Below, piece after piece: positions 1 through 64,000 of a stretch of 64,000 bases of DNA. The notes under the pieces were generated by a model that saw only the letters and a list, made by a program, of their open reading frames with translations, searched no databases and was not told where the DNA came from. Position numbers and translations under genes: made by a program. The stretch lies in contig NZ_CP036268.1 of the NCBI RefSeq assembly GCF_007744515.1, positions 4,334,833-4,398,832 of the forward strand, written 5' to 3'. The DNA comes from Stratiformator vulcanicus (GTDB taxonomy: Bacteria; Planctomycetota; Planctomycetia; Planctomycetales; Planctomycetaceae). Every line of letters begins with the position of its first letter. Position 1 is the first letter of the stretch.

Positions 1-827
1 TTGGGCTCAAATTCGCCAGAGCGTGAAAGGCGTTTGCGTTCGTCTTCGGGCTGATGAATTGCCCGCGCGCCATCGCGGTTCCAGGGGCAGACCTCTTGGC
101 AAATGTCGCAGCCGAACATCCAATCGCCGATGCCGTCGCGCAGCTCAATTGGAATTTCGGCTTTCAACTCGATCGTGAGGTAGGAAATGCATTTGCGGGC
201 GTCGAGTTCATAGGGACCGACCAAGGCGTCCGTCGGACAGGCTTCTAAGCAACGGGTGCAGGTACCGCAATGGCCGGAAAGATGCGGCTGGTCGACGGGT
301 AATTCAATGTCGGTGAGCAGCGCCCCGAGAAAAAGATAGCTCCCCTTCCATTTATTAATGAGAACAGTGTTCTTACCAAACCAACCGAGGCCGGCCAGGC
401 GGGCGAAGTCGCGTTCCAACAGGGGCGCCGTATCAACGATCGGTCGGGTGTGGCAGCCGGGGACGGCGTCATGCAACACATTCGCAAGTTTCTTCAGCCG
501 CGACTTAATCACGTCGTGGTAGTCGGCTTCGCCCCAGGCGTACCGGGCCACCCTCCCCTGCCCCGGTGCGGTCGGCTGCGGTTCCTCGGTGCGATAGTTA
601 AGCGCGACCATGATCACGCTTTTCACGTCGGGCAGCACGTGTCGCGGGTGCTCATAGGCCTCCCGGCGATTCGGTAGATAGTGCATCTCGCCGGCATGCC
701 CGCGATGAAGCCATTCAAGAAACGACGGGTACCCTGGCGGCGTCACAGCCGGGGCGATCCCGCAGAGGTCAAACCCGAGGGCTGCGGCTTTGGTTTTCAT
801 CGTGTCAGAGAGGTCTGAGCGTGACAT
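1..827 (-). CDS. queG: Epoxyqueuosine reductase QueG (3' end cut by window edge)
   Basis: Iron-sulfur and cobalamin dependent enzyme that reduces epoxyqueuosine to queuosine in tRNA, the last step of queuosine synthesis, in the cytoplasm. About 275 codons are visible from an ATG at 827; the frame stays open to base 1, so the C-terminus is missing. The N-terminal half has the QueG order [10 protein letters not shown], then [10 protein letters not shown], then [11 protein letters not shown] with GLGWFGKN. It is followed by two 4Fe-4S ligand sets: [12 protein letters not shown], and further on [11 protein letters not shown]. No strong Shine-Dalgarno precedes the ATG; an in-frame ATG at 800 is a less likely alternative because it would trim the conserved start. 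It is separated from the neighbouring yaaA by a long inverted repeat. Confidence 0.93.
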
Positions 828-879
828 TCAAAGTAAACCCAGACGTGTTGCGCTCGGAACGGTTTCTATTCAGCTAAGA

Positions 880-1021
880 TACAAGCCCGAGGCGCAAGCC
901 GTCGGGAGAATCGCTGGCGGACCGTCCATTAGCTTGCACCTTTGGTTGGCACTTTAATCGCTTCTATTTAATTGCTGCTGCGCTCAGGTCGTCTCCCGAC
1001 GGCTTGCGCCTCGGGCTTGTA
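880..1021. repeat. Perfect 30-bp inverted repeat with 82-bp spacer
   Basis: Bases 880-909 are the exact reverse complement of 992-1021 (TACAAGCCCGAGG at the left outer end, CTCGGGCTTGTA at the right outer end). The pairing stops abruptly at both ends and the spacer shows no pairing of its own. It fills the gap between the start of queG and the stop of yaaA, both on the minus strand. No T tract follows, so it is not a classical terminator. Its shape is that of a small palindromic insertion or a REP-like element. Confidence 0.9.
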
Positions 1022-1027
1022 AGCGAC

Positions 1028-1813
1028 TCACCCGTTCGGATACGGCCGAGAAAAGACCGGCTTAGCATCGCTCGACGCTTCGGCATTGTAACAGTATCCG
1101 TCGGCACTGAAGTCTTTAAGGTCGTCGGGACTTTTCGCCCGGCTTTCGACGATATAGCGCGCCATCAGGCCGCGGGCTTTTTTGGCGTAGAAGCTCATCA
1201 TGACGAGCTTGCCCTCTTTCTTTTCTTTGAAGGCGGGGATGACGACCGGCAGGTCGAGCGACTTCGCATCGATCGCTTTGAAATATTCGTTCGACGCGAG
1301 ATTGACGAGCGCCTTGGAGGCTCGTCGACCGGCCGTCAGATCCTCGCGGAGCGTCTCGGTCAGCCGGTCGCCCCAGAAATCGTAGAGCGTCGCCGGTTTG
1401 CCCTTGGTGAACTTCGTTCCCATTTCGAGTCGGTACGGCTGGATCAAATCGAGCGGCCTCAGAAGGCCGTAAAGACCGGAGAGAATGCGGACATGATTCT
1501 GGGCATAGTCGAGATCGCGCTTCGTGAGGGAGTCGGCGTCGAAGCCGTCGTAGACGTCGCCGCGAAAGTAGAGTGCCGCCGGGACCGAATTACCGGCGTC
1601 GTGTGGACGAGACCAGTCGCTGAAGCGTTCGCGATTGAGGTCGGCGAGGTCTTCGCTGATCCCCATCAAATTCTGCAATTGCTTCGAAGAAAATTTCCGC
1701 AGCCGTTCAACGAGTTTTTGTGATTCGTCGAGGAGTCGCGGCTCTGTGAGATCGAGCGATCGTGATTTCGAGGGCGGTTCCATCGTCTTGGACGGCGACA
1801 GCACGCAGAGCAT
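1028..1813 (-). CDS. yaaA: YaaA family protein (UPF0246, peroxide stress response)
   Basis: A 261-residue cytoplasmic protein of the YaaA/DUF328 family, which in E. coli limits free iron during peroxide stress and binds DNA. The family signatures are clear: LSPSKT at residues 5-10, RILSGLYGLLRPLD near 109-122 followed by YRLEMGT, LVNLASNEY, and VVIPAFKE with FYAKKARGLMARY near the C-terminus. Length matches the family (about 255-260). The minus-strand ATG at 1813 begins directly with the conserved MLCVLSPSKT, so the start is secure. It lies head-to-head with the phosphatase gene beginning at 1972, leaving about 160 bp for divergent promoters. Confidence 0.95.
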   Translation of the reverse strand: MLCVLSPSKTMEPPSKSRSLDLTEPRLLDESQKLVERLRKFSSKQLQNLMGISEDLADLNRERFSDWSRPHDAGNSVPAALYFRGDVYDGFDADSLTKRDLDYAQNHVRILSGLYGLLRPLDLIQPYRLEMGTKFTKGKPATLYDFWGDRLTETLREDLTAGRRASKALVNLASNEYFKAIDAKSLDLPVVIPAFKEKKEGKLVMMSFYAKKARGLMARYIVESRAKSPDDLKDFSADGYCYNAEASSDAKPVFSRPYPNG

Positions 1814-1971
1814 CGGGGGAACGCTTTCAAAAATTCGGGGATCGACTGGCTTGCCGATGATAGTCCGGGGGCGGTACCAATCAACGCGTCAAATACAGAC
1901 CGACTTCGACCGACCGAGGCCACACGCTCGGTGGTGCGGACGAGTCAGAGTTGCGAGCGGGCCGAAATTCT

Positions 1972-3192
1972 ATGCGGATTCTGGTGGGTTGGGACAACGC
2001 CGAGCAGGCCGAGCTCGTCGGACAGTTCCTCAATATTGACGAGCAGTCGGCCGATGTCGTCATCGGTCCGGAGCCCTTTGCGGCGAAGATCGACGCCGAG
2101 CAGTGGCCGTACGATGCCGTGCTGATGACGCTGACGCTACCCGATCATGAGTCGGCGAGCGTACTGTTCACGCGGCTGCGGCAACGGTTCCCGAGATGCC
2201 CGGTCATCGCGGCCTGTTCTTCGGAAGAGGTCTATCGCCTTGCCGGTTATCTGCGGCACGGCTTGCGATCCTACGTGCTCAGAGACTTTGGCGGGGACTT
2301 TATCTTTCTGCTCAAGACGACTTTGCAAAGCACGCTCGAAGCCGTGCAGGCGGAAGTCGCGCAGCAGGCGTCCGAACAGATGCGGGCGGAGATCGACGCC
2401 GCCCACCGGTTCCAGCAGTCGGTCATCCCGAAGTTCCTGCCTCAACCGGACGGCTACGAAATTGCCGCTCGATACGAACCGGCCGAGATCCGGGTCGAGG
2501 GAACCTCTCACATCCGGTTGGCGGGTGGCGATTACTACGATGCGTGGCAGATGCAGATTCCGGGGCAGATGCCCTTCTCTCGCACTAAAGCGACCTGCTT
2601 GTTACTGGCCGATGCCGCCGGACATGGGATGAGGGCATGCCTGTCGATCACGGCGCTCGACGCGGTCATGCGGTTTACGGCCCCTCGGCTGCACCGAGAC
2701 CCCGGCAGTCTGATGGGTTCGCTGAACCGTTCCTATTGCCGCCAACGCGTGAATCAACATGGCGGCAGTCTCGTGACGGCTGTCTATGCGGTGCTCGACG
2801 CATCGAAGCACCGCGTCACCTGGACCTCGGCGGGACATCCTTTGCCGCTACTGCACGATGTCAAACGCGGAAAAGTCGGCTCGCTGCGAAAGGCCGGGCC
2901 GAATTCCTCTCCGTTGGGCACTGATCGCGACAGCATCTACCAAAAGAACGTCGCCGAGTTGCCCCGCGACGGTCGATTGCTCCTCTACACCGACGGCCTG
3001 ACCGAAGCCGGTCCGCCCGATCGAAAGCAGGATCAGTTCGGGACGGACGGCATCTCCAAAGTCCTGCGTGAGACGACCGAAGCCTCGCCGGCTGAGACGC
3101 TTGAAGCGTTGTTCAAAGCAGCGTCCGACTTCACCGAGGGTGCCGGGCGGGACGACGATACGTCGGCGCTTTTGATCGCGAGAAAAGATTGA
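1972..3192 (+). CDS. SpoIIE/RsbU-type PP2C phosphatase with degenerate receiver domain
   Basis: A 406-residue signalling phosphatase. Residues 1-120 have a CheY-like fold pattern (MRILVGWD, then [12 protein letters not shown], then GLRSYVLRD). The usual phospho-acceptor Asp position is Thr (LMTLTLPD) and the conserved Lys is Arg, so it is probably not phosphorylated in the normal way. A helical linker (about 125-165) leads to a SpoIIE/PP2C domain with all metal-binding blocks: [25 protein letters not shown] and [10 protein letters not shown]. Such proteins usually dephosphorylate anti-sigma-factor antagonists in partner-switching pathways; no partner kinase or antagonist is adjacent here. A TTG at 1951 is in frame, but ATG 1972 opens directly on the receiver-like strand. 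Confidence 0.9.
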
Positions 3193-3493
3193 GCAGTAAG
3201 CTTGGTCGATTGCCCTATCAACGTAATCGGGCGAGCAAGGGCGTCATCAAGATGGCGTCCCTTGCTTGCGCTGCGGGCTTGTTGATCAGTTTCCTCGAGC
3301 TGCTTCGGCTTTGCTTAGCGGGGGTCGCACGGTGTCATCTGCGAAGGGCTGTGCTTTCGCCAGGTCGTGATCGAGATTTCGGTAGAGTGTGTAGTGGGTT
3401 CCAGCGTTGAGTCTGGCGATACGTCAACGTGCTTCGTTAATCCAGGCCTCAGCGATCACGAAAAAGTTCTGCGCCGCTCAAACACTCATTCGC

Positions 3494-3565
3494 ACAAGCC
3501 GCGCACGAAGTAAGCGGATCAAGGTGGCGGTCGCGATCGATCCGCTTACTTCGTGCGCGGCTTGT
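3494..3565. repeat. 27-bp perfect palindrome, member of a dispersed AGCCGCG family
   Basis: Bases 3494-3520 are the exact reverse complement of 3539-3565, with an 18-bp loop. The arm contains AAGCCGCGCACG and GTAAGCGGATC. A diverged copy with the same word order occurs at 18196-18243. The arms start with the AGCCGCG word shared with the elements at 6187 and 56212, so this is one of at least four related intergenic palindromes in the window. Confidence 0.85.
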
Positions 3566-3582
3566 TGTGAGGCGGCACAAAA

Positions 3583-3610
3583 AAAGCCGCCCCCTGGTGG
3601 GGGCGGCTTT
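3583..3610 (-). terminator. Rho-independent terminator for the TPR gene
   Basis: A perfect 12-bp stem (AAAGCCGCCCCC / GGGGGCGGCTTT) closes a TGGT loop. On the minus strand it runs into seven T residues. It lies just downstream of the stop of the minus-strand TPR gene at 3675. Confidence 0.85.
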
Positions 3611-3674
3611 CTGGGTCGATCCTCCGGCGGACCGGATTTTCATCAGTGCGTTGCGGGCTCACAAAGCGGGTCTC

Positions 3675-4217
3675 TTAGCGGTCGAACTTCGGCAGTCGAT
3701 TGGTTCGCGAGCCTCTTCCTACTTCGTCCTGCGGCGCGGGTTGCCACGAGTCGAATTCGTCGACTTCGACATTGAAACCTTCGAATGACATCTCTTCGCT
3801 GAACGCCGCTTCTTCAGTGAAGTTTGAAGCGGTCGATGCCGAGTCGCCGTCGTCCCAGTCATCGGGGATGCCGGAGGTCTCGGCGAACATCAATGCGACT
3901 TCAGCCAACTCGTGCTGACCTTCGGCTTCAAAGCATTCGCCGAGGGCGGCCCAGGCACCACGATTGAACGGCGCGGAAATCGATTCGGCGGCATTCTGAA
4001 GACGATCGATCGCTTCGATAAATCGGCTTTGCTTTTGGAACGCCTGGCCGAACAGAAAGTCGACGGCGGGCTGCAATTCACCGCAGTCACCGAGTTGGTC
4101 GAGCTCGCGTTCGGCTTGCGCTGGCATGCCGAGTTCGAGATACCCATCCGCCGCCATGACCTGACGAAGGACGCGGTTGTGTTCGGCTTGGGCTGCTGCG
4201 AGGCGGTTGTCGTTCAT
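3675..4217 (-). CDS. Small TPR-like helical repeat protein
   Basis: A 180-residue cytoplasmic protein of unknown specific role. Residues 1-125 consist of paired helices in the TPR style: AAAQAEHNRVLRQ with DGYLELGMPAQAERELDQL, then AVDFLFGQAFQKQSRFIEAIDRL, then AWAALGECFEAEGQHELAEVAL. The last 55 residues are acidic and low in complexity (DDWDDGDS, EEAAFSEEMSFEG) and end in a short basic tail. The start was set at the ATG at 4217 because GAGGGA lies about 7 bases upstream; the frame is open further but the extra N-terminus is not protein-like. A terminator follows at 3583-3610. It is probably a scaffold or partner-binding protein, as for other short TPR proteins. Confidence 0.8.
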   Translation of the reverse strand: MNDNRLAAAQAEHNRVLRQVMAADGYLELGMPAQAERELDQLGDCGELQPAVDFLFGQAFQKQSRFIEAIDRLQNAAESISAPFNRGAWAALGECFEAEGQHELAEVALMFAETSGIPDDWDDGDSASTASNFTEEAAFSEEMSFEGFNVEVDEFDSWQPAPQDEVGRGSRTNRLPKFDR

Positions 4218-4603
4218 CTCGGATTCCCTCTTCGTCGGATGCGGCGTTGCGTTGCCGATTGATGTTTGCCGTTGTCGCAAAGGACTAAGGCAACCGGCGT
4301 GCCAAAACTGCGTCGGACGGGGGTTCAATTGGTGACAATCAATGCGGGTAAAGGTTTACGTCGACTCATCGCGACCGATGGAACTCGCGGAATTGCAAAA
4401 GGTGCGATTCTTCGGGTCTTCGCGTCTGTAAAAGCGGGGAATGTTTTGTGTGAGTTGCGGATGACCCGTCCCCGACGCATCATAAGTTTCCGATTCGAGC
4501 CTCGTGCCTTCGCGGAACGAGACGGCCCGGATGTCATTTCGGCTTCGCGGTGATCGACGTCGGCCGCGTCACGACAGCTATTGTCCCACCTGCAGGATTT
4601 CAC
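4218..4603. other. Intergenic region upstream of sulfatase, no gene seen
   Basis: About 385 bp between divergent genes (TPR protein on minus, sulfatase on plus). Open frames on both strands lack recognisable features and are low in plausible codon use. It presumably holds both promoters; no clear -35/-10 pair was found. Confidence 0.6.
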
Positions 4604-6154
4604 ATGTTGCGATACTTCACCCGAATCTTGATTTTGCTCGCCGTCATCGCAGCGGTCGTGCCGACCGCCGCGGCGGAGCGACCGAACGTCCTCTTTATCT
4701 TTACGGACGACCACGCGGCGCATGCGTTGTCCTGTTACGGCTCGAAGATCAACGAGACGCCAAATCTCGATCGCATCGCCAACGAGGGCATGCGATTCGA
4801 CAACTGCTTCTGCACGAATTCGATCTGCGGGCCGAGTCGGGCGGTGATCCTGACCGGCAAGCACAGCCACCTCAACGGCTTCATGACGAACGGGCAGCGG
4901 TTCGATGGTTCGCAACAGACTTTTCCGAAATTGTTAGGGGCGTCCGGGTATCAGACGGCGATGATCGGCAAGTGGCATTTGAAATCGAACCCGACGGGAT
5001 TCGACCACTACGAAGTGCTGATCGGTCAGGGGCCTTACTACAATCCACCGATGCTCAGGAACGGCGAGAAGGTCAAACACACCGGATACACCACCGACGT
5101 TATTACCGACATCACCCTCGATTGGCTGAAGAATGGACGCGACCCTTCCAAACCCTTCATGCTGATGTCGCAGCACAAGGCTCCCCATAGAAATTGGCAA
5201 CCGGGGCCGAAATACCTCACGAAGTACGACGACGTCGACATCCCCGAGCCGCACGATTTGTTCGACGACTACGAAGGCATGGGGACCGCGGCCCGCACGC
5301 AAGACATGTCGATCGAAAGGACGCTGAATAAAGGCGACCTTAAATTGAACGCGCCCGGCAACCTTACGCCGGAACAGAAACAGAAGTGGCAAGACGCTTA
5401 CGACGCGAAGAACGAGGCGTTCCGGAAGTCTGATCTCAAGGGCGACGATTTGATTCGCTGGAAGTACCAGCGTTACATCAAGGACTACCTGCGAACGATC
5501 GACTCGGTCGATGAAAATGTCGGGCGAGTACTCGATTACCTTGAAGAAGCAGGACTGGCCGAGAACACGGTCGTGATCTACTCCTCCGATCAGGGCTTCT
5601 ACCTCGGCGACCACGGTTGGTTCGACAAGCGATTCATGTACGAAGAATCGCTGCGGATGCCGCTGATGGTCCGCTGGCCGGGTGTGGTCAAAGCGGGCAG
5701 CGTGTCAAACGCACTGGTTCAGAACCTCGACTTCGCTGAGACTTTTCTGAACATCGCCCAAACCGAGATCCCCGCCGACATGCAGGGGCGGAGCATCGTT
5801 CCGATTCTCGAGACCGGCAAGACCCCCGGCGATTGGCGTGACGCGATCTACTATCAGTACTACGAATTTTTCGAGAATCGCAAAGCGGCTCACGATGTCC
5901 GGCGTCACTACGGCGTTCGGACCGACCGCTACAAGTTGATCCACTTCTACAACATTGACGAGTGGGAGCTATACGACCTCAAGACCGACCCAGACGAACA
6001 CAACAGTGTCTATGGGGACGAGGAGTTCGCCGAAGTGGTCGACCGGCTCAAGCATCGGCTGACCGAATTGCAGGAGCAATATCAAGTGCCGGACGACCGC
6101 GGATCGGTGTCGAAGGAACCGAAATGGCGACGGGAGCGACGCCGCGGCGTGTAA
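4604..6154 (+). CDS. Secreted sulfatase (FGly type I)
   Basis: A 516-residue exported sulfatase predicted to cleave sulfate esters from polysaccharides. Residues 1-24 are a signal peptide ([18 protein letters not shown], cleavage near TAAA-ER). The mature part opens with the sulfatase strand [15 protein letters not shown], whose Asp pair (35-36) binds calcium. The activation motif is CGPSR at 75-79, where Cys75 would be converted to formylglycine. Other blocks are [29 protein letters not shown] and a C-terminal [16 protein letters not shown] region. Length is normal for the family. The start was chosen at ATG 4604 because it gives a clean signal peptide; an upstream in-frame GTG/ATG would add 18 non-signal residues. 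The substrate cannot be told from sequence alone. Confidence 0.95.
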
Positions 6155-6186
6155 CGTTCTATTCGTTCATGTTTCGAACATTATCT

Positions 6187-6249
6187 TTTAGCCGCGACCG
6201 CCAGGGAGCGTTCCGCTGCATGCCACGCTTCTTGGCGATCGCGGCTAAA
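6187..6249. repeat. Imperfect palindrome, AGCCGCG family copy
   Basis: The left arm (6187-6204) begins TTTAGCCGCGACCGCCA and pairs with 6232-6249, with 16 of 18 positions matching. The first 21 bases of the element are identical to those at 56212-56232, 50 kb away. It lies between the sulfatase stop and the next gene. Confidence 0.85.
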
Positions 6250-6295
6250 CACATTTTGATGTCTTCTCATCCGATACCGGATCGCCCTGCGTCAC

Positions 6296-7438
6296 ATGCT
6301 CGCCTTCGTCGCCGTCTGTATTTTGCCCGCGTTTGTGCTTTCGGCGGCGCTGACGGAAATCGTGCGACGGCTGGCACCGCGCGTGGGGCTGCTCGATAAG
6401 CCGGCCGCGCGGAAGGTGCATCAAACGCCGACGCCGTTGGGAGGCGGCATTGCCGTCTTTCTGGCTGTGATGATCCCGATGGTCGGGGCCCTCGTCGCCG
6501 CGGTATTAGCCAATGGCGGGTATTTACCGGAATGGTTGGTGCCGGCGACATTGGCTCCCCATGCCGAAGGCGCGGCCGGCAAAGTCGGACAGGTGATTGC
6601 GATCTTCGTCTCAGGGACGATCCTTGCCGCGACCGGTTTAGTTGATGATTTTCGACCGGTTCCCTGGCAGCCCCGGCTGGCGATTCAGATCGTTGCCGCC
6701 GCGATCCTCGCCATCTTCGGACCGCGAATCAGTGCATTCATCGATACGCCCGCGGTCGGCATGTTGATCACCGGCGTCTGGGTGCTTGTGCTGGTGAATG
6801 CCTTCAATTTTCTGGACAACATGAACGGACTGTCGGGCGGGGTGGCGATGATCTGCGCGATTGCGACCGCGCTAATCATGTTGACCACGTTCGAGCGTCC
6901 GCACTTTTTCGTCGGCGGCGTGATGATGATGCTCGCAGCGGCACTGGCGGGATTTCTCATCCAGAACTGGCAGGGCCGCATCTTTATGGGGGATGCAGGC
7001 AGCTATTTCGTCGGGCTGCTAATGGCGACCTTCACCGCCGCGGCGACCTTCTACGAAACCGACGTCAACAGCGACCACGTGATCCTCGCTCCGCTGTGCG
7101 TCCTCGCCGTGCCGCTTTACGATTTGTGCTCCGTCGTCCTGATTCGGCTCCGAGAACGCCGCAGCCCGTTCCACCCGGACAAGAGCCACTTTTCGCACCG
7201 GCTCGTTCAACTGGGGATGAGGACGACTTCGGCGGTGCTGCTGATCTACCTCGCCACAATCACGACGGGATTGGCCGGCCTGCTGCTGTACGAAGTCGAA
7301 GATTGGTACGGTGCGTCGCTGATCGTCCTGCTCGTCGTTTGCGTGCTGGCCATCATCGCCGTTCTTGAAACGGTCGGAGTCGCGAGGGCAAAGGTCCTCG
7401 CTGCGGCGAAAGAGGCCGACGGCGCCCGGTCGCCATAA
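6296..7438 (+). CDS. MraY/WecA-family polyprenyl-phosphate sugar-1-phosphate transferase
   Basis: A 380-residue integral membrane enzyme of glycosyltransferase family 4 that moves a sugar-1-phosphate from UDP-sugar to undecaprenyl phosphate, the first step of a surface polysaccharide or wall polymer. About ten hydrophobic segments are visible. Family motifs are present in order: LLDKPAARKVHQTPTPLGGG near 34-53, VDDF near 115, NAFNFLDNMNGLSGG near 166-180, IFMGDAGSYFVG near 226-237, and PFHPDKSHFSHRL near 289-301, the HIHH-like loop. The FLDNMNGL form and overall length favour the WecA/TagO/RgpG branch over MraY. The next gene encodes a Wzy/WaaL-like protein, which supports a role in polysaccharide assembly. 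Confidence 0.92.
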   Translation: MLAFVAVCILPAFVLSAALTEIVRRLAPRVGLLDKPAARKVHQTPTPLGGGIAVFLAVMIPMVGALVAAVLANGGYLPEWLVPATLAPHAEGAAGKVGQVIAIFVSGTILAATGLVDDFRPVPWQPRLAIQIVAAAILAIFGPRISAFIDTPAVGMLITGVWVLVLVNAFNFLDNMNGLSGGVAMICAIATALIMLTTFERPHFFVGGVMMMLAAALAGFLIQNWQGRIFMGDAGSYFVGLLMATFTAAATFYETDVNSDHVILAPLCVLAVPLYDLCSVVLIRLRERRSPFHPDKSHFSHRLVQLGMRTTSAVLLIYLATITTGLAGLLLYEVEDWYGASLIVLLVVCVLAIIAVLETVGVARAKVLAAAKEADGARSP

Positions 7439-7475
7439 GCTTCTTCATTTTAACGGACGAGGAGACGTACGGCTG

Positions 7476-9809
7476 ATGGCGAAGTCAGAACGGAAACGAA
7501 CGACTGACTCGCCGGAACCGGCACGGCACCGCTGGCCACTCTGCCTCTTCATCGGCATTGCGACGTGTCGCTTTCTGATCCCGACCGAAGCCGCGGCACA
7601 GGGAGAGACGTTGTGGATCGCCCTGCTCGCCTGGGCCGGCCTGGGATGGGTCAACTGGACCGAGCGGCACGCCAGCCCGCAACGTGGAACGGTCACATTC
7701 GACCTCGTTGACGTCGCCCTGCTTCTGCTGATCGCGGGGCATGTCTTCTCATCGTGGGTCGTCTTCGACGGAGGCGGCGATCGCCGAGTCGCGATCACGA
7801 TGTGTTGGGAATGGGCCGGCCTGTGGGCCACGTGGCGGATCGGACGTCGCATCACCGGTCCGCTTCGCGTCAACGCGCTTCGCGATTGGTTCTTCGCCCT
7901 GACCGTCGGACTTGCTGCGCTCGGCGTATGGCAGCACTACGTCTTTTATCCGACCGAATCGGCCCACTACCGCGAGTTGCGGCAGGCCGAATCGCAACTG
8001 AGCGAGCCGGGAGGCGACCGCGACGAACTGCTGGAGATTCGTCGAGAGCTGGCGGCGATGGGAGTTCCGAACGAAGAACCGGCGCGAACGCTTTGGGAAA
8101 ATCGCCTGCTCAACAGCAGCGAACCGTTCGGGCTCTACGGTCTGGCCAACACGTTCGGCGGACATCTGGCATTTGCGCTGCTCATCTCCGCCCCGATTTT
8201 CGTCGCCATGATCCGGGGCAATCGCTCGATCGGTCCGGCGGCCATTGTCGCTGCTGGCGGGTTGCTGATCGTTTTGAGTCTGGTGCTGACGAAAAGCCGA
8301 ACCGCGTGGGTCGGATCGGGCGTGGGGCTGGGTGTGCTGCTGGTCGGTCTACGGTTTCGCGTCGCGGCGCTAGCTCCCTGGAAAGCTGTAGCGGCAACGA
8401 TCGGAGGACTCGCGTTGCTCAGCGCGTTGGCGGTCGGTGCCACTGTTTCCGGGGCATTGGACGACGAGGTGATCGGCGAGGCACCGAAGTCGGTCGCGGT
8501 GCGACTGAACTATTGGGCCGGGGCGTTGCGAGTTTTGTCCGAACGACCGGTACTCGGGACAGGCCCGGCCAATTTTCGTTCGTACTATCGCCAAGTGAAA
8601 TCCCCCGACGCCAGTGAGGACATCGCCTCGCCCCACAATCTGCTGCTCGATGTCTGGGTTTCCGGCGGAATGCTCTCCGCGCTCGGATTGTTCCTGCTCG
8701 TTTCCGCATTGGCGGCCGTGGTGGTTCGAATCGCCTCGGATGCGAAGTCCGATGCCAGAACGCCGTCAGACAATGCACCTCCACCCGATGGGAAGGAGTC
8801 CCCGGAAAATTATGCCCCGCTCACCGGTTCCCTGCTCATCTATGGGATTGGCGTACCGGCAGCCGTAACAGCCGGGGGTGGCTTGCTGCTGACGACCTCA
8901 CTCGACAGTCGCATCATCGCGGTCGGCTTCCTTGCTGCCGCGATGCTGTTGGTATTGAGGGGAGCGAACGTTCCACTGAGCGATTCTCGCAGCCTGTGGC
9001 CTTGGGTCGCCGGCACGGTCGCCCTGCTGATTCACCTCCTCGGTGCCGACGGCATCGAGTTCCCGGCGGTCGTGCAGACGATGTTGATCGGCCTCGTGGC
9101 CGTGGGGGCGGCTTCGAACGTGAAATGGGAACTCCGAACTCCCCGAATTTTCCCCAAAGCCGCGGCTGCAACAGCCGCGGCAATTGCATTGGCAGGCGTT
9201 GTCTTCGCCCTGCGACCAATCGTGACCGGTACGGTTGCCACCGCACACGCGCGAAATCTGATCGCAATCGGTTCCCCGCCGGCTCGCGTGCTTGAGTCCT
9301 ACGATGATGCGGCCGCAGCCGATCCGCTGTCGCTCGCGCCGCTGTTGGATACGGCCCGGTATTCGACGACTCTGGCCCAATCGCGACCGAACGAGAAGCG
9401 GTGGAGTGCAGAGGCTCGTCAACGCTGGCAAATGTATTTGCAGGCCGACCCTCGCAGCGCTGCCGGATGGCTCGAGTACGCCGAATTGCTCATCGCCTCC
9501 CGACTGTGGACCAAAGAATCGGATCGCTTGAAAGCCGCTGGAGCATATCGGGAAGTCGGAGAAGCTCTTGAAAACGCGGTCTCTCTGGACCCGACGGACG
9601 CTCGGTTCCGGGCTCGGATCGCATTCGCCTGGGATGATTTCGGCTCGGCGAAGCAAGCGGGCAAACACGCCGCGGCGGCTCTGGCGCAGGACGAACGAAA
9701 CCGGGCAAACGGGCACCTCGAACAGTACCTTCCGGACGGTATCCTGTCGCGGCTCAAAGATTTCGTTCAGCCTGCACTGGATTCATTGCCGCCCTCCGGC
9801 CAAGAATGA
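7476..9809 (+). CDS. O-antigen ligase/polymerase-like membrane protein with TPR-like tail
   Basis: A 777-residue polytopic membrane protein of the Wzy/WaaL (O-antigen ligase) type. Around 12 hydrophobic stretches fill residues 20-590. Between them is the large outer loop typical of the family: TKSRTAWVG near 273-281, then RLNYWAGALRVLSERPVLGTGPANF near 345-369 and SPHNLLLDVWVSGG near 388-401. Residues 610-777 are soluble and helical, with TPR-like units (RWQMYLQADPRSAAGWLEYAELL, AYREVGEALENAVSLDPTDARFR). This arrangement is common in planctomycete ligases. ATG 7476 follows a GAGGAG-like site; the frame is open upstream into the preceding gene but without protein-like content. It likely acts with the WecA-like transferase just upstream. 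Confidence 0.88.
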   Translation: MAKSERKRTTDSPEPARHRWPLCLFIGIATCRFLIPTEAAAQGETLWIALLAWAGLGWVNWTERHASPQRGTVTFDLVDVALLLLIAGHVFSSWVVFDGGGDRRVAITMCWEWAGLWATWRIGRRITGPLRVNALRDWFFALTVGLAALGVWQHYVFYPTESAHYRELRQAESQLSEPGGDRDELLEIRRELAAMGVPNEEPARTLWENRLLNSSEPFGLYGLANTFGGHLAFALLISAPIFVAMIRGNRSIGPAAIVAAGGLLIVLSLVLTKSRTAWVGSGVGLGVLLVGLRFRVAALAPWKAVAATIGGLALLSALAVGATVSGALDDEVIGEAPKSVAVRLNYWAGALRVLSERPVLGTGPANFRSYYRQVKSPDASEDIASPHNLLLDVWVSGGMLSALGLFLLVSALAAVVVRIASDAKSDARTPSDNAPPPDGKESPENYAPLTGSLLIYGIGVPAAVTAGGGLLLTTSLDSRIIAVGFLAAAMLLVLRGANVPLSDSRSLWPWVAGTVALLIHLLGADGIEFPAVVQTMLIGLVAVGAASNVKWELRTPRIFPKAAAATAAAIALAGVVFALRPIVTGTVATAHARNLIAIGSPPARVLESYDDAAAADPLSLAPLLDTARYSTTLAQSRPNEKRWSAEARQRWQMYLQADPRSAAGWLEYAELLIASRLWTKESDRLKAAGAYREVGEALENAVSLDPTDARFRARIAFAWDDFGSAKQAGKHAAAALAQDERNRANGHLEQYLPDGILSRLKDFVQPALDSLPPSGQE

Positions 9810-9916
9810 GCCAACAGGGAACCGACTTCTCGCGTAATCTTGGACGGGTTCTGTAGAGGCTCGTGTTCCCGTTTCCTGTCATGACCTGTCGCAACGCTCG
9901 CCATCGGCTCTTGAAA

Positions 9917-11131
9917 ATGCATCGTTCGTTATCGTTTCTGACACTCCGTTCGCGTTTCTCGATCATTCCTTCACCAATCGTCGCGTCGGTCGCGCTCGCA
10001 CTCAGTCTTGCCCTCCTCGGCTGCACTGCGGATCGCCCCGCCGAGGAGGCCGGATCATCCGCAGGAGCGACCGAACGTGAAGCAGGCTCGTCCGTCGCCG
10101 CCAACCCGGACCTACCGCCGACGACCTACGAACTACCCGAAGACAATTTCGACTTCGGCGAGATGCGCCTGGGCGAGACGGGAACCCACAAATTTGTCAT
10201 TCGCAATACAGGACCAAATCCGCTGAAACTCGGAGAGCCTGTCACGACATGCAAATGCACCATCGCCGACACGCTCGACGATGCGATTCCTCCGGGGGAG
10301 CAGGCCAACATCACTTTGGAGTGGACGCCGAAGGCGGTGTCGGAGGAGTTCTTCCAGCAAGCGAAAATCCCGGTCTATAACGTCGAAGGTAAGTCGTCGA
10401 TTTTGCTGGCCGTGCATGGTCGCGTCGACGAACTTCTCCACATCGAGCCGCCGGGGATTTGGGCGGCCGGCGAAATCCCCGCGGGGCAGGAACTCGACGT
10501 TTCGGGGCGCGTCTATTCCACGCTGACGGATGGGTTCGAGATTCAATCGATCGAAGCTGAATCGGATAGCGTCTCGGCATCAGTTGAACCGCTCGATGAG
10601 CAAACGCTCACAGAGCTCAATGCGAAGTCCGGTTTTGCCATTCGCATCAAATTAGCGGCCGTAAAAGAAGTGGGCACTTTTCGCGAGCGACTGACGGTCA
10701 AAACAAATCTTGAAGAGGAGGGAGCGCCGGAAATCCAACTCTTGGTCGAAGGGCGACGCAGCGGTCCGATTCGATTCATCGCCGGTCGAGGGGTCGAATG
10801 GGAACCGGAGCCGATGGCGATTGATCTCGGCTCCTTTTCGCAATCCGAAGGCTCATCGGCATCCCTAATCATGTTTGTTGGGGGGATGGAGGAACCGTTT
10901 GAGTTCACAGAGGTCTCGCCGACAGCCGACTATGTCGATCTGGCGATCGAGCCGATCGAAAGCTCTGGTTCGTCGAACCGCCAGAAGTTCCGACTGACGT
11001 TCTCCGTACCGCCCGGCGAAGCGCCGGTCATTGTGCATCGCCTGAAAACGTCGGTTCGCGCACATGTGACGACCAACCATCCGCTCGTAGGGAAGCTCAA
11101 GTTCTACGTCCAGATGCGCGTGACACCTTAG
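9917..11131 (+). CDS. DUF1573 lipoprotein
   Basis: A 404-residue predicted lipoprotein. A hydrophobic leader ends in the lipobox LALLGC (Cys near residue 36). A Ser/Ala/Glu-rich linker leads to a DUF1573 immunoglobulin-like domain: NFDFGEMRLGETGTHKFVIRNTGPNPLKL, then TCKCT with a Cys-x-Cys pair, then IPPGEQANITLEW. A second beta-rich half (IEPPGIWAAGEI onward) may repeat the fold. DUF1573 proteins are abundant in planctomycetes and are thought to bind other surface or periplasmic partners. The start is uncertain: in-frame GTG 9863 (preceded by AGAGG) and ATG 9881 would only lengthen the leader. The tetrahaem cytochrome gene follows about 240 bp later. Confidence 0.85.
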   Translation: MHRSLSFLTLRSRFSIIPSPIVASVALALSLALLGCTADRPAEEAGSSAGATEREAGSSVAANPDLPPTTYELPEDNFDFGEMRLGETGTHKFVIRNTGPNPLKLGEPVTTCKCTIADTLDDAIPPGEQANITLEWTPKAVSEEFFQQAKIPVYNVEGKSSILLAVHGRVDELLHIEPPGIWAAGEIPAGQELDVSGRVYSTLTDGFEIQSIEAESDSVSASVEPLDEQTLTELNAKSGFAIRIKLAAVKEVGTFRERLTVKTNLEEEGAPEIQLLVEGRRSGPIRFIAGRGVEWEPEPMAIDLGSFSQSEGSSASLIMFVGGMEEPFEFTEVSPTADYVDLAIEPIESSGSSNRQKFRLTFSVPPGEAPVIVHRLKTSVRAHVTTNHPLVGKLKFYVQMRVTP

Positions 11132-11374
11132 CCAAAGTCGATTATCGGCTGCCGTGCCAAGTCGGTGACGGTGGAGTCTTGTTTCATGGTGGAACCGATA
11201 GAGTTTTCAGCCGCGGAAAACAGGCTCCCCGGATATCGTTGAATGCCGTAGAATCACGGGTGGAGCAGTCGTCCGGTCGGAACAAACGTCGTTTGCCGAT
11301 CGGCCGGTCCCGCATACAGCTCAGCCACGGATGGAATTCGTCGGCTCGTCTCGAAACTGCATGGATGATTCTTC

Positions 11375-12991
11375 ATGGCTCGCGACAAAATTCTGATCCT
11401 ATTCGCCCTGCTGGGCTGCGTGTTGATGGTCGCGGCGGTGGTCTATCGCGGTATCGCTTCAACCCGCCCGATGCAGCCCGGCGTCGACGGTGGAAGTGAT
11501 CCCGGTCAAGGCGGAATCGCCGTACCGGAAGCGGGTCCGCCGTTTGCCGACTGGGAACAGCCCGACGCGGTTCTGCTAATCTCGAGTGAGCAGTTCGGTT
11601 ACCTCGAGCCGTGCGGTTGTTCGGCCAGTCAGGCCGGGGGCATGGCCCGGCGGGCCGGTCTATTTCGCATGATCAAAGAGAAAGGCTGGCCGCTTGCCGC
11701 GATCGATTTGGGTGGCACCGTCAAGCGGCACCGTCGACAGTCGCAATTCAAATTCAGCAGCAATCTCGAGGCGCTGAAGCTCCTCGATTACGCCGCGCTG
11801 GGCGTTGGTCCCGAAGAGTTGAAACTGCGCCCCGACTATTTGCTCTCCCAGAATGTCATCGACCCCGAGACCGGCCAGGCTGCCCTGCCCTTTCTCGGAG
11901 CGAACCAGATGTTCTTTGACATCCCTGATCTCGATGGCGGGCCGATCAAGACGAAAGTGTTCGAGGCCGGTCCCGTTCGCTTCGGCGTGGCGCAAATTCT
12001 CGGCGATTCGATTCGGGACTCGATCGTGCCGGGAGGATCGACCGCCGACTTTTCGACCACCGCCCCGACCGACGTGCTACCAGATGTCATCGAATCGCTG
12101 GAGGCGGCCGAAGTCGATGTGATGGTCCTCCTCTCATACGCGACCCCTTCCGAGTCGACCGAACTCGCCGCGGCGTATCCTCAATTCGATATCGTGGTGA
12201 CCGCTCGTGGGCCGGAAGACCCGCCGGAAAAAGCAGAACAGATCGGCGACACGCTGCTGCTCCGTGTCGGCCAGAAAGGCAAGCACATCGGCGCCGTCGG
12301 CGTAACGAAAGCCGAGGAATCGGGCATCGACCTGAAATTTGAACTCGTCGAACTCGATGCCGCTCGGTTTGACCACGTCACCGCCATGGACGAGGTCATG
12401 GCCTCCTACCAAACGCTGTTGGAAGACTACGAGTCGGAAGTCTTCGCCGACATTCCCGAAGGCGATGCCCCGCCCGGCGGGACCTACGTGGGAGCCGACC
12501 GCTGTGGGAAATGCCACACCAAAGCCTTTGCAAAGTGGAGCAAGTCTCGCCACGCGAAAGCGTATCATTCCCTCATCGAAGGGCGGGAAAACTTTGAAGG
12601 CGACTGGGTGCCACGGAACCACGACCCGGAATGTCTCTCCTGCCACGTGACCGGTTGGGACGCCCAGGATGTGTTCCCGTTCAAGTCTGGCTTTCTCCCG
12701 GAAGCGATCGCGTCGCAAAAGGGAGACCCCGACCGATACCATTTGCTGAAGGGCCAACAATGCGAAAACTGCCACGGCCCCGGCAGTCATCACTCAGAGG
12801 TCATGCAAACCTGGCTCGACGACAAGAATGCGGTCCCGCAGCCGGAGTTCCGGGCTGCCGCGAAAGAAATGAAAATCGAACTTACGGAGGCCCGTGACAA
12901 TCTCTGCATCAAATGTCACGATCACGAAAATAGTCCGAAGTTCAATTTCGCCGAATACTGGTCTAAGGTGAAACACTCCGGGCTCGATTAA
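11375..12991 (+). CDS. Tetrahaem cytochrome c fused to a 5'-nucleotidase-like domain
   Basis: A 538-residue exported protein anchored by an N-terminal hydrophobic segment (ILILFALLGCVLMVAAVVY). Residues 60-340 resemble the N-terminal metallophosphoesterase fold of UshA-type 5'-nucleotidases: VLLISSEQFGYLEPCGCSASQAGGMARRAG, a GVGPEEL block, and VMVLLSYA with IVVTARGPE. The usual metal-binding His/Asp set is not obvious. Residues 370-538 resemble a cytochrome c554-type domain with four CxxCH haem sites: CGKCH, CLSCH, CENCH and CIKCH, plus extra His residues suited to axial ligation. It is probably a periplasmic electron carrier or a reductase subunit; the partner is unknown. The start at ATG 11375 opens directly on the membrane segment. 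Confidence 0.9.
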   Translation: MARDKILILFALLGCVLMVAAVVYRGIASTRPMQPGVDGGSDPGQGGIAVPEAGPPFADWEQPDAVLLISSEQFGYLEPCGCSASQAGGMARRAGLFRMIKEKGWPLAAIDLGGTVKRHRRQSQFKFSSNLEALKLLDYAALGVGPEELKLRPDYLLSQNVIDPETGQAALPFLGANQMFFDIPDLDGGPIKTKVFEAGPVRFGVAQILGDSIRDSIVPGGSTADFSTTAPTDVLPDVIESLEAAEVDVMVLLSYATPSESTELAAAYPQFDIVVTARGPEDPPEKAEQIGDTLLLRVGQKGKHIGAVGVTKAEESGIDLKFELVELDAARFDHVTAMDEVMASYQTLLEDYESEVFADIPEGDAPPGGTYVGADRCGKCHTKAFAKWSKSRHAKAYHSLIEGRENFEGDWVPRNHDPECLSCHVTGWDAQDVFPFKSGFLPEAIASQKGDPDRYHLLKGQQCENCHGPGSHHSEVMQTWLDDKNAVPQPEFRAAAKEMKIELTEARDNLCIKCHDHENSPKFNFAEYWSKVKHSGLD

Positions 12992-13043
12992 ACCAGACCC
13001 CAGCCGCAGGCGTGAGCCGCGGCAAAAAGAGTTTCAACTTCCC

Positions 13044-13352
13044 ATGGCTTCGGCTCCCACCGATATTCGCGCCGTCACCGATCGAGCGACTTTCGAAATC
13101 GATTGGCCCGATCGTAAGACTTCAAAATTGCCGTTTCGCTTCTTGAGGGGCCGGTGCCCCTGCGCGAGTTGCGTCAACGAATTTACTGGCGAGCGGGTCG
13201 TCGGGCCGAAGAATGTGGCCGAGGACATCGCGCCGTATGGTCTTGATCTCGCGGGCAACTACGCCCTGAAGATTCGCTGGAACGACGGGCACGACACCGG
13301 GCTGTTCACGTGGACCTACCTCCGCGAATTGTCTGACGAATCCGCAGATTGA
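13044..13352 (+). CDS. DUF971 domain protein
   Basis: A 102-residue cytoplasmic protein of the DUF971 family, also found as the N-terminal domain of gamma-butyrobetaine hydroxylase and linked to Fe-S protein biogenesis. The family features are FEIDWPDRKTSKLPFRFLRGRCPCASCVNEFTG with its CPCASC cysteine motif, then IAPYGLDLAGNYALKIRWNDGHDTGLFTWTYLREL. Length is typical. It ends 19 bp before the CYTH gene, so the two are probably co-transcribed. Confidence 0.92.
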   Translation: MASAPTDIRAVTDRATFEIDWPDRKTSKLPFRFLRGRCPCASCVNEFTGERVVGPKNVAEDIAPYGLDLAGNYALKIRWNDGHDTGLFTWTYLRELSDESAD

Positions 13353-13371
13353 CGCTCCGGAGGACGGGACG

Positions 13372-13920
13372 ATGGCGTATGAGGTCGAATCCAAGTTTCC
13401 CGTCGATTCGCACGACACCATTAAGGCCGAATTAGCCGACCTCGGTGCGACGGCCGGCGTGTCGATACGGCAGGCCGATCAATATCTCCGACATCCTTGC
13501 CGCGACTTCGCCTCGACCGACGAGGCCCTGCGGATCCGGCGGGTCAACGACTCCGCAGTCCTAACCTACAAAGGGCCGCGACTGGCTGGCGCAACTAAAG
13601 CGCGGTTTGAGGCCGAATACTCTCTCGATGCCGATGGTCGATCGGGCGACGGTTTCGCCGAAATCTTCACTCGCCTCGGCTTTGAACCGGTGCTGATCGT
13701 GCGAAAAGAACGGCAGCCGTTCACGCTCGAATTCGAAGGCCACCATTTCGAAATTGCTCTCGACCGTGTCGAGAGTCTCGGCTGCTACGTCGAGTTGGAA
13801 CTGACCGCTGAAGACGACTCGCTCGAAGCCGCGCGATCCGCCGTCACCGCCCTCGCTGCCCGCCTCCACCTCGGCACGCCCGAGCCACGCAGCTATCTCG
13901 AAATGCTCCTCACCAAGTAA
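13372..13920 (+). CDS. CYTH-domain protein (class IV adenylate cyclase/triphosphatase type)
   Basis: A 182-residue cytoplasmic CYTH enzyme. The ExExK signature is EVESKF at residues 4-9. Basic and acidic positions of the tunnel are seen in EALRIRRVNDSAVLTYKGPR, then KARFEAEY, RKERQPFTLEFEG, IALDRVESLGCYVELEL and RSYLEMLL. The overall form is closest to the CyaB/class IV cyclase branch; a thiamine-triphosphatase or tripolyphosphatase role cannot be excluded. A strong GGAGG lies 8 bases before the ATG at 13372, fixing the start. It follows DUF971 directly. Confidence 0.88.
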   Translation: MAYEVESKFPVDSHDTIKAELADLGATAGVSIRQADQYLRHPCRDFASTDEALRIRRVNDSAVLTYKGPRLAGATKARFEAEYSLDADGRSGDGFAEIFTRLGFEPVLIVRKERQPFTLEFEGHHFEIALDRVESLGCYVELELTAEDDSLEAARSAVTALAARLHLGTPEPRSYLEMLLTK

Positions 13921-14265
13921 CCCTCATTTTACCCAAATCGACCCCAAGCCCACGGGCACCGCCCCATGGGTCCATAGGCGGCTCTCCCGCCTCTCCCAGA
14001 AAACGTGACAAACTTCCACCTTTCCCGTTGACCCGAACAGGTGGCCACTATTATATTATTCGCGTGTCCACTATCGGCAATGTCGCCCGTTGGACAAACC
14101 GGTTCGGGAGTAACATCATGGTCACGCCGGAGGAACTGCGGTTCGACTTTCGCGGCTGGGCTCAAGAGCATCTCGGACCACCCACGAAGTCTCGGACGCC
14201 CCGTAAACGGGCGGTCGTCTCAGGTCGAGGTACGCATCATGGTCGCAGTGAGTGGGAACGGAGTC
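13921..14265 (+). other. Intergenic region carrying the recA promoter
   Basis: About 345 bp with no gene. The frame of recA is open back to 14041, but the extra residues are unlike any RecA N-terminus. It holds the recA promoter and a flanking direct repeat (see separate entries), leaving a leader of about 175-200 nt. Confidence 0.7.
14028..14074 (+). promoter_or_regulatory. recA promoter with flanking direct repeats
   Basis: TTGACC at 14028-14033 and TATATT at 14052-14057 are spaced by 18 bp, a good sigma70-type pair in an otherwise GC-rich region. The 11-mer GTGGCCACTAT (14041-14051) recurs as GTGTCCACTAT at 14064-14074, so the two copies bracket the -10 element at a 23-bp period. This placement suits a repressor site, possibly LexA, which is encoded in this window, but no known SOS box consensus is matched. 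Confidence 0.65.
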
Positions 14266-15351
<1,086 letters not shown>

Positions 15352-15474
15352 GCGGTCGGCCTCAAAAGGTCGCAATGTGCTGCGCTTCGAGTGACATGTG
15401 AACCCGACGCAACCGAATCGGCTCTTACGGTGGAGCGATTCTCCGCAACCGGTCACAATGCTCGCGTCGTCCAC

Positions 15475-15515
15475 GCTGCCGCAGGCACATTGGGGCCTTT
15501 GGCCCCCGCAACCAG
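15475..15515. repeat. Short repeat with GGGGCC-TTT-GGCCCC hairpin (copy 1 of 3)
   Basis: Begins GCTGCCGCAGGCACA, followed by a 6-bp stem at 15492-15497/15501-15506 around a TTT loop. Two more copies at 21186 and 21484 share the leading word but have different, still paired, stems. It sits 12 bp upstream of the alaS start. Confidence 0.75.
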
Positions 15516-15526
15516 TTGATTGATCT

Positions 15527-18157
15527 ATGAAGACCGACGAACTCCGCGAGAAGTACCTCAGCTTTTTTGAGCAGAAGGGCTGCACCCGCCGACCGAGCGA
15601 TGTCCTCGTCCCCAAAGACGACCCGACCGTGCTATTTACCCCCGCGGGGATGAACCAGTTCAAAAACGAGTTCCTCGGCCTCGGCCGCCCCGACTTCAAA
15701 AGCGCGACCACGTCGCAAAAGTGTTTGAGGACGGGGGATATTGAGAACGTTGGCGTCACGCCTTTTCATCACACATTTTTCGAGATGTTGGGAAACTTCT
15801 CGTTCGGCGATTACTTTAAGACTGAAGCCATTCACTGGGCCTGGGAGTTCCTCACCGACAAGAAATGGCTCGGCCTCCCGCCGGAAACCCTTACCGCCAC
15901 CGTCTATCTGGACGACGAAGAGGCCTACAGCATCTGGGCGAACGACGTCGGCCTGCCCGCCAAACGCATCCGTCGGCACGATGAGTACGAAAACTTCTGG
16001 CCTGCCGGTGCCCCCACCAACGGACCCGACGGCGTCTGCGGCCCCTGCAGCGAAATCTACTACTCGTCCGACGGCGGCAAGAGCGAAGTCGAGATCTGGA
16101 ACCTCGTCTTCACGCAGTTCAACCGGACCGGCAGCCCTCCCGACAACCTCAAGCCCCTCCCCAAGAAAAATATCGACACCGGGATGGGCCTCGAGCGGAC
16201 CGCCTCCGTCCTGCAGGGCGTCGTCAGCAACTTCGAGATCGACACCCTCCGCCCCCTTTGCGTCGCCGCCGGGGAGACCGTCGGCAAAGAGTACTCCTTC
16301 GACGCCCCCGACGGCCGGGCCATCCGCCGCATCGCCGACCACGCCCGCGCCATCACGATGTGCATCCACGAAGGCACCGCCCCGGGCAACAAAGAGGAGA
16401 ACTACGTCGTCCGGCAGCTCCTGCGCCGCGCCGTCCTCGAAGGCTTCCTGCTCGGCCGCCGCGACCCGTTCGTCTTCTCGCTCGTCGACTCCGTCGTCGA
16501 CGTGATGAAGGTCCCCTACCCCGAAGTCGCCAAGACCGTCCAGAGCGTCAAAGACACCATCAAGTCGGAAGAGGCCCGCTTCCTCGACACGATCGAACGC
16601 GGCCTCGACAAGTTCAACCGCTGCGTCGACGACGCCCGCAAGTCCGGAGCGTCCCTCCTCCCCGGCGACGAAATCTGGGACCTGCACTCCACCTACGGCT
16701 TCCTCGTCGAACTGACCGAAGCCCTCGCCGCTGAGCACAACCTCGCCGTCGACCGTGCCCGCTTTAATGAACTCGAAGGCGAGCACGAAGAGACCAGTAA
16801 GGGCGGCAAGACTTACGGCGTCATGGCTGCCGGTCCGCTCCACGCCCTCCACGAAACCCACGGCGGCTCCGAATTTCTCGGCTACGACTCCACCGCATCC
16901 GAAAGTGAGATCATCGGCCTCATCGCCGAAGGCCGGCTCGTGGAGCATGTTGATGAAGTCGGCCACGCCGAGCCCATCGGCGTCGTGCTCGATCGCTCCC
17001 CCTTCTACGCCGAAGCCGGTGGTCAGGTCGGCGACGTCGGCACCCTCACCGGCGACGGCTTCGAATTCCGCGTCACCGACACGCAAAAGGAACGCGACCT
17101 CATCGTGCACCTGGGCCATCTGCAGCAGGGCGAACTCAAAGTCGGAGCAAAGATCAACGCCGAAGTCGATGCCGGTCGCCGTAGCGGCATCCGCCGGGCC
17201 CACAGCGCCACGCACATCCTGCATCACGCCTTGCATGAGGTGATCGGCAAAGACGCCACGCAGCGCGGTTCCAAGGTCGAAGCCGACCACCTTCGCTTCG
17301 ACTTCAACCACCGCCAGGCCCTCACGCCCGACGAACTCAGTCGCGTCGAGGACATTATGAACGAGCTCGTCGCCTCCGGGGCCGACGTCACCACGAACGT
17401 GCTGCCGATCGAAGAGGCCAAAAAGCTGGGGGCGATGGCCCTGTTCGGCGAGAAGTACCCCGACTTCGTTCGCGTCGTCTCGATGGGAGACTTCAGCCTC
17501 GAATTCTGCGGCGGCACGCACCTGACCAACACCGGGCAGGTCGGCTTCTGCAAGATCGTCTCCGAAGACGCCGTCGGCACCGGCATCCGCCGCATCTCCG
17601 CCGTCACCGGCCAGGCCGCCTTAAATCGCATGCGGGAAGCCGAGCAACTCTTAAAAGAAGCTCAGGCCGCCCTGAAAGCCCCCCGGCCCGAAGACCTGCC
17701 GCAGCGTATTAATGTCTTACAGGAAGAATTAAAGACCCTCCGCAAACAGCTTGCGCAGCAAAGTCAGCAGAACGTCGCCGGCGAGATCGACGAACTGCTC
17801 GCCAAGGCCGAAGAGGTGGACGGCGTCAAACTCATCGCCCACCAACCCACCACCGGTGATCGCGACATCCTTAAGAAATACGCCGACCTGCTCCGCAATC
17901 AAAAGGAGCCGGTCGCCTTAATTTTAGGGATGGAAGTCGACGGCAAAGCCGCCCTGCTCGCCGCCGTCAGCAAGGAACTCGTTAAGCGTGGTGTGAAGGC
18001 CGGCGACTGCGTGAAAGCCGCGGCCAAAGAAGTCTCCGGCGGCGGCGGAGGCCGCCCCGACCTCGCCGAAGCCGGCGGCAAAGACCCGTCCAAACTGCCC
18101 CAAGCCTTAGAAGCTGGGTTGGCCTACTACAAGTCAGCTCTGTCGAGCGGAAGTTGA
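15527..18157 (+). CDS. alaS: Alanyl-tRNA synthetase
   Basis: An 876-residue class II synthetase that charges tRNA-Ala and edits mischarged Ser and Gly. The catalytic domain starts at once ([67 protein letters not shown]). Motif 3 is [13 protein letters not shown]. The editing domain has [11 protein letters not shown] near residue 560 and [14 protein letters not shown] near 660, which together supply the zinc ligands. A C-terminal coiled segment and the C-Ala domain end in [17 protein letters not shown]. Length is standard. A very long open frame on the opposite strand (15632-17521) is a composition artefact. Confidence 0.98.
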
Positions 18158-18522
18158 GGGTTGAAGGAGTAGGGACGAGAGAGTAGGGACGAAAGTTTAG
18201 CCGCGCACGGCAGTAAGCGGATCAGGGAGCGGCATCGATCCGCCAGCCCCATTTCCGTCGCACGTGGATGTCGCCATCAAGCGTGCGCCGCCACGGCTCC
18301 GGTCCGCTCCTGACCAGTCGCGGCTGCATTGGGTCGCGTTTCGACGAATCTCGTCCACGAATCACAGCCGCCCGACTTCGATGCGAAAGTGATCAATATG
18401 GGGGTGTAGAGTCCACACAATGAACCCAACTGGATGAGAGAAGATGGCCGAGGAACGAGCAGTCGGTCAGCCGAGAGTGTCAACCCGCGGGTCCGAACGA
18501 TTGCCCGCTACGTACCAAAGCC
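18158..18522. other. Intergenic region with a diverged palindrome
   Basis: About 365 bp between convergent alaS and the TerD-like gene. It holds a repeat at 18196-18243 and no credible gene. Confidence 0.65.
18196..18243. repeat. Diverged AGCCGCG-family palindrome
   Basis: Reads TTTAGCCGCGCACGG, then GTAAGCGGATCA and ATCGATCCGCC, in the same order as the perfect palindrome at 3494-3565. Pairing of the two halves is now partial. It starts with the same TTTAGCCGCG as the copies at 6187 and 56212. Confidence 0.7.
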
Positions 18523-20640
18523 TCAAGCAAGAAATTCACTTAGTATGCGGTCCGAGTCGAAGGCTGTCAGGTCGCCTTCATGCAAGCCGAAGACCGTTTC
18601 GGCGGATTGCATGTTTTGCACCACTTCTCCGCGAGCCTCTGCATGCATTTCGAGAAGATCGTATAACGTCGGCTTCTTTAAATCGACTATTGCTTGGCCG
18701 ATCTGGCTAAGTCCTACAGAGTTGCGAGCAGCATTGTTTATCTGCGCTGCACTCTTAAGACCAAGGTCTGCCCAATGCACTCGCCGTTCTTCGGCATCAA
18801 CGATTACCGGTACGCAAGCACGTGTCGAAGCGGTGATATCAATCTTATCAACGACGGTCTTCGGTTCAAAAATCTCGCCGGAGTTTGGCCGCTTTCGTAT
18901 CATCCATCCTCCGAAGCACTCTGGCAACGCAGCGAATGGCTGGCCGGTGTAAGACAGAACGCTCATTACGACGTATCGGGCACCCATTGATCGGACCGAT
19001 TCCAGACTGATGTCTATAAACTCGCATGCTCCTTTTGGAGCCGATGTGACGTCGCCGCTGTGGTAGCACTCTCCACTTCGCAGATTGTAGTAGGCGATCT
19101 CGCCGCTCGTCTGCCAGTTATCGCTGAAGAGGGATGCCGATAGGTCTAAGTCTACACGACTGCTGCTAGTGCCTGCGGCGTTGTAAATATTCTTCCACCA
19201 ACAAAAGAAGCGCAGAGTATCGCCGCTTGGTAGTTGGAAGCTGGAACCGCGTGTGATCGCGCGAAGCGACCGGCTGGCGGAGCGCTGCGAATGGGGTACG
19301 AACACTTCCGTCAGTCGTTCATCAATCCAGACTTTGCCGAGTCGGGGAAGCCGTGCGAATCTTTGCATTAACTGGCTGCGTAGACCGCGCGCAGCAGCGA
19401 GCGTTAGCGATGGGGCAAGCGGTGGCAGCTTGTCGGTACTAAACTGAACTTTGGCTGCATTTCCCTTTGGAAAAAATGCTCGACTGGAGAGTGAGTCGCG
19501 TTGCCGAAAATGAGCCCAAGCTTGCAGGAGCACAGGAGTCGAGACTTGGCCGGCGACAGAGAAGAACGTCGTCAAAACCATTTCAGGTTCGTCGACGGAA
19601 CGAAGGATATGGTCCAATCGTCGAGCAAACTCTCCAGGGCGTTGAGTCAGGAGCGAGGTTATCGAATGCGGGTCGCCTCGCGAAATCGATTCTTCGACCT
19701 TTGCATTGAATGTCTTGAAGGGAATGTCGTTTCGAATCACATCGAATGCGGCAAGTGCGTTCGGGAAGCGTTTCTTATAGTCGCCCGGATGGAGAAACTC
19801 ACCGAGCCGGATCCACCTCGACTTCCACCGGAGCATGTCCTCCGTACGACGATCCCCGGAGTTCTCAAGACACTTTAGGAGGAACTTTCTTTCGGGCTTT
19901 GAGAAACTACGAAACTTCGTTGGTTCGCCGAGTGACACGTCACCGCCTGACATCGCGACCGCAATGCGGAGAACGTCAGTCGCCGTCTTGACATATTCAA
20001 TAAGACAGTTTCGGTCTTCGAGTAGCGACACCAAGAAAGCCAAATTCTCCTTTTGCGGGATGCGTTCAGGCAGTAATTCCTGAACGGACTCATTCGCCGC
20101 AAACCACTTCAATGTCCGTTTGTCGAACTCCGACAGCGAACCGTTTGCAGAGACGAGCCGAGTAAAGATTGATCGAAATTCGATCTCACTTCCGAGATCG
20201 ATCCACCTCAGTTGATGAAACTCATCAAGTGGTGGCCGCGATTCTTTCTCGTAGTTAGGCAGGACGACAAGACTGGGGTCATTCAGGTGATCTGAAAGCG
20301 CAAACCCGAAATAGTGGGTCATCGCATTGAAATACAGTTCCGCTTCCGATGCCTCCATTACCTGTCGCGGAAAGTTCGGATACATCGGCTCGAAAGGGCG
20401 GTTCGCGCCGACCAAACGTCGGAGCAAGGGCGAGACGCCCTCGTACCAATCTACAACCTGCTCGTCGCTAAGTGTGCTCAGTCGCGCGAGTAACGTCGAA
20501 CTCAGTCCGAATCCCAAAGACTGTAAGTTCTTCGCGACTGTAGAGACAACGGCAATTCGCGCCCGATAGTCGCCTTCACCAACGAGAACCTTGCCGCACT
20601 TGGCCAGAAAAATCTCAGATTTCGTGAGCGATTCGACCAT
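18523..20640 (-). CDS. Large protein with C-terminal TerD-like domain (MXAN_6230/SCO0854-like)
   Basis: A 705-residue protein, probably cytoplasmic, with no signal peptide or membrane segment. The first 450 residues are helical and unrecognised. Residues about 475-630 match the pattern of a TerD-type beta-sandwich found at the end of MXAN_6230/SCO0854-type proteins: GDTLRFFCWWKN, RVDLDLSASLF, GEIAYYNLRSGECYHSGDVTSAPKGACEFIDISL, ARYVVMSVLSYTGQPF, ECFGGWMIR and VPVIVDAEERRVHWADLGL. TerD proteins bind calcium and are tied to tellurite/stress and phage-resistance operons. No other ter gene is nearby. The N-terminal RING-like zinc motif reported for that family is not evident. Codon use looks less GC-rich than in neighbouring genes, suggesting acquisition. 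Family placement is from memory of the pattern. Confidence 0.75.
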   Translation of the reverse strand: MVESLTKSEIFLAKCGKVLVGEGDYRARIAVVSTVAKNLQSLGFGLSSTLLARLSTLSDEQVVDWYEGVSPLLRRLVGANRPFEPMYPNFPRQVMEASEAELYFNAMTHYFGFALSDHLNDPSLVVLPNYEKESRPPLDEFHQLRWIDLGSEIEFRSIFTRLVSANGSLSEFDKRTLKWFAANESVQELLPERIPQKENLAFLVSLLEDRNCLIEYVKTATDVLRIAVAMSGGDVSLGEPTKFRSFSKPERKFLLKCLENSGDRRTEDMLRWKSRWIRLGEFLHPGDYKKRFPNALAAFDVIRNDIPFKTFNAKVEESISRGDPHSITSLLTQRPGEFARRLDHILRSVDEPEMVLTTFFSVAGQVSTPVLLQAWAHFRQRDSLSSRAFFPKGNAAKVQFSTDKLPPLAPSLTLAAARGLRSQLMQRFARLPRLGKVWIDERLTEVFVPHSQRSASRSLRAITRGSSFQLPSGDTLRFFCWWKNIYNAAGTSSSRVDLDLSASLFSDNWQTSGEIAYYNLRSGECYHSGDVTSAPKGACEFIDISLESVRSMGARYVVMSVLSYTGQPFAALPECFGGWMIRKRPNSGEIFEPKTVVDKIDITASTRACVPVIVDAEERRVHWADLGLKSAAQINNAARNSVGLSQIGQAIVDLKKPTLYDLLEMHAEARGEVVQNMQSAETVFGLHEGDLTAFDSDRILSEFLA

Positions 20641-21115
20641 TGTCGTAAAAAGAGGAATGCCGGGGAAGCTGCCAAAGTAGATGTGACATGGCCGTAGCCA
20701 TTACAGAAGGAACCTTGGCAATAGCCCGGCCACTAAAGTTTAACAAAGCCCGATGTCAGAGTGAATCAAGAATCCTTCTACCAATGGCGGATTGCGGCGC
20801 ATTTGAGAGAGTGCAACGAGAGGCTGGCCCAAATTTCGAACGCATTTCTGCCGGGCCAATCGACAGCCGGAATCTATTCCTCGAGCCGATGGCTCCACAT
20901 TTCCGCAGGCCAAAACAGCCAGCTGCACCGCATGTGCAACCGTCTCCCATCAGGTAAACCAACCACTTCACCAACTTGGGAGCGGCCGATGGCGGCGAGG
21001 GCTTTGTCGCGGGAGATTTTGATTCGGCGGGTGACGGAGTATGCGGCCGATCCCGAGGCGGTCTTCACTGTGATGGACTTCGCCCAACGACAGCGCACGG
21101 CGCCGGCGACGATTC

Positions 21116-21467
21116 TCAAGTAATTCCCGGGGTGGGGGTGGGGCCGGCGGCGAGTCGAAGATTCGAGCGGGTGTTTGCGATCATGGCTGCCGCAGGCACA
21201 AAAGCGGTCTGTGACCGCCCGCAAGTCGTCCAGAATCGGTTCGAGTCGTTGGAGGTGCTGCATTTGGCTTGGGAGGAGTATGAAGAGACGGGTGAGGTTC
21301 CCGATCCGCTTCCGGAGCCGGTGGAGCCTTCGACGGCTTGCATGGAAGAATTCTACGGGTTGCCGCCTTTGGAGCCGTTGCCGGTGTCGCTTAATACGTA
21401 TGACTTAATGCGCTACGTGAAAGAGCATGGCGATATCACAACTCAGCCGGATCATCCCCCGCTCTGA
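21116..21467 (+). pseudogene. Possible decayed small gene (unknown family)
   Basis: Only the 3' part of the frame ending at 21467 is protein-like: LEVLHLAWEEYEETGEVP, then TACMEEFYGLPPLEPLPVSLNTYDLMRYVKEHGD. Upstream residues in the same frame are Gly/Ala-rich translation of repeat DNA, and no good start or Shine-Dalgarno is seen. A hairpin repeat (21186) is embedded in the frame. I do not recognise the family. It may instead be a short real gene starting inside this range. Confidence 0.3.
21186..21226. repeat. Short repeat with GCGGTC-TGT-GACCGC hairpin (copy 2 of 3)
   Basis: Begins GCTGCCGCAGGCACAAAAG, then stem 21204-21209/21213-21218 around TGT. The leading 15 bases are identical to the copy at 15475, while the stem bases differ but still pair. 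Confidence 0.75.
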
Positions 21468-21483
21468 TCATAGATCATACTCC

Positions 21484-21520
21484 GCAGCCGCAGGCACAAA
21501 AGTGGCCTGTGGCCACCTGT
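21484..21520. repeat. Short repeat with GTGGCC-TGT-GGCCAC hairpin (copy 3 of 3)
   Basis: Begins GCAGCCGCAGGCACAAAAG, then stem 21502-21507/21511-21516 around TGT. Lies just after the possible remnant and upstream of the esterase gene. Confidence 0.75.
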
Positions 21521-21581
21521 TGTTTGGTGCGATGGGGGGATAGGATCGAGTGTCTGATTTTGCGTCACCGGAGATGTCCTC

Positions 21582-22472
21582 ATGATTCATTGGCGATGTT
21601 GTCGTTTGGCTTTGGTCCTGCTGTTGTTGTTGACCGCAGGTTCCGCGGTCGCTGCTGATCCGCCTAAGGTGCCGAAGGGGGTGACAGCTCATCGCAATCT
21701 GGAGTACGCCGAGGTTGGCGAGCAGTCTTTGCAACTTGATCTCTATGTACCCGATGACGTCGAGAACCCACCGTTGGTCGTTTGGATTCACGGGGGTGGG
21801 TGGCGAAAGGGCAGCCGGGTGGGCGGCGGGCCGAGTTTTCGGCTTTGCACCACGGGTTATGCGACCGCGACGATCAGCTATCGCTTTACCGATGTCGCCC
21901 CCTTCCCCGCTCAAATTCATGACTGCAAAGCCGCGATCCGCTTCTTAAGAGCGAACGCCGGCAAGTACGGGTACGATGGCGAGCGGATCGGGGTGATCGG
22001 CCATTCGGCGGGCGGTCACCTCGCGGCTTTGCTGGGAGTCACTGGCGATGTTAAAAGCCTAGAGGGAGACGTCGGCGAGTTTGACGAGACCTCTTCGCGG
22101 GTGCAGGCGGTGATTAATCAGGCGGGGCCGACCGACTTCCCGAAACGAATCCGCCGCAGGGGCGAAAAGGGGGCAAAAGACGCCGTCTTCAAATTGCTGG
22201 GCGGCAAGACCGACCCGGAGGGCGAGGCTGCCAAGGAGGTTTCGGCGGTCACTTACGTCTCGTCGGACGATCCGCCGATCTTAAATGTCTTCGGGGATAC
22301 CGACACCGTTGTGAAGGCGTATCACGGCGAGACGCTGCACAGGCTGTATCAGGAAGCCGACCTCGATTCGCAGCTCGTCATTCTGCCCGACACGGGACAT
22401 GTCGACAGCGGGTTCTTTAATGCCGAAAACTTCCGGCGAATGAAGGCGTTCTTCGACGAGAAGTTGAAGTAG
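21582..22472 (+). CDS. Secreted alpha/beta-hydrolase (esterase/lipase, BD-FAE-like)
   Basis: A 296-residue exported serine hydrolase. Residues 1-25 are a signal peptide (LALVLLLLLTAGSAVAAD). The oxyanion loop is HGGGW at 70-74, and the nucleophile elbow is GHSAGGH with Ser142. The acid is probably Asp in NVFGDTDTVV and the base His in DTGHVDSGF near the end. This pattern is typical of carbohydrate esterases and small lipases that deacylate sugars in planctomycete polysaccharide loci, and the presence of a sulfatase nearby fits that. Exact substrate unknown. The ATG at 21582 opens the signal peptide. Confidence 0.92.
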   Translation: MIHWRCCRLALVLLLLLTAGSAVAADPPKVPKGVTAHRNLEYAEVGEQSLQLDLYVPDDVENPPLVVWIHGGGWRKGSRVGGGPSFRLCTTGYATATISYRFTDVAPFPAQIHDCKAAIRFLRANAGKYGYDGERIGVIGHSAGGHLAALLGVTGDVKSLEGDVGEFDETSSRVQAVINQAGPTDFPKRIRRRGEKGAKDAVFKLLGGKTDPEGEAAKEVSAVTYVSSDDPPILNVFGDTDTVVKAYHGETLHRLYQEADLDSQLVILPDTGHVDSGFFNAENFRRMKAFFDEKLK

Positions 22473-22520
22473 GAACGGTAAAAATGCCAGTTGATTGAGA
22501 GCAATAAAGTGGTTTAAGAA

Positions 22521-22703
22521 ATGCTCTTCTATATACCGCTGTTCGAGATCATCGGATTTGCTGCTTCGGTCACAGCAGGACTACTTTCCATGTTGCTGTT
22601 CGAATCGAATCCCTTACGAGCGATTGCTTTCGTGGCCACGACGTGCGCCACCGCGTTCGTATTGTTCATCGGCGCGGTTGTAGTTTCCGTTGTGATGAAG
22701 TGA
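22521..22703 (+). CDS. Small two-helix membrane protein
   Basis: A 60-residue hydrophobic peptide with two predicted membrane helices (PLFEIIGFAASVTAGLLSMLLF and AIAFVATTCATAFVLFIGAVVVSVV) separated by ESNPLR. The ATG at 22521 follows a weak TTAAGAA site. It has no recognised family. Hydrophobic regularity and a clean start-stop support it, but it is short enough to be chance. Confidence 0.5.
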   Translation: MLFYIPLFEIIGFAASVTAGLLSMLLFESNPLRAIAFVATTCATAFVLFIGAVVVSVVMK

Positions 22704-22833
22704 CGACCATGAAGAGCCTCGGGCCAATGGCTGCAATGACGCTTTCGCAAGATAATGACTGATCCGGCGGCCATTTCCGCAGATTTGTAGTCGTTGCGGA
22801 TGTGGCAGTCACGACAGATTGCAGGAAGACCTC

Positions 22834-23634
22834 TTAACCCAAATCGAATAGCAAAATCTCGGCTTCCTTTTTGCCGGTGATATTAAATTCAGAGGGCCGG
22901 CTGCTCGCGATAGCGTCACCGGTTTGAAGCCGTGTGCCGTTGACATTAATTTCGCCACGGGCCACGTGCAGCCAGGCGTGGCGGTCGCGCCGAACCGTGT
23001 GGGTTAGTCGGTCACCGTTAGCAAGGCTCGCCACGCGGATGTGTGCGTCCTGATTCATCGTGACGAATGCGGAAGATTGCTCAGGGGCCGCAATCGTTGC
23101 CCAGCGGGCTTTCATCGCCGCCGGCTCGATCCGCCGCTGCTGGTACTTCGGCTGGACGCGTTTCATCCCGGGTTGAATCCAAATCTGCAGGAAGTGGTTG
23201 GCCTCCGACTGAGACGGGTTGTACTCGCTGTGCGTGATCCCCGTCCCGGCGGTCATCAATTGCACGTCGCCCGGCCGAATGACGGAACCCCGCCCCGTGC
23301 TATCGCGATGCTGCAACGCCCCCTGCATCACGTACGAGAGGATTTCCATGTCGCGGTGCGGGTGCGTGGGAAAGCCCCGACCGGGCGTGATTCGGTCGTC
23401 GTTGATGACTCGCAACGACCGAAAGCCCATGTGCCGTTGGTCGTAATACTTCCCGAAGCTGAAGCTGTGAAAGCTCTTCAGCCAACCGAGATCGGTATGC
23501 CCGCGGTCACCCGCCTGCCGCAGCAGGAGCGTGGATTCGGCGGGTTCGTCCGCGCCGGCCAAGAACGGGCGGGCCGAAATGTGAATGAGCCCGGCGGCAG
23601 TGAGCCGGATGAAATTGCGTCGGTTGTTGACCAT
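22834..23634 (-). CDS. Pirin family protein with twin-arginine leader
   Basis: A 266-residue bicupin of the pirin/YhhW group; members include quercetin dioxygenases. The metal site is in FPTHPHRDMEILSYVMQGALQHRDSTG and GITHSEYNPS, giving the His/His/His/Glu set. Downstream blocks are HFLQIWIQPG and a C-terminal cupin half (HAWLHVARGEINVNGTRLQTGDA). Unusually, the chosen start (ATG 23634) yields NRRNFIRLTAAGLIHISARPFLAGA, which looks like a Tat export signal, whereas pirins are normally cytoplasmic. The frame is open upstream to 23859 but overlaps the divergent sulfatase start and lacks protein-like content. Confidence 0.9.
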   Translation of the reverse strand: MVNNRRNFIRLTAAGLIHISARPFLAGADEPAESTLLLRQAGDRGHTDLGWLKSFHSFSFGKYYDQRHMGFRSLRVINDDRITPGRGFPTHPHRDMEILSYVMQGALQHRDSTGRGSVIRPGDVQLMTAGTGITHSEYNPSQSEANHFLQIWIQPGMKRVQPKYQQRRIEPAAMKARWATIAAPEQSSAFVTMNQDAHIRVASLANGDRLTHTVRRDRHAWLHVARGEINVNGTRLQTGDAIASSRPSEFNITGKKEAEILLFDLG

Positions 23635-23838
23635 GAGCGTTCTCCCGAATCGAGCAGATGCCTGTTGAAACAGATATCGGCGCGCCGGTGGGTTGGTCAA
23701 TAGCTCTTTCCAGCAGATTCCCCACTTTCCGGCCGGTCGCTCGATCTCACGTAAAACCGCTCGGTTGCTGATGACCAGTTCCACCGGGATGATTGGCCTG
23801 AAGCAAAATTGATTGACCACGTCGATTCGGAGTTCGAG

Positions 23839-25254
23839 ATGCCACATGTGCGTGCCCAATATTTAATGGGATTCGCTATTGCCGCGCTATGGGGGACGAC
23901 CGCCCTCAGTGCGGCGGAGCGGCCCAACGTGTTGTTCATCGCGGTCGACGATCTTCGTCCGGAGATCGGCTGCTACGGTGCGGAGGTGATGCAGACGCCG
24001 AACCTCGATCGCTTGGCGGAGCGATCAGTGATCTTCACCAAGGCGTATTGCAATGTTCCGGTGTGCGGGGCGAGCCGGGCTTCGTTGATGACCGGCCTGC
24101 GCCCGACGCCGAAGCGGTTTCGCTCCTACTTAACGCGTGCAGACAAAGACGCTCCCGATGTCCCGACACTTGCCGAGCACTTCCGTAACAACGGTTACCG
24201 TACGGCGACGCTCGGAAAGATTTTTCATCACGCCGACGACAGCCCTGAGAGTTGGACGCACCGATGGTGGCCGGAAGTGGCCGAGCGATATGCGTTAGAG
24301 AAGAGCCGGCAGATCGATAAGTCGAAATCTGCCAGGCGAAGCCGCGGCGCCGCTTATGAATCGGCGGAAGTGGCCGATGACTTTTATAAAGACGGCAAGA
24401 TTGCCATTCGTGCCGTCGAAGGCCTCGGTGAGTTCAGCGACAAGCCGGAGCCGTTCTTTTTCGCGGTCGGCTTCTATAAACCGCACCTCCCATTCGTCGC
24501 GCCGCAGAAGTACTGGGAGACGTACCGCGAAGCTGACAATTCTCCGCAAGACTATTTCGTTCCCAAGAACGCTCCGAAGGTCGCTATCCATAGTTTCGGT
24601 GAATTAAGAGCCTATGCGGGTATCCCGCTGAAAGGTCCGGTCTCCAGCGACATGGCCGACAAACTCGTGCAGGGATATCGCGCCTGTGTCGGTTATACCG
24701 ACCGCAACGTCGGCGTACTGCTCGATGAACTGGACCGGCTGAATCTTTCCGAAAACACGATCATCGTGTTGTGGGGCGACCACGGCTGGAACCTCGGTGA
24801 ACACACCCTGTGGTGCAAGCACTCCTGCTTTGAGACATCGATGCGGGTACCGCTCTATTTTTCCGCACCCATGTCGGAGGGCGTTCAAAGCAATACAAAG
24901 TCAGAATCAATCGCAGAATTTGTCGACATCTACCCGACGCTTTGCGATCTCGCCGAACTGCCGAAGCCAAACCATCTGCAGGGGACGACGCTGCTACCGA
25001 CATTAAGAGACCCCGATGCGACCGTGAAAGATTATGCCGTCGGCCGATACCCGCGCGGCGAGACCGTCACCGACGGACGCTACCGCTTCACAAGTTATCG
25101 GGACAAGAAGGGTCGCGAGATTGCCAACATGCTCTACGACCATCGCACCGACCCTGGCGAGAACTTAAATGTGGCGAAGCGACCCGAGAACTCGGAGGTC
25201 GTTAAGCAGTTGCGAGATGTGATTGATGAAACGCTCGCCGGCATCGATCCATAA
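23839..25254 (+). CDS. Secreted sulfatase (iduronate-2-sulfatase-like)
   Basis: A 471-residue exported sulfatase. Residues 1-25 form a signal peptide (YLMGFAIAALWGTTALSAAE). The metal strand is RPNVLFIAVDDLRPEIGCYG. The FGly motif is CGASR at 76-80, the C-x-A-S-R variant, with Cys76 as nucleophile precursor. Further blocks are RTATLGKIFHH, FFFAVGFYKPHLPF, WGDHGWNLGEHTLWCKHSCFE and YDHRTDPGENLN, matching the iduronate-2-sulfatase-like set common in planctomycetes. The start at ATG 23839 has GGAG about 8 bases upstream. It is divergent from the pirin gene with about 200 bp between them. The 3' end is followed closely by the metallopeptidase-like gene. Confidence 0.95.
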   Translation: MPHVRAQYLMGFAIAALWGTTALSAAERPNVLFIAVDDLRPEIGCYGAEVMQTPNLDRLAERSVIFTKAYCNVPVCGASRASLMTGLRPTPKRFRSYLTRADKDAPDVPTLAEHFRNNGYRTATLGKIFHHADDSPESWTHRWWPEVAERYALEKSRQIDKSKSARRSRGAAYESAEVADDFYKDGKIAIRAVEGLGEFSDKPEPFFFAVGFYKPHLPFVAPQKYWETYREADNSPQDYFVPKNAPKVAIHSFGELRAYAGIPLKGPVSSDMADKLVQGYRACVGYTDRNVGVLLDELDRLNLSENTIIVLWGDHGWNLGEHTLWCKHSCFETSMRVPLYFSAPMSEGVQSNTKSESIAEFVDIYPTLCDLAELPKPNHLQGTTLLPTLRDPDATVKDYAVGRYPRGETVTDGRYRFTSYRDKKGREIANMLYDHRTDPGENLNVAKRPENSEVVKQLRDVIDETLAGIDP

Positions 25255-25324
25255 GCGTCGCGGTGGCGACGATCTCGATTTCGTAGAACCTTTCTTTTTA
25301 ATTTCCTGCGGAGACATTAATTCA

Positions 25325-26677
25325 ATGTTTTCACTCTTCGGTCCTTCCCAGCCGATTCGGACCCGTGAGAAAGTCTGGTTGGAACTTGGGGTCGGGTTTC
25401 TCTTAAGCGAGTTCGGCCGCTCGCTACTCGATCCAGAGCGGATGATCGACGACATCCCGGACATGAACGACCGGATGTATTCGGGAACGCCGGATGAAGT
25501 TCAACAGGTGTTCCGAACGGTTTGTGAGAGGATGGAGGCCCCGCAGGAACGGATTTCGCTTGCCGGACTCGACGGACAGGATGCCGACGAAGCGCTCGGA
25601 ACTTATGAACGTGGTGACGAGTCTGACACGATACGACTCAGCGAAACCGCGCAGGAGGACTACTTAACCTGCGTTGCGACTTTGGCTCATGAAATCGGGC
25701 ACGTGCGCCTTTTGAGTGAGGACCGCCTCTTCGTCGATGACCCGAACCACGAGCAACTTACTGACCTGTTCGCAGCCATGGCCGGTTTCGGCGTCTATAT
25801 TGCCAACAGCACGTTGACAGACGACTCCGGATATGCCCAGGGTTGGAGTTGGTGGAATATTCAGAAGAGCGGCTATCTCTCTTCGCGAGAAGTCGGATAC
25901 GGTCTGGCGGTGGCGGTCCATTTCTATGGCGGCTTTAGGCCGGCATGGGCCGATCATCTCAGACTCGACGCCCAGGTCCCGTTCGATGGCGGATTAAAAT
26001 ATCTGAGTCGCTATCATGACCAGATCGGCTCACTTTATGGCGAGTCTTATATCCAGCCCGCCGACTGGACGACCTCCCGCATTATGGAGCACGGCCGAGC
26101 GAAAACTGCGGGTCCGCGCTATGCAGCCGTCTGGGCGATTAAAGAGGGCAGCCACGACCCGACACAATTCGAATCGTTATTGGAACGGCTCGTACTTAGT
26201 GATCGGGACAGCGATGTTCGAGCCAATGCCTGCGAAGCCGTTGCTCAGATCGATCTCGACATTTCCGTCCAGTGTGAAATTCTAAGTCGAGCTCTCCGCG
26301 ACCCAGACATCGAGGTACGAGCGACGGCCGCGAAGAGCTTTGGCGATCTTCAGTCACCACCAGCCGAATACGTCCGAGAACTCGAAATGTTGCTGCGAGA
26401 CGAGAAGCCGGTGCGATACGCCGCGGGCTACGGATTGAAAGCCTTTGGAGAATCGGCTCGCTCGTCCCTGCCTCAACTGACCAAGCTGTTGACTCGCGCT
26501 CTTATTAATTGCGACGACAACGAAACCGACTTCATGCTCAAGGCGATCGCGGCGATCGTCCCCGATGGCGACGAGTATTTTCGCCAAGCGTTCGCTCACG
26601 AAGGCGAATTCTTAAAGCGAATTATGTCGTTCTTAAACCCGACGGCTGAGGAGGCCGAGTTTACATTTGACGCTTGA
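25325..26677 (+). CDS. Metallopeptidase-motif protein with HEAT repeats
   Basis: A 450-residue protein without a clear signal peptide. Residues 115-145 contain LAHEIGHVRLL with a zinc-type HExxH at 122-126, followed by EQLTDLFAAMAGFGVYI, which could provide the third ligand. Residues about 275-420 are HEAT-like repeats: DSDVRANACEAVAQID, DPDIEVRATAAKSFGDL and DEKPVRYAAGYGLKAFGE. I do not recognise a named family. The combination suggests a zinc protein whose C-terminal solenoid binds a partner; peptidase activity is inferred from the motif only. ATG 25325 was chosen, with GGAGA about 12 bases upstream; the frame is open back into the sulfatase. Confidence 0.82.
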   Translation: MFSLFGPSQPIRTREKVWLELGVGFLLSEFGRSLLDPERMIDDIPDMNDRMYSGTPDEVQQVFRTVCERMEAPQERISLAGLDGQDADEALGTYERGDESDTIRLSETAQEDYLTCVATLAHEIGHVRLLSEDRLFVDDPNHEQLTDLFAAMAGFGVYIANSTLTDDSGYAQGWSWWNIQKSGYLSSREVGYGLAVAVHFYGGFRPAWADHLRLDAQVPFDGGLKYLSRYHDQIGSLYGESYIQPADWTTSRIMEHGRAKTAGPRYAAVWAIKEGSHDPTQFESLLERLVLSDRDSDVRANACEAVAQIDLDISVQCEILSRALRDPDIEVRATAAKSFGDLQSPPAEYVRELEMLLRDEKPVRYAAGYGLKAFGESARSSLPQLTKLLTRALINCDDNETDFMLKAIAAIVPDGDEYFRQAFAHEGEFLKRIMSFLNPTAEEAEFTFDA

Positions 26678-26773
26678 CTGCCGGGCGAACGTGGCCGGCC
26701 GTCTTTTCGATGGTCGAACAGTTGTCTCGCAATTGTCCCGCCACGCAATCGACCGTATGGGATTCGTCCGAAT

Positions 26774-27523
26774 TTAATGCCCGATCGTGTGCGGCACTTC
26801 GAACGTGCGGAGTGAGCTAAAGTGAACATCATCGATCGCCTCAGAATTGAGAACACTGTTGATCTCTGCTCGGATTAACCCACGGACCGCGCGGCAGTCG
26901 GGATCGAGCCATTGATCGCGGTTGGACCGCCGAACGGCGATGTCGATCGCTTCGCCGACGCGGTGGTGCCGCTCGTACAGATAGCTTTCGAAACGGAGGA
27001 CCTGCTCCTGCGATCCTTGAACGACCGCCGCGGCTTCGAATTCGATGATCTGGACGTTGTCGCGATCACCGGGAACCGGGCCAGTACCCGTGAACTCGTG
27101 CTGAAACGAGAAGCTCCCGAGCGGAATCTCGTGCCGCTCAACAGGATCACTCAGTTCGGAAAGGGGCTGCTGATCTGCGGAGGCCTCCGCGCTGATTCGA
27201 CTGACGATCAGGGCGACGATCACCCCGAGCAGGACCAACCCGACAGCGGTCGCGCCAATCGTGACCGCCAGTTCGGTGAGTGCTTTTCGGGACCGTTCGC
27301 GTTCCTCTCGGGCGATGCGGCGATATGGGGCGAGTCGCGCCGCGCGTTTCTCGGGCGAGAAATCGTCCTCGTCAACTGAGGGCACCGGCTGATCCGGCGA
27401 CGCGGCCGTTGCGACTGCGGCATCCGCGTCGGGTTCTAAGAACTCGGCCGATTCCGATACCTCGGTCGGCTCTGTGAAAACGTCGTCCGCCAATGCCTTT
27501 GCTCCCCGGTCGCGATAATCCAT
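26774..27523 (-). CDS. Single-pass membrane protein, FliL-like
   Basis: A 249-residue protein. Residues 1-85 are acidic then basic (RRIAREERERSRKAL). One membrane helix follows at about 86-110 (VTIGATAVGLVLLGVIVALIVS). The outer part resembles FliL: an IPLGSF strand, an IIEFEAAAVVQGSQEQVL strand, helix pairs, then GLIRAEINSVLNSEAIDDVHFSSLRTFEV, comparable to the FliL end in which a final helix leads to a V-x-F-T-S-F strand. FliL supports the flagellar stator. fliM is in this window but 19 kb away. The family call is an inference from pattern; the gene itself is well supported. Confidence 0.6.
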   Translation of the reverse strand: MDYRDRGAKALADDVFTEPTEVSESAEFLEPDADAAVATAASPDQPVPSVDEDDFSPEKRAARLAPYRRIAREERERSRKALTELAVTIGATAVGLVLLGVIVALIVSRISAEASADQQPLSELSDPVERHEIPLGSFSFQHEFTGTGPVPGDRDNVQIIEFEAAAVVQGSQEQVLRFESYLYERHHRVGEAIDIAVRRSNRDQWLDPDCRAVRGLIRAEINSVLNSEAIDDVHFSSLRTFEVPHTIGH

Positions 27524-27606
27524 GTCCCCTTAAACATGGACCATGACGGGGGCGACGAAACGCTCAGCCTGCGGATTCCGCGAAAATTAACGAAGCCGCA
27601 GGCGGT

Positions 27607-28878
27607 TTATCGAATTCCCGGAACCGGAAAGTCGGCCGTTAACTCGCGAATCGCCTCGCAGATGCGTGCGACGGCATCTTCGTTGTCGACATTTCGCAAC
27701 ACGTCGAGGATCCAACCGCCGACCTGTTGCATTTCCGCCTCTTTCATCCCACGGGTCGTCAGCGCGGCGGAGCCGAAGCGGACGCCGCTCGGGTCCATCG
27801 GTTTGCGCGTGTCGTAAGGGATCATATTTTTATTGCAGGTGATTCCGGCACGATCGAGCGCCTCTTCGGCCACTTTTCCGCCGAAGCCGAAGCCGGTGAC
27901 GTCGCAGAGCATCAGATGGTTGTCGGTCCCGCCCGATGTGAGTTTCAGACCGCCTGCGGTGAGTGTCGCAGCAAGGGCCTGAGCGTTGGCGACGACCTGT
28001 TCGACGTACGTGCGGAAGCTCGGTTGGAGGGCTTCCTGAAAACAGATCGCCTTGGCCGCTACGACGTGCATGAGCGGCCCGCCCTGAAGACCGGGAAAGA
28101 CGTTGCGATCGATGTCTTTCTGATATTCCGATCGGCACAGCACGAATCCCGAACGCGGGCCACGGAGTGTCTTGTGGGATGTTGACGTCACGAAATCGGC
28201 GACCTCGGCGGGATTGTTATGAACTCTCGCGGCGACCAGCCCCGAGTAATGCGCCATGTCGACCATCAGCTTCGCACCGACCTCTGATGCGATCTCGGCG
28301 AATTTCGGATGATCAATTTCACGGGGATAAGCGCTCGCACCGGCAATAATCAATTTCGGCTTGTGCTCGCGGGCGAGTCGGGCGACCTGGTCAAAGTCGA
28401 TGCGCTGGTCATCCTCGCGGACACCGTAGTGTACGGCGTTGAAGTATTTGCCCGAAATATTCAGTCTCATGCCGTGCGTGAGATGCCCGCCGTGAGCCAA
28501 ATCCATCGCCAAAAACGTATCGCCCGGCTCCAAGGCTGTCATGAAGACGGCCATGTTGGCCTGCGAGCCGGCGTGCGGCTGCACGTTCGCATGCTCGGCT
28601 GTGAACAATTCTTTCGCGCGATCGCGTGCAAGGTTCTCGATGACGTCGACGTGTTCGCAGCCGCCGTAGTAACGGCGACCGGGGTATCCCTCGGCGTACT
28701 TATTGGTAAGGACCGTACCGGCGGCAGCCAGGATCGCCTCACTTGTGTAATTCTCGGAGGCGATCAGTTCCAACCCTTCGACCTGTCGGCGTTGTTCCTC
28801 TGAAATCGCTGCGAAAACTGCAGGATCGGCGGCTTCGATCGGGCTGGTGGACTGGTCGAGATTCAATGCGGTGGACAT
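27607..28878 (-). CDS. glyA: Serine hydroxymethyltransferase
   Basis: A 423-residue PLP enzyme converting serine and tetrahydrofolate to glycine and methylene-THF, in the cytoplasm. Blocks seen are [73 protein letters not shown], the PLP-lysine motif [14 protein letters not shown] and [11 protein letters not shown]. Length is standard. The minus-strand ATG at 28878 (MSTALNLD) is the likely start; the frame is open to 28962 without conserved content. It is divergent from the BRCT-MerR-TPR gene. Confidence 0.98.
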
Positions 28879-29127
28879 GGTCGATCCCAAGTAGGATTTG
28901 CGCTGTATTGGCGGCCGAAGGCGAAACTTCCTGCAAGCGGTGGGGCTTAGATTGATCGCCAAGGCATCACAGTAACTTACCGACGCAAAGTTCGTCCGGA
29001 AAGCGGGTCCGATTGTCGCGTTTGGGACTGGGAGGCCATCTGATTAGAATTTCAGCATGGCCGGTCCGCTCTCGACGGCAGGCCGTCACCTGACATCGCT
29101 GATCTTAACTATTGGCTTTTCCGCCGC

Positions 29128-30492
29128 ATGTCGATTGAAACTACCACTGAAACTCCCACAGAAGACACCGAGCGGCTCGATGTGCCGAACGCACCATCGT
29201 GCGACGAGGAGTTCCTCAGCGGGGAACGTGTCACGTTCACCGGCGTTCTCGCGTCGATGACCCACAGTGACGCGTCTGATTTGGTCGAGCAGCATGGCGG
29301 GATCGCCACGCGTCACCTGAGCCGACAGACCACGATCCTGGTGGTCGGCGAAGAGGGTTGGCCGCTGGAGGACGACGGCAGCCCCGCTGTCAAATTTCAG
29401 ATGACTCAGCAGTGGAATCAATCGGGGGCATCCATTCGCGTGCTCCGTGAATCGGAATGGCTGGCTGCTTTGGGACTGACCGAGCGTAGCCACGATGTGC
29501 ATCGCGTTTACACGCCGGCCCAGTTGAGCGAAATGCTCGGACTTTCGGTCGCGCTCATTCGTCGTTGGGAGCGAATCGGCCTCGTGCAGCCGGTTCGCCG
29601 CGTTCACCGGCTACCCTATTTCGATTTCCACGAGTTGACGCGGCTCAGGCGGCTCAATGAGTTGCTCAACTCCGGAGTTGGACGTGACGAGTTGGAGTCG
29701 AGCCTGCGTTCTCTGGCGAGTTGTTTTCCGGACGTCGGCCGCATCCTCGATCAGGTTGACCTGCTCGCCGAGAATTCGAGGCTTGTCTACCGTGACCGCG
29801 GCGGGCTGGTGGAATCGGTCAGCCGCCAGAGGCTCCTCGATTTCGATCCTTCGGGGTCCTCCGACGACTCCGAACAGGAAGGCGCCGACGAAGCCTCCGC
29901 GGAGACGATCATGTTCGTCCCGCCCGACTCTGCGGGTGGAACCAACGATCCAATATCCTCGCAACAGGCCAATCGGACTGCCCAAGACTGGTTTGAGAAC
30001 GGGACCGCGTTGCTGGAGCAGGACGACGTCGGTGGAGCGATCGAGTCGTTGCGGCTGGCCCTGATGGCCGACCGAAGCAGGCCCGAATTTCACTTTTCTC
30101 TGGCCGATGCACTTTATCGCCACGGCTTGGCCGAAGCAGCCTTGGAGCGGTATTACGCGACGGTCGAAATTGACTCAGAGTACATCGAGGCATGGACGCA
30201 AATCGGCTGCCTGCATGTTGAGACGGAGCATTTTGAAGCAGCGCTCTCCGCGTTTCGCATCGCGATATCGATCCACCCTGACTACCCGGATGCGCAACTT
30301 CATTTGGCCGAAACGCTCCTTGCGGCTGGAGACATCGCAAAGGCACGCAGGCACTGGGAGCAATACCTCACGCTCGACACCCGCGGCCCTTGGGCCGACT
30401 TGGCGCGGCAACGATTGGCCGAAACCGATTCTGATCCCGACGAAGTCGATCCGCACGAGGATGTGTCAGACGAAGCCTTACCGCCCCGCTGA
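29128..30492 (+). CDS. BRCT-MerR-TPR fusion protein
   Basis: A 454-residue multidomain protein. Residues 28-115 look like a BRCT domain: FLSGERVTFTGVLASMTHSDASDLVEQHGGIATRHLSRQTTILVVGEEG. Residues 125-185 form a MerR-type winged helix: VYTPAQLSEMLGLSVALIRRWERIGLVQPVRRVHRLPYFDFHELTRLRRL. An acidic linker (SGSSDDSEQEGADEAS) leads to TPRs at about 290-430 (WFENGTALLEQDDVGGAIESLRLAL, AYDA-like DALYRHGLAEAALERYYATVEID, AWTQIGCLHVETEHFEAALSAFRIAI). The order suggests a DNA- or chromatin-linked regulator with a protein-binding arm. It lies 415 bp upstream of lexA on the same strand. No known function. Confidence 0.85.
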   Translation: MSIETTTETPTEDTERLDVPNAPSCDEEFLSGERVTFTGVLASMTHSDASDLVEQHGGIATRHLSRQTTILVVGEEGWPLEDDGSPAVKFQMTQQWNQSGASIRVLRESEWLAALGLTERSHDVHRVYTPAQLSEMLGLSVALIRRWERIGLVQPVRRVHRLPYFDFHELTRLRRLNELLNSGVGRDELESSLRSLASCFPDVGRILDQVDLLAENSRLVYRDRGGLVESVSRQRLLDFDPSGSSDDSEQEGADEASAETIMFVPPDSAGGTNDPISSQQANRTAQDWFENGTALLEQDDVGGAIESLRLALMADRSRPEFHFSLADALYRHGLAEAALERYYATVEIDSEYIEAWTQIGCLHVETEHFEAALSAFRIAISIHPDYPDAQLHLAETLLAAGDIAKARRHWEQYLTLDTRGPWADLARQRLAETDSDPDEVDPHEDVSDEALPPR

Positions 30493-30907
30493 ATTGGGTC
30501 CCAATGACCGATTTCTCAGTGGCCTCCGGAACAGTCCGGCATTTTATAGGTGCCCGATAAAGATGCGAATCTGGCGTTATTCCATCGAATTCTTGTTTTT
30601 CCGCAAATTTTTCCTAACGATTCAAATTAGATGTAACCTTCACCCCTCGTTACATTTACGCTCCGTTTGCCTCACAGGTCTCCACGAGAATATCGGTCCA
30701 GTGTCAGATTCTGTCGCCATATATCCTTGCACTATGACACTGCCGTATATTAGTTTTTCTACTAGTTCGGCGGGGCTCGGTGCTGTTGAGTTAGTGACGG
30801 CACGAAGGATTGCGGGCCAAATGAGTCGTCTCGCGTGACCTGACGCGAGATTGATGATCGAGACTCCGTCGCCTCAAGGTTGTTTCAGGTCTCGGGGGAA
30901 AAGAGGA
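30493..30907 (+). promoter_or_regulatory. lexA upstream region with two inverted repeats
   Basis: An unusually AT-rich 415 bp without a gene. Inverted repeat 1 is ATGTAAC (30631-30637) and GTTACAT (30649-30655), spaced by 11 bp and extendable by two further pairs past one mismatch. Inverted repeat 2 is CAGTGTCA (30699-30706) and TGACACTG (30735-30742), spaced by 28 bp. A TATATT at 30746-30751 could be a -10 element, but its spacing to TTGCAC (30727-30732) is only 13 bp. These are candidate operators for LexA autoregulation or another regulator. Confidence 0.5.
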
Positions 30908-31522
30908 ATGTTGGATTTTGAAACGACGGATCGACCGGCGCTGACAGAACGGCAGCAAAAGATTTATGATTTTGTGCGGGAGAAGATCGTCTCTCGGGGC
31001 TATGGCCCGACGGTGCGAGACATCGGTTCTCATTTCGGGATTCGTTCGCCGAACGGCGTGATGTGTCACTTGAAAGCTCTTGAGAAGAAGGGCTTGATCA
31101 CGCGGGAGCCCGGGAAGTCGCGAGCGATTCAACTGACCGACCCCCCGCTCGGTCGGACCACCCTCCCGCTGGCCGGCCAGATTGCCGCCGGTGTGCCGGT
31201 TCTGGCCGAAGAGCAGACTGAGGCCGTCGATTTTGCGGACCTGTTCTCGTCGGACGAACAGTTCTGCCTGAAGGTCAAAGGGGACTCGATGATCGAGGCC
31301 CATATTCAGGATGGCGACTTTGTCGTCATTCGAAAGCAGTCGACCGCCCGCAACGGCGACATCGTGGCGGCCATCGTCGATGGCAACGACGCGACGCTGA
31401 AGTACTACTACAAAGACGGCAGTAAGTTCCGGCTCGAACCGGCGAACTCCTCGATGAAGCCGATCTTCACCAAAGATTTGGAAATTCGCGGCGTCCTCGT
31501 CGGCGTTATTCGGCAGTACTAA
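30908..31522 (+). CDS. lexA: LexA SOS repressor
   Basis: A 204-residue repressor of DNA-damage genes that cleaves itself when RecA filaments form. Residues 8-75 form the winged helix (LTERQQKIYDFVREKIVSRGYGPTVRDIGSHFGIRSPNGVMCHLKALEKKGLI). The autocleavage site is Ala94-Gly95 in GQIAAGVPVLAEE. The catalytic dyad is Ser127 in KGDSMIE and Lys165 in ATLKYYY. ATG 30908 was chosen because the family starts just before the ERQ helix and AAGAGG lies directly upstream; an ATG at 30854 is in frame. A hairpin terminator follows at 31585. recA is 16 kb away in the same window. Confidence 0.97.
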   Translation: MLDFETTDRPALTERQQKIYDFVREKIVSRGYGPTVRDIGSHFGIRSPNGVMCHLKALEKKGLITREPGKSRAIQLTDPPLGRTTLPLAGQIAAGVPVLAEEQTEAVDFADLFSSDEQFCLKVKGDSMIEAHIQDGDFVVIRKQSTARNGDIVAAIVDGNDATLKYYYKDGSKFRLEPANSSMKPIFTKDLEIRGVLVGVIRQY

Positions 31523-31584
31523 GGTATCCCTCTCTGATCTTCTTCGAAGAGAATTCTCCGCCGAAGACTGGTGAGTCAGCTGAC

Positions 31585-31615
31585 AAGCGGCGATCATTGG
31601 ATCGCCGCTTTTTCT
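31585..31615 (+). terminator. Rho-independent terminator after lexA
   Basis: An 11-bp perfect stem (AAGCGGCGATC / GATCGCCGCTT) with an ATTG loop, then a T-rich run. Lies between lexA and rlmN. Confidence 0.85.
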
Positions 31616-31676
31616 TTCACATAAATTCGTTTCCGTGGCTGTTCTGGGAATTGTTTCCGTGAGTTCTGCCGACGAC

Positions 31677-32804
31677 ATGTCGAACAACCACCAATCGAAG
31701 AGCTGCCAATCGAGCAACGACCAGTCAGATGCCGATGCCTCGATGAGCCCGCGCCAGCACCTCCTTGAGTTGTCACGCGAAGAGCTTCGAAGCAGGTTCG
31801 AACAAGCGTCGATCCGTCGGCATCGCGTCGGGCAATTGCGGCGTTGGGTCTTTGCCGGTCGTGCGCGCGGTTTCGAAGAAATGACCGACCTGCCGGTCGA
31901 ACTTCGCGAGCAATTGGGGCGTGACTATCAACTGTTCGAGTCGGAGATCGTCGACCATCGGATCGCTTCGGACCGCACCGAAAAACTCTTGCTGAAACTG
32001 CGTGACGGCCATCTCATTGAGACGGTCGTGATGCGAGAACCCCGCCGGACGACGGTCTGTATCAGTTCGCAAGTCGGCTGCGCGATGGGTTGCGTGTTCT
32101 GCGCCAGCGGCCTGTTGGGCGTCAAACGAAACCTGACCCGCGGAGAGATATTGGAGCAGGTACTGCGCGCTGATCGATTGCTGGATGACGATGAGCGGCT
32201 GACCAACCTCGTCGTGATGGGCGTCGGGGAGCCGTTGGCGAATTTGAAGAACCTCGTCCCGGCACTCGAAGAACTCAATGCTTCGGACGGACTCGCGATC
32301 GGAGCACGGCGTATCACCGTTTCCACCGTCGGGTTACCCGAGAAGATCATTGAACTTTCACACGTGGGCCCGTCTTGGAATCTGGCGGTTTCGCTGCACG
32401 CCCCGAACGATGAACTTCGCTCACAATTGGTGCCCGTCAACAAGTCGACCGGGATTGACGCGATCCTCGCCGCGGCAGACAAATTTTTCGAGAATACCGG
32501 ACGACGAATCACCTACGAGTACGTGTTGCTCGGCGGAGTGAATGACGGCGTGGAACATGCCCGCGAATTGTCGGCACTTCTGAGTGGGCGGGTCGCCCAC
32601 GTCAACCTGATTCCGATGAACGGCGTATCGGAGTTGCCGTTCGCGGCCCCGTCGGACCCGCAGACCGACCGCTTTGTCGGCATTCTTCGCGAGGCCGGGG
32701 TCGTTGTAACGGTGCGAAAACGCAAGGGGGCCGATATCGATGCGGCCTGCGGTCAACTGCGGCTCAACCGCGAGACCGATTCGCAATTGCCCGTTTTGAA
32801 CTGA
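31677..32804 (+). CDS. rlmN: 23S rRNA (adenine2503-C2)-methyltransferase RlmN
   Basis: About 375 residues. A radical-SAM enzyme that methylates A2503 of 23S rRNA and A37 of some tRNAs. The 4Fe-4S motif CxxxCxxC is CAMGCVFC near residue 140. Other blocks are TVCISSQVGC, NLVVMGVGEPLAN, ITVSTVGLPEKI, LAVSLHAPNDELR and YEYVLLGGVND, and the C-terminal TVRKRKGADIDAACGQL contains the methyl-carrying Cys. The start is unsure: GTG 31635, ATG 31677 and ATG 31743 are in frame and none has a good ribosome site. The polar Ser/Asn-rich stretch before MSPRQHLLEL may not be translated. Confidence 0.95.
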   Translation: MSNNHQSKSCQSSNDQSDADASMSPRQHLLELSREELRSRFEQASIRRHRVGQLRRWVFAGRARGFEEMTDLPVELREQLGRDYQLFESEIVDHRIASDRTEKLLLKLRDGHLIETVVMREPRRTTVCISSQVGCAMGCVFCASGLLGVKRNLTRGEILEQVLRADRLLDDDERLTNLVVMGVGEPLANLKNLVPALEELNASDGLAIGARRITVSTVGLPEKIIELSHVGPSWNLAVSLHAPNDELRSQLVPVNKSTGIDAILAAADKFFENTGRRITYEYVLLGGVNDGVEHARELSALLSGRVAHVNLIPMNGVSELPFAAPSDPQTDRFVGILREAGVVVTVRKRKGADIDAACGQLRLNRETDSQLPVLN

Positions 32805-33014
32805 CGACCGGCGTCGGTAATTCGGCTTTCATGCGCCGAAACGACAGGTTCGACTTCTGATGCGAAACGGGTTTCGGTAGGCTCGTGCGCGGGACCGGGG
32901 TTGACGCTCACCGCGGTCCACGCGTTCGCACGAAATCAAAACTGGTAGGGGTCCGTTTCACGCCGAGCCGACAGGCTGGCGAGTGCGGACCGGTCTACGG
33001 CAACGGCGAGAATC

Positions 33015-34415
33015 ATGGAAATTGATCATCGGTACGATGTGATCGTTATCGGAACCGGCCCCGGCGGCGAAGGGGCGGCGATGCAGGCCGTCAAAGAGGG
33101 CAAAGATGTTGCCGTCGTCGAGCGCTACATGCGGATCGGCGGGGGTTGTACCCACTGGGGCACGATTCCGAGCAAGGCGTTGCGGTATGCGATCTTCAAG
33201 CTGACCGAGTTCAACAAGAATCCACTATTCCGCAACGTCACGGGCGGGTTACACATTACGTTTCCAGAATTGCGCAAAGGAGCCTCCTCGGTCATCGACC
33301 AGCAGGTGGCGATGCGGCGGGGCTTTTACGATCGCAACGGCGTCGATGTCCTCAGCGGACACGGGCGATTCCTCGACACAAATACGATTGAAGTTCTCGA
33401 GGAAAACGGGATCCGCAAGGTCTGCGCCGCGGACGCTTTCGTGATTGCGACCGGTTCCCGTCCGTTCCGGCATCCGGAAGTCGACTTTAACCACCCTCGC
33501 GTCTACGACAGCGATACGATTTTGGGCCTGAACTCAACGCCCCGATCGATCACGATTTTCGGAGCCGGGGTCATCGGTTGCGAGTACGCGTCGATGTTTC
33601 GCAACCTGGGTTGCAAGGTGAACTTAGTTAACGGCCGCGACAAACTGCTCGAATTCCTTGATGACGAAATCATCGACGCACTCAGCTACCACCTCCGCGA
33701 TCGCGGCGTGATTATTCGGCATCGCGAGTCGCTCGATCACGTCGAGCCGCTCGATGACGGGGTGATCACGCACCTGAAGTCGGGGAAAAAATTAAAGACC
33801 GATGTCCTGTTGTGGGCGGCGGGGCGACAGGGCAACACCGAAGACCTCGGCCTCGAAAACATCGACATCGAGCCCAATCGCCGCGGGCAGATTGAAATCA
33901 ACGAGCACATGCAGACCAAGCACGAACACATTTACGCCGTCGGCGATGTGATCGGCGTGCCGTCGCTGGCCTCTGCGGCCTATGTGCAGGGCCGCTTCGC
34001 GATGAATCACCTCATCTCACACGAGCCTGACCTGTCGTTGCTCAAAGATATTCCGACCGGAATTTATACCAGTCCCGAGATCAGTTCCCTCGGCCGGACC
34101 GAACGCGAATTAACCGAGGCCGGGATCCCTTATGAAGTCGGGCAATCGATGTTTAAGAGTCTCGCCCGTGCTCAGATTACAAACACGACCGTGGGGATGC
34201 TGAAAATCCTGTTCCATCGGGATACGCTCGAACTACTCGGCATTCACTGTTTCGGACAGAACGCGTCAGAGATCATTCACATCGGCCAGGCAATCATGTC
34301 GCAGGAGGGCTCGGCAAATTCGCTCGAGTACTTCATGAATACGACGTTCAACTACCCGACAATGGCCGAGGCTTACCGCGTCGCGGCTCTTAATGGATAC
34401 AACCGGCTGTTTTGA
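33015..34415 (+). CDS. sthA: Soluble pyridine nucleotide transhydrogenase
   Basis: A 466-residue FAD enzyme that exchanges reducing equivalents between NADPH and NAD+. The FAD motif is [10 protein letters not shown] at the N-terminus and the NAD(P) motif is [11 protein letters not shown] near 180. The region that holds the redox disulfide in dihydrolipoamide dehydrogenase reads [16 protein letters not shown], with only one Cys. This is the SthA signature and separates it from lipoamide and glutathione reductases. The C-terminal interface domain has [15 protein letters not shown] and [17 protein letters not shown]. The start at ATG 33015 fits the family length. Confidence 0.95.
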
Positions 34416-35377
34416 TGTCTGCTTGAGTCGCGAGATCGACCCTAAACCGTCCGGTTGCCGGCTTCGATACTCCTACGACCCAGTCGGCGGACGATCGTCG
34501 CTTCGAACGGTTTGTTGAGGCAACCGTAGTAGCCGGCTAAGGTGCGAAATTGATCGCCCGCTGCACCGCTGCTCTTGTCGCTTCTTGCCAGCGCACAACC
34601 GGCCAAGAACCCCGCTCCGATGAAATCGCCGGTGCAACGCGAGTCAATTGCCGCGTTCTCCAATCGGCAGAGCATCCGGTCATCGGTCGATGCTGTGTTC
34701 GCCCGCATCGCAGCGGCGAGTGCCTGTTGACGGTGGGAGCGAGCGATCGCCCGCTGCCCGTGAGTGATCGCGATCTCAGCCGAAGCCGTTTCACAGTCGC
34801 ACACGTCCCGCCAGTGCCCTGCCCGCTTGGCGTTATCAGCTCGATCACGAATGATCGCCGCGGATCGATTCGCAAGAAAGTGCGAGCGAGCTATAGCGTG
34901 GATCGCGGCCAAGAATGAACGGGAGCCGCAATGGCGCAGGTCGGTCGATTGAAGCAAGGCCTACTCTCAGTCTAAGAAGCCGAAAACCGGCTCATGCGAC
35001 TGGGTGTAGTGCTGTGGATGCTGTTGAGAGACCGCTCATACAAGATGATTGGTGGGACCGGGGGTCGTCAACCATTATTTCGAGTGATCATCATTTCTAA
35101 CGAGGGCGACCCTCAGGCCGAACGAATCTGTCACTTCCGGACAGTTGGCAATGCCAAATTGGCACTCCCCTTCCCGTATGCAGAGTGCCGATTCCCCGTT
35201 TTGACAGTCCGATTTCGGGGCGGGTTCCGTAACCTCTTTCCAATAAACAACCTATCGCAATTCACCGCAACCGGCACCGCTCTTGCTTCACCTTGTGGCG
35301 ACAGCACCCGGGCTGCCACTCTATAGGTACAGAGGCGGCCCGTTCGATTTGAGAGTACCGTACGGGAGAGAGCGCAC
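34416..35377. other. Long gap before groES; one doubtful minus-strand frame
   Basis: About 960 bp. A 171-codon frame lies at 34442-34957 on minus, opened only by TTG. Its C-terminal part (DFIGAGFLAGCALARSDKSSGAA, LAGYYGCLNKPFEATIVRRLG) looks partly protein-like, but no family was recognised. It could be a fast-evolving or decayed gene. The right third holds groES control elements. Confidence 0.4.
35145..35206 (+). promoter_or_regulatory. groES upstream control region, CIRCE-like
   Basis: A 13-bp palindrome TTGGCAATGCCAA lies at 35145-35157. TTGGCACTC (35159-35167) and GAGTGCCGA (35183-35191) then form a near-perfect inverted repeat. The half-sites match CIRCE (TTAGCACTC/GAGTGCTAA) at most positions, but the spacer is 15 bp instead of 9. 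A TTGACA follows at 35201-35206, without a good -10 at the usual distance. This points to heat-shock control of groESL by an HrcA-like repressor, which is not encoded in the window. Confidence 0.5.
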
Positions 35378-35683
35378 ATGCCTGCCACGGCAACCAAGAC
35401 CAAGATTGTTCCCCTCGGCGACCGCGTTGTCGTGAAGCGAGCCGAAGCCGAATCGACCACCGCCGGCGGGATCGTCCTGCCCGACTCCGCCAAGGATAAG
35501 CCGCAGCGTGGCGAAGTCGTTGCGATCGGCGATGGTCACGTCAAGAGTGACGGCACCAAGGTCGCGCTGACTGTCAAAGAAGGCGACAGCGTCATCTTCA
35601 GCAGTTACGCCGGCGACGATATCACGATCGGCGACGAAGAATATCTGCTGCTCCGCGAGAGCGACATTCTCGCGACGTTCTGA
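35378..35683 (+). CDS. groS: Co-chaperonin GroES
   Basis: A 101-residue heptameric lid of the GroEL chaperonin. Family blocks are [33 protein letters not shown], with the mobile loop in the middle, then [25 protein letters not shown] and [16 protein letters not shown] 35378 follows GGGAGAG at a good distance. groL begins 92 bp after the stop, so the pair is one operon, preceded by a CIRCE-like repeat. Confidence 0.97.
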
Positions 35684-35774
35684 GTTTTGATCCGTTCACT
35701 CCACGTTCAGTTTTAATTCCATCGTTGCGCGGACTGACGCGCAACCGACCGTTCAAATTTCGGGAGAGTAATTC

Positions 35775-37403
35775 ATGGCTAAGATGATCGCCTTCGACCA
35801 GGAGGCTCAGGAAGCAATGCGGCGCGGCATCAGCAAACTGGCCCGCGCCGTGAAAGTGACGCTCGGCCCCAAGGGCCGCAACGTCATCATCGAGAAGTCC
35901 TTCGGCTCACCGACCGTGACCAAGGATGGCGTCACCGTCGCCAAGGAAATCGAGCTTGGCGACAAATTCGAGGACATGGGCGCCCGGATGGTTAAAGAGG
36001 TCGCGAGCAAGACCTCTGACAACGCCGGCGACGGCACCACCACCGCGACTGTGATGGCCGAGGCGATTTACAACGAAGGCCTGAAGGCGGTCGTCGCCGG
36101 GGTCAGCCCAATCGAGATGAAGCGCGGCATGGACAAGGCCGTGGCTGACATCGTCGACAAGCTCCACAGCCTCGCAACGGAATGCAAGAATAAGAAGGCG
36201 ATCGCCCAAGTCGGTACGGTCGCCGCCAATGGCGACAGTGAGATCGGCCGCATCCTCTCCGAAGCGATGGAGCAGGTCGGTAAAGACGGCGTGATCACCG
36301 TCGAAGAGGGCAAGAGCCTGCACACCGACTTCGAAGTCGTCGAAGGGATGCAGTTCGACCGCGGCTACCTGTCGCCCTACTTCGCGACCGACCGGCAGTC
36401 GATGGAAGCCGTTCTCGAAGACTGCTACGTGCTGGTCCACGAGAAGAAGATCTCAAATATTAAGGACCTCGTGCCGATCCTCGAGAAGGTCGTGCAAAGC
36501 GGTAAGCCGCTGCTCATCATTGCCGAAGACATTGAAGGTGAAGCCCTCGCGACACTCGTCATCAACAACCTCCGCGGCACATTCAAGTGCGTTGCCGTGA
36601 AAGCTCCGGGATACGGCGATCGCCGCAAGGCGATGCTGCAGGACATCGCCATCATGGTCGGCGGCACGGCCATCTTTGAAGACCTCGGCATTAAGCTCGA
36701 CAATCTGCAACTCTCCGACCTTGGCACTTCCAAGAAGGCGATCATCGCCAAGGACGACACGACGATCATCGAAGGCGGCGGTAAGACATCGGAAATCAAG
36801 TCTCGCATCGAGCAGATTCGCCGCGAGATCGAAGGCAGCAGCAGCGATTACGATCGTGAAAAGCTTGAAGAACGTGTCGCGAAGCTCGCCGGCGGTGTCG
36901 CTCAGGTCAACGTCGGTGCGGCGACCGAGAGCGAAATGAAAGAGAAGAAAGCCCGCGTCGAAGACGCCCTGCACGCCACTCGTGCGGCGGTCGAAGAAGG
37001 CATTCTTCCCGGTGGCGGCGTTGCCCTGCTCCGTGCTTCCGGTGAAGTGAAAGCCCCCGGCAAGTCGACCCACGACTTCGGCGTCGGCTACAACATCATC
37101 ATTCGCGCCTGCCGGGCACCAATTACGCAGATCGCCAACAACGCCGGCGAAGATGGCAGCGTGATCTGCGAACGGGTCCTCGAACGCACCGGCAACGAAG
37201 GTTACAACGCAGCCACCGATAAGTTCGAAGATCTGGTCAAAGCCGGTATCATCGACCCGACCAAGGTCACTCGCACCGCCCTGCAAAATGCGGCCAGCGT
37301 CAGCACTCTATTGCTGACCAGCGACGCCCTGATCGCCGAAAAGCCGAAAGACGAAAAAGGCAAAGGCGGCCAAGGCGGCATGGAAGACGAAGAGATGTAT
37401 TAA
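35775..37403 (+). CDS. groL: Chaperonin GroEL
   Basis: A 542-residue subunit of the folding chamber. Conserved blocks are [31 protein letters not shown], the ATP loop [14 protein letters not shown], then [33 protein letters not shown] and [16 protein letters not shown]. The C-terminus is [14 protein letters not shown], a short Gly/Met-containing tail rather than long GGM repeats. GGGAG precedes ATG 35775. It is followed by a strong terminator at 37461. Planctomycetes often have several groEL copies; this one, paired with groES, is likely the main one. Confidence 0.98.
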
Positions 37404-37460
37404 GCCGGACGACGCTGCTGAATAGAGCAGCGATTCGGACGATCTCGACGACTTAAAAGA

Positions 37461-37496
37461 GCCGCGGCACTTCACAGTGCCGCGGCCTTTTCGTTT
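37461..37496 (+). terminator. Rho-independent terminator of groESL
   Basis: An 11-bp stem GCCGCGGCACT / AGTGCCGCGGC with a TCAC-type loop (37472-37475), followed by CTTTTCGTTTT. Confidence 0.9.
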
Positions 37497-37617
37497 TGAG
37501 ATCAAGATGGAATCGTCGGGTGCGATGCGTCGCCGTTAGATGACAGCGTCCGATGGGGCCGTGCCATCGATAAAACGGGCAATGGCTCTCTCAGACATCG
37601 CCGCTGTCGGACACGGT

Positions 37618-38481
37618 TCAATTCCCGTCGCCGAACGCGTAACGCAGCGTTGTTTCGTTGAACTGCTGCGGGACCTCGCCCTCGGCCGCGTATTCATACA
37701 GTGCCGCGATCACGATCGCGTTCAGAGTTGCCGAGATCAGTCCGATCAAAATTAGGAGCAAGACGGCGAGGATCACGGCACCAACCAGCAATGTCCCGGG
37801 GCCTGCGAGAATTCCGACGGCGATCGGAATCGCGATGACGAACAGGCACGCGAAGAAGGTCATCAGGCCGATGCCGATGTTGGCGGTGATCGCTTCGCCC
37901 CAAGTCTCGCGAACAACCGAGACGGAACGCTTCACGGCTTCGATCGGCCCCAGCTTCTCCACGACTAATACGGGAACGACGAAATAGGTCAGGATGCCCC
38001 ATGTTGCCCCCAGGATGCCCGCGATAATTCGACCGGCCTGCTCTGAGCGACCTTCGATGATTTTCAGCACAAAGCCCACGCTCGCAGCGACGAACGCCCA
38101 CGCGGCGATCTGCGGCAATCGACTGGTCGCCGCCCGCAAACCGGTCATGATGGTCGGGTCACCGCCATGAAAGCGATAAATCGCGCAGGACACCAAGGCC
38201 GCATTGAAGAACGTGATCACGAAAAAATTGACGTAGTAGAACGCGAACAGAATCACGTACGCGATCGGGTCATCCTTAAGCGCGGCCGCTTCTTCGGTGG
38301 CATTACCGGCCATTACTACGTCGGCATAGCCGAGGCCCCACAACGGCAAAGCGAAGCTCACCAGCACGGCCGTCAGGCTCAACCCGGAAAGCGCGGGGAA
38401 TATGAGCAGTTCTTTATCGAGCGCGATCACCCGCAAGGACTGGCGAGCGATGTCGATTCCGTTTGTGATAGTGCGGAACAC
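37618..38481 (-). CDS. DUF6159-like polytopic membrane protein
   Basis: A 287-residue inner-membrane protein with about six hydrophobic segments: LLIFPALSGLSLTAVLVSFALPLWGLG, VILFAFYYVNFFVITFFNAALVSC, IAAWAFVAASVGFVL, IIAGILGATWGILTYFVVPVLVVEK, MTFFACLFVIAIPIAVGIL and AVILAVLLLILIGLISATLNAIVIAALYEYA. Typical DUF6159 words are ALSCAIYRFHGGDPT-like ALVSCAIYRFHGGDPT, TYFVVPVLVVEKLGPIEAVKRSV and ALYEYA near the end. The function is unknown. It is convergent with groEL. The start is at ATG 38481. Confidence 0.85.
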   Translation of the reverse strand: MFRTITNGIDIARQSLRVIALDKELLIFPALSGLSLTAVLVSFALPLWGLGYADVVMAGNATEEAAALKDDPIAYVILFAFYYVNFFVITFFNAALVSCAIYRFHGGDPTIMTGLRAATSRLPQIAAWAFVAASVGFVLKIIEGRSEQAGRIIAGILGATWGILTYFVVPVLVVEKLGPIEAVKRSVSVVRETWGEAITANIGIGLMTFFACLFVIAIPIAVGILAGPGTLLVGAVILAVLLLILIGLISATLNAIVIAALYEYAAEGEVPQQFNETTLRYAFGDGN

Positions 38482-38731
38482 ACTTCCCTCCCCCGATCAA
38501 AATTGGTGATATCATCAATCCGAACTTCAGTTCGGCGCGGTACTCACTTTGGCGCCGGACTGGATTTGGCACAGTGACAGACCTGTCGCCCGATCACAAT
38601 CGAAGAGGGAATGCGTTAAGTGACAGCGGATCATCAATCGCTTAGCACAATCAAACAGGGTTTTCCTGATGACGCCTTCGCCCGATTCTTGAATGATCTT
38701 CCACTCCAATGCCGTTTTAAGAGGAACACCT

Positions 38732-39166
38732 ATGGCAACCACCACACACGACGATGAGACCCATTCGGTACCCATCGGCTATCTCTGCTGGGCCCTCGGT
38801 TTTTTTGGAAACTTTGGTGCTCATCGCTTCTACTACGGCAGGCCAATTACGGGGATCATCTGGTCGCTCACGTTCGGCTTGCTACTCATCGGCTGGATTA
38901 TTGATTTCTTCCTGATCCCCGGGATGGATGAGAAGGCCGACGGGGAATATACGCGTGGGCCGTTCGACTACACCATTGCCTGGGCCCTGCTCTCGTTCCC
39001 GCTTAGTGGCGTATTCGGATTGCACCGCTTTTATCTGGGTAAATGGATCACCGGGATCATTTGGCTTCTGACCGGAGGACTCTTCCTCGTCGGATTCTTC
39101 TACGACCTGTGTACTTTGAATGAGCAGGTCGACGCGAAGAATCGTGACGCTGTCGGTGCCGCGTAA
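38732..39166 (+). CDS. Tandem TM2-domain membrane protein
   Basis: A 144-residue membrane protein with two copies of the TM2 domain. Copy 1 is GYLCWALGFFGNFGAHRFYYGRPITGIIWSLTFGLLLIGWIIDFFLI and copy 2 is ALLSFPLSGVFGLHRFYLGKWITGIIWLLTGGLFLVGFFYDLCTL. Each has the G-HRFY-G-ITGI-W signature of two helices joined by a tight turn with a DF/D motif. The function of bacterial TM2 proteins is not established. AAGAGGA sits 8 bases before ATG 38732, which fixes the start; a shorter upstream extension is unlikely. Confidence 0.88.
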   Translation: MATTTHDDETHSVPIGYLCWALGFFGNFGAHRFYYGRPITGIIWSLTFGLLLIGWIIDFFLIPGMDEKADGEYTRGPFDYTIAWALLSFPLSGVFGLHRFYLGKWITGIIWLLTGGLFLVGFFYDLCTLNEQVDAKNRDAVGAA

Positions 39167-39202
39167 GCCCGGTCGAACACGCTCGTGGCGGTATCCCCCA
39201 AT

Positions 39203-40381
39203 CTACGCGAGGTCGGCCGTCGCCAAGTGCATCGCGATGTCGCAGGCGGTGGCGAATTCACCGAGGTCGAGAAATTCGTCGACGGTGTGAATGTTGTGCT
39301 GACCGCAACCGAACGTCGCCGTCGGCTGGCCGTGCGCGTTCATCCAATTCGCATCGAGCCCACCGTTACCGATGACAAACTCAGGTTCGAGCCCGACGGC
39401 TCGAACCGCATTTGTGGCGGACTGCACAACCTTATCGCCCGGCGACAGCCGGAACGATTCGTATTTGAGTTCCGTGTTGAATTCGAATTTGCCGACGGCC
39501 CGCTCATGATTCTGAACGACCGCCACGGCTCGCTCGAAGGCGGCGCGATATTCATCGACGATGCGCTGTCGGAATGTGTGCGAGTGACTCCGCGCTTCGG
39601 CGCGAATCGAGAGTTGCGGCATCACGACGTTTGTCGCGCTTCCGCCGATAACGCTGCCCACGTTACTGGTGCCGCGCTCTTCTCCTTTTTCAATTAAGCC
39701 CAGCCAGCCATTCGCTTGCAGATCGGCGATAGCGACCGCGGCGACCGTTGCGGCGTTAATCCCCCGTTCAGGATGCACGCCGGCATGACTGGCCACACCT
39801 TCGATATCGATATTAATCGCCACATCACCGGTCGCACCGATGATAATCTCACGCGGGTCACGGCCATCAAAATTGAAGCATTGCGCTGGTCGCCCCAGCG
39901 CAGACGTGCTGAGATAGCGGCAGCCGCGCAGGCCGATTTCTTCCTGTACGCAAAACAGCAGCGTTAAAGGCGGATAATCGGCGTCGGTGTTTAGCAGTTG
40001 AGTTGCCGTGTGAAGCACGACGGCGACCCCGGCACGATCATCGGCCCCGAGCGCCGTTGTCGGATGCTTGGGATAAATTTTCGTACCACGACGCACCGGC
40101 ACGGCGCCGTCGGCCAACGGGACGGTGTCGAGGTGGGCCATCAGCAGCCGTCGGCTCCCGCGCCTGCGACCGGGAAGCTTGACGATGAGATTGCCGGTCT
40201 CACCTCGAAAGGGGCTTTTTCGGTTCGCCGTATCGTGGCGAATAGCCGCGGGGGGACATCCGGCGTCGAGTAGCCTTTTCTCGACGAAAGCAGCGACCGC
40301 GGCCTCGCGGCCGCTCGTCCCCGAAATGCGTAGCAATTCGAGGACGAGCGATTCGGCTCTATCAACTTGCCGTTTCTTCAC
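39203..40381 (-). CDS. M20 family metallopeptidase (PepT-like)
   Basis: A 392-residue zinc exopeptidase, probably cytoplasmic. The co-catalytic zinc ligands are visible in order: His in LLMAHLDTVPLA, Asp in LGADDRAGVAV, Glu-Glu in CVQEEIGLRG, Asp in FNFDGRDP, and His near the end in GCGQHNIHTVDEFL. The lid or dimer domain lies between (GVASHAGVHPERGINAA, GSATNVV). This set matches tripeptide aminopeptidase-like and related M20 proteins; exact substrate unknown. It is convergent with the TM2 gene, leaving 36 bp. Start ATG 40381. Confidence 0.9.
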   Translation of the reverse strand: MKKRQVDRAESLVLELLRISGTSGREAAVAAFVEKRLLDAGCPPAAIRHDTANRKSPFRGETGNLIVKLPGRRRGSRRLLMAHLDTVPLADGAVPVRRGTKIYPKHPTTALGADDRAGVAVVLHTATQLLNTDADYPPLTLLFCVQEEIGLRGCRYLSTSALGRPAQCFNFDGRDPREIIIGATGDVAINIDIEGVASHAGVHPERGINAATVAAVAIADLQANGWLGLIEKGEERGTSNVGSVIGGSATNVVMPQLSIRAEARSHSHTFRQRIVDEYRAAFERAVAVVQNHERAVGKFEFNTELKYESFRLSPGDKVVQSATNAVRAVGLEPEFVIGNGGLDANWMNAHGQPTATFGCGQHNIHTVDEFLDLGEFATACDIAMHLATADLA

Positions 40382-40429
40382 GGCTGAGCCTCGCCTGCGG
40401 AACCTGTGATTCCGAAATCCAAACCGTCC

Positions 40430-40900
40430 TTACTTTAAGACGTAAGCACCGGTCTTGTCGTTGCGGTCGATCTCTCCACCCCGCTTGAGGTGATAGAGCG
40501 TCTGATAAAGGACGGTCTTGAAGTCGGCTGACTTCGACTTGTAGCCCTCTTTCTGAACGGCATCCATCATCTCGTTGAGATCGAGACCCTTCTTGTTCTT
40601 CGCCAGAATGTCGAGGATGTAATCCTTGAGCGACTTGGTGTTGCGGGCACGGCGGCCGCCACTCGACTTCTTCTTTTTGACCGACTTTTTCTTTTTCGGC
40701 GTCGAAGTAGCAGCTTTCGACTTCTTCGGTCGACCGGGCGACTTCTTCTTGCCACCGGCGAGATCGGCGATTTCCTGATCGACGGCGGACAGTTCTTCGA
40801 GCAACTTCGCCCGCTTCTCTTCGAGGTCGGTCACTGCCGAGCGACGGTCCTCCAAGAGTTCTTCCAGTTCAGCGACCGTCATGTCTTTTGATTTAGCCAT
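40430..40900 (-). CDS. Lysine-rich DNA-binding protein with winged-helix-like end
   Basis: A 156-residue, strongly basic protein. Residues 1-50 form a coiled coil (TVAELEELLEDRRSAVTDLEEKRAKLLEELSAVDQEIADL). Residues 52-90 are Lys/Ser/Pro rich and histone H1-like, with an AT-hook-like SPGRPKKSK and KKKKSVKKKKSSGGRR. The last 65 residues resemble a small winged helix: KDYILDILAKNKKGLDLNEMMDAVQKEGYKS, FKTVLYQTLYHLKRGGEIDR. The combination points to a nucleoid-associated protein. The start at ATG 40900 is preferred over ATG 40909 because GGAG is at a workable distance only for the former. It is transcribed away from an AT-rich intergenic region. Confidence 0.85.
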   Translation of the reverse strand: MAKSKDMTVAELEELLEDRRSAVTDLEEKRAKLLEELSAVDQEIADLAGGKKKSPGRPKKSKAATSTPKKKKSVKKKKSSGGRRARNTKSLKDYILDILAKNKKGLDLNEMMDAVQKEGYKSKSADFKTVLYQTLYHLKRGGEIDRNDKTGAYVLK

Positions 40901-41563
40901 CTTTGTCATTCTCCAGCGGTTTCAATTTCGTTCGCACCATCCGGAGCGCGAACCCCCCCAATTACTTTCAATGAGCACGTTATATCGCCGTCTGAAATTG
41001 AACTTCAATCCTATGACGGCATTGAAACCGGATTTCCTTGTAAATATTACACTTTCATGCGGCATTTATGGCCGTTTCTTAAGGCTTGACCATCAAAGTG
41101 AGTACCGTCGAAGTGCTTTTTGAGCGGAATGTAAAAATGACAACTTCATTGAGGCGCGCCACTGCCGCAAAAATTTTCGTATTTGAACTTGATCCCAATG
41201 TCTGGCATATCACTCGCTGCCTATGCGTACGAAAGGCGAATCTTTGATCTTCTCAAAGCTGACGAAATTACTTTTCAACGCATGTGTCGTCTCTAATGCC
41301 TGATTAATGGACGAACGAACCGCAGGTGAGGTTCAATTTTCGGGTTTCGATCAAACGATGGTATCAAATTTCAGTCGATCGGACTGATTTTGCTTTTTAA
41401 CAGCAGCGGTGTCTCCGTGTGGATGAGGCGAAGTCACTCAATGCCGCAGGACTGCGAATCTATTGTCAGCTCAGAGCGTTTCTACTAACTTGCCGCGCTC
41501 CACTTCGCAGACGTCAACAATCGTCTGAATCGCCTCCCATGAGGCTCGCCACAGACGCCCGCC
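40901..41563. other. AT-rich intergenic region
   Basis: About 660 bp between divergent genes, visibly AT-richer than its surroundings in 40960-41400. No gene was found. A 13-bp palindrome TGTAAATATTACA lies at 41039-41051. It probably holds promoters for the basic DNA-binding protein and for the SGNH-like gene. Confidence 0.6.
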
Positions 41564-42796
41564 ATGACAAACCGCCTTTCTCGGGGCGTACGCTCATTCG
41601 TGACTGCCTGTGTGCTGCTCGTCCTAACGGCGATTGCGGCCGAGATCGGCTTGCGCATCAAAGACGACTACAAAACCGCCACAGCCTCGCCCGTCGAACT
41701 GGCCGAGCGGCTTACCGTTCCCTGCTGGCGGACTGTGCGAACGCTCCGCCCGCTGGCGGAACGTGAAACACTCGACCCCGATCGCGGGGTGCGAATTACG
41801 GTGCGGATCAACAGCCTCGGTTTAAGGGGTGAAGAGCCGCAGATTCCTAAATCCCCGGGAACGTTCCGCATTCTGTTGCTGGGCGACGAAACGTTTTTCG
41901 GCCCTTATTTAGCGGAAGCAGATACTGTTGCGGCACGGTTGGAATCGCTCTTAGGTAGTCGAACCGACTTGCAGGTGGAGGTCGTCAATGCCGCCGTCCC
42001 TGGAGACTGCCCGCTGTTGTCGACATTGCGAGTCAAGGGCACGTTACTCTCGCTCGATCCCGATTTAATCGTTCAACATTTCGACATTTCCGATATTGCA
42101 GAATCGGCTGAGTATCGACGGCGGACGCGGCTCGATGAAGCCGGGCGGGCGCTGGCGTGCCCGTCAGCGACTTTGGAGTCCGGCCGGCATCTGCTCTGGT
42201 TCGAAGAACTCAAATTGACGGCTGCGGCGACATCAATGCTGTCGCGGTTCTTTGAACCTCCTGCAACCGATGCTGAACCGAATCGATCGATGGGGCTGAG
42301 CTGGCCGGACGATCCCGCACAGGGAGAACTGATTCGCTTGGAGCAAGCCCTTGCCCCTCTAACCGAATTGCGTCAGATCGCCGACGGAACCTATTCGAAA
42401 TTCTTGGTTTCGACCTGTCCACAACCATGGCAGGTCTCACCGACCGCCAGCAGCGGACCGTCTGTCCGAGAGGCCGCGGGGGTTCAAGCGGGACAGCATT
42501 ATCTCAGCCGGTCCGTGTTTGACCGCGTCGCGGCCTACACAACCGAGCACTCGATCGCTTGGTGCGACGCCGTACCATATTTTGAAGACTACTCCGCGCC
42601 GGACGTGCTGTTTTTCAAAAACTCGGTCGGACTATCACCGCGCGGCGCCGAACTTTACGCCCGCGTTTTAGCCAAACGGATCATGGAAGAGACGCCATAC
42701 GTCTGGCGGAAGGTCAGTGGTCCGGGTGAAAATATTCCGCGGGCGGCCGACCGTCGGGCCGAGACGCATTCGCACGATGGAACGTGGTTCGAGTAA
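41564..42796 (+). CDS. SGNH-like protein lacking catalytic Ser and His
   Basis: A 410-residue exported or membrane-anchored protein with an N-terminal hydrophobic helix (FVTACVLLVLTAIAAEIGL). The context RINSLGLRGEE-PGTFRILLLGDETFFGPYLAEADTVAARLE is the usual entry to SGNH/GDSL hydrolases of planctomycetes. The nucleophile motif GDSxxxG is GDETFFG, with Glu in place of Ser. The C-terminal block normally holding Asp-x-x-His reads VGLSPRGAELYARVL and lacks the His. Blocks VNAAVPGDCPLLS and LDPDLIVQHFDISDI correspond to later family blocks. It is therefore likely a pseudoenzyme, perhaps a carbohydrate binder. Confidence 0.85.
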   Translation: MTNRLSRGVRSFVTACVLLVLTAIAAEIGLRIKDDYKTATASPVELAERLTVPCWRTVRTLRPLAERETLDPDRGVRITVRINSLGLRGEEPQIPKSPGTFRILLLGDETFFGPYLAEADTVAARLESLLGSRTDLQVEVVNAAVPGDCPLLSTLRVKGTLLSLDPDLIVQHFDISDIAESAEYRRRTRLDEAGRALACPSATLESGRHLLWFEELKLTAAATSMLSRFFEPPATDAEPNRSMGLSWPDDPAQGELIRLEQALAPLTELRQIADGTYSKFLVSTCPQPWQVSPTASSGPSVREAAGVQAGQHYLSRSVFDRVAAYTTEHSIAWCDAVPYFEDYSAPDVLFFKNSVGLSPRGAELYARVLAKRIMEETPYVWRKVSGPGENIPRAADRRAETHSHDGTWFE

Positions 42797-43027
42797 GCGG
42801 GGTGAGTGGATTATATAACGCTGCGAAGCCATTCCCGGCTTCACCTTTAATCTCAAAGCTCTGTCGGTCTTGACACGGCAGGCCGACCAGTTGTCGAAAC
42901 TGACCCGGTTATGTTCGAATCAATATCCAGCGCTGCCGGGCGAACTGTATCAACCCTGAAATTTTCCATACCCGGTCGCCAAAGCTGAAACCTGTACTTG
43001 AACTTCAGCGGCGAAAAAGGCGAGTAG

Positions 43028-44257
43028 ATGACACCCTACGAAAGTGCACGCAAGTACTTTTTCGATGCGGCCGAGTTGATGGACCTGTCGAGCAATATGC
43101 AGAAGCTCCTGCTATTGCCAGAACGAGAGTTAAAAGTCCAAGTGGCGTTCGAGCGGGACAACGGCGAGATCGCCACGCTGGTCGGTTATCGGATTCAGCA
43201 CAACAGCGCCCGAGGTCCGATGAAGGGCGGCCTTCGATTTCATCACGAGGTTGATGAAAACGAAGTCCGAGCCCTCGCGACATTGATGACGTGGAAAACA
43301 GCGATCGTCAATATCCCCTATGGTGGGGCGAAGGGGGGCGTTGCCGTCAACGTCGCAGATCTCGCACAAGGCGAATTGGAGGCACTCACGCGACGGTTCG
43401 TCGATGAAATTCACGATGTCATCGGCCCCGATAAAGACATTCCCGCACCCGACATGGGGACCAATGCCCAAGTGATGGCGTGGATTATGAACCAATACGG
43501 TAAGTACCACGGTTTCAATCCCGCTTGCGTCACAGGCAAACCGGTCGAAATGCACGGCGCCGACGGTCGCGAAGAAGCGACCGGTCGCGGCGTCGTCGCG
43601 ACGACGCGAGCGCTGCTCGATCGGGTCGGTCGTCCGGTCAGCGAAACGAGTTTCGCAATCCAAGGCTTCGGGAATGTCGGTAGTCACACCGCCCGATTTC
43701 TTCAGAAGTCTGGCGGAAAAGTGTGCGGAGTGACCGATGCCGTAGGCGGAGTGTGGAATCCCGACGGCCTTGATATCAAGAAGCTCGTCGAATTCGCTGT
43801 CGAGAACGGGACGGTGGAGGGCTTTTCCGACGCGGAACCGATCTCGAACGATGAATTGCTCATCTCCGACGTCGACGTGCTGATTCCGGCGGCGATCGGC
43901 AATGTGCTGTCTCGTCACAACGCGCGGGACGTGCGGGCCAAATTCATTGTGGAAGCGGCCAACAGCCCCACGACCCCCGAGGCCGACGACATTTTTCACG
44001 AACGGGAGATTCTCGTTGTGCCCGACGTATTGGCCAATGCCGGAGGCGTGACGGTGAGCTACTTCGAGTGGGTCCAGAATCGCCAGCACTTTAAGTGGGA
44101 AATCAGCCGAGTCCGCAATGAACTCGACCGAATTATGATCGAGAGTTTCGATAAGGTCTGGTCGCTCGCGGAACGCCGCCACGTGCCGCTGCGGCTCGCA
44201 TCATACCTGCTCGGCATCGGCCGGGTTGGTCGTGCGACGGTCCTCGGCGGAATCTGA
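43028..44257 (+). CDS. gdhA: Glutamate dehydrogenase (Glu/Leu/Phe/Val type)
   Basis: A 409-residue oxidoreductase interconverting glutamate and 2-oxoglutarate with ammonia. The substrate site is [14 protein letters not shown], with the catalytic Lys in PYGGAKGGV and the Asp in [15 protein letters not shown]. The dinucleotide motif is [17 protein letters not shown] near 210. The C-terminal block is [35 protein letters not shown]. Length fits the short hexameric class. GGCGAG lies a few bases before ATG 43028. Proline synthesis gene proA, 0.8 kb downstream, uses the same glutamate pool. The cofactor preference is not certain. Confidence 0.95.
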
Positions 44258-44345
44258 TCCCGGTTTTCGCAACGGCGATCGAGCCTAAGATGGAGTCGAT
44301 GAACCTTGAACGAATTAAAATGAGTCCCCGGTACGGTAGTCCCTC

Positions 44346-44870
44346 ATGCAAGTGACCGAAGACGATCTGGCCTGCTGCGGCATCTTCCGCGAATTGACCC
44401 CGGCCCATCGACGCGAATTCCTCGAACTCGTTGAGGTGCGCGAGTACGAGGCCGGACGGACAATCCTCGAAGAGGGTGGGGAAACCCGGAATATCTGGTT
44501 CATCATCGCGGGCGTCTGCCGGGTTGAGATGGAGACGGATAACGGGGAAACCCACGAGTTGGCTCGTCTGGAGCGCGGCTCGCTCTTCGGCGAAATGTCG
44601 TTCTTCAACCCCGCTCCGCATTCCGCGTCGGTCATTGCCGACACCGATGTCCGTGTGCTGCGGATGAGCAGCGAGCAGTTCGCCCAGTTGGAAATCAGCG
44701 GCCTGCGTCCCGCGTATCACATCGCCAGAGAAACGGCGGTCATCCTGTCCGAGCGTCTGCGGAAAATGGATGAGTGGGTGTCCAAGCTGGTCGCGAGAGA
44801 TTCCGAGGAGCCGCAACGGCAGGAATGGGCCGAATTTCGAGCCAAACTCTACACAAACTGGGAGTTCTAA
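44346..44870 (+). CDS. Cyclic nucleotide-binding domain protein without HTH
   Basis: A 174-residue protein that is essentially one CRP-type cNMP domain: LACCGIFRELTPAHRREFLELVEVREYEAGRTILEEGGETRNIWFIIAGVCRVEM, then GSLFGEMSFFNPAPHSASVIADTDVRVLRMS. GEMSFF and the following PHSASV correspond to the phosphate-binding cassette, in which the canonical Arg is replaced by His. Binding of cAMP is therefore doubtful. The C-terminal helix (ETAVILSERLRKMDEWVSKLV) ends without a DNA-binding domain, so it is not a transcription factor by itself. It lies between gdhA and proA on the same strand, but the gaps argue for separate units. Confidence 0.85.
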   Translation: MQVTEDDLACCGIFRELTPAHRREFLELVEVREYEAGRTILEEGGETRNIWFIIAGVCRVEMETDNGETHELARLERGSLFGEMSFFNPAPHSASVIADTDVRVLRMSSEQFAQLEISGLRPAYHIARETAVILSERLRKMDEWVSKLVARDSEEPQRQEWAEFRAKLYTNWEF

Positions 44871-45022
44871 GTCGTCTCCGGCAGCCGGCCCGACCTGCGT
44901 CACTAAGAAGACCACGTTGACAGGGTTGTGCAGACGTAAGATATTTCGATGCCGCGTTGCAGGCCCGAACGCACTGTGACGCTTTGTGTCTTTCAGATTG
45001 AGCGATGCTTTCAGATTAAGCA

Positions 45023-46282
45023 ATGACTGACCTACAGCAGTATGCCGTCAATGTTGCCACGAAGGCTCGAGCAGCCTCGCGGGTGCTTGTCGCTGCGCGG
45101 GGCGAAACCAAGAACCTCTGGTTGACCAAGTGCGCTGCGGCCATCCGGGAGCGGCGCAAAGAATTACAGGCGGAGAACCAGCGCGATCTCGACAAGGCTC
45201 CCGAGTACGGGCTGACCGAGGCGGCGATCGATCGGCTGGAACTGACCGACAGCCGCCTTGAGTCGATTGCGACCGCGATAGAGGAGATCATAGCCCTGCC
45301 CGATCCGGTGGGCCGGGTGCTCGGCAGCAATGTGCGGCCGAACGGGTTGAACGTGACGAAGGTCCGCGTGCCGCTCGGTGTGATCTTCTTCATCTATGAG
45401 TCGCGGCCCAACGTCACGGTCGACGCCGCGGCACTCTGCGTCAAAAGCGGCAACGCGATCATCCTGCGGGGCGGAAAAGAAGCTTTTCACAGCAATCAGG
45501 CTCTGCACGCCCTGTTGAGCGAGATTCTCTCCGAGGTCGGCCTCCCCGCCGACGCCGTGCAAATGGTCACGACGACCGATCGTGAAGCGGTCGGTCACTT
45601 TTTAAAGCTCGGCGACGAGATCGATCTCACAATTCCGCGAGGCGGAAAAGGATTGATCCAGCGAGTCACGGCTGACGCCGCCATGCCGGTGCTCAAGCAC
45701 TTGGACGGCGTATGCCACGTTTACATTGACCGATCGGCCGATATCAGCCGGGCGATCGAAATTACGGTCAACAGCAAAGCGCAGCGACCGGGCGTTTGTA
45801 ATGCCGCTGAGAGCCTGCTCGTCCACGCGGCGATCGCCACGGACTTTCTTCCGGCCGTTTATGACGCCCTAAGTTCTGCCGGAGTCGAGATCGTCGGTTG
45901 CGAACGGACCCGCGAAATTCTTCCGCAAGTGGCGGCCGCGTCCGAAGAAGATTTTCGCACGGAATATCTCGCGCTCAAAATTTCCGTGCGCGTCGTCGAT
46001 TCGACGGCTGACGCGATCGAACACGTCAACAAATACGGTTCGGGACATACCGAATCAATTGTGACGACCGACATCGCGTCGATGCAGCAGTTTACAACAG
46101 GTTGCGATTCGGCCGCGGTCATCGTTAACGCGAGCACGCGGTTTAACGACGGCGGCGAATTCGGGCTCGGCGCGGAGATCGGCATCAGCACCGATAAATT
46201 TCACGCCCGCGGCCCCTGCGGCTTGGAAGAACTGACGACCTATAAATATGTCGCCTTCGGCGACGGGCAAATCCGAGAGTAG
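45023..46282 (+). CDS. proA: Gamma-glutamyl phosphate reductase
   Basis: A 419-residue NADPH-dependent enzyme producing glutamate 5-semialdehyde in proline synthesis. Blocks are [69 protein letters not shown], the catalytic Cys in [16 protein letters not shown], and C-terminal [36 protein letters not shown]. Length is standard. proB is not in the window. Confidence 0.98.
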
Positions 46283-46289
46283 CAATAAG

Positions 46290-46312
46290 TAGGTCGGGCT
46301 GTGCCCGACGAA
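46290..46312. repeat. GTCGGGC-TGT-GCCCGAC hairpin
   Basis: A 7-bp perfect stem (46293-46299/46303-46309) with a TGT loop, 11 bp after the proA stop. The loop and stem shape match the hairpins at 21204 and 21502, but the GCCGCAGGCACA leader is absent. It may act as a terminator or REP-like unit; no T tract follows. Confidence 0.6.
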
Positions 46313-46457
46313 TCAAAGCAATCACGTCCATTTGCAACGAGATTGCTGTTCAAAGTTGAGTCCATCACAAGTCGAACAAGTCGCTCTATTGCGGCCTAAT
46401 TTTCCTCCTGAACTCTCACCTACGATTTCCTAAAGCTCACCTTAACCCGGCATCTCG

Positions 46458-47513
46458 ATGTCCGACGTACTAAGCCAAAACGAAGTCGAATCGCTGCTGG
46501 CAGCGCTCGATGGCGATGCGTCTGCATCGGATTTTGGGGGCGGGGGCGGACAGGATCCGGCGCCTCGAACCGGCGGGCAGATCAGCGTCTATGACTTCAA
46601 GCGCCCCGAACGCGTCAGCAAAGAGCAGATGCGGGCCTTTCAGGCGCTCCACGAAGGGTTTAGCCGCGAATTCGGTGCGGCCCTCAGCGGCATGCTTCGC
46701 TCGATCGTCGAGGTCCGGCTGATCAGCGTCGACCAGTTGACCTACAGCGAGTTCGTCTTCAGCCTCGAAAACCCGACCTGCTTCAACCTATTGGAGTCGA
46801 AGGGTCTTGAAGGCAACTTAATCCTCGACCTGAACCCCTCCATTATTTTTCCGGTCGTCGATCGCCTGCTCGGCGGCGGAAGGCATGCTCGACTTTCGAA
46901 CCCGAATCGCGCCCTGACGGAAATTGAATTACGGCTTGTTTCGCGAATCACCCAACTCGCGATGCGGGGCTTGGAGAAAGCCTGGAGCAACCTCTGCTCG
47001 CTCGACCTGCACGTCACACAGGTCGAAAGCAACCCACAGTTGGTGCAGATCGTCCCGCCGAACGAAGTCATCGTCCTGATCAGCTTCGAGATTTCGATGG
47101 GGGACATGCGCGGGATTATGAACCTGTGCATTCCCTTCAATACGATCGAGCCACTCTCCGGCAAGCTGTCGTCCGATACGTGGTCGGCTTATACCAAACG
47201 TGCGGCTGATGAGAGGCAAAAATTAAGCCTTGAGAAAAGCGTCGGCAAAGCGAAGGTGAAACTCGCTGTGCAGGTGGCCGAGACGACCGTTACCGCTGAC
47301 GAAATCGCCGGTTTAGCGGTCGGCGATATTATTCTGACGCAGCGAGACCAATCGTCCGGATTGGAGATCTATCTGGAGGGCCGCCCGATGTTTCGGGGCT
47401 CGCCGGGAATGCTCAAAGGCCACAAAGCGATTCGCGTCGGCGAACGAATTCGACCGGCGAAAGAGCTGATCGCCCAACAATTGGGTGAGTCGGACGAGCC
47501 TGAGAAAAAGTAA
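46458..47513 (+). CDS. fliM: Flagellar motor switch protein FliM
   Basis: A 351-residue component of the C-ring that binds CheY-P and FliG. The N-terminal CheY-binding peptide is [17 protein letters not shown]. The central CheC-like domain has [41 protein letters not shown] and [19 protein letters not shown]. The C-terminal SpoA domain holds [22 protein letters not shown] and [24 protein letters not shown]-like [15 protein letters not shown]. No other flagellar gene is adjacent; a FliL-like protein is 19 kb upstream. Convergent with holA. Confidence 0.97.
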
Positions 47514-47547
47514 AGCCGCTGCCGCGGCCGGTGCTTTCGGCGGATGC

Positions 47548-48567
47548 TCAAACCGCGGCGGGCTCTGCGTTCGCACCGGAAAGAGCAATCAGCAATCGCT
47601 CGAGTTCGACCCTGTCAGGGAGTCGTCCGCCACCTTTGACGCTTTCGTCGGCCCGAAGCAAGACGTTTCGAAATTGCTCGGCGCGGGGGCGACCGACACG
47701 ACGAAGATACTGCTCCGTCTGACCAATTTCTCGAGGAAAGACCCCGGCCGACTTGAGCGCTGCTGCGAGTGGAGTCCCCTTGGACGATTCATCGACCCCC
47801 TTCATGATGCGTCGATAGGTATAATTGATTCCGCCCAGCACGCGTTGAGGCGCCTCCCCCGCCGTCAGCAGCGCATCGAGCTGCCGCATCGCCGAGTCGA
47901 TGTCGCCGGTTCGAATGGCGGACAGCATTTCAAATGTCGTCTTCGTGCTCCAACCGCCGACCAACGCGGTGACGTCCTCGACAGAGATCTCGCTTCGGTC
48001 CCCCGCATAAGCTGAGAGCTTCGACAACTCCTGCGATAGCAATCCGAGGTCATCGCCGGCCAGTTCGACGATCAAACCGGCGGCATCAGGGCCGAGCTTT
48101 TTCTCGTGGACTGAAGCCGCCTCGTCTTTCAGCCAGCGAACCAAGGCCGCACCTTTGATCGCCTTGCATTCAATCGCGGTGGAATCGGGCGATGCGGCGA
48201 CGGCTTTCGCCAGCTTCGTATTCTTTGGCCACGAATTGACTTCAAGGATCAGGGTCGATCCCTTGGACGGCTTCGGGACGTATTTTTCGAGCCCCGACCG
48301 AAAGTTGCTGACGAACTTATCGGCGTCTTCGACCACAACGAGACGCGTGTCGCCCCACATTGAGACGGTGCGAACTTCGTCCAAGACCGATTGCAGATCG
48401 GCCTGCTCACCCGGAAATCGCGTTGATGCAGCGTCTTCATCCCCACCGAGTACGATTTCCTCGATCCGTTCTCGGACGCCGCGTTTGAAGTGCGGCTCGT
48501 CTCCGAACAGCACGGTGATCGCAGGAACGTCGGGAGACTTCTTCTTTAAAAACTCGGTCGCATGCAC
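47548..48567 (-). CDS. holA: DNA polymerase III delta subunit
   Basis: A 339-residue clamp-loader wrench that opens the beta clamp. The N-terminal AAA-like domain starts VPAITVLFGDEPHFKRGVRERI and has RTVSMWGDTRLVVVEDADKFVS. The second domain has the conserved GLLSQELSKLSAYAG; the C-terminal collar helices follow (FEMLSAIRTGDIDSAMRQLDALL, RIMKGV, VGRPRAEQFRN). Walker A is degenerate, as usual for delta. Length is standard. The minus-strand ATG is at 48567. Confidence 0.93.
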   Translation of the reverse strand: MHATEFLKKKSPDVPAITVLFGDEPHFKRGVRERIEEIVLGGDEDAASTRFPGEQADLQSVLDEVRTVSMWGDTRLVVVEDADKFVSNFRSGLEKYVPKPSKGSTLILEVNSWPKNTKLAKAVAASPDSTAIECKAIKGAALVRWLKDEAASVHEKKLGPDAAGLIVELAGDDLGLLSQELSKLSAYAGDRSEISVEDVTALVGGWSTKTTFEMLSAIRTGDIDSAMRQLDALLTAGEAPQRVLGGINYTYRRIMKGVDESSKGTPLAAALKSAGVFPREIGQTEQYLRRVGRPRAEQFRNVLLRADESVKGGGRLPDRVELERLLIALSGANAEPAAV

Positions 48568-48665
48568 GTTGCGATTCCTCCCGTTGACCGTCGACTCACC
48601 TGCGACCTAAATTCCCGGTCGGTTATTTTGGCACATGTCGTAACGACGCGACACTGTTCAAACAA

Positions 48666-49988
48666 TTGCTTCACCATTTCGCCAATCGAGCAACCTTGGC
48701 AATCACCGACAGTCTTCACCGCGAACGAGAGGAGTCGGCCGAAGACGTAGCAGAATACGTCTGCCCGGGCGAACGCGCGGCGATTTCGCCAGCCGTTCAC
48801 CTATCGCGAGTGGCTCGCGGATATCACAAATGCCGCCGATGCCCGCACAATCCAGCGATTGTGGATTTGAACTCCGGCGAGGCACCCGTCGATCAGCTTG
48901 CGGTCGACCTACCTGATGACAGGGATGACCGCTGCACGGGCCTGTTTCGCCGCGACTTGGGAACGGCGGAGTTGGAGCTCATTGCCGGTCGTTTCGCGGT
49001 TCAATTGCACAACCGGCAGGAATTTCCGCTCGCTTCCGGCGGGCGGACCGGACAACAGCCCCTTCCCTCAGTCGTCGTCGGATACGGCGACGGCCCTCAC
49101 GATGCGGAGGTCGCACTTCGCTTATCGGCCACGCTCCGCCGGTACGGATGCACGACGCTCTCGATCGGTGCTGTGACAGCCTCGGCGATGCGTTTCGGCG
49201 TCCACCACCTCGACGCCGACGGCGGCGTTCACGCTTCGTCCGGCGGGTTGGCGACAGGGCGGATCGGCGTCCGTCTGCTCGATCGTGACTCGTTTTCCGA
49301 ATCGGTAGAAAGCTGGCAAACGTCAGTTTCCGGGCTGCGAACTCATGAGCCGATTACTCCGACCCGACGCGGCGGCTCTACCCGTTCCTTCGACGTCACG
49401 GTCCCCTATTCGGCTGCATTCCTGAAACACTTTCGCGGCACACTCGGGCAAGGCGTTGCGGTCGAGTGTGACTCCAAACTATGGCTGAAGAATTGCCGGC
49501 GGGTCGGCGATGCGGTCGGGCTATCGATCACTGATCCCACCACATCGGGTTCGAAGGCATTCGAACTTGTCGTCGATCCGGAGGGTGAGCGGACCGCGAT
49601 CCATGACGAATTGCGGAACCCTGTCGGATCGGCCGAACTAATTTCACTCCTGTCGCGTGATGCCTTACGCGAGCATCCGGGCAGTTCGATCGTGCTCGAT
49701 TGGGACCTTGCCCGAAAATTTCGCCCTCTCATCACATCACTCGGTGGGGACTGCGTTCCCAGCAATAGTTCGCCACGTTCGATGGCGGCAACAATTCGAG
49801 ACCACCGGGGCCTCCTCGGTTTCGACTCAACGGGTCGCATCTGGTACCGCCAGGACGTTCCGACCGCCGATGTCCTGTTGGTCCTCGCCCATCTCGCCCG
49901 GATCCTCAGCCGCAGTCGCGAACCGCTTTCGAAACTCCTGCGACGCGAAGCCTTGCTGAGGCATGAACCTGCGGAAGCGATGACGTAG
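48666..49988 (+). CDS. Degenerate phosphohexomutase-like protein
   Basis: Up to 440 residues from a TTG at 48666; a later start is possible. After an N-terminal stretch with RGYHKCRRCPHNPA (a CxxC pair), the pattern follows phosphomannomutase/phosphoglucomutase. Domain 1 has TGLFRRDLGTAELELIAGRFAVQL, then VVVGYGDGPHDAEVALRLSATLRRYGCTTLSIGAV. The phosphoserine loop (normally TASHNP) reads HASSGGLATG. The metal loop (normally DGDxDR) reads DPEGERT, and the sugar loop reads GFDSTGRIWYRQD. Loss of these residues suggests no mutase activity. It could bind a sugar phosphate in a regulatory role. The family call is by pattern only. It is divergent from holA. Confidence 0.65.
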   Translation: MLHHFANRATLAITDSLHREREESAEDVAEYVCPGERAAISPAVHLSRVARGYHKCRRCPHNPAIVDLNSGEAPVDQLAVDLPDDRDDRCTGLFRRDLGTAELELIAGRFAVQLHNRQEFPLASGGRTGQQPLPSVVVGYGDGPHDAEVALRLSATLRRYGCTTLSIGAVTASAMRFGVHHLDADGGVHASSGGLATGRIGVRLLDRDSFSESVESWQTSVSGLRTHEPITPTRRGGSTRSFDVTVPYSAAFLKHFRGTLGQGVAVECDSKLWLKNCRRVGDAVGLSITDPTTSGSKAFELVVDPEGERTAIHDELRNPVGSAELISLLSRDALREHPGSSIVLDWDLARKFRPLITSLGGDCVPSNSSPRSMAATIRDHRGLLGFDSTGRIWYRQDVPTADVLLVLAHLARILSRSREPLSKLLRREALLRHEPAEAMT

Positions 49989-50044
49989 GCCTTATTGAGA
50001 GCGTCATCGTTCCAAATTGGCCGACCCGAATCGTGGTGATAAAG

Positions 50045-50077
50045 AAAAACCCCGCCGCAAGCTGCGACGGGGTTTTT
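50045..50077 (-). terminator. Rho-independent terminator after clpC
   Basis: Stem AAAACCCCGCCGCA / TGCGACGGGGTTTT (one G-T type mismatch) around AGC, with T runs on both strands. It lies between convergent genes ending at 49988 (plus) and 50099 (minus) and may serve both. Confidence 0.85.
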
Positions 50078-50098
50078 ATAGATTGACTGTCAAACGAA

Positions 50099-52669
50099 TC
50101 AGTCGTCTGTCGAATCGGAGGAGTCACCTTCAGGGGAGTCGGTACCGGCAGCCGCTCCAACCAACTCTTCCTTCGGCTCTTCTTCGGCCGTGCTACCGAC
50201 GAAGTCGAGGTGCTTGTCCTCGCCAACTTCTTTGACTTCGACGGTGATCAGGTTGTGGCCTTCAAACGCCCCGCGAAGCAATTCTTCACTGAGCGGGTCT
50301 TCGATATAGGTACCGATCGACCTGCGGAGCGGCCGGGCTCCGTATTCGACGTCGGCTCCCTTTTCGACGACATATTCCCGCGCGGCTTCGGTCAATTCGA
50401 GCTTGAGGTCACGCTCGGCGAGCCGATCGCGAACCTTGCCGAGTTCAATCTCGACGATGTCTTTCAGTTCTTCCTTAGTCAGTTTGCGGAAGACCACGAC
50501 CTCGTCGAGACGACCGAGGAACTCGGGGCGGAAGTGCCGTTCGAGTTCGCCCATCACGTCCTGCTTCATATCCTGATAAGACCGCTCTTTATCGCGATCG
50601 GCGACCGCGTGCAGCCCGAAGCCGCCCGAAGCGATCTGCTTCGCACCGGCATTCGTGGTCAGGATCATGATCGTGTTCTTAAAGTCGACCTTCCGACCGA
50701 AGCTGTCGGTCAGGTGGCCTTCTTCCATGATCTGAAGCAGCATATTAAACACGTCGGGGTGAGCCTTCTCGATTTCATCGAGCAGGACCACCGAATACGG
50801 ACGGCGACGAATCTTTTCCGTCAACTGACCGCCTTCTTCGTAACCGACATATCCCGGAGGCGCACCGATCAGTCGGCTGACGTTGTGCTTTTCCATGTAC
50901 TCGCTCATGTCGATTTGAATGAGCGAGTCCTGATCGCCGAACATAAATTCGGCGAGTGTCTTGGCGAGCAGCGTTTTGCCGACCCCGGTCGGTCCGGCGA
51001 ATAGGAAGACCCCGGTCGGACGTTTCGGGTCCTTAAGACCGGCCCGGCTACGGCGAACCGCTTTACAGACCTGCTTGATTGCCTCGTCCTGGCTGACGAC
51101 GCGTTTGTGAAGTTCCTGCTCCATCTCAAGCAGCCGCACGGCGTCTTCGCTCGAGAGGCGAGTCAGTGGAATGCCGGTCATTTTGGCAACGACTTCGGCG
51201 ATCACCTCTTCGTCGACCACGCCGTCAACTTCGTCCGCCTTCTCGCGCCATTCCTTGGTCATCTGCTCCTTCTTCTTGCGAACCTTATCGGCCTGATCAC
51301 GTAGCGACGCGGCCTTTTCGAAGTCCTGATTGGCGACCGCTTCCTCTTTGAGCTGATTGAACTTTTCGATCTCGTCTTCGAGCTCCTTCAGATCGGGCGG
51401 GCGGACCATGCTGCGGAGTCGGATCCGGGCGCCCGCTTCGTCAATCACGTCGATCGCCTTATCGGGCAGCGCACGATCGGTGATATAGCGGGTCGAAAAT
51501 TCGACGGCAGCTTTCAGGCCTTCGTCGGTAATTTTCACCTTGTGATGCTGCTCGTAGCGTTCACGCAGGCCCTTAAGGATTTCGACCGCCTGTTCGGCAG
51601 ACGGCGGCTCAACGTTGACCTTCTGGAAGCGACGTTCGAGGGCGCTGTCCTTCTCAATATATTTGCGATACTCGTCGAGCGTCGTCGCACCGATGCATTG
51701 CAACTCGCCGCGCGATAACGCGGGCTTGAGTACGTTGGACGCGTCGATGGCGCCTTCAGCACCGCCAGCTCCGACGAGAGTGTGAAGTTCGTCGATGAAC
51801 AAAATCGTATTCTTCGCGCGGCGGACTTCATTCATCACCGCTTTGATGCGCTCTTCAAACTGCCCGCGATACTTGGTGCCGGCGACCATCATGGCGAGGT
51901 CGAGCACCACGATGCGGCGGTCACGGAGCAGTTCTGGAACGTTGCCGTCGACGACCATCTGGGCAAACCCCTCGACGATCGCGGTCTTACCGACGCCCGC
52001 TTCGCCCAGCAGAACCGGGTTGTTCTTCTGTCGGCGGCAGAGAATCTGCGTGACGCGTTCGATCTCGTGTTCGCGACCGATGACCGGGTCGAGCTTGCCC
52101 TGCTTGGCGAGTTCGGTCAGATCGCGACCGAAGCTGTCCAGAGCCGGCGTTTTGCTTTTACCCGATCCTTTCGAAGACGAACTTCCGCCGCCACCGCCCC
52201 CGGCTCGTTCCCCGCCTTCGGTACCTTCGATGCCGTGGCCGAGTAGATTGAGAACTTCGTCGCGGACGTCTTCGAGTTTGAGACCCAGGTTCATCAAAAC
52301 CTGAGCGGCGACGCCTTCCTGCTCACGCAGCAGTCCCAGCAGCAAGTGCTCGGTGCCAACGTAGTTGTGGTTGAGGTTGCGAGCCTCTTCCATCGCGTAT
52401 TCGATGACCTTTTTGGCCCGCGGCGTTTGCGGGAGCTTGCCCATCGTGACCATATCGGGCCCCGACTGGACGATCTTCTCGACTTCGAGGCGAATCTTTC
52501 GCAGGTCGACATCGAGATTCTTCAGAACATTCGCCGCGACGCCGGAACCTTCTTTGACCAGACCGAGCAAGATGTGCTCGGTGCCGATATATTCGTGGTT
52601 AAAGCGTTGGGCCTCCTGATTGGCCAACTGCATTACCTTCCGGGCACGGTCGGTAAATCGTTCATACAT
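50099..52669 (-). CDS. clpC: AAA+ unfoldase ClpC
   Basis: An 856-residue Clp/Hsp100 protein that feeds substrates to ClpP. Two Clp-N repeats open the protein ([63 protein letters not shown]-like). Walker A of D1 is [16 protein letters not shown], and the adjacent block is [14 protein letters not shown]. The middle region has the UVR-type motif [23 protein letters not shown], typical of ClpC rather than ClpB. Walker A of D2 is [16 protein letters not shown], followed by the [19 protein letters not shown] loop. The acidic tail ends [15 protein letters not shown] lies about 10 bases before ATG 52669. It is divergent from the ClpN-ThiD2-ThiE gene. Confidence 0.97.
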
Positions 52670-53147
52670 AGGGGTTTCTCCTTGAATCGGCCGCTGTGAA
52701 CCGTCGCGGGGCGTTCGTGTTCGAACCGCTCCGGCGAGAGACTTCGCCGGGCCGGACGACTTCATGACTGCTTATTTGACAGGTGATCGCTTCCGAAGAC
52801 TGTGACGCAAACGGTATGCCCTTCCGGCAAACCCGCCTGCAGATGCCTGAAGTCGGCGTCCTGTTTATCTTAGACCGCTCCGGCGACGCCGCGGCAGAAT
52901 TTCCGCAGACGAGGGGCAGTTGGAGCGAAGCAATGTCGACAAGTGCAGCCGACTTGCGAGGATAGGGCCGAAAAACGATCGCCCCCCCAACGTGGGGACA
53001 CCGCGCGATCGGTGGCACCCGACACTCCGTTTTTCGTAGTACAATCATTCCATTAATCCCAATCCTCATGATGCTACTTCCGCATGGCCGGGCCGACAAC
53101 TGCGTAACCCCGGTTCCTCGGAATTGCGTTCGGCCCCGGAGACCGAA
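52670..53147. other. Divergent promoter region clpC / thiE fusion
   Basis: About 480 bp, no gene. A minus-strand open frame at 52662-53162 has no protein-like content. No clear CtsR or CIRCE box was found. Confidence 0.6.
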
Positions 53148-54734
53148 TTGAAGCGAATTCATTTTACCAGTGCGGCCCAGCGTATTTTCGATGCCGCATC
53201 GTCCTACACGATCCTCAGGCGGGGCTCCGTCGTGGAGCCGTCCGACCTGTTGGCCGCGCTTTTTTCCGACGAATCGGCCGGGGCGGCGCTTCTCGGCGAG
53301 ATCGGTTTTCCTCCACCATCAACGCAAACGGTCACGACGGTCGAAGCCAGGACCGCGGCCGACACGCTCCCGATCCCCGAGCCGTCGGAGACGACCGATC
53401 GCATCAGAGACCGCGCGATCGCTCTGGCCCGTCGATTCGGCGGGCGAGAGGTCAGCAGCGAACACCTCGCCGTCGCCCTGCTCGAAATCGAGTCTCCGAT
53501 TCGCGATACGGCGAACTCGGCAAGGCTCGACCCAGACACGGTCCGCGATCGGCTGGACGAATCGATCGCGATGGGAGAAGTCGTCGAGGTCGATTTTCAG
53601 TTGGACGTTGATGGCCCGCACTCGCCGGAAAGCCCGACCGACGATTCGATCTCCCTGCGCCGCGAATCTCGACGTACTGAGTCGGTTGATCTGTTCGATC
53701 CCGCCGTCGCGCGGATCATCGACGCGACGGCGAATCGCTGCCGTGAGGGACTCCGCGTGGTTGAGGACTTCGCAAGATTTGTCCGCGACGATCCGTCGGC
53801 CACCCAATCACTCAAGTCACTACGTCACGGTTTCGCCGAGGCAATGAACCTCATTCCGACCGAATGGTTGCTGTCATCGCGAAACACCGGCGGAGATGTC
53901 GGGACATCCATCACGACCGAGGCGGAACGATCACGGTCGTCGCCAGAGCATGTGGCGGCGGCAAGTTTAAAGCGGGTGCAGGAGTCGCTGCGCAGTCTGG
54001 AAGAATACGGCAAACTCATCGATCCCCGGTTTGCGGAGTCGATCGAGCGACTGCGCTATCGCGCGTATGAAACCGAGCAGCAATTGATCGTGCCGACCAC
54101 TCCGGGCGGGGAGCTGTCCGCGGCACACCTCATGCTCTTACTGCCCGCCATGTTGCCGGGTCGAGACCTTACTCAAGTTGCTATGCAGGCAATCGCGGGC
54201 GGGGTCGACGTGATTCAGTTGCGTGACAAAAATGCGAATGATCATGTGCTGCTTGAAGCGGGTCGGATCTTCCGCGAATTAACCCGGAACCACGGGATCC
54301 GATTGATTATGAATGATCGACCCGATGTTGCGGTCGCCATCGAAGCAGACGGCGTTCATCTCGGGCAGGACGACCTGCCGATCAAAACGGCTCGTAGAAT
54401 TATCGGACCGGACCGAATAGTCGGCACATCGACGCATTCGATCGAGCAAATTCAACAGGCTGTTCGCGACGGTGCCGACTACGTCGGCGTCGGGCCGACA
54501 TTCGCCTCGACGACGAAGCACTTTGCGGAGTTTACCGGTGTGGAGTTGCTCCGGGCAGCCGGAGAAGTCGCATCCATACCGATGTTCGCAATCGGCGGGA
54601 TCGATGCCGGCAACGTTTCTGAGGTTGCCGCTGCGGGCTTCGGACGCGTTGCCGTCAGCGGCGCGATCTTAAACGCCGATGACCCTCGGCAAGCGGCGAT
54701 GAACATCAGGGCGGCGCTTGACATGATCGAATAA
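53148..54734 (+). CDS. thiE: ClpN-like / ThiD2 / ThiE fusion, thiamine phosphate synthase
   Basis: A 528-residue protein with three parts. Residues 1-150 look like a Clp-N double repeat: IHFTSAAQRIFDAASSYTILRRGSVVEPSDLLAALFSDESAGAALL, then RDRAIALARRFGGREVSSEHLAVALLEIES. Residues 185-320 match the ThiD2-type domain: ARIIDATANRCREGLRVVEDFARFVRDD and LKRVQESLRSLEEYGKL. Residues 330-528 are ThiE, which joins HMP-PP and thiazole phosphate: VIQLRDKNANDHVLL, IMNDRPDVAVAIEADGVHLGQDDLP, GTSTHS, DYVGVGPTFASTTK and FAIGGIDAGN, all complete. The TTG start at 53148 has GGAG six bases upstream; TTG 53124 is the alternative and no ATG fits. The adjoining clpC suggests the Clp-N part came from that neighbour. 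Confidence 0.9.
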   Translation: MKRIHFTSAAQRIFDAASSYTILRRGSVVEPSDLLAALFSDESAGAALLGEIGFPPPSTQTVTTVEARTAADTLPIPEPSETTDRIRDRAIALARRFGGREVSSEHLAVALLEIESPIRDTANSARLDPDTVRDRLDESIAMGEVVEVDFQLDVDGPHSPESPTDDSISLRRESRRTESVDLFDPAVARIIDATANRCREGLRVVEDFARFVRDDPSATQSLKSLRHGFAEAMNLIPTEWLLSSRNTGGDVGTSITTEAERSRSSPEHVAAASLKRVQESLRSLEEYGKLIDPRFAESIERLRYRAYETEQQLIVPTTPGGELSAAHLMLLLPAMLPGRDLTQVAMQAIAGGVDVIQLRDKNANDHVLLEAGRIFRELTRNHGIRLIMNDRPDVAVAIEADGVHLGQDDLPIKTARRIIGPDRIVGTSTHSIEQIQQAVRDGADYVGVGPTFASTTKHFAEFTGVELLRAAGEVASIPMFAIGGIDAGNVSEVAAAGFGRVAVSGAILNADDPRQAAMNIRAALDMIE

Positions 54735-54735
54735 A

Positions 54736-54775
54736 GAAAGCCCACGGGTTGCAACCCGTGGGCTTTCGATTTTTT
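54736..54775. terminator. Bidirectional terminator, 32-bp perfect palindrome
   Basis: Bases 54736-54767 (GAAAGCCCACGGG... ) are self-complementary over the full 32 bp, followed by GATTTTTTC. It lies between the convergent thiE fusion and the secreted protein gene. Confidence 0.92.
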
Positions 54776-54807
54776 CTTGAGCGCGTCGCATCATGATTAG
54801 AGCTTAA

Positions 54808-56079
54808 TCAAAATTTTGGGACTTCCATCACGCTCGGGACGGGGTCGCAAAGCCACGTGCGGCGAGTCGGTCTCTCCGGCGACACTTCACGCGGAAATGA
54901 AATGGATTCGGCAATCAGAACCTCTTGACCAGACCGAGAGTCTTTCGCCATCTTCGCGCCGAAGTTCTTGGCGAGCTTCGCAATCTCAGGATCGTTTCGG
55001 TCGTTAAAACTGCCGACCGTCACGAGAGAATAGTGCTTGTCGTGCCAGACGTAAGCCGGAATCTTATAGTCACTCCGCAAGGCCCGCGTCATCTGCTCCG
55101 CATCCTGTGCGATTAAGTCTTCCGTGCGTGACCACGGTTTCGTAATTGCCGTTTGTATGTCTCGCACGGAAGGCAAGAAAGTGGCATAGCCGTCATTGTC
55201 CGTCGTTCCCCCGATTTGTTGAATTTGGTCATCGGAAAACATACGGCGTCCGCTGATCCCGTTCTCTGTCGGGTCAAACGACTTGTCGCGATGGGCGTAG
55301 ATCGACTCGGCACGCGACGTCGCGATGACGAGCGTGTACTTGCCCTGATTCTTAAGCAAAGAAATGTCTTCGGCGACGTCGTAATTAAGTTGCTTCAGTA
55401 AGGTTTCATCCGAGTCATGCGCCAGCGTTTGGGCATTTTGCATCGGATTGACCGTCAGAAACGCACCGCCGAGCGGCCCCTTCTGACCGGGCGTCGGCTT
55501 ATAGAGTCCGCCGTTTTCGAGAATCATAATGTCGACCGATTTGAATCGCTGGCCGTTCGTCAAAAACTTCGGCTCAAACCCTTTGATCCACTCCAAGGTG
55601 CGGTGAGCAATTTCGCCACCGCCACGTGAACGGTCATCGGGTCGGCTCGATTTATAATTGCCGGCGAGAACACACACGCCACCTTCAAATGCTTTATAAA
55701 AAGCGGCGAAGCCCGGAGGGGGCGCGACGTCATCGGCCCGCTGATACTTGTTCTTCACTTCAAACACGTAGGCCGGCACGCCTTTGGTTCGCAATTCGAA
55801 AACCAATTCGTCCGCGGCCTGTCGTGGGGTCATCCCTTTGTTCGACTCCTGCCCGGATTGCCGATACGTGTCGACGATATCAGCCGTCTTTTCCGGCTTG
55901 CGGAAGGCCGCCACCATGACCATCCAAGGGCCGTGCTTGGGCGTCAGCTTGTAGTCATATCCGCGAACCGCGTGTATTTTTCCGGCTTGCGCGTCGGCAC
56001 AGACCGAGACGACCAACATCAATGCAAACAAAGTGACTGTACTGCGTCGAAAACCCACGGCTCGACTCTCCTCGCTCAC
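54808..56079 (-). CDS. Secreted protein of unknown function, possibly two SPOR-like units
   Basis: A 423-residue exported protein. Residues 1-33 form a signal peptide (STVTLFALMLVVSVCADAQAG). Residues 45-120 have a strand-helix pattern seen in SPOR-type domains: GPWMVMVAAFRKPEKTADIVDTYRQ, then AADELVFELRTKGVPAYVFEVKNKY. A second similar unit is near 325-385: AEQMTRALRSDYKIPAYVWHDKHYSLVTVGSF. The middle has VDIMILENGGLYKPT and LVIATSRAESIY. I do not recognise a named family; such proteins appear planctomycete-specific. The start is at ATG 56079. The upstream gap contains a palindromic repeat. Confidence 0.75.
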   Translation of the reverse strand: MSEESRAVGFRRSTVTLFALMLVVSVCADAQAGKIHAVRGYDYKLTPKHGPWMVMVAAFRKPEKTADIVDTYRQSGQESNKGMTPRQAADELVFELRTKGVPAYVFEVKNKYQRADDVAPPPGFAAFYKAFEGGVCVLAGNYKSSRPDDRSRGGGEIAHRTLEWIKGFEPKFLTNGQRFKSVDIMILENGGLYKPTPGQKGPLGGAFLTVNPMQNAQTLAHDSDETLLKQLNYDVAEDISLLKNQGKYTLVIATSRAESIYAHRDKSFDPTENGISGRRMFSDDQIQQIGGTTDNDGYATFLPSVRDIQTAITKPWSRTEDLIAQDAEQMTRALRSDYKIPAYVWHDKHYSLVTVGSFNDRNDPEIAKLAKNFGAKMAKDSRSGQEVLIAESISFPREVSPERPTRRTWLCDPVPSVMEVPKF

Positions 56080-56211
56080 CGAACAACGGACGCGGTCGAT
56101 TTGACAAAAATCGCGACGGTCCTTGAAATTATTTCAAGTTCCGCCGGGTTCTAGAAAACCTTCCGAACCGGGTCCAGAGCGATTCGCCGAGTCACCTCAC
56201 TGTTCAGCAAG

Positions 56212-56262
56212 TTTAGCCGCGACCGCCAGGGAAGCGCTCCTTCACGGTCGTTGCTAAGCGGA
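56212..56262. repeat. AGCCGCG-family palindrome
   Basis: Starts TTTAGCCGCGACCGCCAGGG, the same 21-mer as at 6187, and ends ACGGTCGTTGCTAAGCGG, which pairs imperfectly with the start. It lies between rph and the secreted protein gene. Confidence 0.8.
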
Positions 56263-56265
56263 ACA

Positions 56266-56985
56266 TCAGGCGCCGGGGAATGATCCGCCTAATTCATGCC
56301 GCTGCAGTTCGGTCAGGGCCACGATGCCGCCCTCGGCGAGATCCAGTTGAGCTTCGAGCACTCCGCGGGGAAATGCCTGCCCTTCAGCGGTCCCCTGCAC
56401 TTCGACGTAGGTGCCGACCCCGGTCATCACGACGTTGAGATCGACGTCTGCGGTGCTGTCTTCGTGATAATCGAGATCGAGGACCGGCTTGCCGTCGACC
56501 ACGCCGACACTGATCGCCGCGATGCTGCCCTTGAGAATCGGCCGGTCGACAAGGGGATCGGGCAACGTCGCGATAGCCGCACACAGGGCCACAAATCCGC
56601 CCGTGATACTGAGCGTCCGCGTCCCGCCGTCAGCTCGAAGCACGTCGCAATCGATGACGATCGTCCGTTCGCCGAGTGCCTCGAAATCGACGACCGAACG
56701 CAGGCTGCGACCGATCAGCCGTTGAATTTCGGTCGATCGTCCATCCGCACGGCGAGCCTTACGCGGGGCAGTACTGCCGGGAAGCATCGAATATTCCGCG
56801 GTCACCCATCCGGAAATCGGTTCCTTGCCTTTTTTCCAAGGCGGGACCGATTCTTCGATACTGGCGGTACACAGGACGGTCGTCTGTCCCGCCGAAATCA
56901 GCACGCTGCCCGGCGCAGCCGAGTCGAACGGCCGTTGAATCGTGATGGGCCGCAACTCGTCCGCTCTTCGTCCGTCGTGTCGCAT
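56266..56985 (-). CDS. rph: Ribonuclease PH
   Basis: A 239-residue phosphorolytic 3'-5' exoribonuclease that trims tRNA 3' ends. Blocks are [96 protein letters not shown], and C-terminal [21 protein letters not shown]. Length matches the family. The ATG at 56985 opens directly on the conserved N-terminus; the frame is open to 57087 without conserved residues. Confidence 0.97.
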
Positions 56986-57221
56986 CGTTGAAGTCTCGCA
57001 TGGCGAAAGGTCGCTTCGGGTCGCCGAGCATAGGCTCGCAAGCGAGAAGGGAGAAGCGAGTCGCACACCAGCCCGCAACGCAAGCAAGAAATTAAAGCAT
57101 CAATGTTTCGCGACTCGCGCATTCGCCCAAGTGAAATCAGACTGCGAATCACGCGTCACCAACCGCAATACGCGTTGCATCGCATCCCCGAACGCATCGC
57201 TCTACAATTCGCTCCGCGCGA

Positions 57222-58325
57222 TTGTCTCTTGGGAAACGGGCCTTGGACGGCAGACTCAGCAGTTCATCGAGCAAGATTCTGCTCGGTACTCTCCTCTTCG
57301 CGCTTTTTTGCGCGATCGCGGTGTACGTGTACGTCACGGCCGGTTGGTCGGTCCTTGATGCGCTCTACATGGTCGCGATCACGATTTCGACCGTCGGCTA
57401 CGGCGAACCGGTCGATACATCCGCACAGCCGTACGTCCGGGCGTTCACGACTTTGTTCGCCCTTGTGAGCACCATCGCAACGGTCTACGTGATCGGCGGC
57501 CTGGTGCAGATGGTGGCCGAGGGCGAATTCAACCGGGCAATGGGGGCCAGACGAATGACGACGGGAATCGGAAAGCTGAGCGGACATGCGATCATTTGCG
57601 GGTACGGTCGCGTCGGCCAGATCCTCGCCCGCGACCTGAGACAATTCGGAATTCCGTTCGTGATCGTCGATCTCAACGCCGAGCGGCTGCACGACGCCGA
57701 AGCCGGGGGCGATCTCGTGGTGATCGGGAATGCGAGTGAAGAGGAAACGTTGCAGGCGGCCGGCATCGAGCGGGCCCGATATCTCGCGACGGTCCTGCCC
57801 GACGATGCCGCGAATGTCTTTATCACGCTGACCGCCCGCGATTTGAAGTCAGACATTTTCGTGATCGCTCGGGCCGAAGACCCTTCGACCGAAAAGAAAC
57901 TCAAACGCTCCGGGGCCGATCGCATCGTTTTGCCCGCGCAAATCGGGGCGACGCGAATCGCGAGTCTGATCGCCCATCCGAGCGCCGAGAGTATCCTTTC
58001 GGACGACCAGAGCGTCGACGAGTTCAACAACATGCTCGGTACGATCGGACTGTCGATGGCCGAAATTCCGATTCCGCTCGAATCGGAATTTGCGGGTCGC
58101 CCTTTGGCCGAGGTCGAAATCGCCGGCGGCATCGGCTTTCTGATCGTCGCACTGCATCGCAAGTCAGACGGAGCCATCATCCGCCAGCCCGAAGGCAAGA
58201 CCATCCTCGAAGCGGGCGACAGCCTGATGGTGCTCGGTTACAATGCCGCGCTGCCGAAGCTCAGTCGGCGAGCACAAAGTGACCATCGCATCCGTTACCG
58301 CGGCGCTGCGATGGATAATAATTGA
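57222..58325 (+). CDS. Potassium channel with RCK (TrkA) domains
   Basis: A 367-residue two-helix channel. Helix 1 is ILLGTLLFALFCAIAVYVYVTAG. The pore loop with selectivity filter is ITISTVGYGEP near 55-65, and helix 2 is FTTLFALVSTIATVYVIGGLVQM. The cytoplasmic RCK-N domain has the Rossmann motif HAIICGYGRVGQILARDL and FVIVDLNAERL. The RCK-C domain is EIPIPLESEFAGRPLAEVEI to GDSLMVLGYN. This is the MthK-like arrangement, gated by ligand binding to the ring. No ATG fits; the start is TTG 57222 or TTG 57243. It is divergent from rph. Confidence 0.93.
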   Translation: MSLGKRALDGRLSSSSSKILLGTLLFALFCAIAVYVYVTAGWSVLDALYMVAITISTVGYGEPVDTSAQPYVRAFTTLFALVSTIATVYVIGGLVQMVAEGEFNRAMGARRMTTGIGKLSGHAIICGYGRVGQILARDLRQFGIPFVIVDLNAERLHDAEAGGDLVVIGNASEEETLQAAGIERARYLATVLPDDAANVFITLTARDLKSDIFVIARAEDPSTEKKLKRSGADRIVLPAQIGATRIASLIAHPSAESILSDDQSVDEFNNMLGTIGLSMAEIPIPLESEFAGRPLAEVEIAGGIGFLIVALHRKSDGAIIRQPEGKTILEAGDSLMVLGYNAALPKLSRRAQSDHRIRYRGAAMDNN

Positions 58326-58450
58326 GGCGAAGAATCGTTTCGACAAGCCCGCAGCGCAAGTAACGGACCTCTGGGCAGGACTCGCCAACTACGTCATTAT
58401 TCGCTCGCGCCGCGAGCTTTGAATTCAATCCAGAACCTGAAGTCTTCAAC

Positions 58451-59143
58451 ATGAACGTTATGTCGCGACGCGCTCTGCTGCTCGGTGTCGGTTGCCTGTT
58501 TGCCATCGGTTGTGCCGGCGAATTGAGTTCCGAGGGGCCGCGCCCGCCGCTCGCAGAGCCCACGCTGACTGAACCCGCGTCCGGCGAGACCTTTCAGGCT
58601 CTCTTCAAGACCACTCAAGGGGAGTTCGTGATCAAGGTGCATCGCGATTGGTCGCCCAATGGTGCCGAGCGGTTTCACGAACTCGTCAAGAGCGGCTTCT
58701 TCGACGACCAGCGGTTTTTTCGCGTCGTTCCCGGGTTCATGGTCCAATGGGGCATCCCGGGGGATCCCGACGTCGCGGCAAAGTGGGCTGACAAAACGAT
58801 CCGCGATGACCGCGTCAAACAGTCGAACAAACGCGGCTTCGTCACGTTTGCCAAGTCGGGAGCCCCGAACTCACGGTCGACGCAAATTTTCATCAATTTC
58901 GGAAATAACTCTCGGCTCGACGGGGACGGATTCTCACCGTTCGGTGAGGTCGTCCGGGGGATGGACGTCGTCGATTCCCTCTACTCCGGATACGGTGAAA
59001 ACCCGCGCAATATGAACGTGCAAGGCAATTTGCGGGAATTCGGAAACCAATGGCTCGACATCCAGTTTCCGGAACTCGATCACATTGAATCGGCCCGAAT
59101 CATTACCGAGAACGGCGAGCCGGCCGAATCGCCGGGGGCCTAA
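58451..59143 (+). CDS. Cyclophilin-type peptidyl-prolyl isomerase, lipoprotein
   Basis: A 230-residue periplasmic foldase. The leader SRRALLLGVGCLFAIGC ends in a lipobox with Cys near 21. The cyclophilin core follows: FKTTQGEFVIKVHRDWSPNGAERFHELVKSGFFDDQRFFRVVPGFMVQWGIPGDP (FFRVVPGFMVQ holds the active-site Arg and Phe), RGFVTFAKSGAPNSRSTQIFINFGNNSRLDGDGFSPFGEVVRGMDVVDSLYSGYGE. It ends with a planctomycete-type extension. A methionine cluster (MNVM) leaves the exact start between 58451 and 58460. Confidence 0.94.
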   Translation: MNVMSRRALLLGVGCLFAIGCAGELSSEGPRPPLAEPTLTEPASGETFQALFKTTQGEFVIKVHRDWSPNGAERFHELVKSGFFDDQRFFRVVPGFMVQWGIPGDPDVAAKWADKTIRDDRVKQSNKRGFVTFAKSGAPNSRSTQIFINFGNNSRLDGDGFSPFGEVVRGMDVVDSLYSGYGENPRNMNVQGNLREFGNQWLDIQFPELDHIESARIITENGEPAESPGA

Positions 59144-59159
59144 TCAACAGCCGGGCCAT

Positions 59160-59651
59160 TCAATCCCGGCCTTCGTCCGGATCGACGGCGGAGGAGGATT
59201 CGGGCACTTCGCTGTGACCGCGTGTTTGGTGGAACACGGCCTTTTTCTCACCCGGCAGGGTGAAATCGAACCCGCAGCCGCGGAAGAACTCTTCCGACGA
59301 GGTGATCGCCATGACTTCAAGAATTTGCCGGTCTCGGGCCAGGTCGACGCAGTGAGCGACGAGTCGCTTTCCAACGCCGAGGCCGCGTAACTCAGCGCTG
59401 ACGGCAAGGCTGCGGATTTCGGCCAGTTTCCGAGAGTAGACTTCGAGTGCAGCGAACCCGACGATGCGATCTTCCGTCTCGGCGACAAAACCGGTTCCCA
59501 CAAGCTGATCAAGTTCTTCCATCGTCCGTTCCAGCAGACGCCCCCCGGCCACGAAGGGCCGGAGAAATGCGTGAATCGAGGCGATATCCGCCGCGGTTGC
59601 TTGGCGGACATCGAATTCGATCGCGTCTTGGCGGGAAGAATGACTGCTCAT
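59160..59651 (-). CDS. GNAT acetyltransferase, N-acetylglutamate synthase-like
   Basis: A 163-residue cytoplasmic GNAT enzyme. Pattern: VRQATAADIASIHAFLRPFVAGGRLLERTMEEL, then GFVAETEDRIVGFAALEVYSRKLAEIRSLAVSAELRGLGVGKRLVAHCVDLARDR, containing the acetyl-CoA loop RGLGVGKRL. EVMAITSSEEFFRGCGFDF completes the fold. This matches the small stand-alone ArgA-like group (RLLERT is typical). Role in arginine synthesis is likely but not proven. ATG 59651 was chosen over TTG 59657. It is convergent with the cyclophilin gene. Confidence 0.9.
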   Translation of the reverse strand: MSSHSSRQDAIEFDVRQATAADIASIHAFLRPFVAGGRLLERTMEELDQLVGTGFVAETEDRIVGFAALEVYSRKLAEIRSLAVSAELRGLGVGKRLVAHCVDLARDRQILEVMAITSSEEFFRGCGFDFTLPGEKKAVFHQTRGHSEVPESSSAVDPDEGRD

Positions 59652-59818
59652 TCCCAAAGTTTAGTCGCTATCAGCGCCCCTTGAAACTTGCGGCCGACCA
59701 TCACCCGGCGCTAGGCTGAGCATCTTAGTGGATTCCCCAGTGCTCATTGTCGAAACGACGGCTTTATTGTCGCCGAACCGGTCAGCCACTCACCAGTCGT
59801 CTCGGACGACGCACTTCC

Positions 59819-60655
59819 ATGTCACAACACGATTCCGACATGCGTCGCCTTCCACGTAAACCGCTCGTCGATGCAGTCTCGCGAGTGCTCGTCCGGCAGG
59901 GGATGTTTGCCGCCGACGCCGGTGTTTCGGCCGAGAGGCTCTTTGATCTGTTGGCGGTCGGAGTGGACGGTATCGAGTGGTTCGGAGGATTGATCAAGAA
60001 AATCGAACTGGGGGAAATCGACCCCCGCGGGCAACTCGTGCAGGAGGAAAAGACTGGCGACAGCGGCGTCGTATTCGACGCCGGCCCCCTGTTCCCGCCT
60101 GCCGCGTTGACGAAGGTCTGCAAAGCCATCGAGCGATCGGCCGCGACGACGGGCAGCGCCGCCGCCATCGTTTCCATGCGGAACCGATTCGGTCCGGCTT
60201 CGCCGTTCGACCTGTTGCCCTACTGCTCGTTGATCACCGACAGCCGATTCATCGGCTGGGCGTCATCTCTGGCCGGTGAAGTCGACGATCCGCCCACCCT
60301 GTTTACCCTTCGGCGGACCGATGACGAACTCGTCGCTGTTGATCTGCAACGATTTGATATCGACACGTCGAACCTGCCGCACCTGGCGATCGAGTCGCTG
60401 GTTCGAATGCTTGACGATATCGGCTTGGAAGACGTTTATGCGGCTCGCCAAGAAGACGATTCGGCTCCGTCGGTATTGCTCGCCGCTCTACCAAAATCGG
60501 AGTTCTCGGCGCTCGCGGAGGCACTCGAAGACTGCGAAAGCAAAGTTATCCCCGCCGAGGATGACCCCATCCCGATGAACGACTTTCGCCGCACGTCGCT
60601 GCGGTCGATGCTATCGTCGCACGGCGTCCAATTAGACGAATTCTTCGACGGGTGA
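59819..60655 (+). CDS. Hypothetical soluble protein
   Basis: A 278-residue acidic protein with no signal peptide or membrane segment. Visible stretches are LPRKPLVDAVSRVLVRQGMFAADAGVSAERLFDLLAVGVDG, GPLFPPAALTKVCKAIERSAATTGSAAAIVSMRNRFGPASPFDLLPYCSLITDSRFIGWASSL, and PSVLLAALPKSEFSALAEALEDCESKV. The pattern of alternating helices and strands suggests an alpha/beta fold, but no family was recognised. The ATG at 59819 is preferred over a GTG-type start at 59747, whose extra residues are Arg-rich. It is convergent with mtnA. Confidence 0.75.
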   Translation: MSQHDSDMRRLPRKPLVDAVSRVLVRQGMFAADAGVSAERLFDLLAVGVDGIEWFGGLIKKIELGEIDPRGQLVQEEKTGDSGVVFDAGPLFPPAALTKVCKAIERSAATTGSAAAIVSMRNRFGPASPFDLLPYCSLITDSRFIGWASSLAGEVDDPPTLFTLRRTDDELVAVDLQRFDIDTSNLPHLAIESLVRMLDDIGLEDVYAARQEDDSAPSVLLAALPKSEFSALAEALEDCESKVIPAEDDPIPMNDFRRTSLRSMLSSHGVQLDEFFDG

Positions 60656-60683
60656 CGCGGGATTGGTCCCTTTCTCGCCTGAA

Positions 60684-61754
60684 TTATAGCTCCAACACCC
60701 GTCGAATCTCTTCTTCGTTGACGGGCCGAATGATGCCCTTCTCTGTGATAAGGGCTTCGATTAACGACGCGGGGGTGACGTCGAAGGCAGGGTTGTAGGT
60801 ATTGACCTGCTCGGGGGCCGTCCGCTTCCCAAAGCCCATCGTGATTTCGTCCGACTGCCGTTCCTCAATGGGGATTTCATCACCTGTGGACAGCGACATA
60901 TCGAACGTCGATGACGGAGCGGCGATATAGAACGGAATATCGTGCTGCTTGGCGAGCACTGCGACGGAATAGGTTCCGATCTTGTTGGCCGCATCCCCGT
61001 TGGCCGCGATTCGGTCGGCACCGGTCACGACCGCTTTGATTCGGCCTTCCTTCATGACCTGCCCGGCCATGTTGTCGCAGATCAGCGTGCAGGGGACATC
61101 CCGCTTCATCAGTTCCCACGCCGTCAGACGCGACCCCTGAAGCAGCGGGCGGGTCTCGTTCGCGTAAACGTGAATCGGCTTACCGGAGGTCACGGCGGCG
61201 AAAATCACCGACAACGCCGTGCCGTCGCCCGCCGTCGCCAGCCCCCCGGCATTGCAGTGGGTCATCACACCGCCGTCTGTCGGCAACAATTCCGCGCCAT
61301 GTCGGCCGATCGCCGCACACATCTCGCGGTCTTCGTGTTCAATCGCCCTCGCTTCTTCCAACAGGCGTTCCGCCATTTCAGTCGGAGGAAAGTCGGAGCA
61401 ATCGCTCGTCACCTTTCGCATCCGGTCGAGCGCCCAGAACAGGTTGACCGCCGTCGGACGACTCGTGGCCAGATACTCGCAAATCTCTGAAATGCGATTG
61501 TCGAACCGGAATCGGTCGTCCCGCAGCGCCGTTTGCGCCCCAAGGACGACCCCGTAAGCCGCGGCCACGCCGATCGCCGGAGCGCCGCGCACCTTGAGCT
61601 TTTTAATCGCGTCCCAGACCTCATCGACGGTCGAACACTCGATGTACTCTTCCGTTTCGGGGAGCTTGGTCTGGTCGATCAGACGCAGGGCCCCGTGGAT
61701 ATCGCCTTCCCACCGCATGGTCCGCGGCGGCGCGGTGGTCGAACCGGCCATCAT
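60684..61754 (-). CDS. mtnA: S-methyl-5-thioribose-1-phosphate isomerase
   Basis: A 356-residue enzyme of the methionine salvage pathway that isomerises MTR-1-P to methylthioribulose-1-P. Blocks are LRLIDQTKLP, IKKLKVRGAPAIGVAAAYG, the catalytic Cys in MTHCNAGGLATAGDGTALSVI, and the Asp in KAVVTGADRIAANGDAANKIGTY. The end has YIAAPSSTFDMSLSTGDEIPIEER and VFDVTPASLI-like AFDVTPASLIEALITEKGII. Length matches. Two adjacent ATGs (61754 and 61751) open the frame. It is divergent from the tRNA-Arg remnant. Confidence 0.96.
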   Translation of the reverse strand: MMAGSTTAPPRTMRWEGDIHGALRLIDQTKLPETEEYIECSTVDEVWDAIKKLKVRGAPAIGVAAAYGVVLGAQTALRDDRFRFDNRISEICEYLATSRPTAVNLFWALDRMRKVTSDCSDFPPTEMAERLLEEARAIEHEDREMCAAIGRHGAELLPTDGGVMTHCNAGGLATAGDGTALSVIFAAVTSGKPIHVYANETRPLLQGSRLTAWELMKRDVPCTLICDNMAGQVMKEGRIKAVVTGADRIAANGDAANKIGTYSVAVLAKQHDIPFYIAAPSSTFDMSLSTGDEIPIEERQSDEITMGFGKRTAPEQVNTYNPAFDVTPASLIEALITEKGIIRPVNEEEIRRVLEL

Positions 61755-62459
61755 ATTTCCTCGTAACGCACACGGATCGACGGGCGGCCCGCAGCAACGG
61801 ACTGCGTTTTCGATCGACCGTCGAAACTCATCTTACCGTTACGACGCCAAGGCTTCTAACGCGCAACCGACCGCGAACTTTGCCCGGCGATCCGATGTCG
61901 ATACACTACGATCTCAGCGATACGGTCTCAGCGATGTCGCACACGCACCCGTAGCTCAACTGGATAGAGCACCGGTCTTCGGATAGGTTTCCGGCCTCCG
62001 CTTCTACCCTCTAAAACGTAGTGTTTCCAGCGTTTTCCGGGGTTTCCGGCCTCTCGCCCGGCTCGACGAAATCGGCGTAAAAGGCCGTATTCGGAGGCTT
62101 TCGCGGCGTAACTACGCCGGTTACGTCTCCCCCTCTCTCCCGGTTCTACCGACCGGCTACGGCTCCCCGGAATCGACCGCGCTAGACCACCGAGAATAGC
62201 CCGTACGGGCCTCCGTCACCGGGTGCGGCAATCGGGCTGGGCAGCACGGAGAGGACGCGAAATTCTGTAACCTACACACTCGGCTACGAAAATGAGTTTG
62301 ACAGTTTCGTGGCCCGCTTTATGGTGGGCGTCGGTTCCGAGGTGGAACGGTAATCAGCTTTAAGTCGCAGATACGTTTTAGCGTTAGGACGCCCGCGGTC
62401 AGCGACAGAAACCAGGCCGTTGAAAAACGACGATTCAGATATCTAGACATTGACGGACG
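61755..62459. other. Junction region between mtnA and an inserted element
   Basis: About 700 bp. 61755-61944 is normal intergenic DNA with a possible tRNA promoter (TTGCCC at 61880-61885, TACACT at 61902-61907). 61945-61983 is a tRNA-Arg 5' half. From 61984 the sequence is unrelated and rich in CCGG words, with GGTTTCCGGCCTC occurring twice (61986 and 62040). A 45-codon minus-strand frame at 62011-62145 (VVTPRKPPNTAFYADFVEPGE) could be the tail of a decayed gene. No complete gene. Confidence 0.6.
61945..61983 (+). tRNA. tRNA-Arg (UCG) 5' half, broken after the anticodon loop
   Basis: The sequence gives an acceptor strand GCACCCG, position-8/9 TA, a D-arm GCTC-AACTGGATA-GAGC, anticodon stem CCGGT and loop CTTCGGA with anticodon TCG. 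A complete gene would continue with ACCGG and a T-arm; instead TAGGTTTCC follows and no T-arm or matching acceptor strand was found in the next 300 bp. The gene is therefore truncated or split here. A likely cause is insertion of the element to its right. Confidence 0.75.
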
Positions 62460-63782
62460 ATGAAAAAATTTAACGCAACTGACGTTTTCACTCCGAGTAC
62501 TCCGGCCAAGGTCGCGTTCGTCGAACGAGAACAACCGAGGAATCAACTAGTCGATGCCATCATTACACCTGGAATGCAAATCGTGGTCTATGGCCACAGC
62601 GGATCGGGGAAGACAACCCTGATCCATAATAAACTGGAGCAAACTCGGGAATTCTGGATTAAAACGAGTTGCACATCCGCTTCAACCATCGATTCGTTGA
62701 TACTCGACGCATTCGACAAGCTCGGACCATATTACAAAGCCGAATCAACCGAGAAACGAACACGTTCTGCAAGTGCGAACATCAAGTCCTCCTACCTCGA
62801 TTGCGAAGCCCAACTCTCCAGCTTCCGCTCATATTCTGAATCCGAGACGCAGAAGCGAGTACTACCTCCTCAAATCACAATGCCGCGGCTGATAGACTTC
62901 CTCGGAGAATCAGGCGCACTGTGGATCGTAGAAGATTTTCACAAGCTACCACCACAAGAGAAGAAGAAATTCGCGCAAATTCTAAAGCAGTTCATGGATG
63001 CTTCAGCCGAGTATAGAGAAATCAAGGTGATAGCCATTGGAGCCAAGAAAACTGCCCGTGAAGTGATAGAATACGACCCCGAGATGGAAAACCGGGTCGC
63101 TGAAATTTATGTACCGCTCATGGATCGAAAAGAGCTATTCCAAGTCATCGGAATAGGAGAAGATAAACTGAATTGCGAATTCTCAGCAAAACACACGGAT
63201 TTAATAGCGAGACTAAGTAATGGCTTAGGTGCAGTTTGCCACCAATTATGCTTAAATATGTGCTTTGAAGCAAACCTTTCAGTTACTGAAAAAGACACTG
63301 TTTATTTTAAAGACGAGCATTTTGATGCAGCCTTGGCACGATTTTTGTCCGACAAGTCAGACACATTCAAGAAACAGTATGAGAAAGCAACTCGCCGGAA
63401 GCAGTCAGGGAAATTTGACAATTGCAAATTGATCGTGCATGCGATTGCTGAAATGGGAGAGGACGGCGGTACTTACGCCGAAATCCTTAAACATATTCAC
63501 ACCAGCCATCCGAAGTATCCAGCGGGAAACTTAACAAATTATCTTAAGCAATTGCAAACACCCGAACGGGCAGAAATTATCAAGCAAGACTCCGCATCCG
63601 GTCGATTTTCGTTCTTTAACCAGTTCATGAAAACATACGTGTACATGCTAGCTCGAAATGAAGACTCGACGTCTATGAAACCCCAAACGAAGCTCATTGA
63701 GGGAAAAGTGTCTTTTCAAGTGAAGTTCAACGCCGAAGGAAAGCTTGTTTTGGTCCGAAATAGGAAACCAGACCGCGACTGA
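62460..63782 (+). CDS. AAA+ ATPase with winged-helix-like C-terminus, on inserted element
   Basis: A 440-residue cytoplasmic protein. Walker A is VVYGHSGSGKTTLIHNK near 42-58, Walker B is LWIVEDFHKLPP near 154-165, and a sensor-like stretch is EIKVIAIGAKKTAREVIEYDPEMENRV. A lid region follows (LIARLSNGLGAVCHQLCLNMCFEA). The last 130 residues (FDNCKLIVHAIAEMGEDGGTYAEILKHIHTSHPKYPAGNLTNYLKQL) resemble a winged helix. The layout recalls ORC/Cdc6-like or TniB-like ATPases, but no family is certain. Codons are clearly AT-richer than in the rest of the window. It lies just inside the broken tRNA-Arg gene. Partners presumably lie beyond the window end. Confidence 0.85.
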   Translation: MKKFNATDVFTPSTPAKVAFVEREQPRNQLVDAIITPGMQIVVYGHSGSGKTTLIHNKLEQTREFWIKTSCTSASTIDSLILDAFDKLGPYYKAESTEKRTRSASANIKSSYLDCEAQLSSFRSYSESETQKRVLPPQITMPRLIDFLGESGALWIVEDFHKLPPQEKKKFAQILKQFMDASAEYREIKVIAIGAKKTAREVIEYDPEMENRVAEIYVPLMDRKELFQVIGIGEDKLNCEFSAKHTDLIARLSNGLGAVCHQLCLNMCFEANLSVTEKDTVYFKDEHFDAALARFLSDKSDTFKKQYEKATRRKQSGKFDNCKLIVHAIAEMGEDGGTYAEILKHIHTSHPKYPAGNLTNYLKQLQTPERAEIIKQDSASGRFSFFNQFMKTYVYMLARNEDSTSMKPQTKLIEGKVSFQVKFNAEGKLVLVRNRKPDRD

Positions 63783-64000
63783 CCCGAAAGTTTATCATTA
63801 AGACATCACCCGAACTTTGCAAAGAAAGATTGTCGGAGTCTTGTTTCGGCCATCACTTCGCTCCTTTGAGAAAACAACGGCAGGACCCCAGGTGTTCCGG
63901 GCCTGAGGTCCTACGCTCCCCGCGCAACGGGGGCGGAGCCGGTTGCTGACTCGCCGTCGATCCTTTCAATCAAATAGGGACGTTCGTTTCAGCGGAGCGA
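63783..64000. other. Non-coding end with two hairpins
   Basis: No gene was found. GGACCCCAGG (63883-63892) pairs with CCTGAGGTCC (63902-63911) at 9 of 10 positions. A second GC-rich stem-loop follows (GCTCCCCG...CGGGGGCGGAGC, near 63915-63940). They may terminate the ATPase transcript or be a small structured element. Confidence 0.5.

Follow-up and report, generated by a model that had tools for sequence, protein, structure and literature searches.

A double Clp-N domain fused to thiamine phosphate synthase in planctomycetes

Clp N-domains are receptors of proteolytic machines and are also found in a few proteins that lack AAA modules. The 64,000-nucleotide stretch of the Stratiformator vulcanicus genome analysed here (the window) holds a gene in which such a domain appears to precede a thiamine biosynthetic enzyme, head to head with clpC, raising the question of whether the domain is genuine, where it came from, and what it might do for the enzyme. 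The first-pass annotation had offered two answers, docking of the enzyme on the unfoldase or its adaptors, or a relic of gene duplication.

Domain architecture of the fusion protein

The gene is an uninterrupted frame at 53148-54734 (+) that translates, from a TTG start codon, into 528 residues. A GGAG at 53138-53141 (+), six bases 5' of the TTG, would be its likely ribosome-binding site. Pfam places ThiD2 (PF17792; E 1.1e-39, 136 bits against a cut-off of 23.5) at residues 189-311 (53712-54080, +) and TMP-TENI (PF02581; E 1.4e-57), the ThiE or thiamine phosphate synthase domain that NCBIfam also recognises, at residues 333-507 (54144-54668, +). The protein passes the cut-offs of both the NCBIfam equivalog NF002727, 'thiamine phosphate synthase' (score 375 against 335), and TIGR00693 (195 against 145). 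In domains and their order it matches the ThiD2-ThiE synthase, from which it differs by about 185 extra N-terminal residues that carry the double Clp-N domain. No AAA family is among its Pfam matches, and it therefore lacks the AAA+ modules that characterize an Hsp100/ClpC unfoldase. Whole-genome searches found one ThiD2-ThiE fusion gene of this kind and three proteins with PF02861, namely ClpC, ClpB, and the fusion. The adjoining gene at 54808-56079 (-) has no Pfam match; a relative of it (37% identical) occupies the corresponding position next to the fusion gene of genome G020 (locus L057).

The double Clp-N domain spans residues about 5-142 (+). In the window protein Pfam detects only the second repeat (PF02861, residues 92-140; 32.6 bits, cut-off 20.7, E 8.9e-08), which by alignment and model extends over residues about 80-142 (53385-53573, +) and contains an S-S-E-H motif. 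The first repeat (residues about 5-58; 53160-53321, +) lies below Pfam detection here, and is recognised because an alignment of 80 fused N-termini, hhalign, and the structural model all support it. One fused relative, L032, escapes PF02861 at E 0.001. A fused-family profile built from the 80 aligned N-termini (L158 and L068 excluded) matched the ClpB N-domain over 133 columns with an hhalign probability of 99.3 and the ClpC N-domain over 136 columns with a probability of 98.1; compared directly, the window domain bears a weak likeness to the neighbouring ClpC (BLASTP E 0.009). The linker that follows (residues about 143-188; 53574-53711, +) is modelled with low confidence. About 22 residues before ThiD2, the motif EP[IL]x[VLT][DE], a pattern written after the sequences had been seen, occurs in 37 of 80 relatives against a shuffled mean of 11.1, and the window's own linker does not fit it.

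The N-domain came out with low confidence in a model of the full-length protein (27-75 per block), for which Foldseek gave ThiE structures; it was therefore modelled by itself, from an alignment of four fused sequences that included no unfoldase. The best of five models reached a mean pLDDT of 69.9 and a pTM of 0.69, the other four having a pLDDT of 42-59. Foldseek matched this model best in the PDB to 2k77, the N-domain of Bacillus subtilis ClpC (E 9.8e-06, TM 0.71 by query); of the 50 PDB matches listed, 44 were titled Clp/Hsp100 or heat-shock protease and the other six malarial secretion or proteostasis proteins. The PDB also contains 4y0b, a 'Double Clp-N motif protein' (ClpT1). The predicted fold is thus Clp-N-like rather than unrelated, and the initial description of the protein, in which ThiD2 and ThiE follow a double Clp-N domain and clpC is the divergent neighbour, is borne out. 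Collectively, these sequence comparisons and the predicted structure identify the window's N-terminus as a double Clp-N repeat.

Distribution, the clpC neighbourhood and the origin of the domain

A ThiD2-ThiE relative is present in 293 of the 297 genomes of the window's class. The architecture was examined in 96 of these, a non-random set made up of the window, 35 relatives, and 60 high scorers spread over genera among the matches listed, of which 80 are fused and 16 unfused. Left out before this count were G018, in which the gene is split over two contigs, L031, which shares a contig with L120, and the named loci L032-L041. The named loci include fused genes from an Isosphaeraceae, a Planctomicrobium, and an unclassified planctomycete, and unfused ones from Schlesneria, Neorhodopirellula, a Pirellulales, and a Pirellulaceae; these names suggest that the class is Planctomycetia. 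By family, the unfused genes fall in f5 (4/4 examined), f11 (three), f21 (one), f7 (2/4), and f1, the window's own family (6/43). On the gene tree there are 12 changes between the fused and unfused states, and starred branches force only three of them. Row L116 is labelled unfused by its length, yet has a partly masked N-domain and is fused. A phylum-wide search gave a match in 268 of 294 genomes, and among the matches listed there, none of 20 loci from other classes carries the fusion. Long open frames precede ThiD2 at 16 of these 20 loci, none of them Clp-N by profile, and short ones at the other four.

The divergent neighbour, clpC, lies at 50099-52669 (-); its open frame runs to 52765, and a conserved start, MYERF, is at 52669. 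Promoter and Rfam scans of the 478 bases between clpC and the fusion (52670-53147) gave neither a sigma-70-type site nor a match to Rfam, and a terminator scan gave nothing useful. A scan of the window for the CIRCE operator was also negative. A ClpC N-domain more than 80% identical lies near the gene in 28 genomes with the fusion and in 11 unfused ones, and is divergent in all 39. Where 3.5 kb or more of upstream sequence was available, no such domain lay there in 44 fused genomes and in 4 unfused ones. Fused genes have fewer clpC neighbours (Fisher p 0.02, a value that is descriptive only, as the genomes are related). Asked whether other planctomycetes keep the fusion beside clpC, the data give yes for 28 fused genomes and no for the 44 without clpC upstream. 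Since 11 unfused genomes have the same divergent clpC, adjacency does not explain the fusion; together with the 44 fused genomes without clpC upstream, they tell against the clpC neighbourhood as its cause. At the 20 loci from other classes, in stretches of 4.6-8.5 kb, clpC was not found. Given that the pair is divergent in fused and unfused genomes and was not found at these 20 loci, the clpC/thiE arrangement seems to be old within the class, and the fusion has outlived it.

In one genome (G003), a stand-alone protein of 278 residues with three Clp_N stretches is encoded between clpC and the fusion (L070 6913-7749, -), and its first part is 45% identical to the ClpC N-domain. In f5 and f6, clpC and thiE are separated by a further open frame, alike in appearance in the two families and on the same strand as clpC (L059 9812-10477, +; L083 6363-6926, -).

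In family f16, the fused domains are 59% (G163) and 53% (G239) identical to the ClpC N-domain and group with ClpC with support of 100/100 in a careful tree of 41 rows. This identity and grouping mark ClpC, as judged from sequence, as the donor of the fused domain in f16, and hence as a donor at least once. Descent from ClpC is accordingly established in f16 only; in the case of the domain encoded in the window, ClpC and ClpB are indistinguishable as donor. The ClpC profile outscores the ClpB profile in 10 of 80 fused domains, and naming a donor from these scores was rejected because the ClpC profile is very narrow. Tests of a single clade comprising all fused domains were split: a quick tree of 123 rows did not reject it (p-AU 0.716), the constrained tree even scoring 20 log units above the one from the free search, and the 41-row tree rejected it (p-AU 0.022). 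In light of this split, a second recruitment in f16 is likely, the alternative being one origin with f16 near the ClpC ancestor, or gene conversion. With clpC and thiE head to head in the same class, the simplest origin would be that the 5' end of clpC was copied, in inverted orientation, to a place before thiE.

Retention and possible role of the fused domain

For 12 pairs of relatives dS could be measured. The ratio of dN to dS in the N-domain was 0.09-0.37 in 11 of these and 0.74 in the twelfth, and two further pairs were saturated; for the catalytic part it was 0.05-0.21 in 13 pairs. The pairs share some members, and the window gene is in none of them. The N-domain therefore evolves faster than the catalytic part. 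These values indicate that the fused Clp-N domain has long been kept, mostly under purifying selection in the relatives. In one genome of family f6 (G029), Clp_N is joined directly to ThiE in a protein of 375 residues that lacks ThiD2 and is divergent from clpC (L083 7366-8493, +). Because the Clp-N domain was kept here despite the loss of ThiD2, it goes with ThiE rather than with ThiD2 or the clpC neighbourhood.

These data bear on two readings in which the domain would do nothing. That it is a neutral relic of gene fusion would fit with its fast evolution, its absence from 16 of the 96 genomes, and the one pair at 0.74, but we consider this very unlikely, as the Clp-N core is conserved across families, the ratio stays below 0.4 in the remaining 11 measurable pairs, and the domain is kept after loss of both the clpC neighbourhood and ThiD2. 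The relic proposed at the outset is hard to maintain for a fusion found in 80 of 96 genomes, which by these comparisons is neither a local oddity nor a relic. The chance that translation begins after residue 150, so that the Clp-N stretch is never made, seems slighter still. The TTG start codon and the internal TTG, GTG, and ATG codons would allow it, but GGAG stands before the TTG, an ATG precedes the domain in many relatives, and the constraint that relatives show on the codons of this N-terminal part makes so late a start improbable.

We subsequently compared residues at positions with assigned functions in ClpC, counting over 78 fused domains (L158 and L068 excluded), 39 ClpC N-domains, and 30 ClpB N-domains. 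According to the available portions of PMC12583610, T7 and E106 belong to the phospho-arginine (pArg) pocket pArg1 and E32 to pocket pArg2, while in the resting state K85 anchors the ClpC N-domain on AAA1 and R9 anchors it on the M domain. All five residues are kept in every ClpC N-domain (39/39). Position T7 carries T or S in all of the fused domains (78/78), E106 is E in 55/78 (mostly D in f3 and f8, 11/18), and E32 is E in only 6/78; R9 is R in 0/78 and K85 is K in 5/78, so that anchoring of the ClpC type is not expected. The ClpB domains keep T7 and E106 in 30/30 each and E32 in 1/30. The fused family also has a signature of its own, E-x-R-A, in the first repeat, with E at the S43 position in 72/78 and R at the V45 position in 54/78. 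In ClpC these positions are S and V in 39/39 and never the fused-type E and R (0/39), and in ClpB they are E in 3/30 and R in 0/30. The window copy reads E-S-A-G, with the signature E and without the signature R. That R9 and K85 are lost argues against the domain imitating ClpC's own N-domain in the ring, and with these anchors gone, docking on ClpC or its adaptors, as first proposed, would need another way. Docking of the fusion enzyme to the Clp system is nonetheless plausible.

We tentatively favour, at somewhat less than even chances, the explanation that the acquired Clp-N domain is a protein-binding regulatory module of the ThiD2-ThiE thiamine phosphate synthase. The domain would bind a usual partner of Clp N-domains, which may be an adaptor, a degron-like peptide, or the unfoldase itself, and this binding would tie the amount or activity of the enzyme to the state of the Clp system. 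Against such a module, 16 of the 96 genomes manage without a Clp-N domain. A more specific proposal, that ThiE uses a recruited copy of a Clp receptor to bring itself or its partners under Clp control, and that this copy was recruited at least twice from the neighbouring clpC (for the class-wide domain and in f16), is in our estimation unlikely.

The main rival to a protein-binding module is a structural, oligomerisation, or allosteric role in cis, in which Clp-N has been repurposed as a domain of ThiE with no link to Clp left, and we regard it as a serious possibility at about one chance in three. It is favoured by the family's own signature, whose E and R are absent in ClpC and rare or absent in ClpB, by the lost anchoring residues, by the persistence of the domain with ThiE after the loss of ThiD2, and by the over-representation of the post hoc linker motif near the enzyme. 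However, the f16 fused domain still resembles the ClpC N-domain, and in the systems studied, as far as the available portions of PMC12583610 describe them, Clp N-domains bind peptides and adaptors. Reading of phospho-arginine, or participation in the McsB-ClpC marking pathway, we consider improbable. A McsB-like ATP-guanido phosphotransferase (PF00217) is encoded in 284 of 297 class genomes as well as in the window's own genome, and T7 and E106 are largely kept, but these two residues are also kept in the ClpB control, which makes their pattern no evidence for pArg reading, and the pArg2 residue E32 is mostly lost. We know of no pArg reading by ClpB. Co-occurrence of McsB was rejected as a discriminator, since it is near-universal and does not separate fused from unfused genomes.

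Regulation of thiamine synthesis and relation to known Clp-N proteins

No TPP riboswitch was found in the window's own genome. In the class-wide search, which used stricter filters and may lose weak matches, none was found in any of 84 genomes of the window's family, f3 has a TPP riboswitch in 61 of 76 genomes and f8 in 5 of 7, and most f5 genomes are listed with neither fusion nor riboswitch. A simple replacement of the TPP riboswitch by the fusion was therefore rejected, as f3 is also fused and thus has both, and most f5 genomes have neither.

Among known proteins, the fusion shares the double Clp-N fold with ClpC (PF02861) and ClpB but lacks the AAA+ modules of both. It differs from ClpC in having lost R9, K85, and mostly E32 and in its signature; ClpB, whose profile match is slightly stronger than that of ClpC, shares the pattern of T7 and E106 without E32 and lacks the R at position 45. 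Mycobacterial ClpC2 and plant ClpT-type proteins resemble the fusion in carrying Clp-N outside an unfoldase, but are not joined to a metabolic enzyme; ClpC2 is described as a Clp-N protein without AAA+ modules in the accessible text of PMC10030653. A precedent for a thiamin enzyme in the sphere of ClpC is the plant THIC, which was enriched when CLPC1 served as a trap (PMC8889267, from the part available). The accessible part of a Mycobacterium smegmatis ClpC1 interactome (PMC10433963) names no thiamine synthase, only a permease family. In the literature open in PubMed Central, we found no fusion of Clp-N to a thiamine synthase. The fusion is real, conserved and, as far as these searches reach, undescribed: the enzyme is known, and its domain architecture is new.

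Such a class-wide fusion, which joins a Clp receptor domain to an enzyme of vitamin synthesis, would lend itself naturally to the study of receptor reuse. It predicts control of thiamine synthesis at the protein level, in a family whose genomes (84/84) showed no TPP riboswitch. If Clp control is indeed exerted through this domain, vitamin B1 synthesis would be Clp-regulated by gene fusion, and the conservation of the fusion across many planctomycetes hints at a link between vitamin supply and protein turnover.
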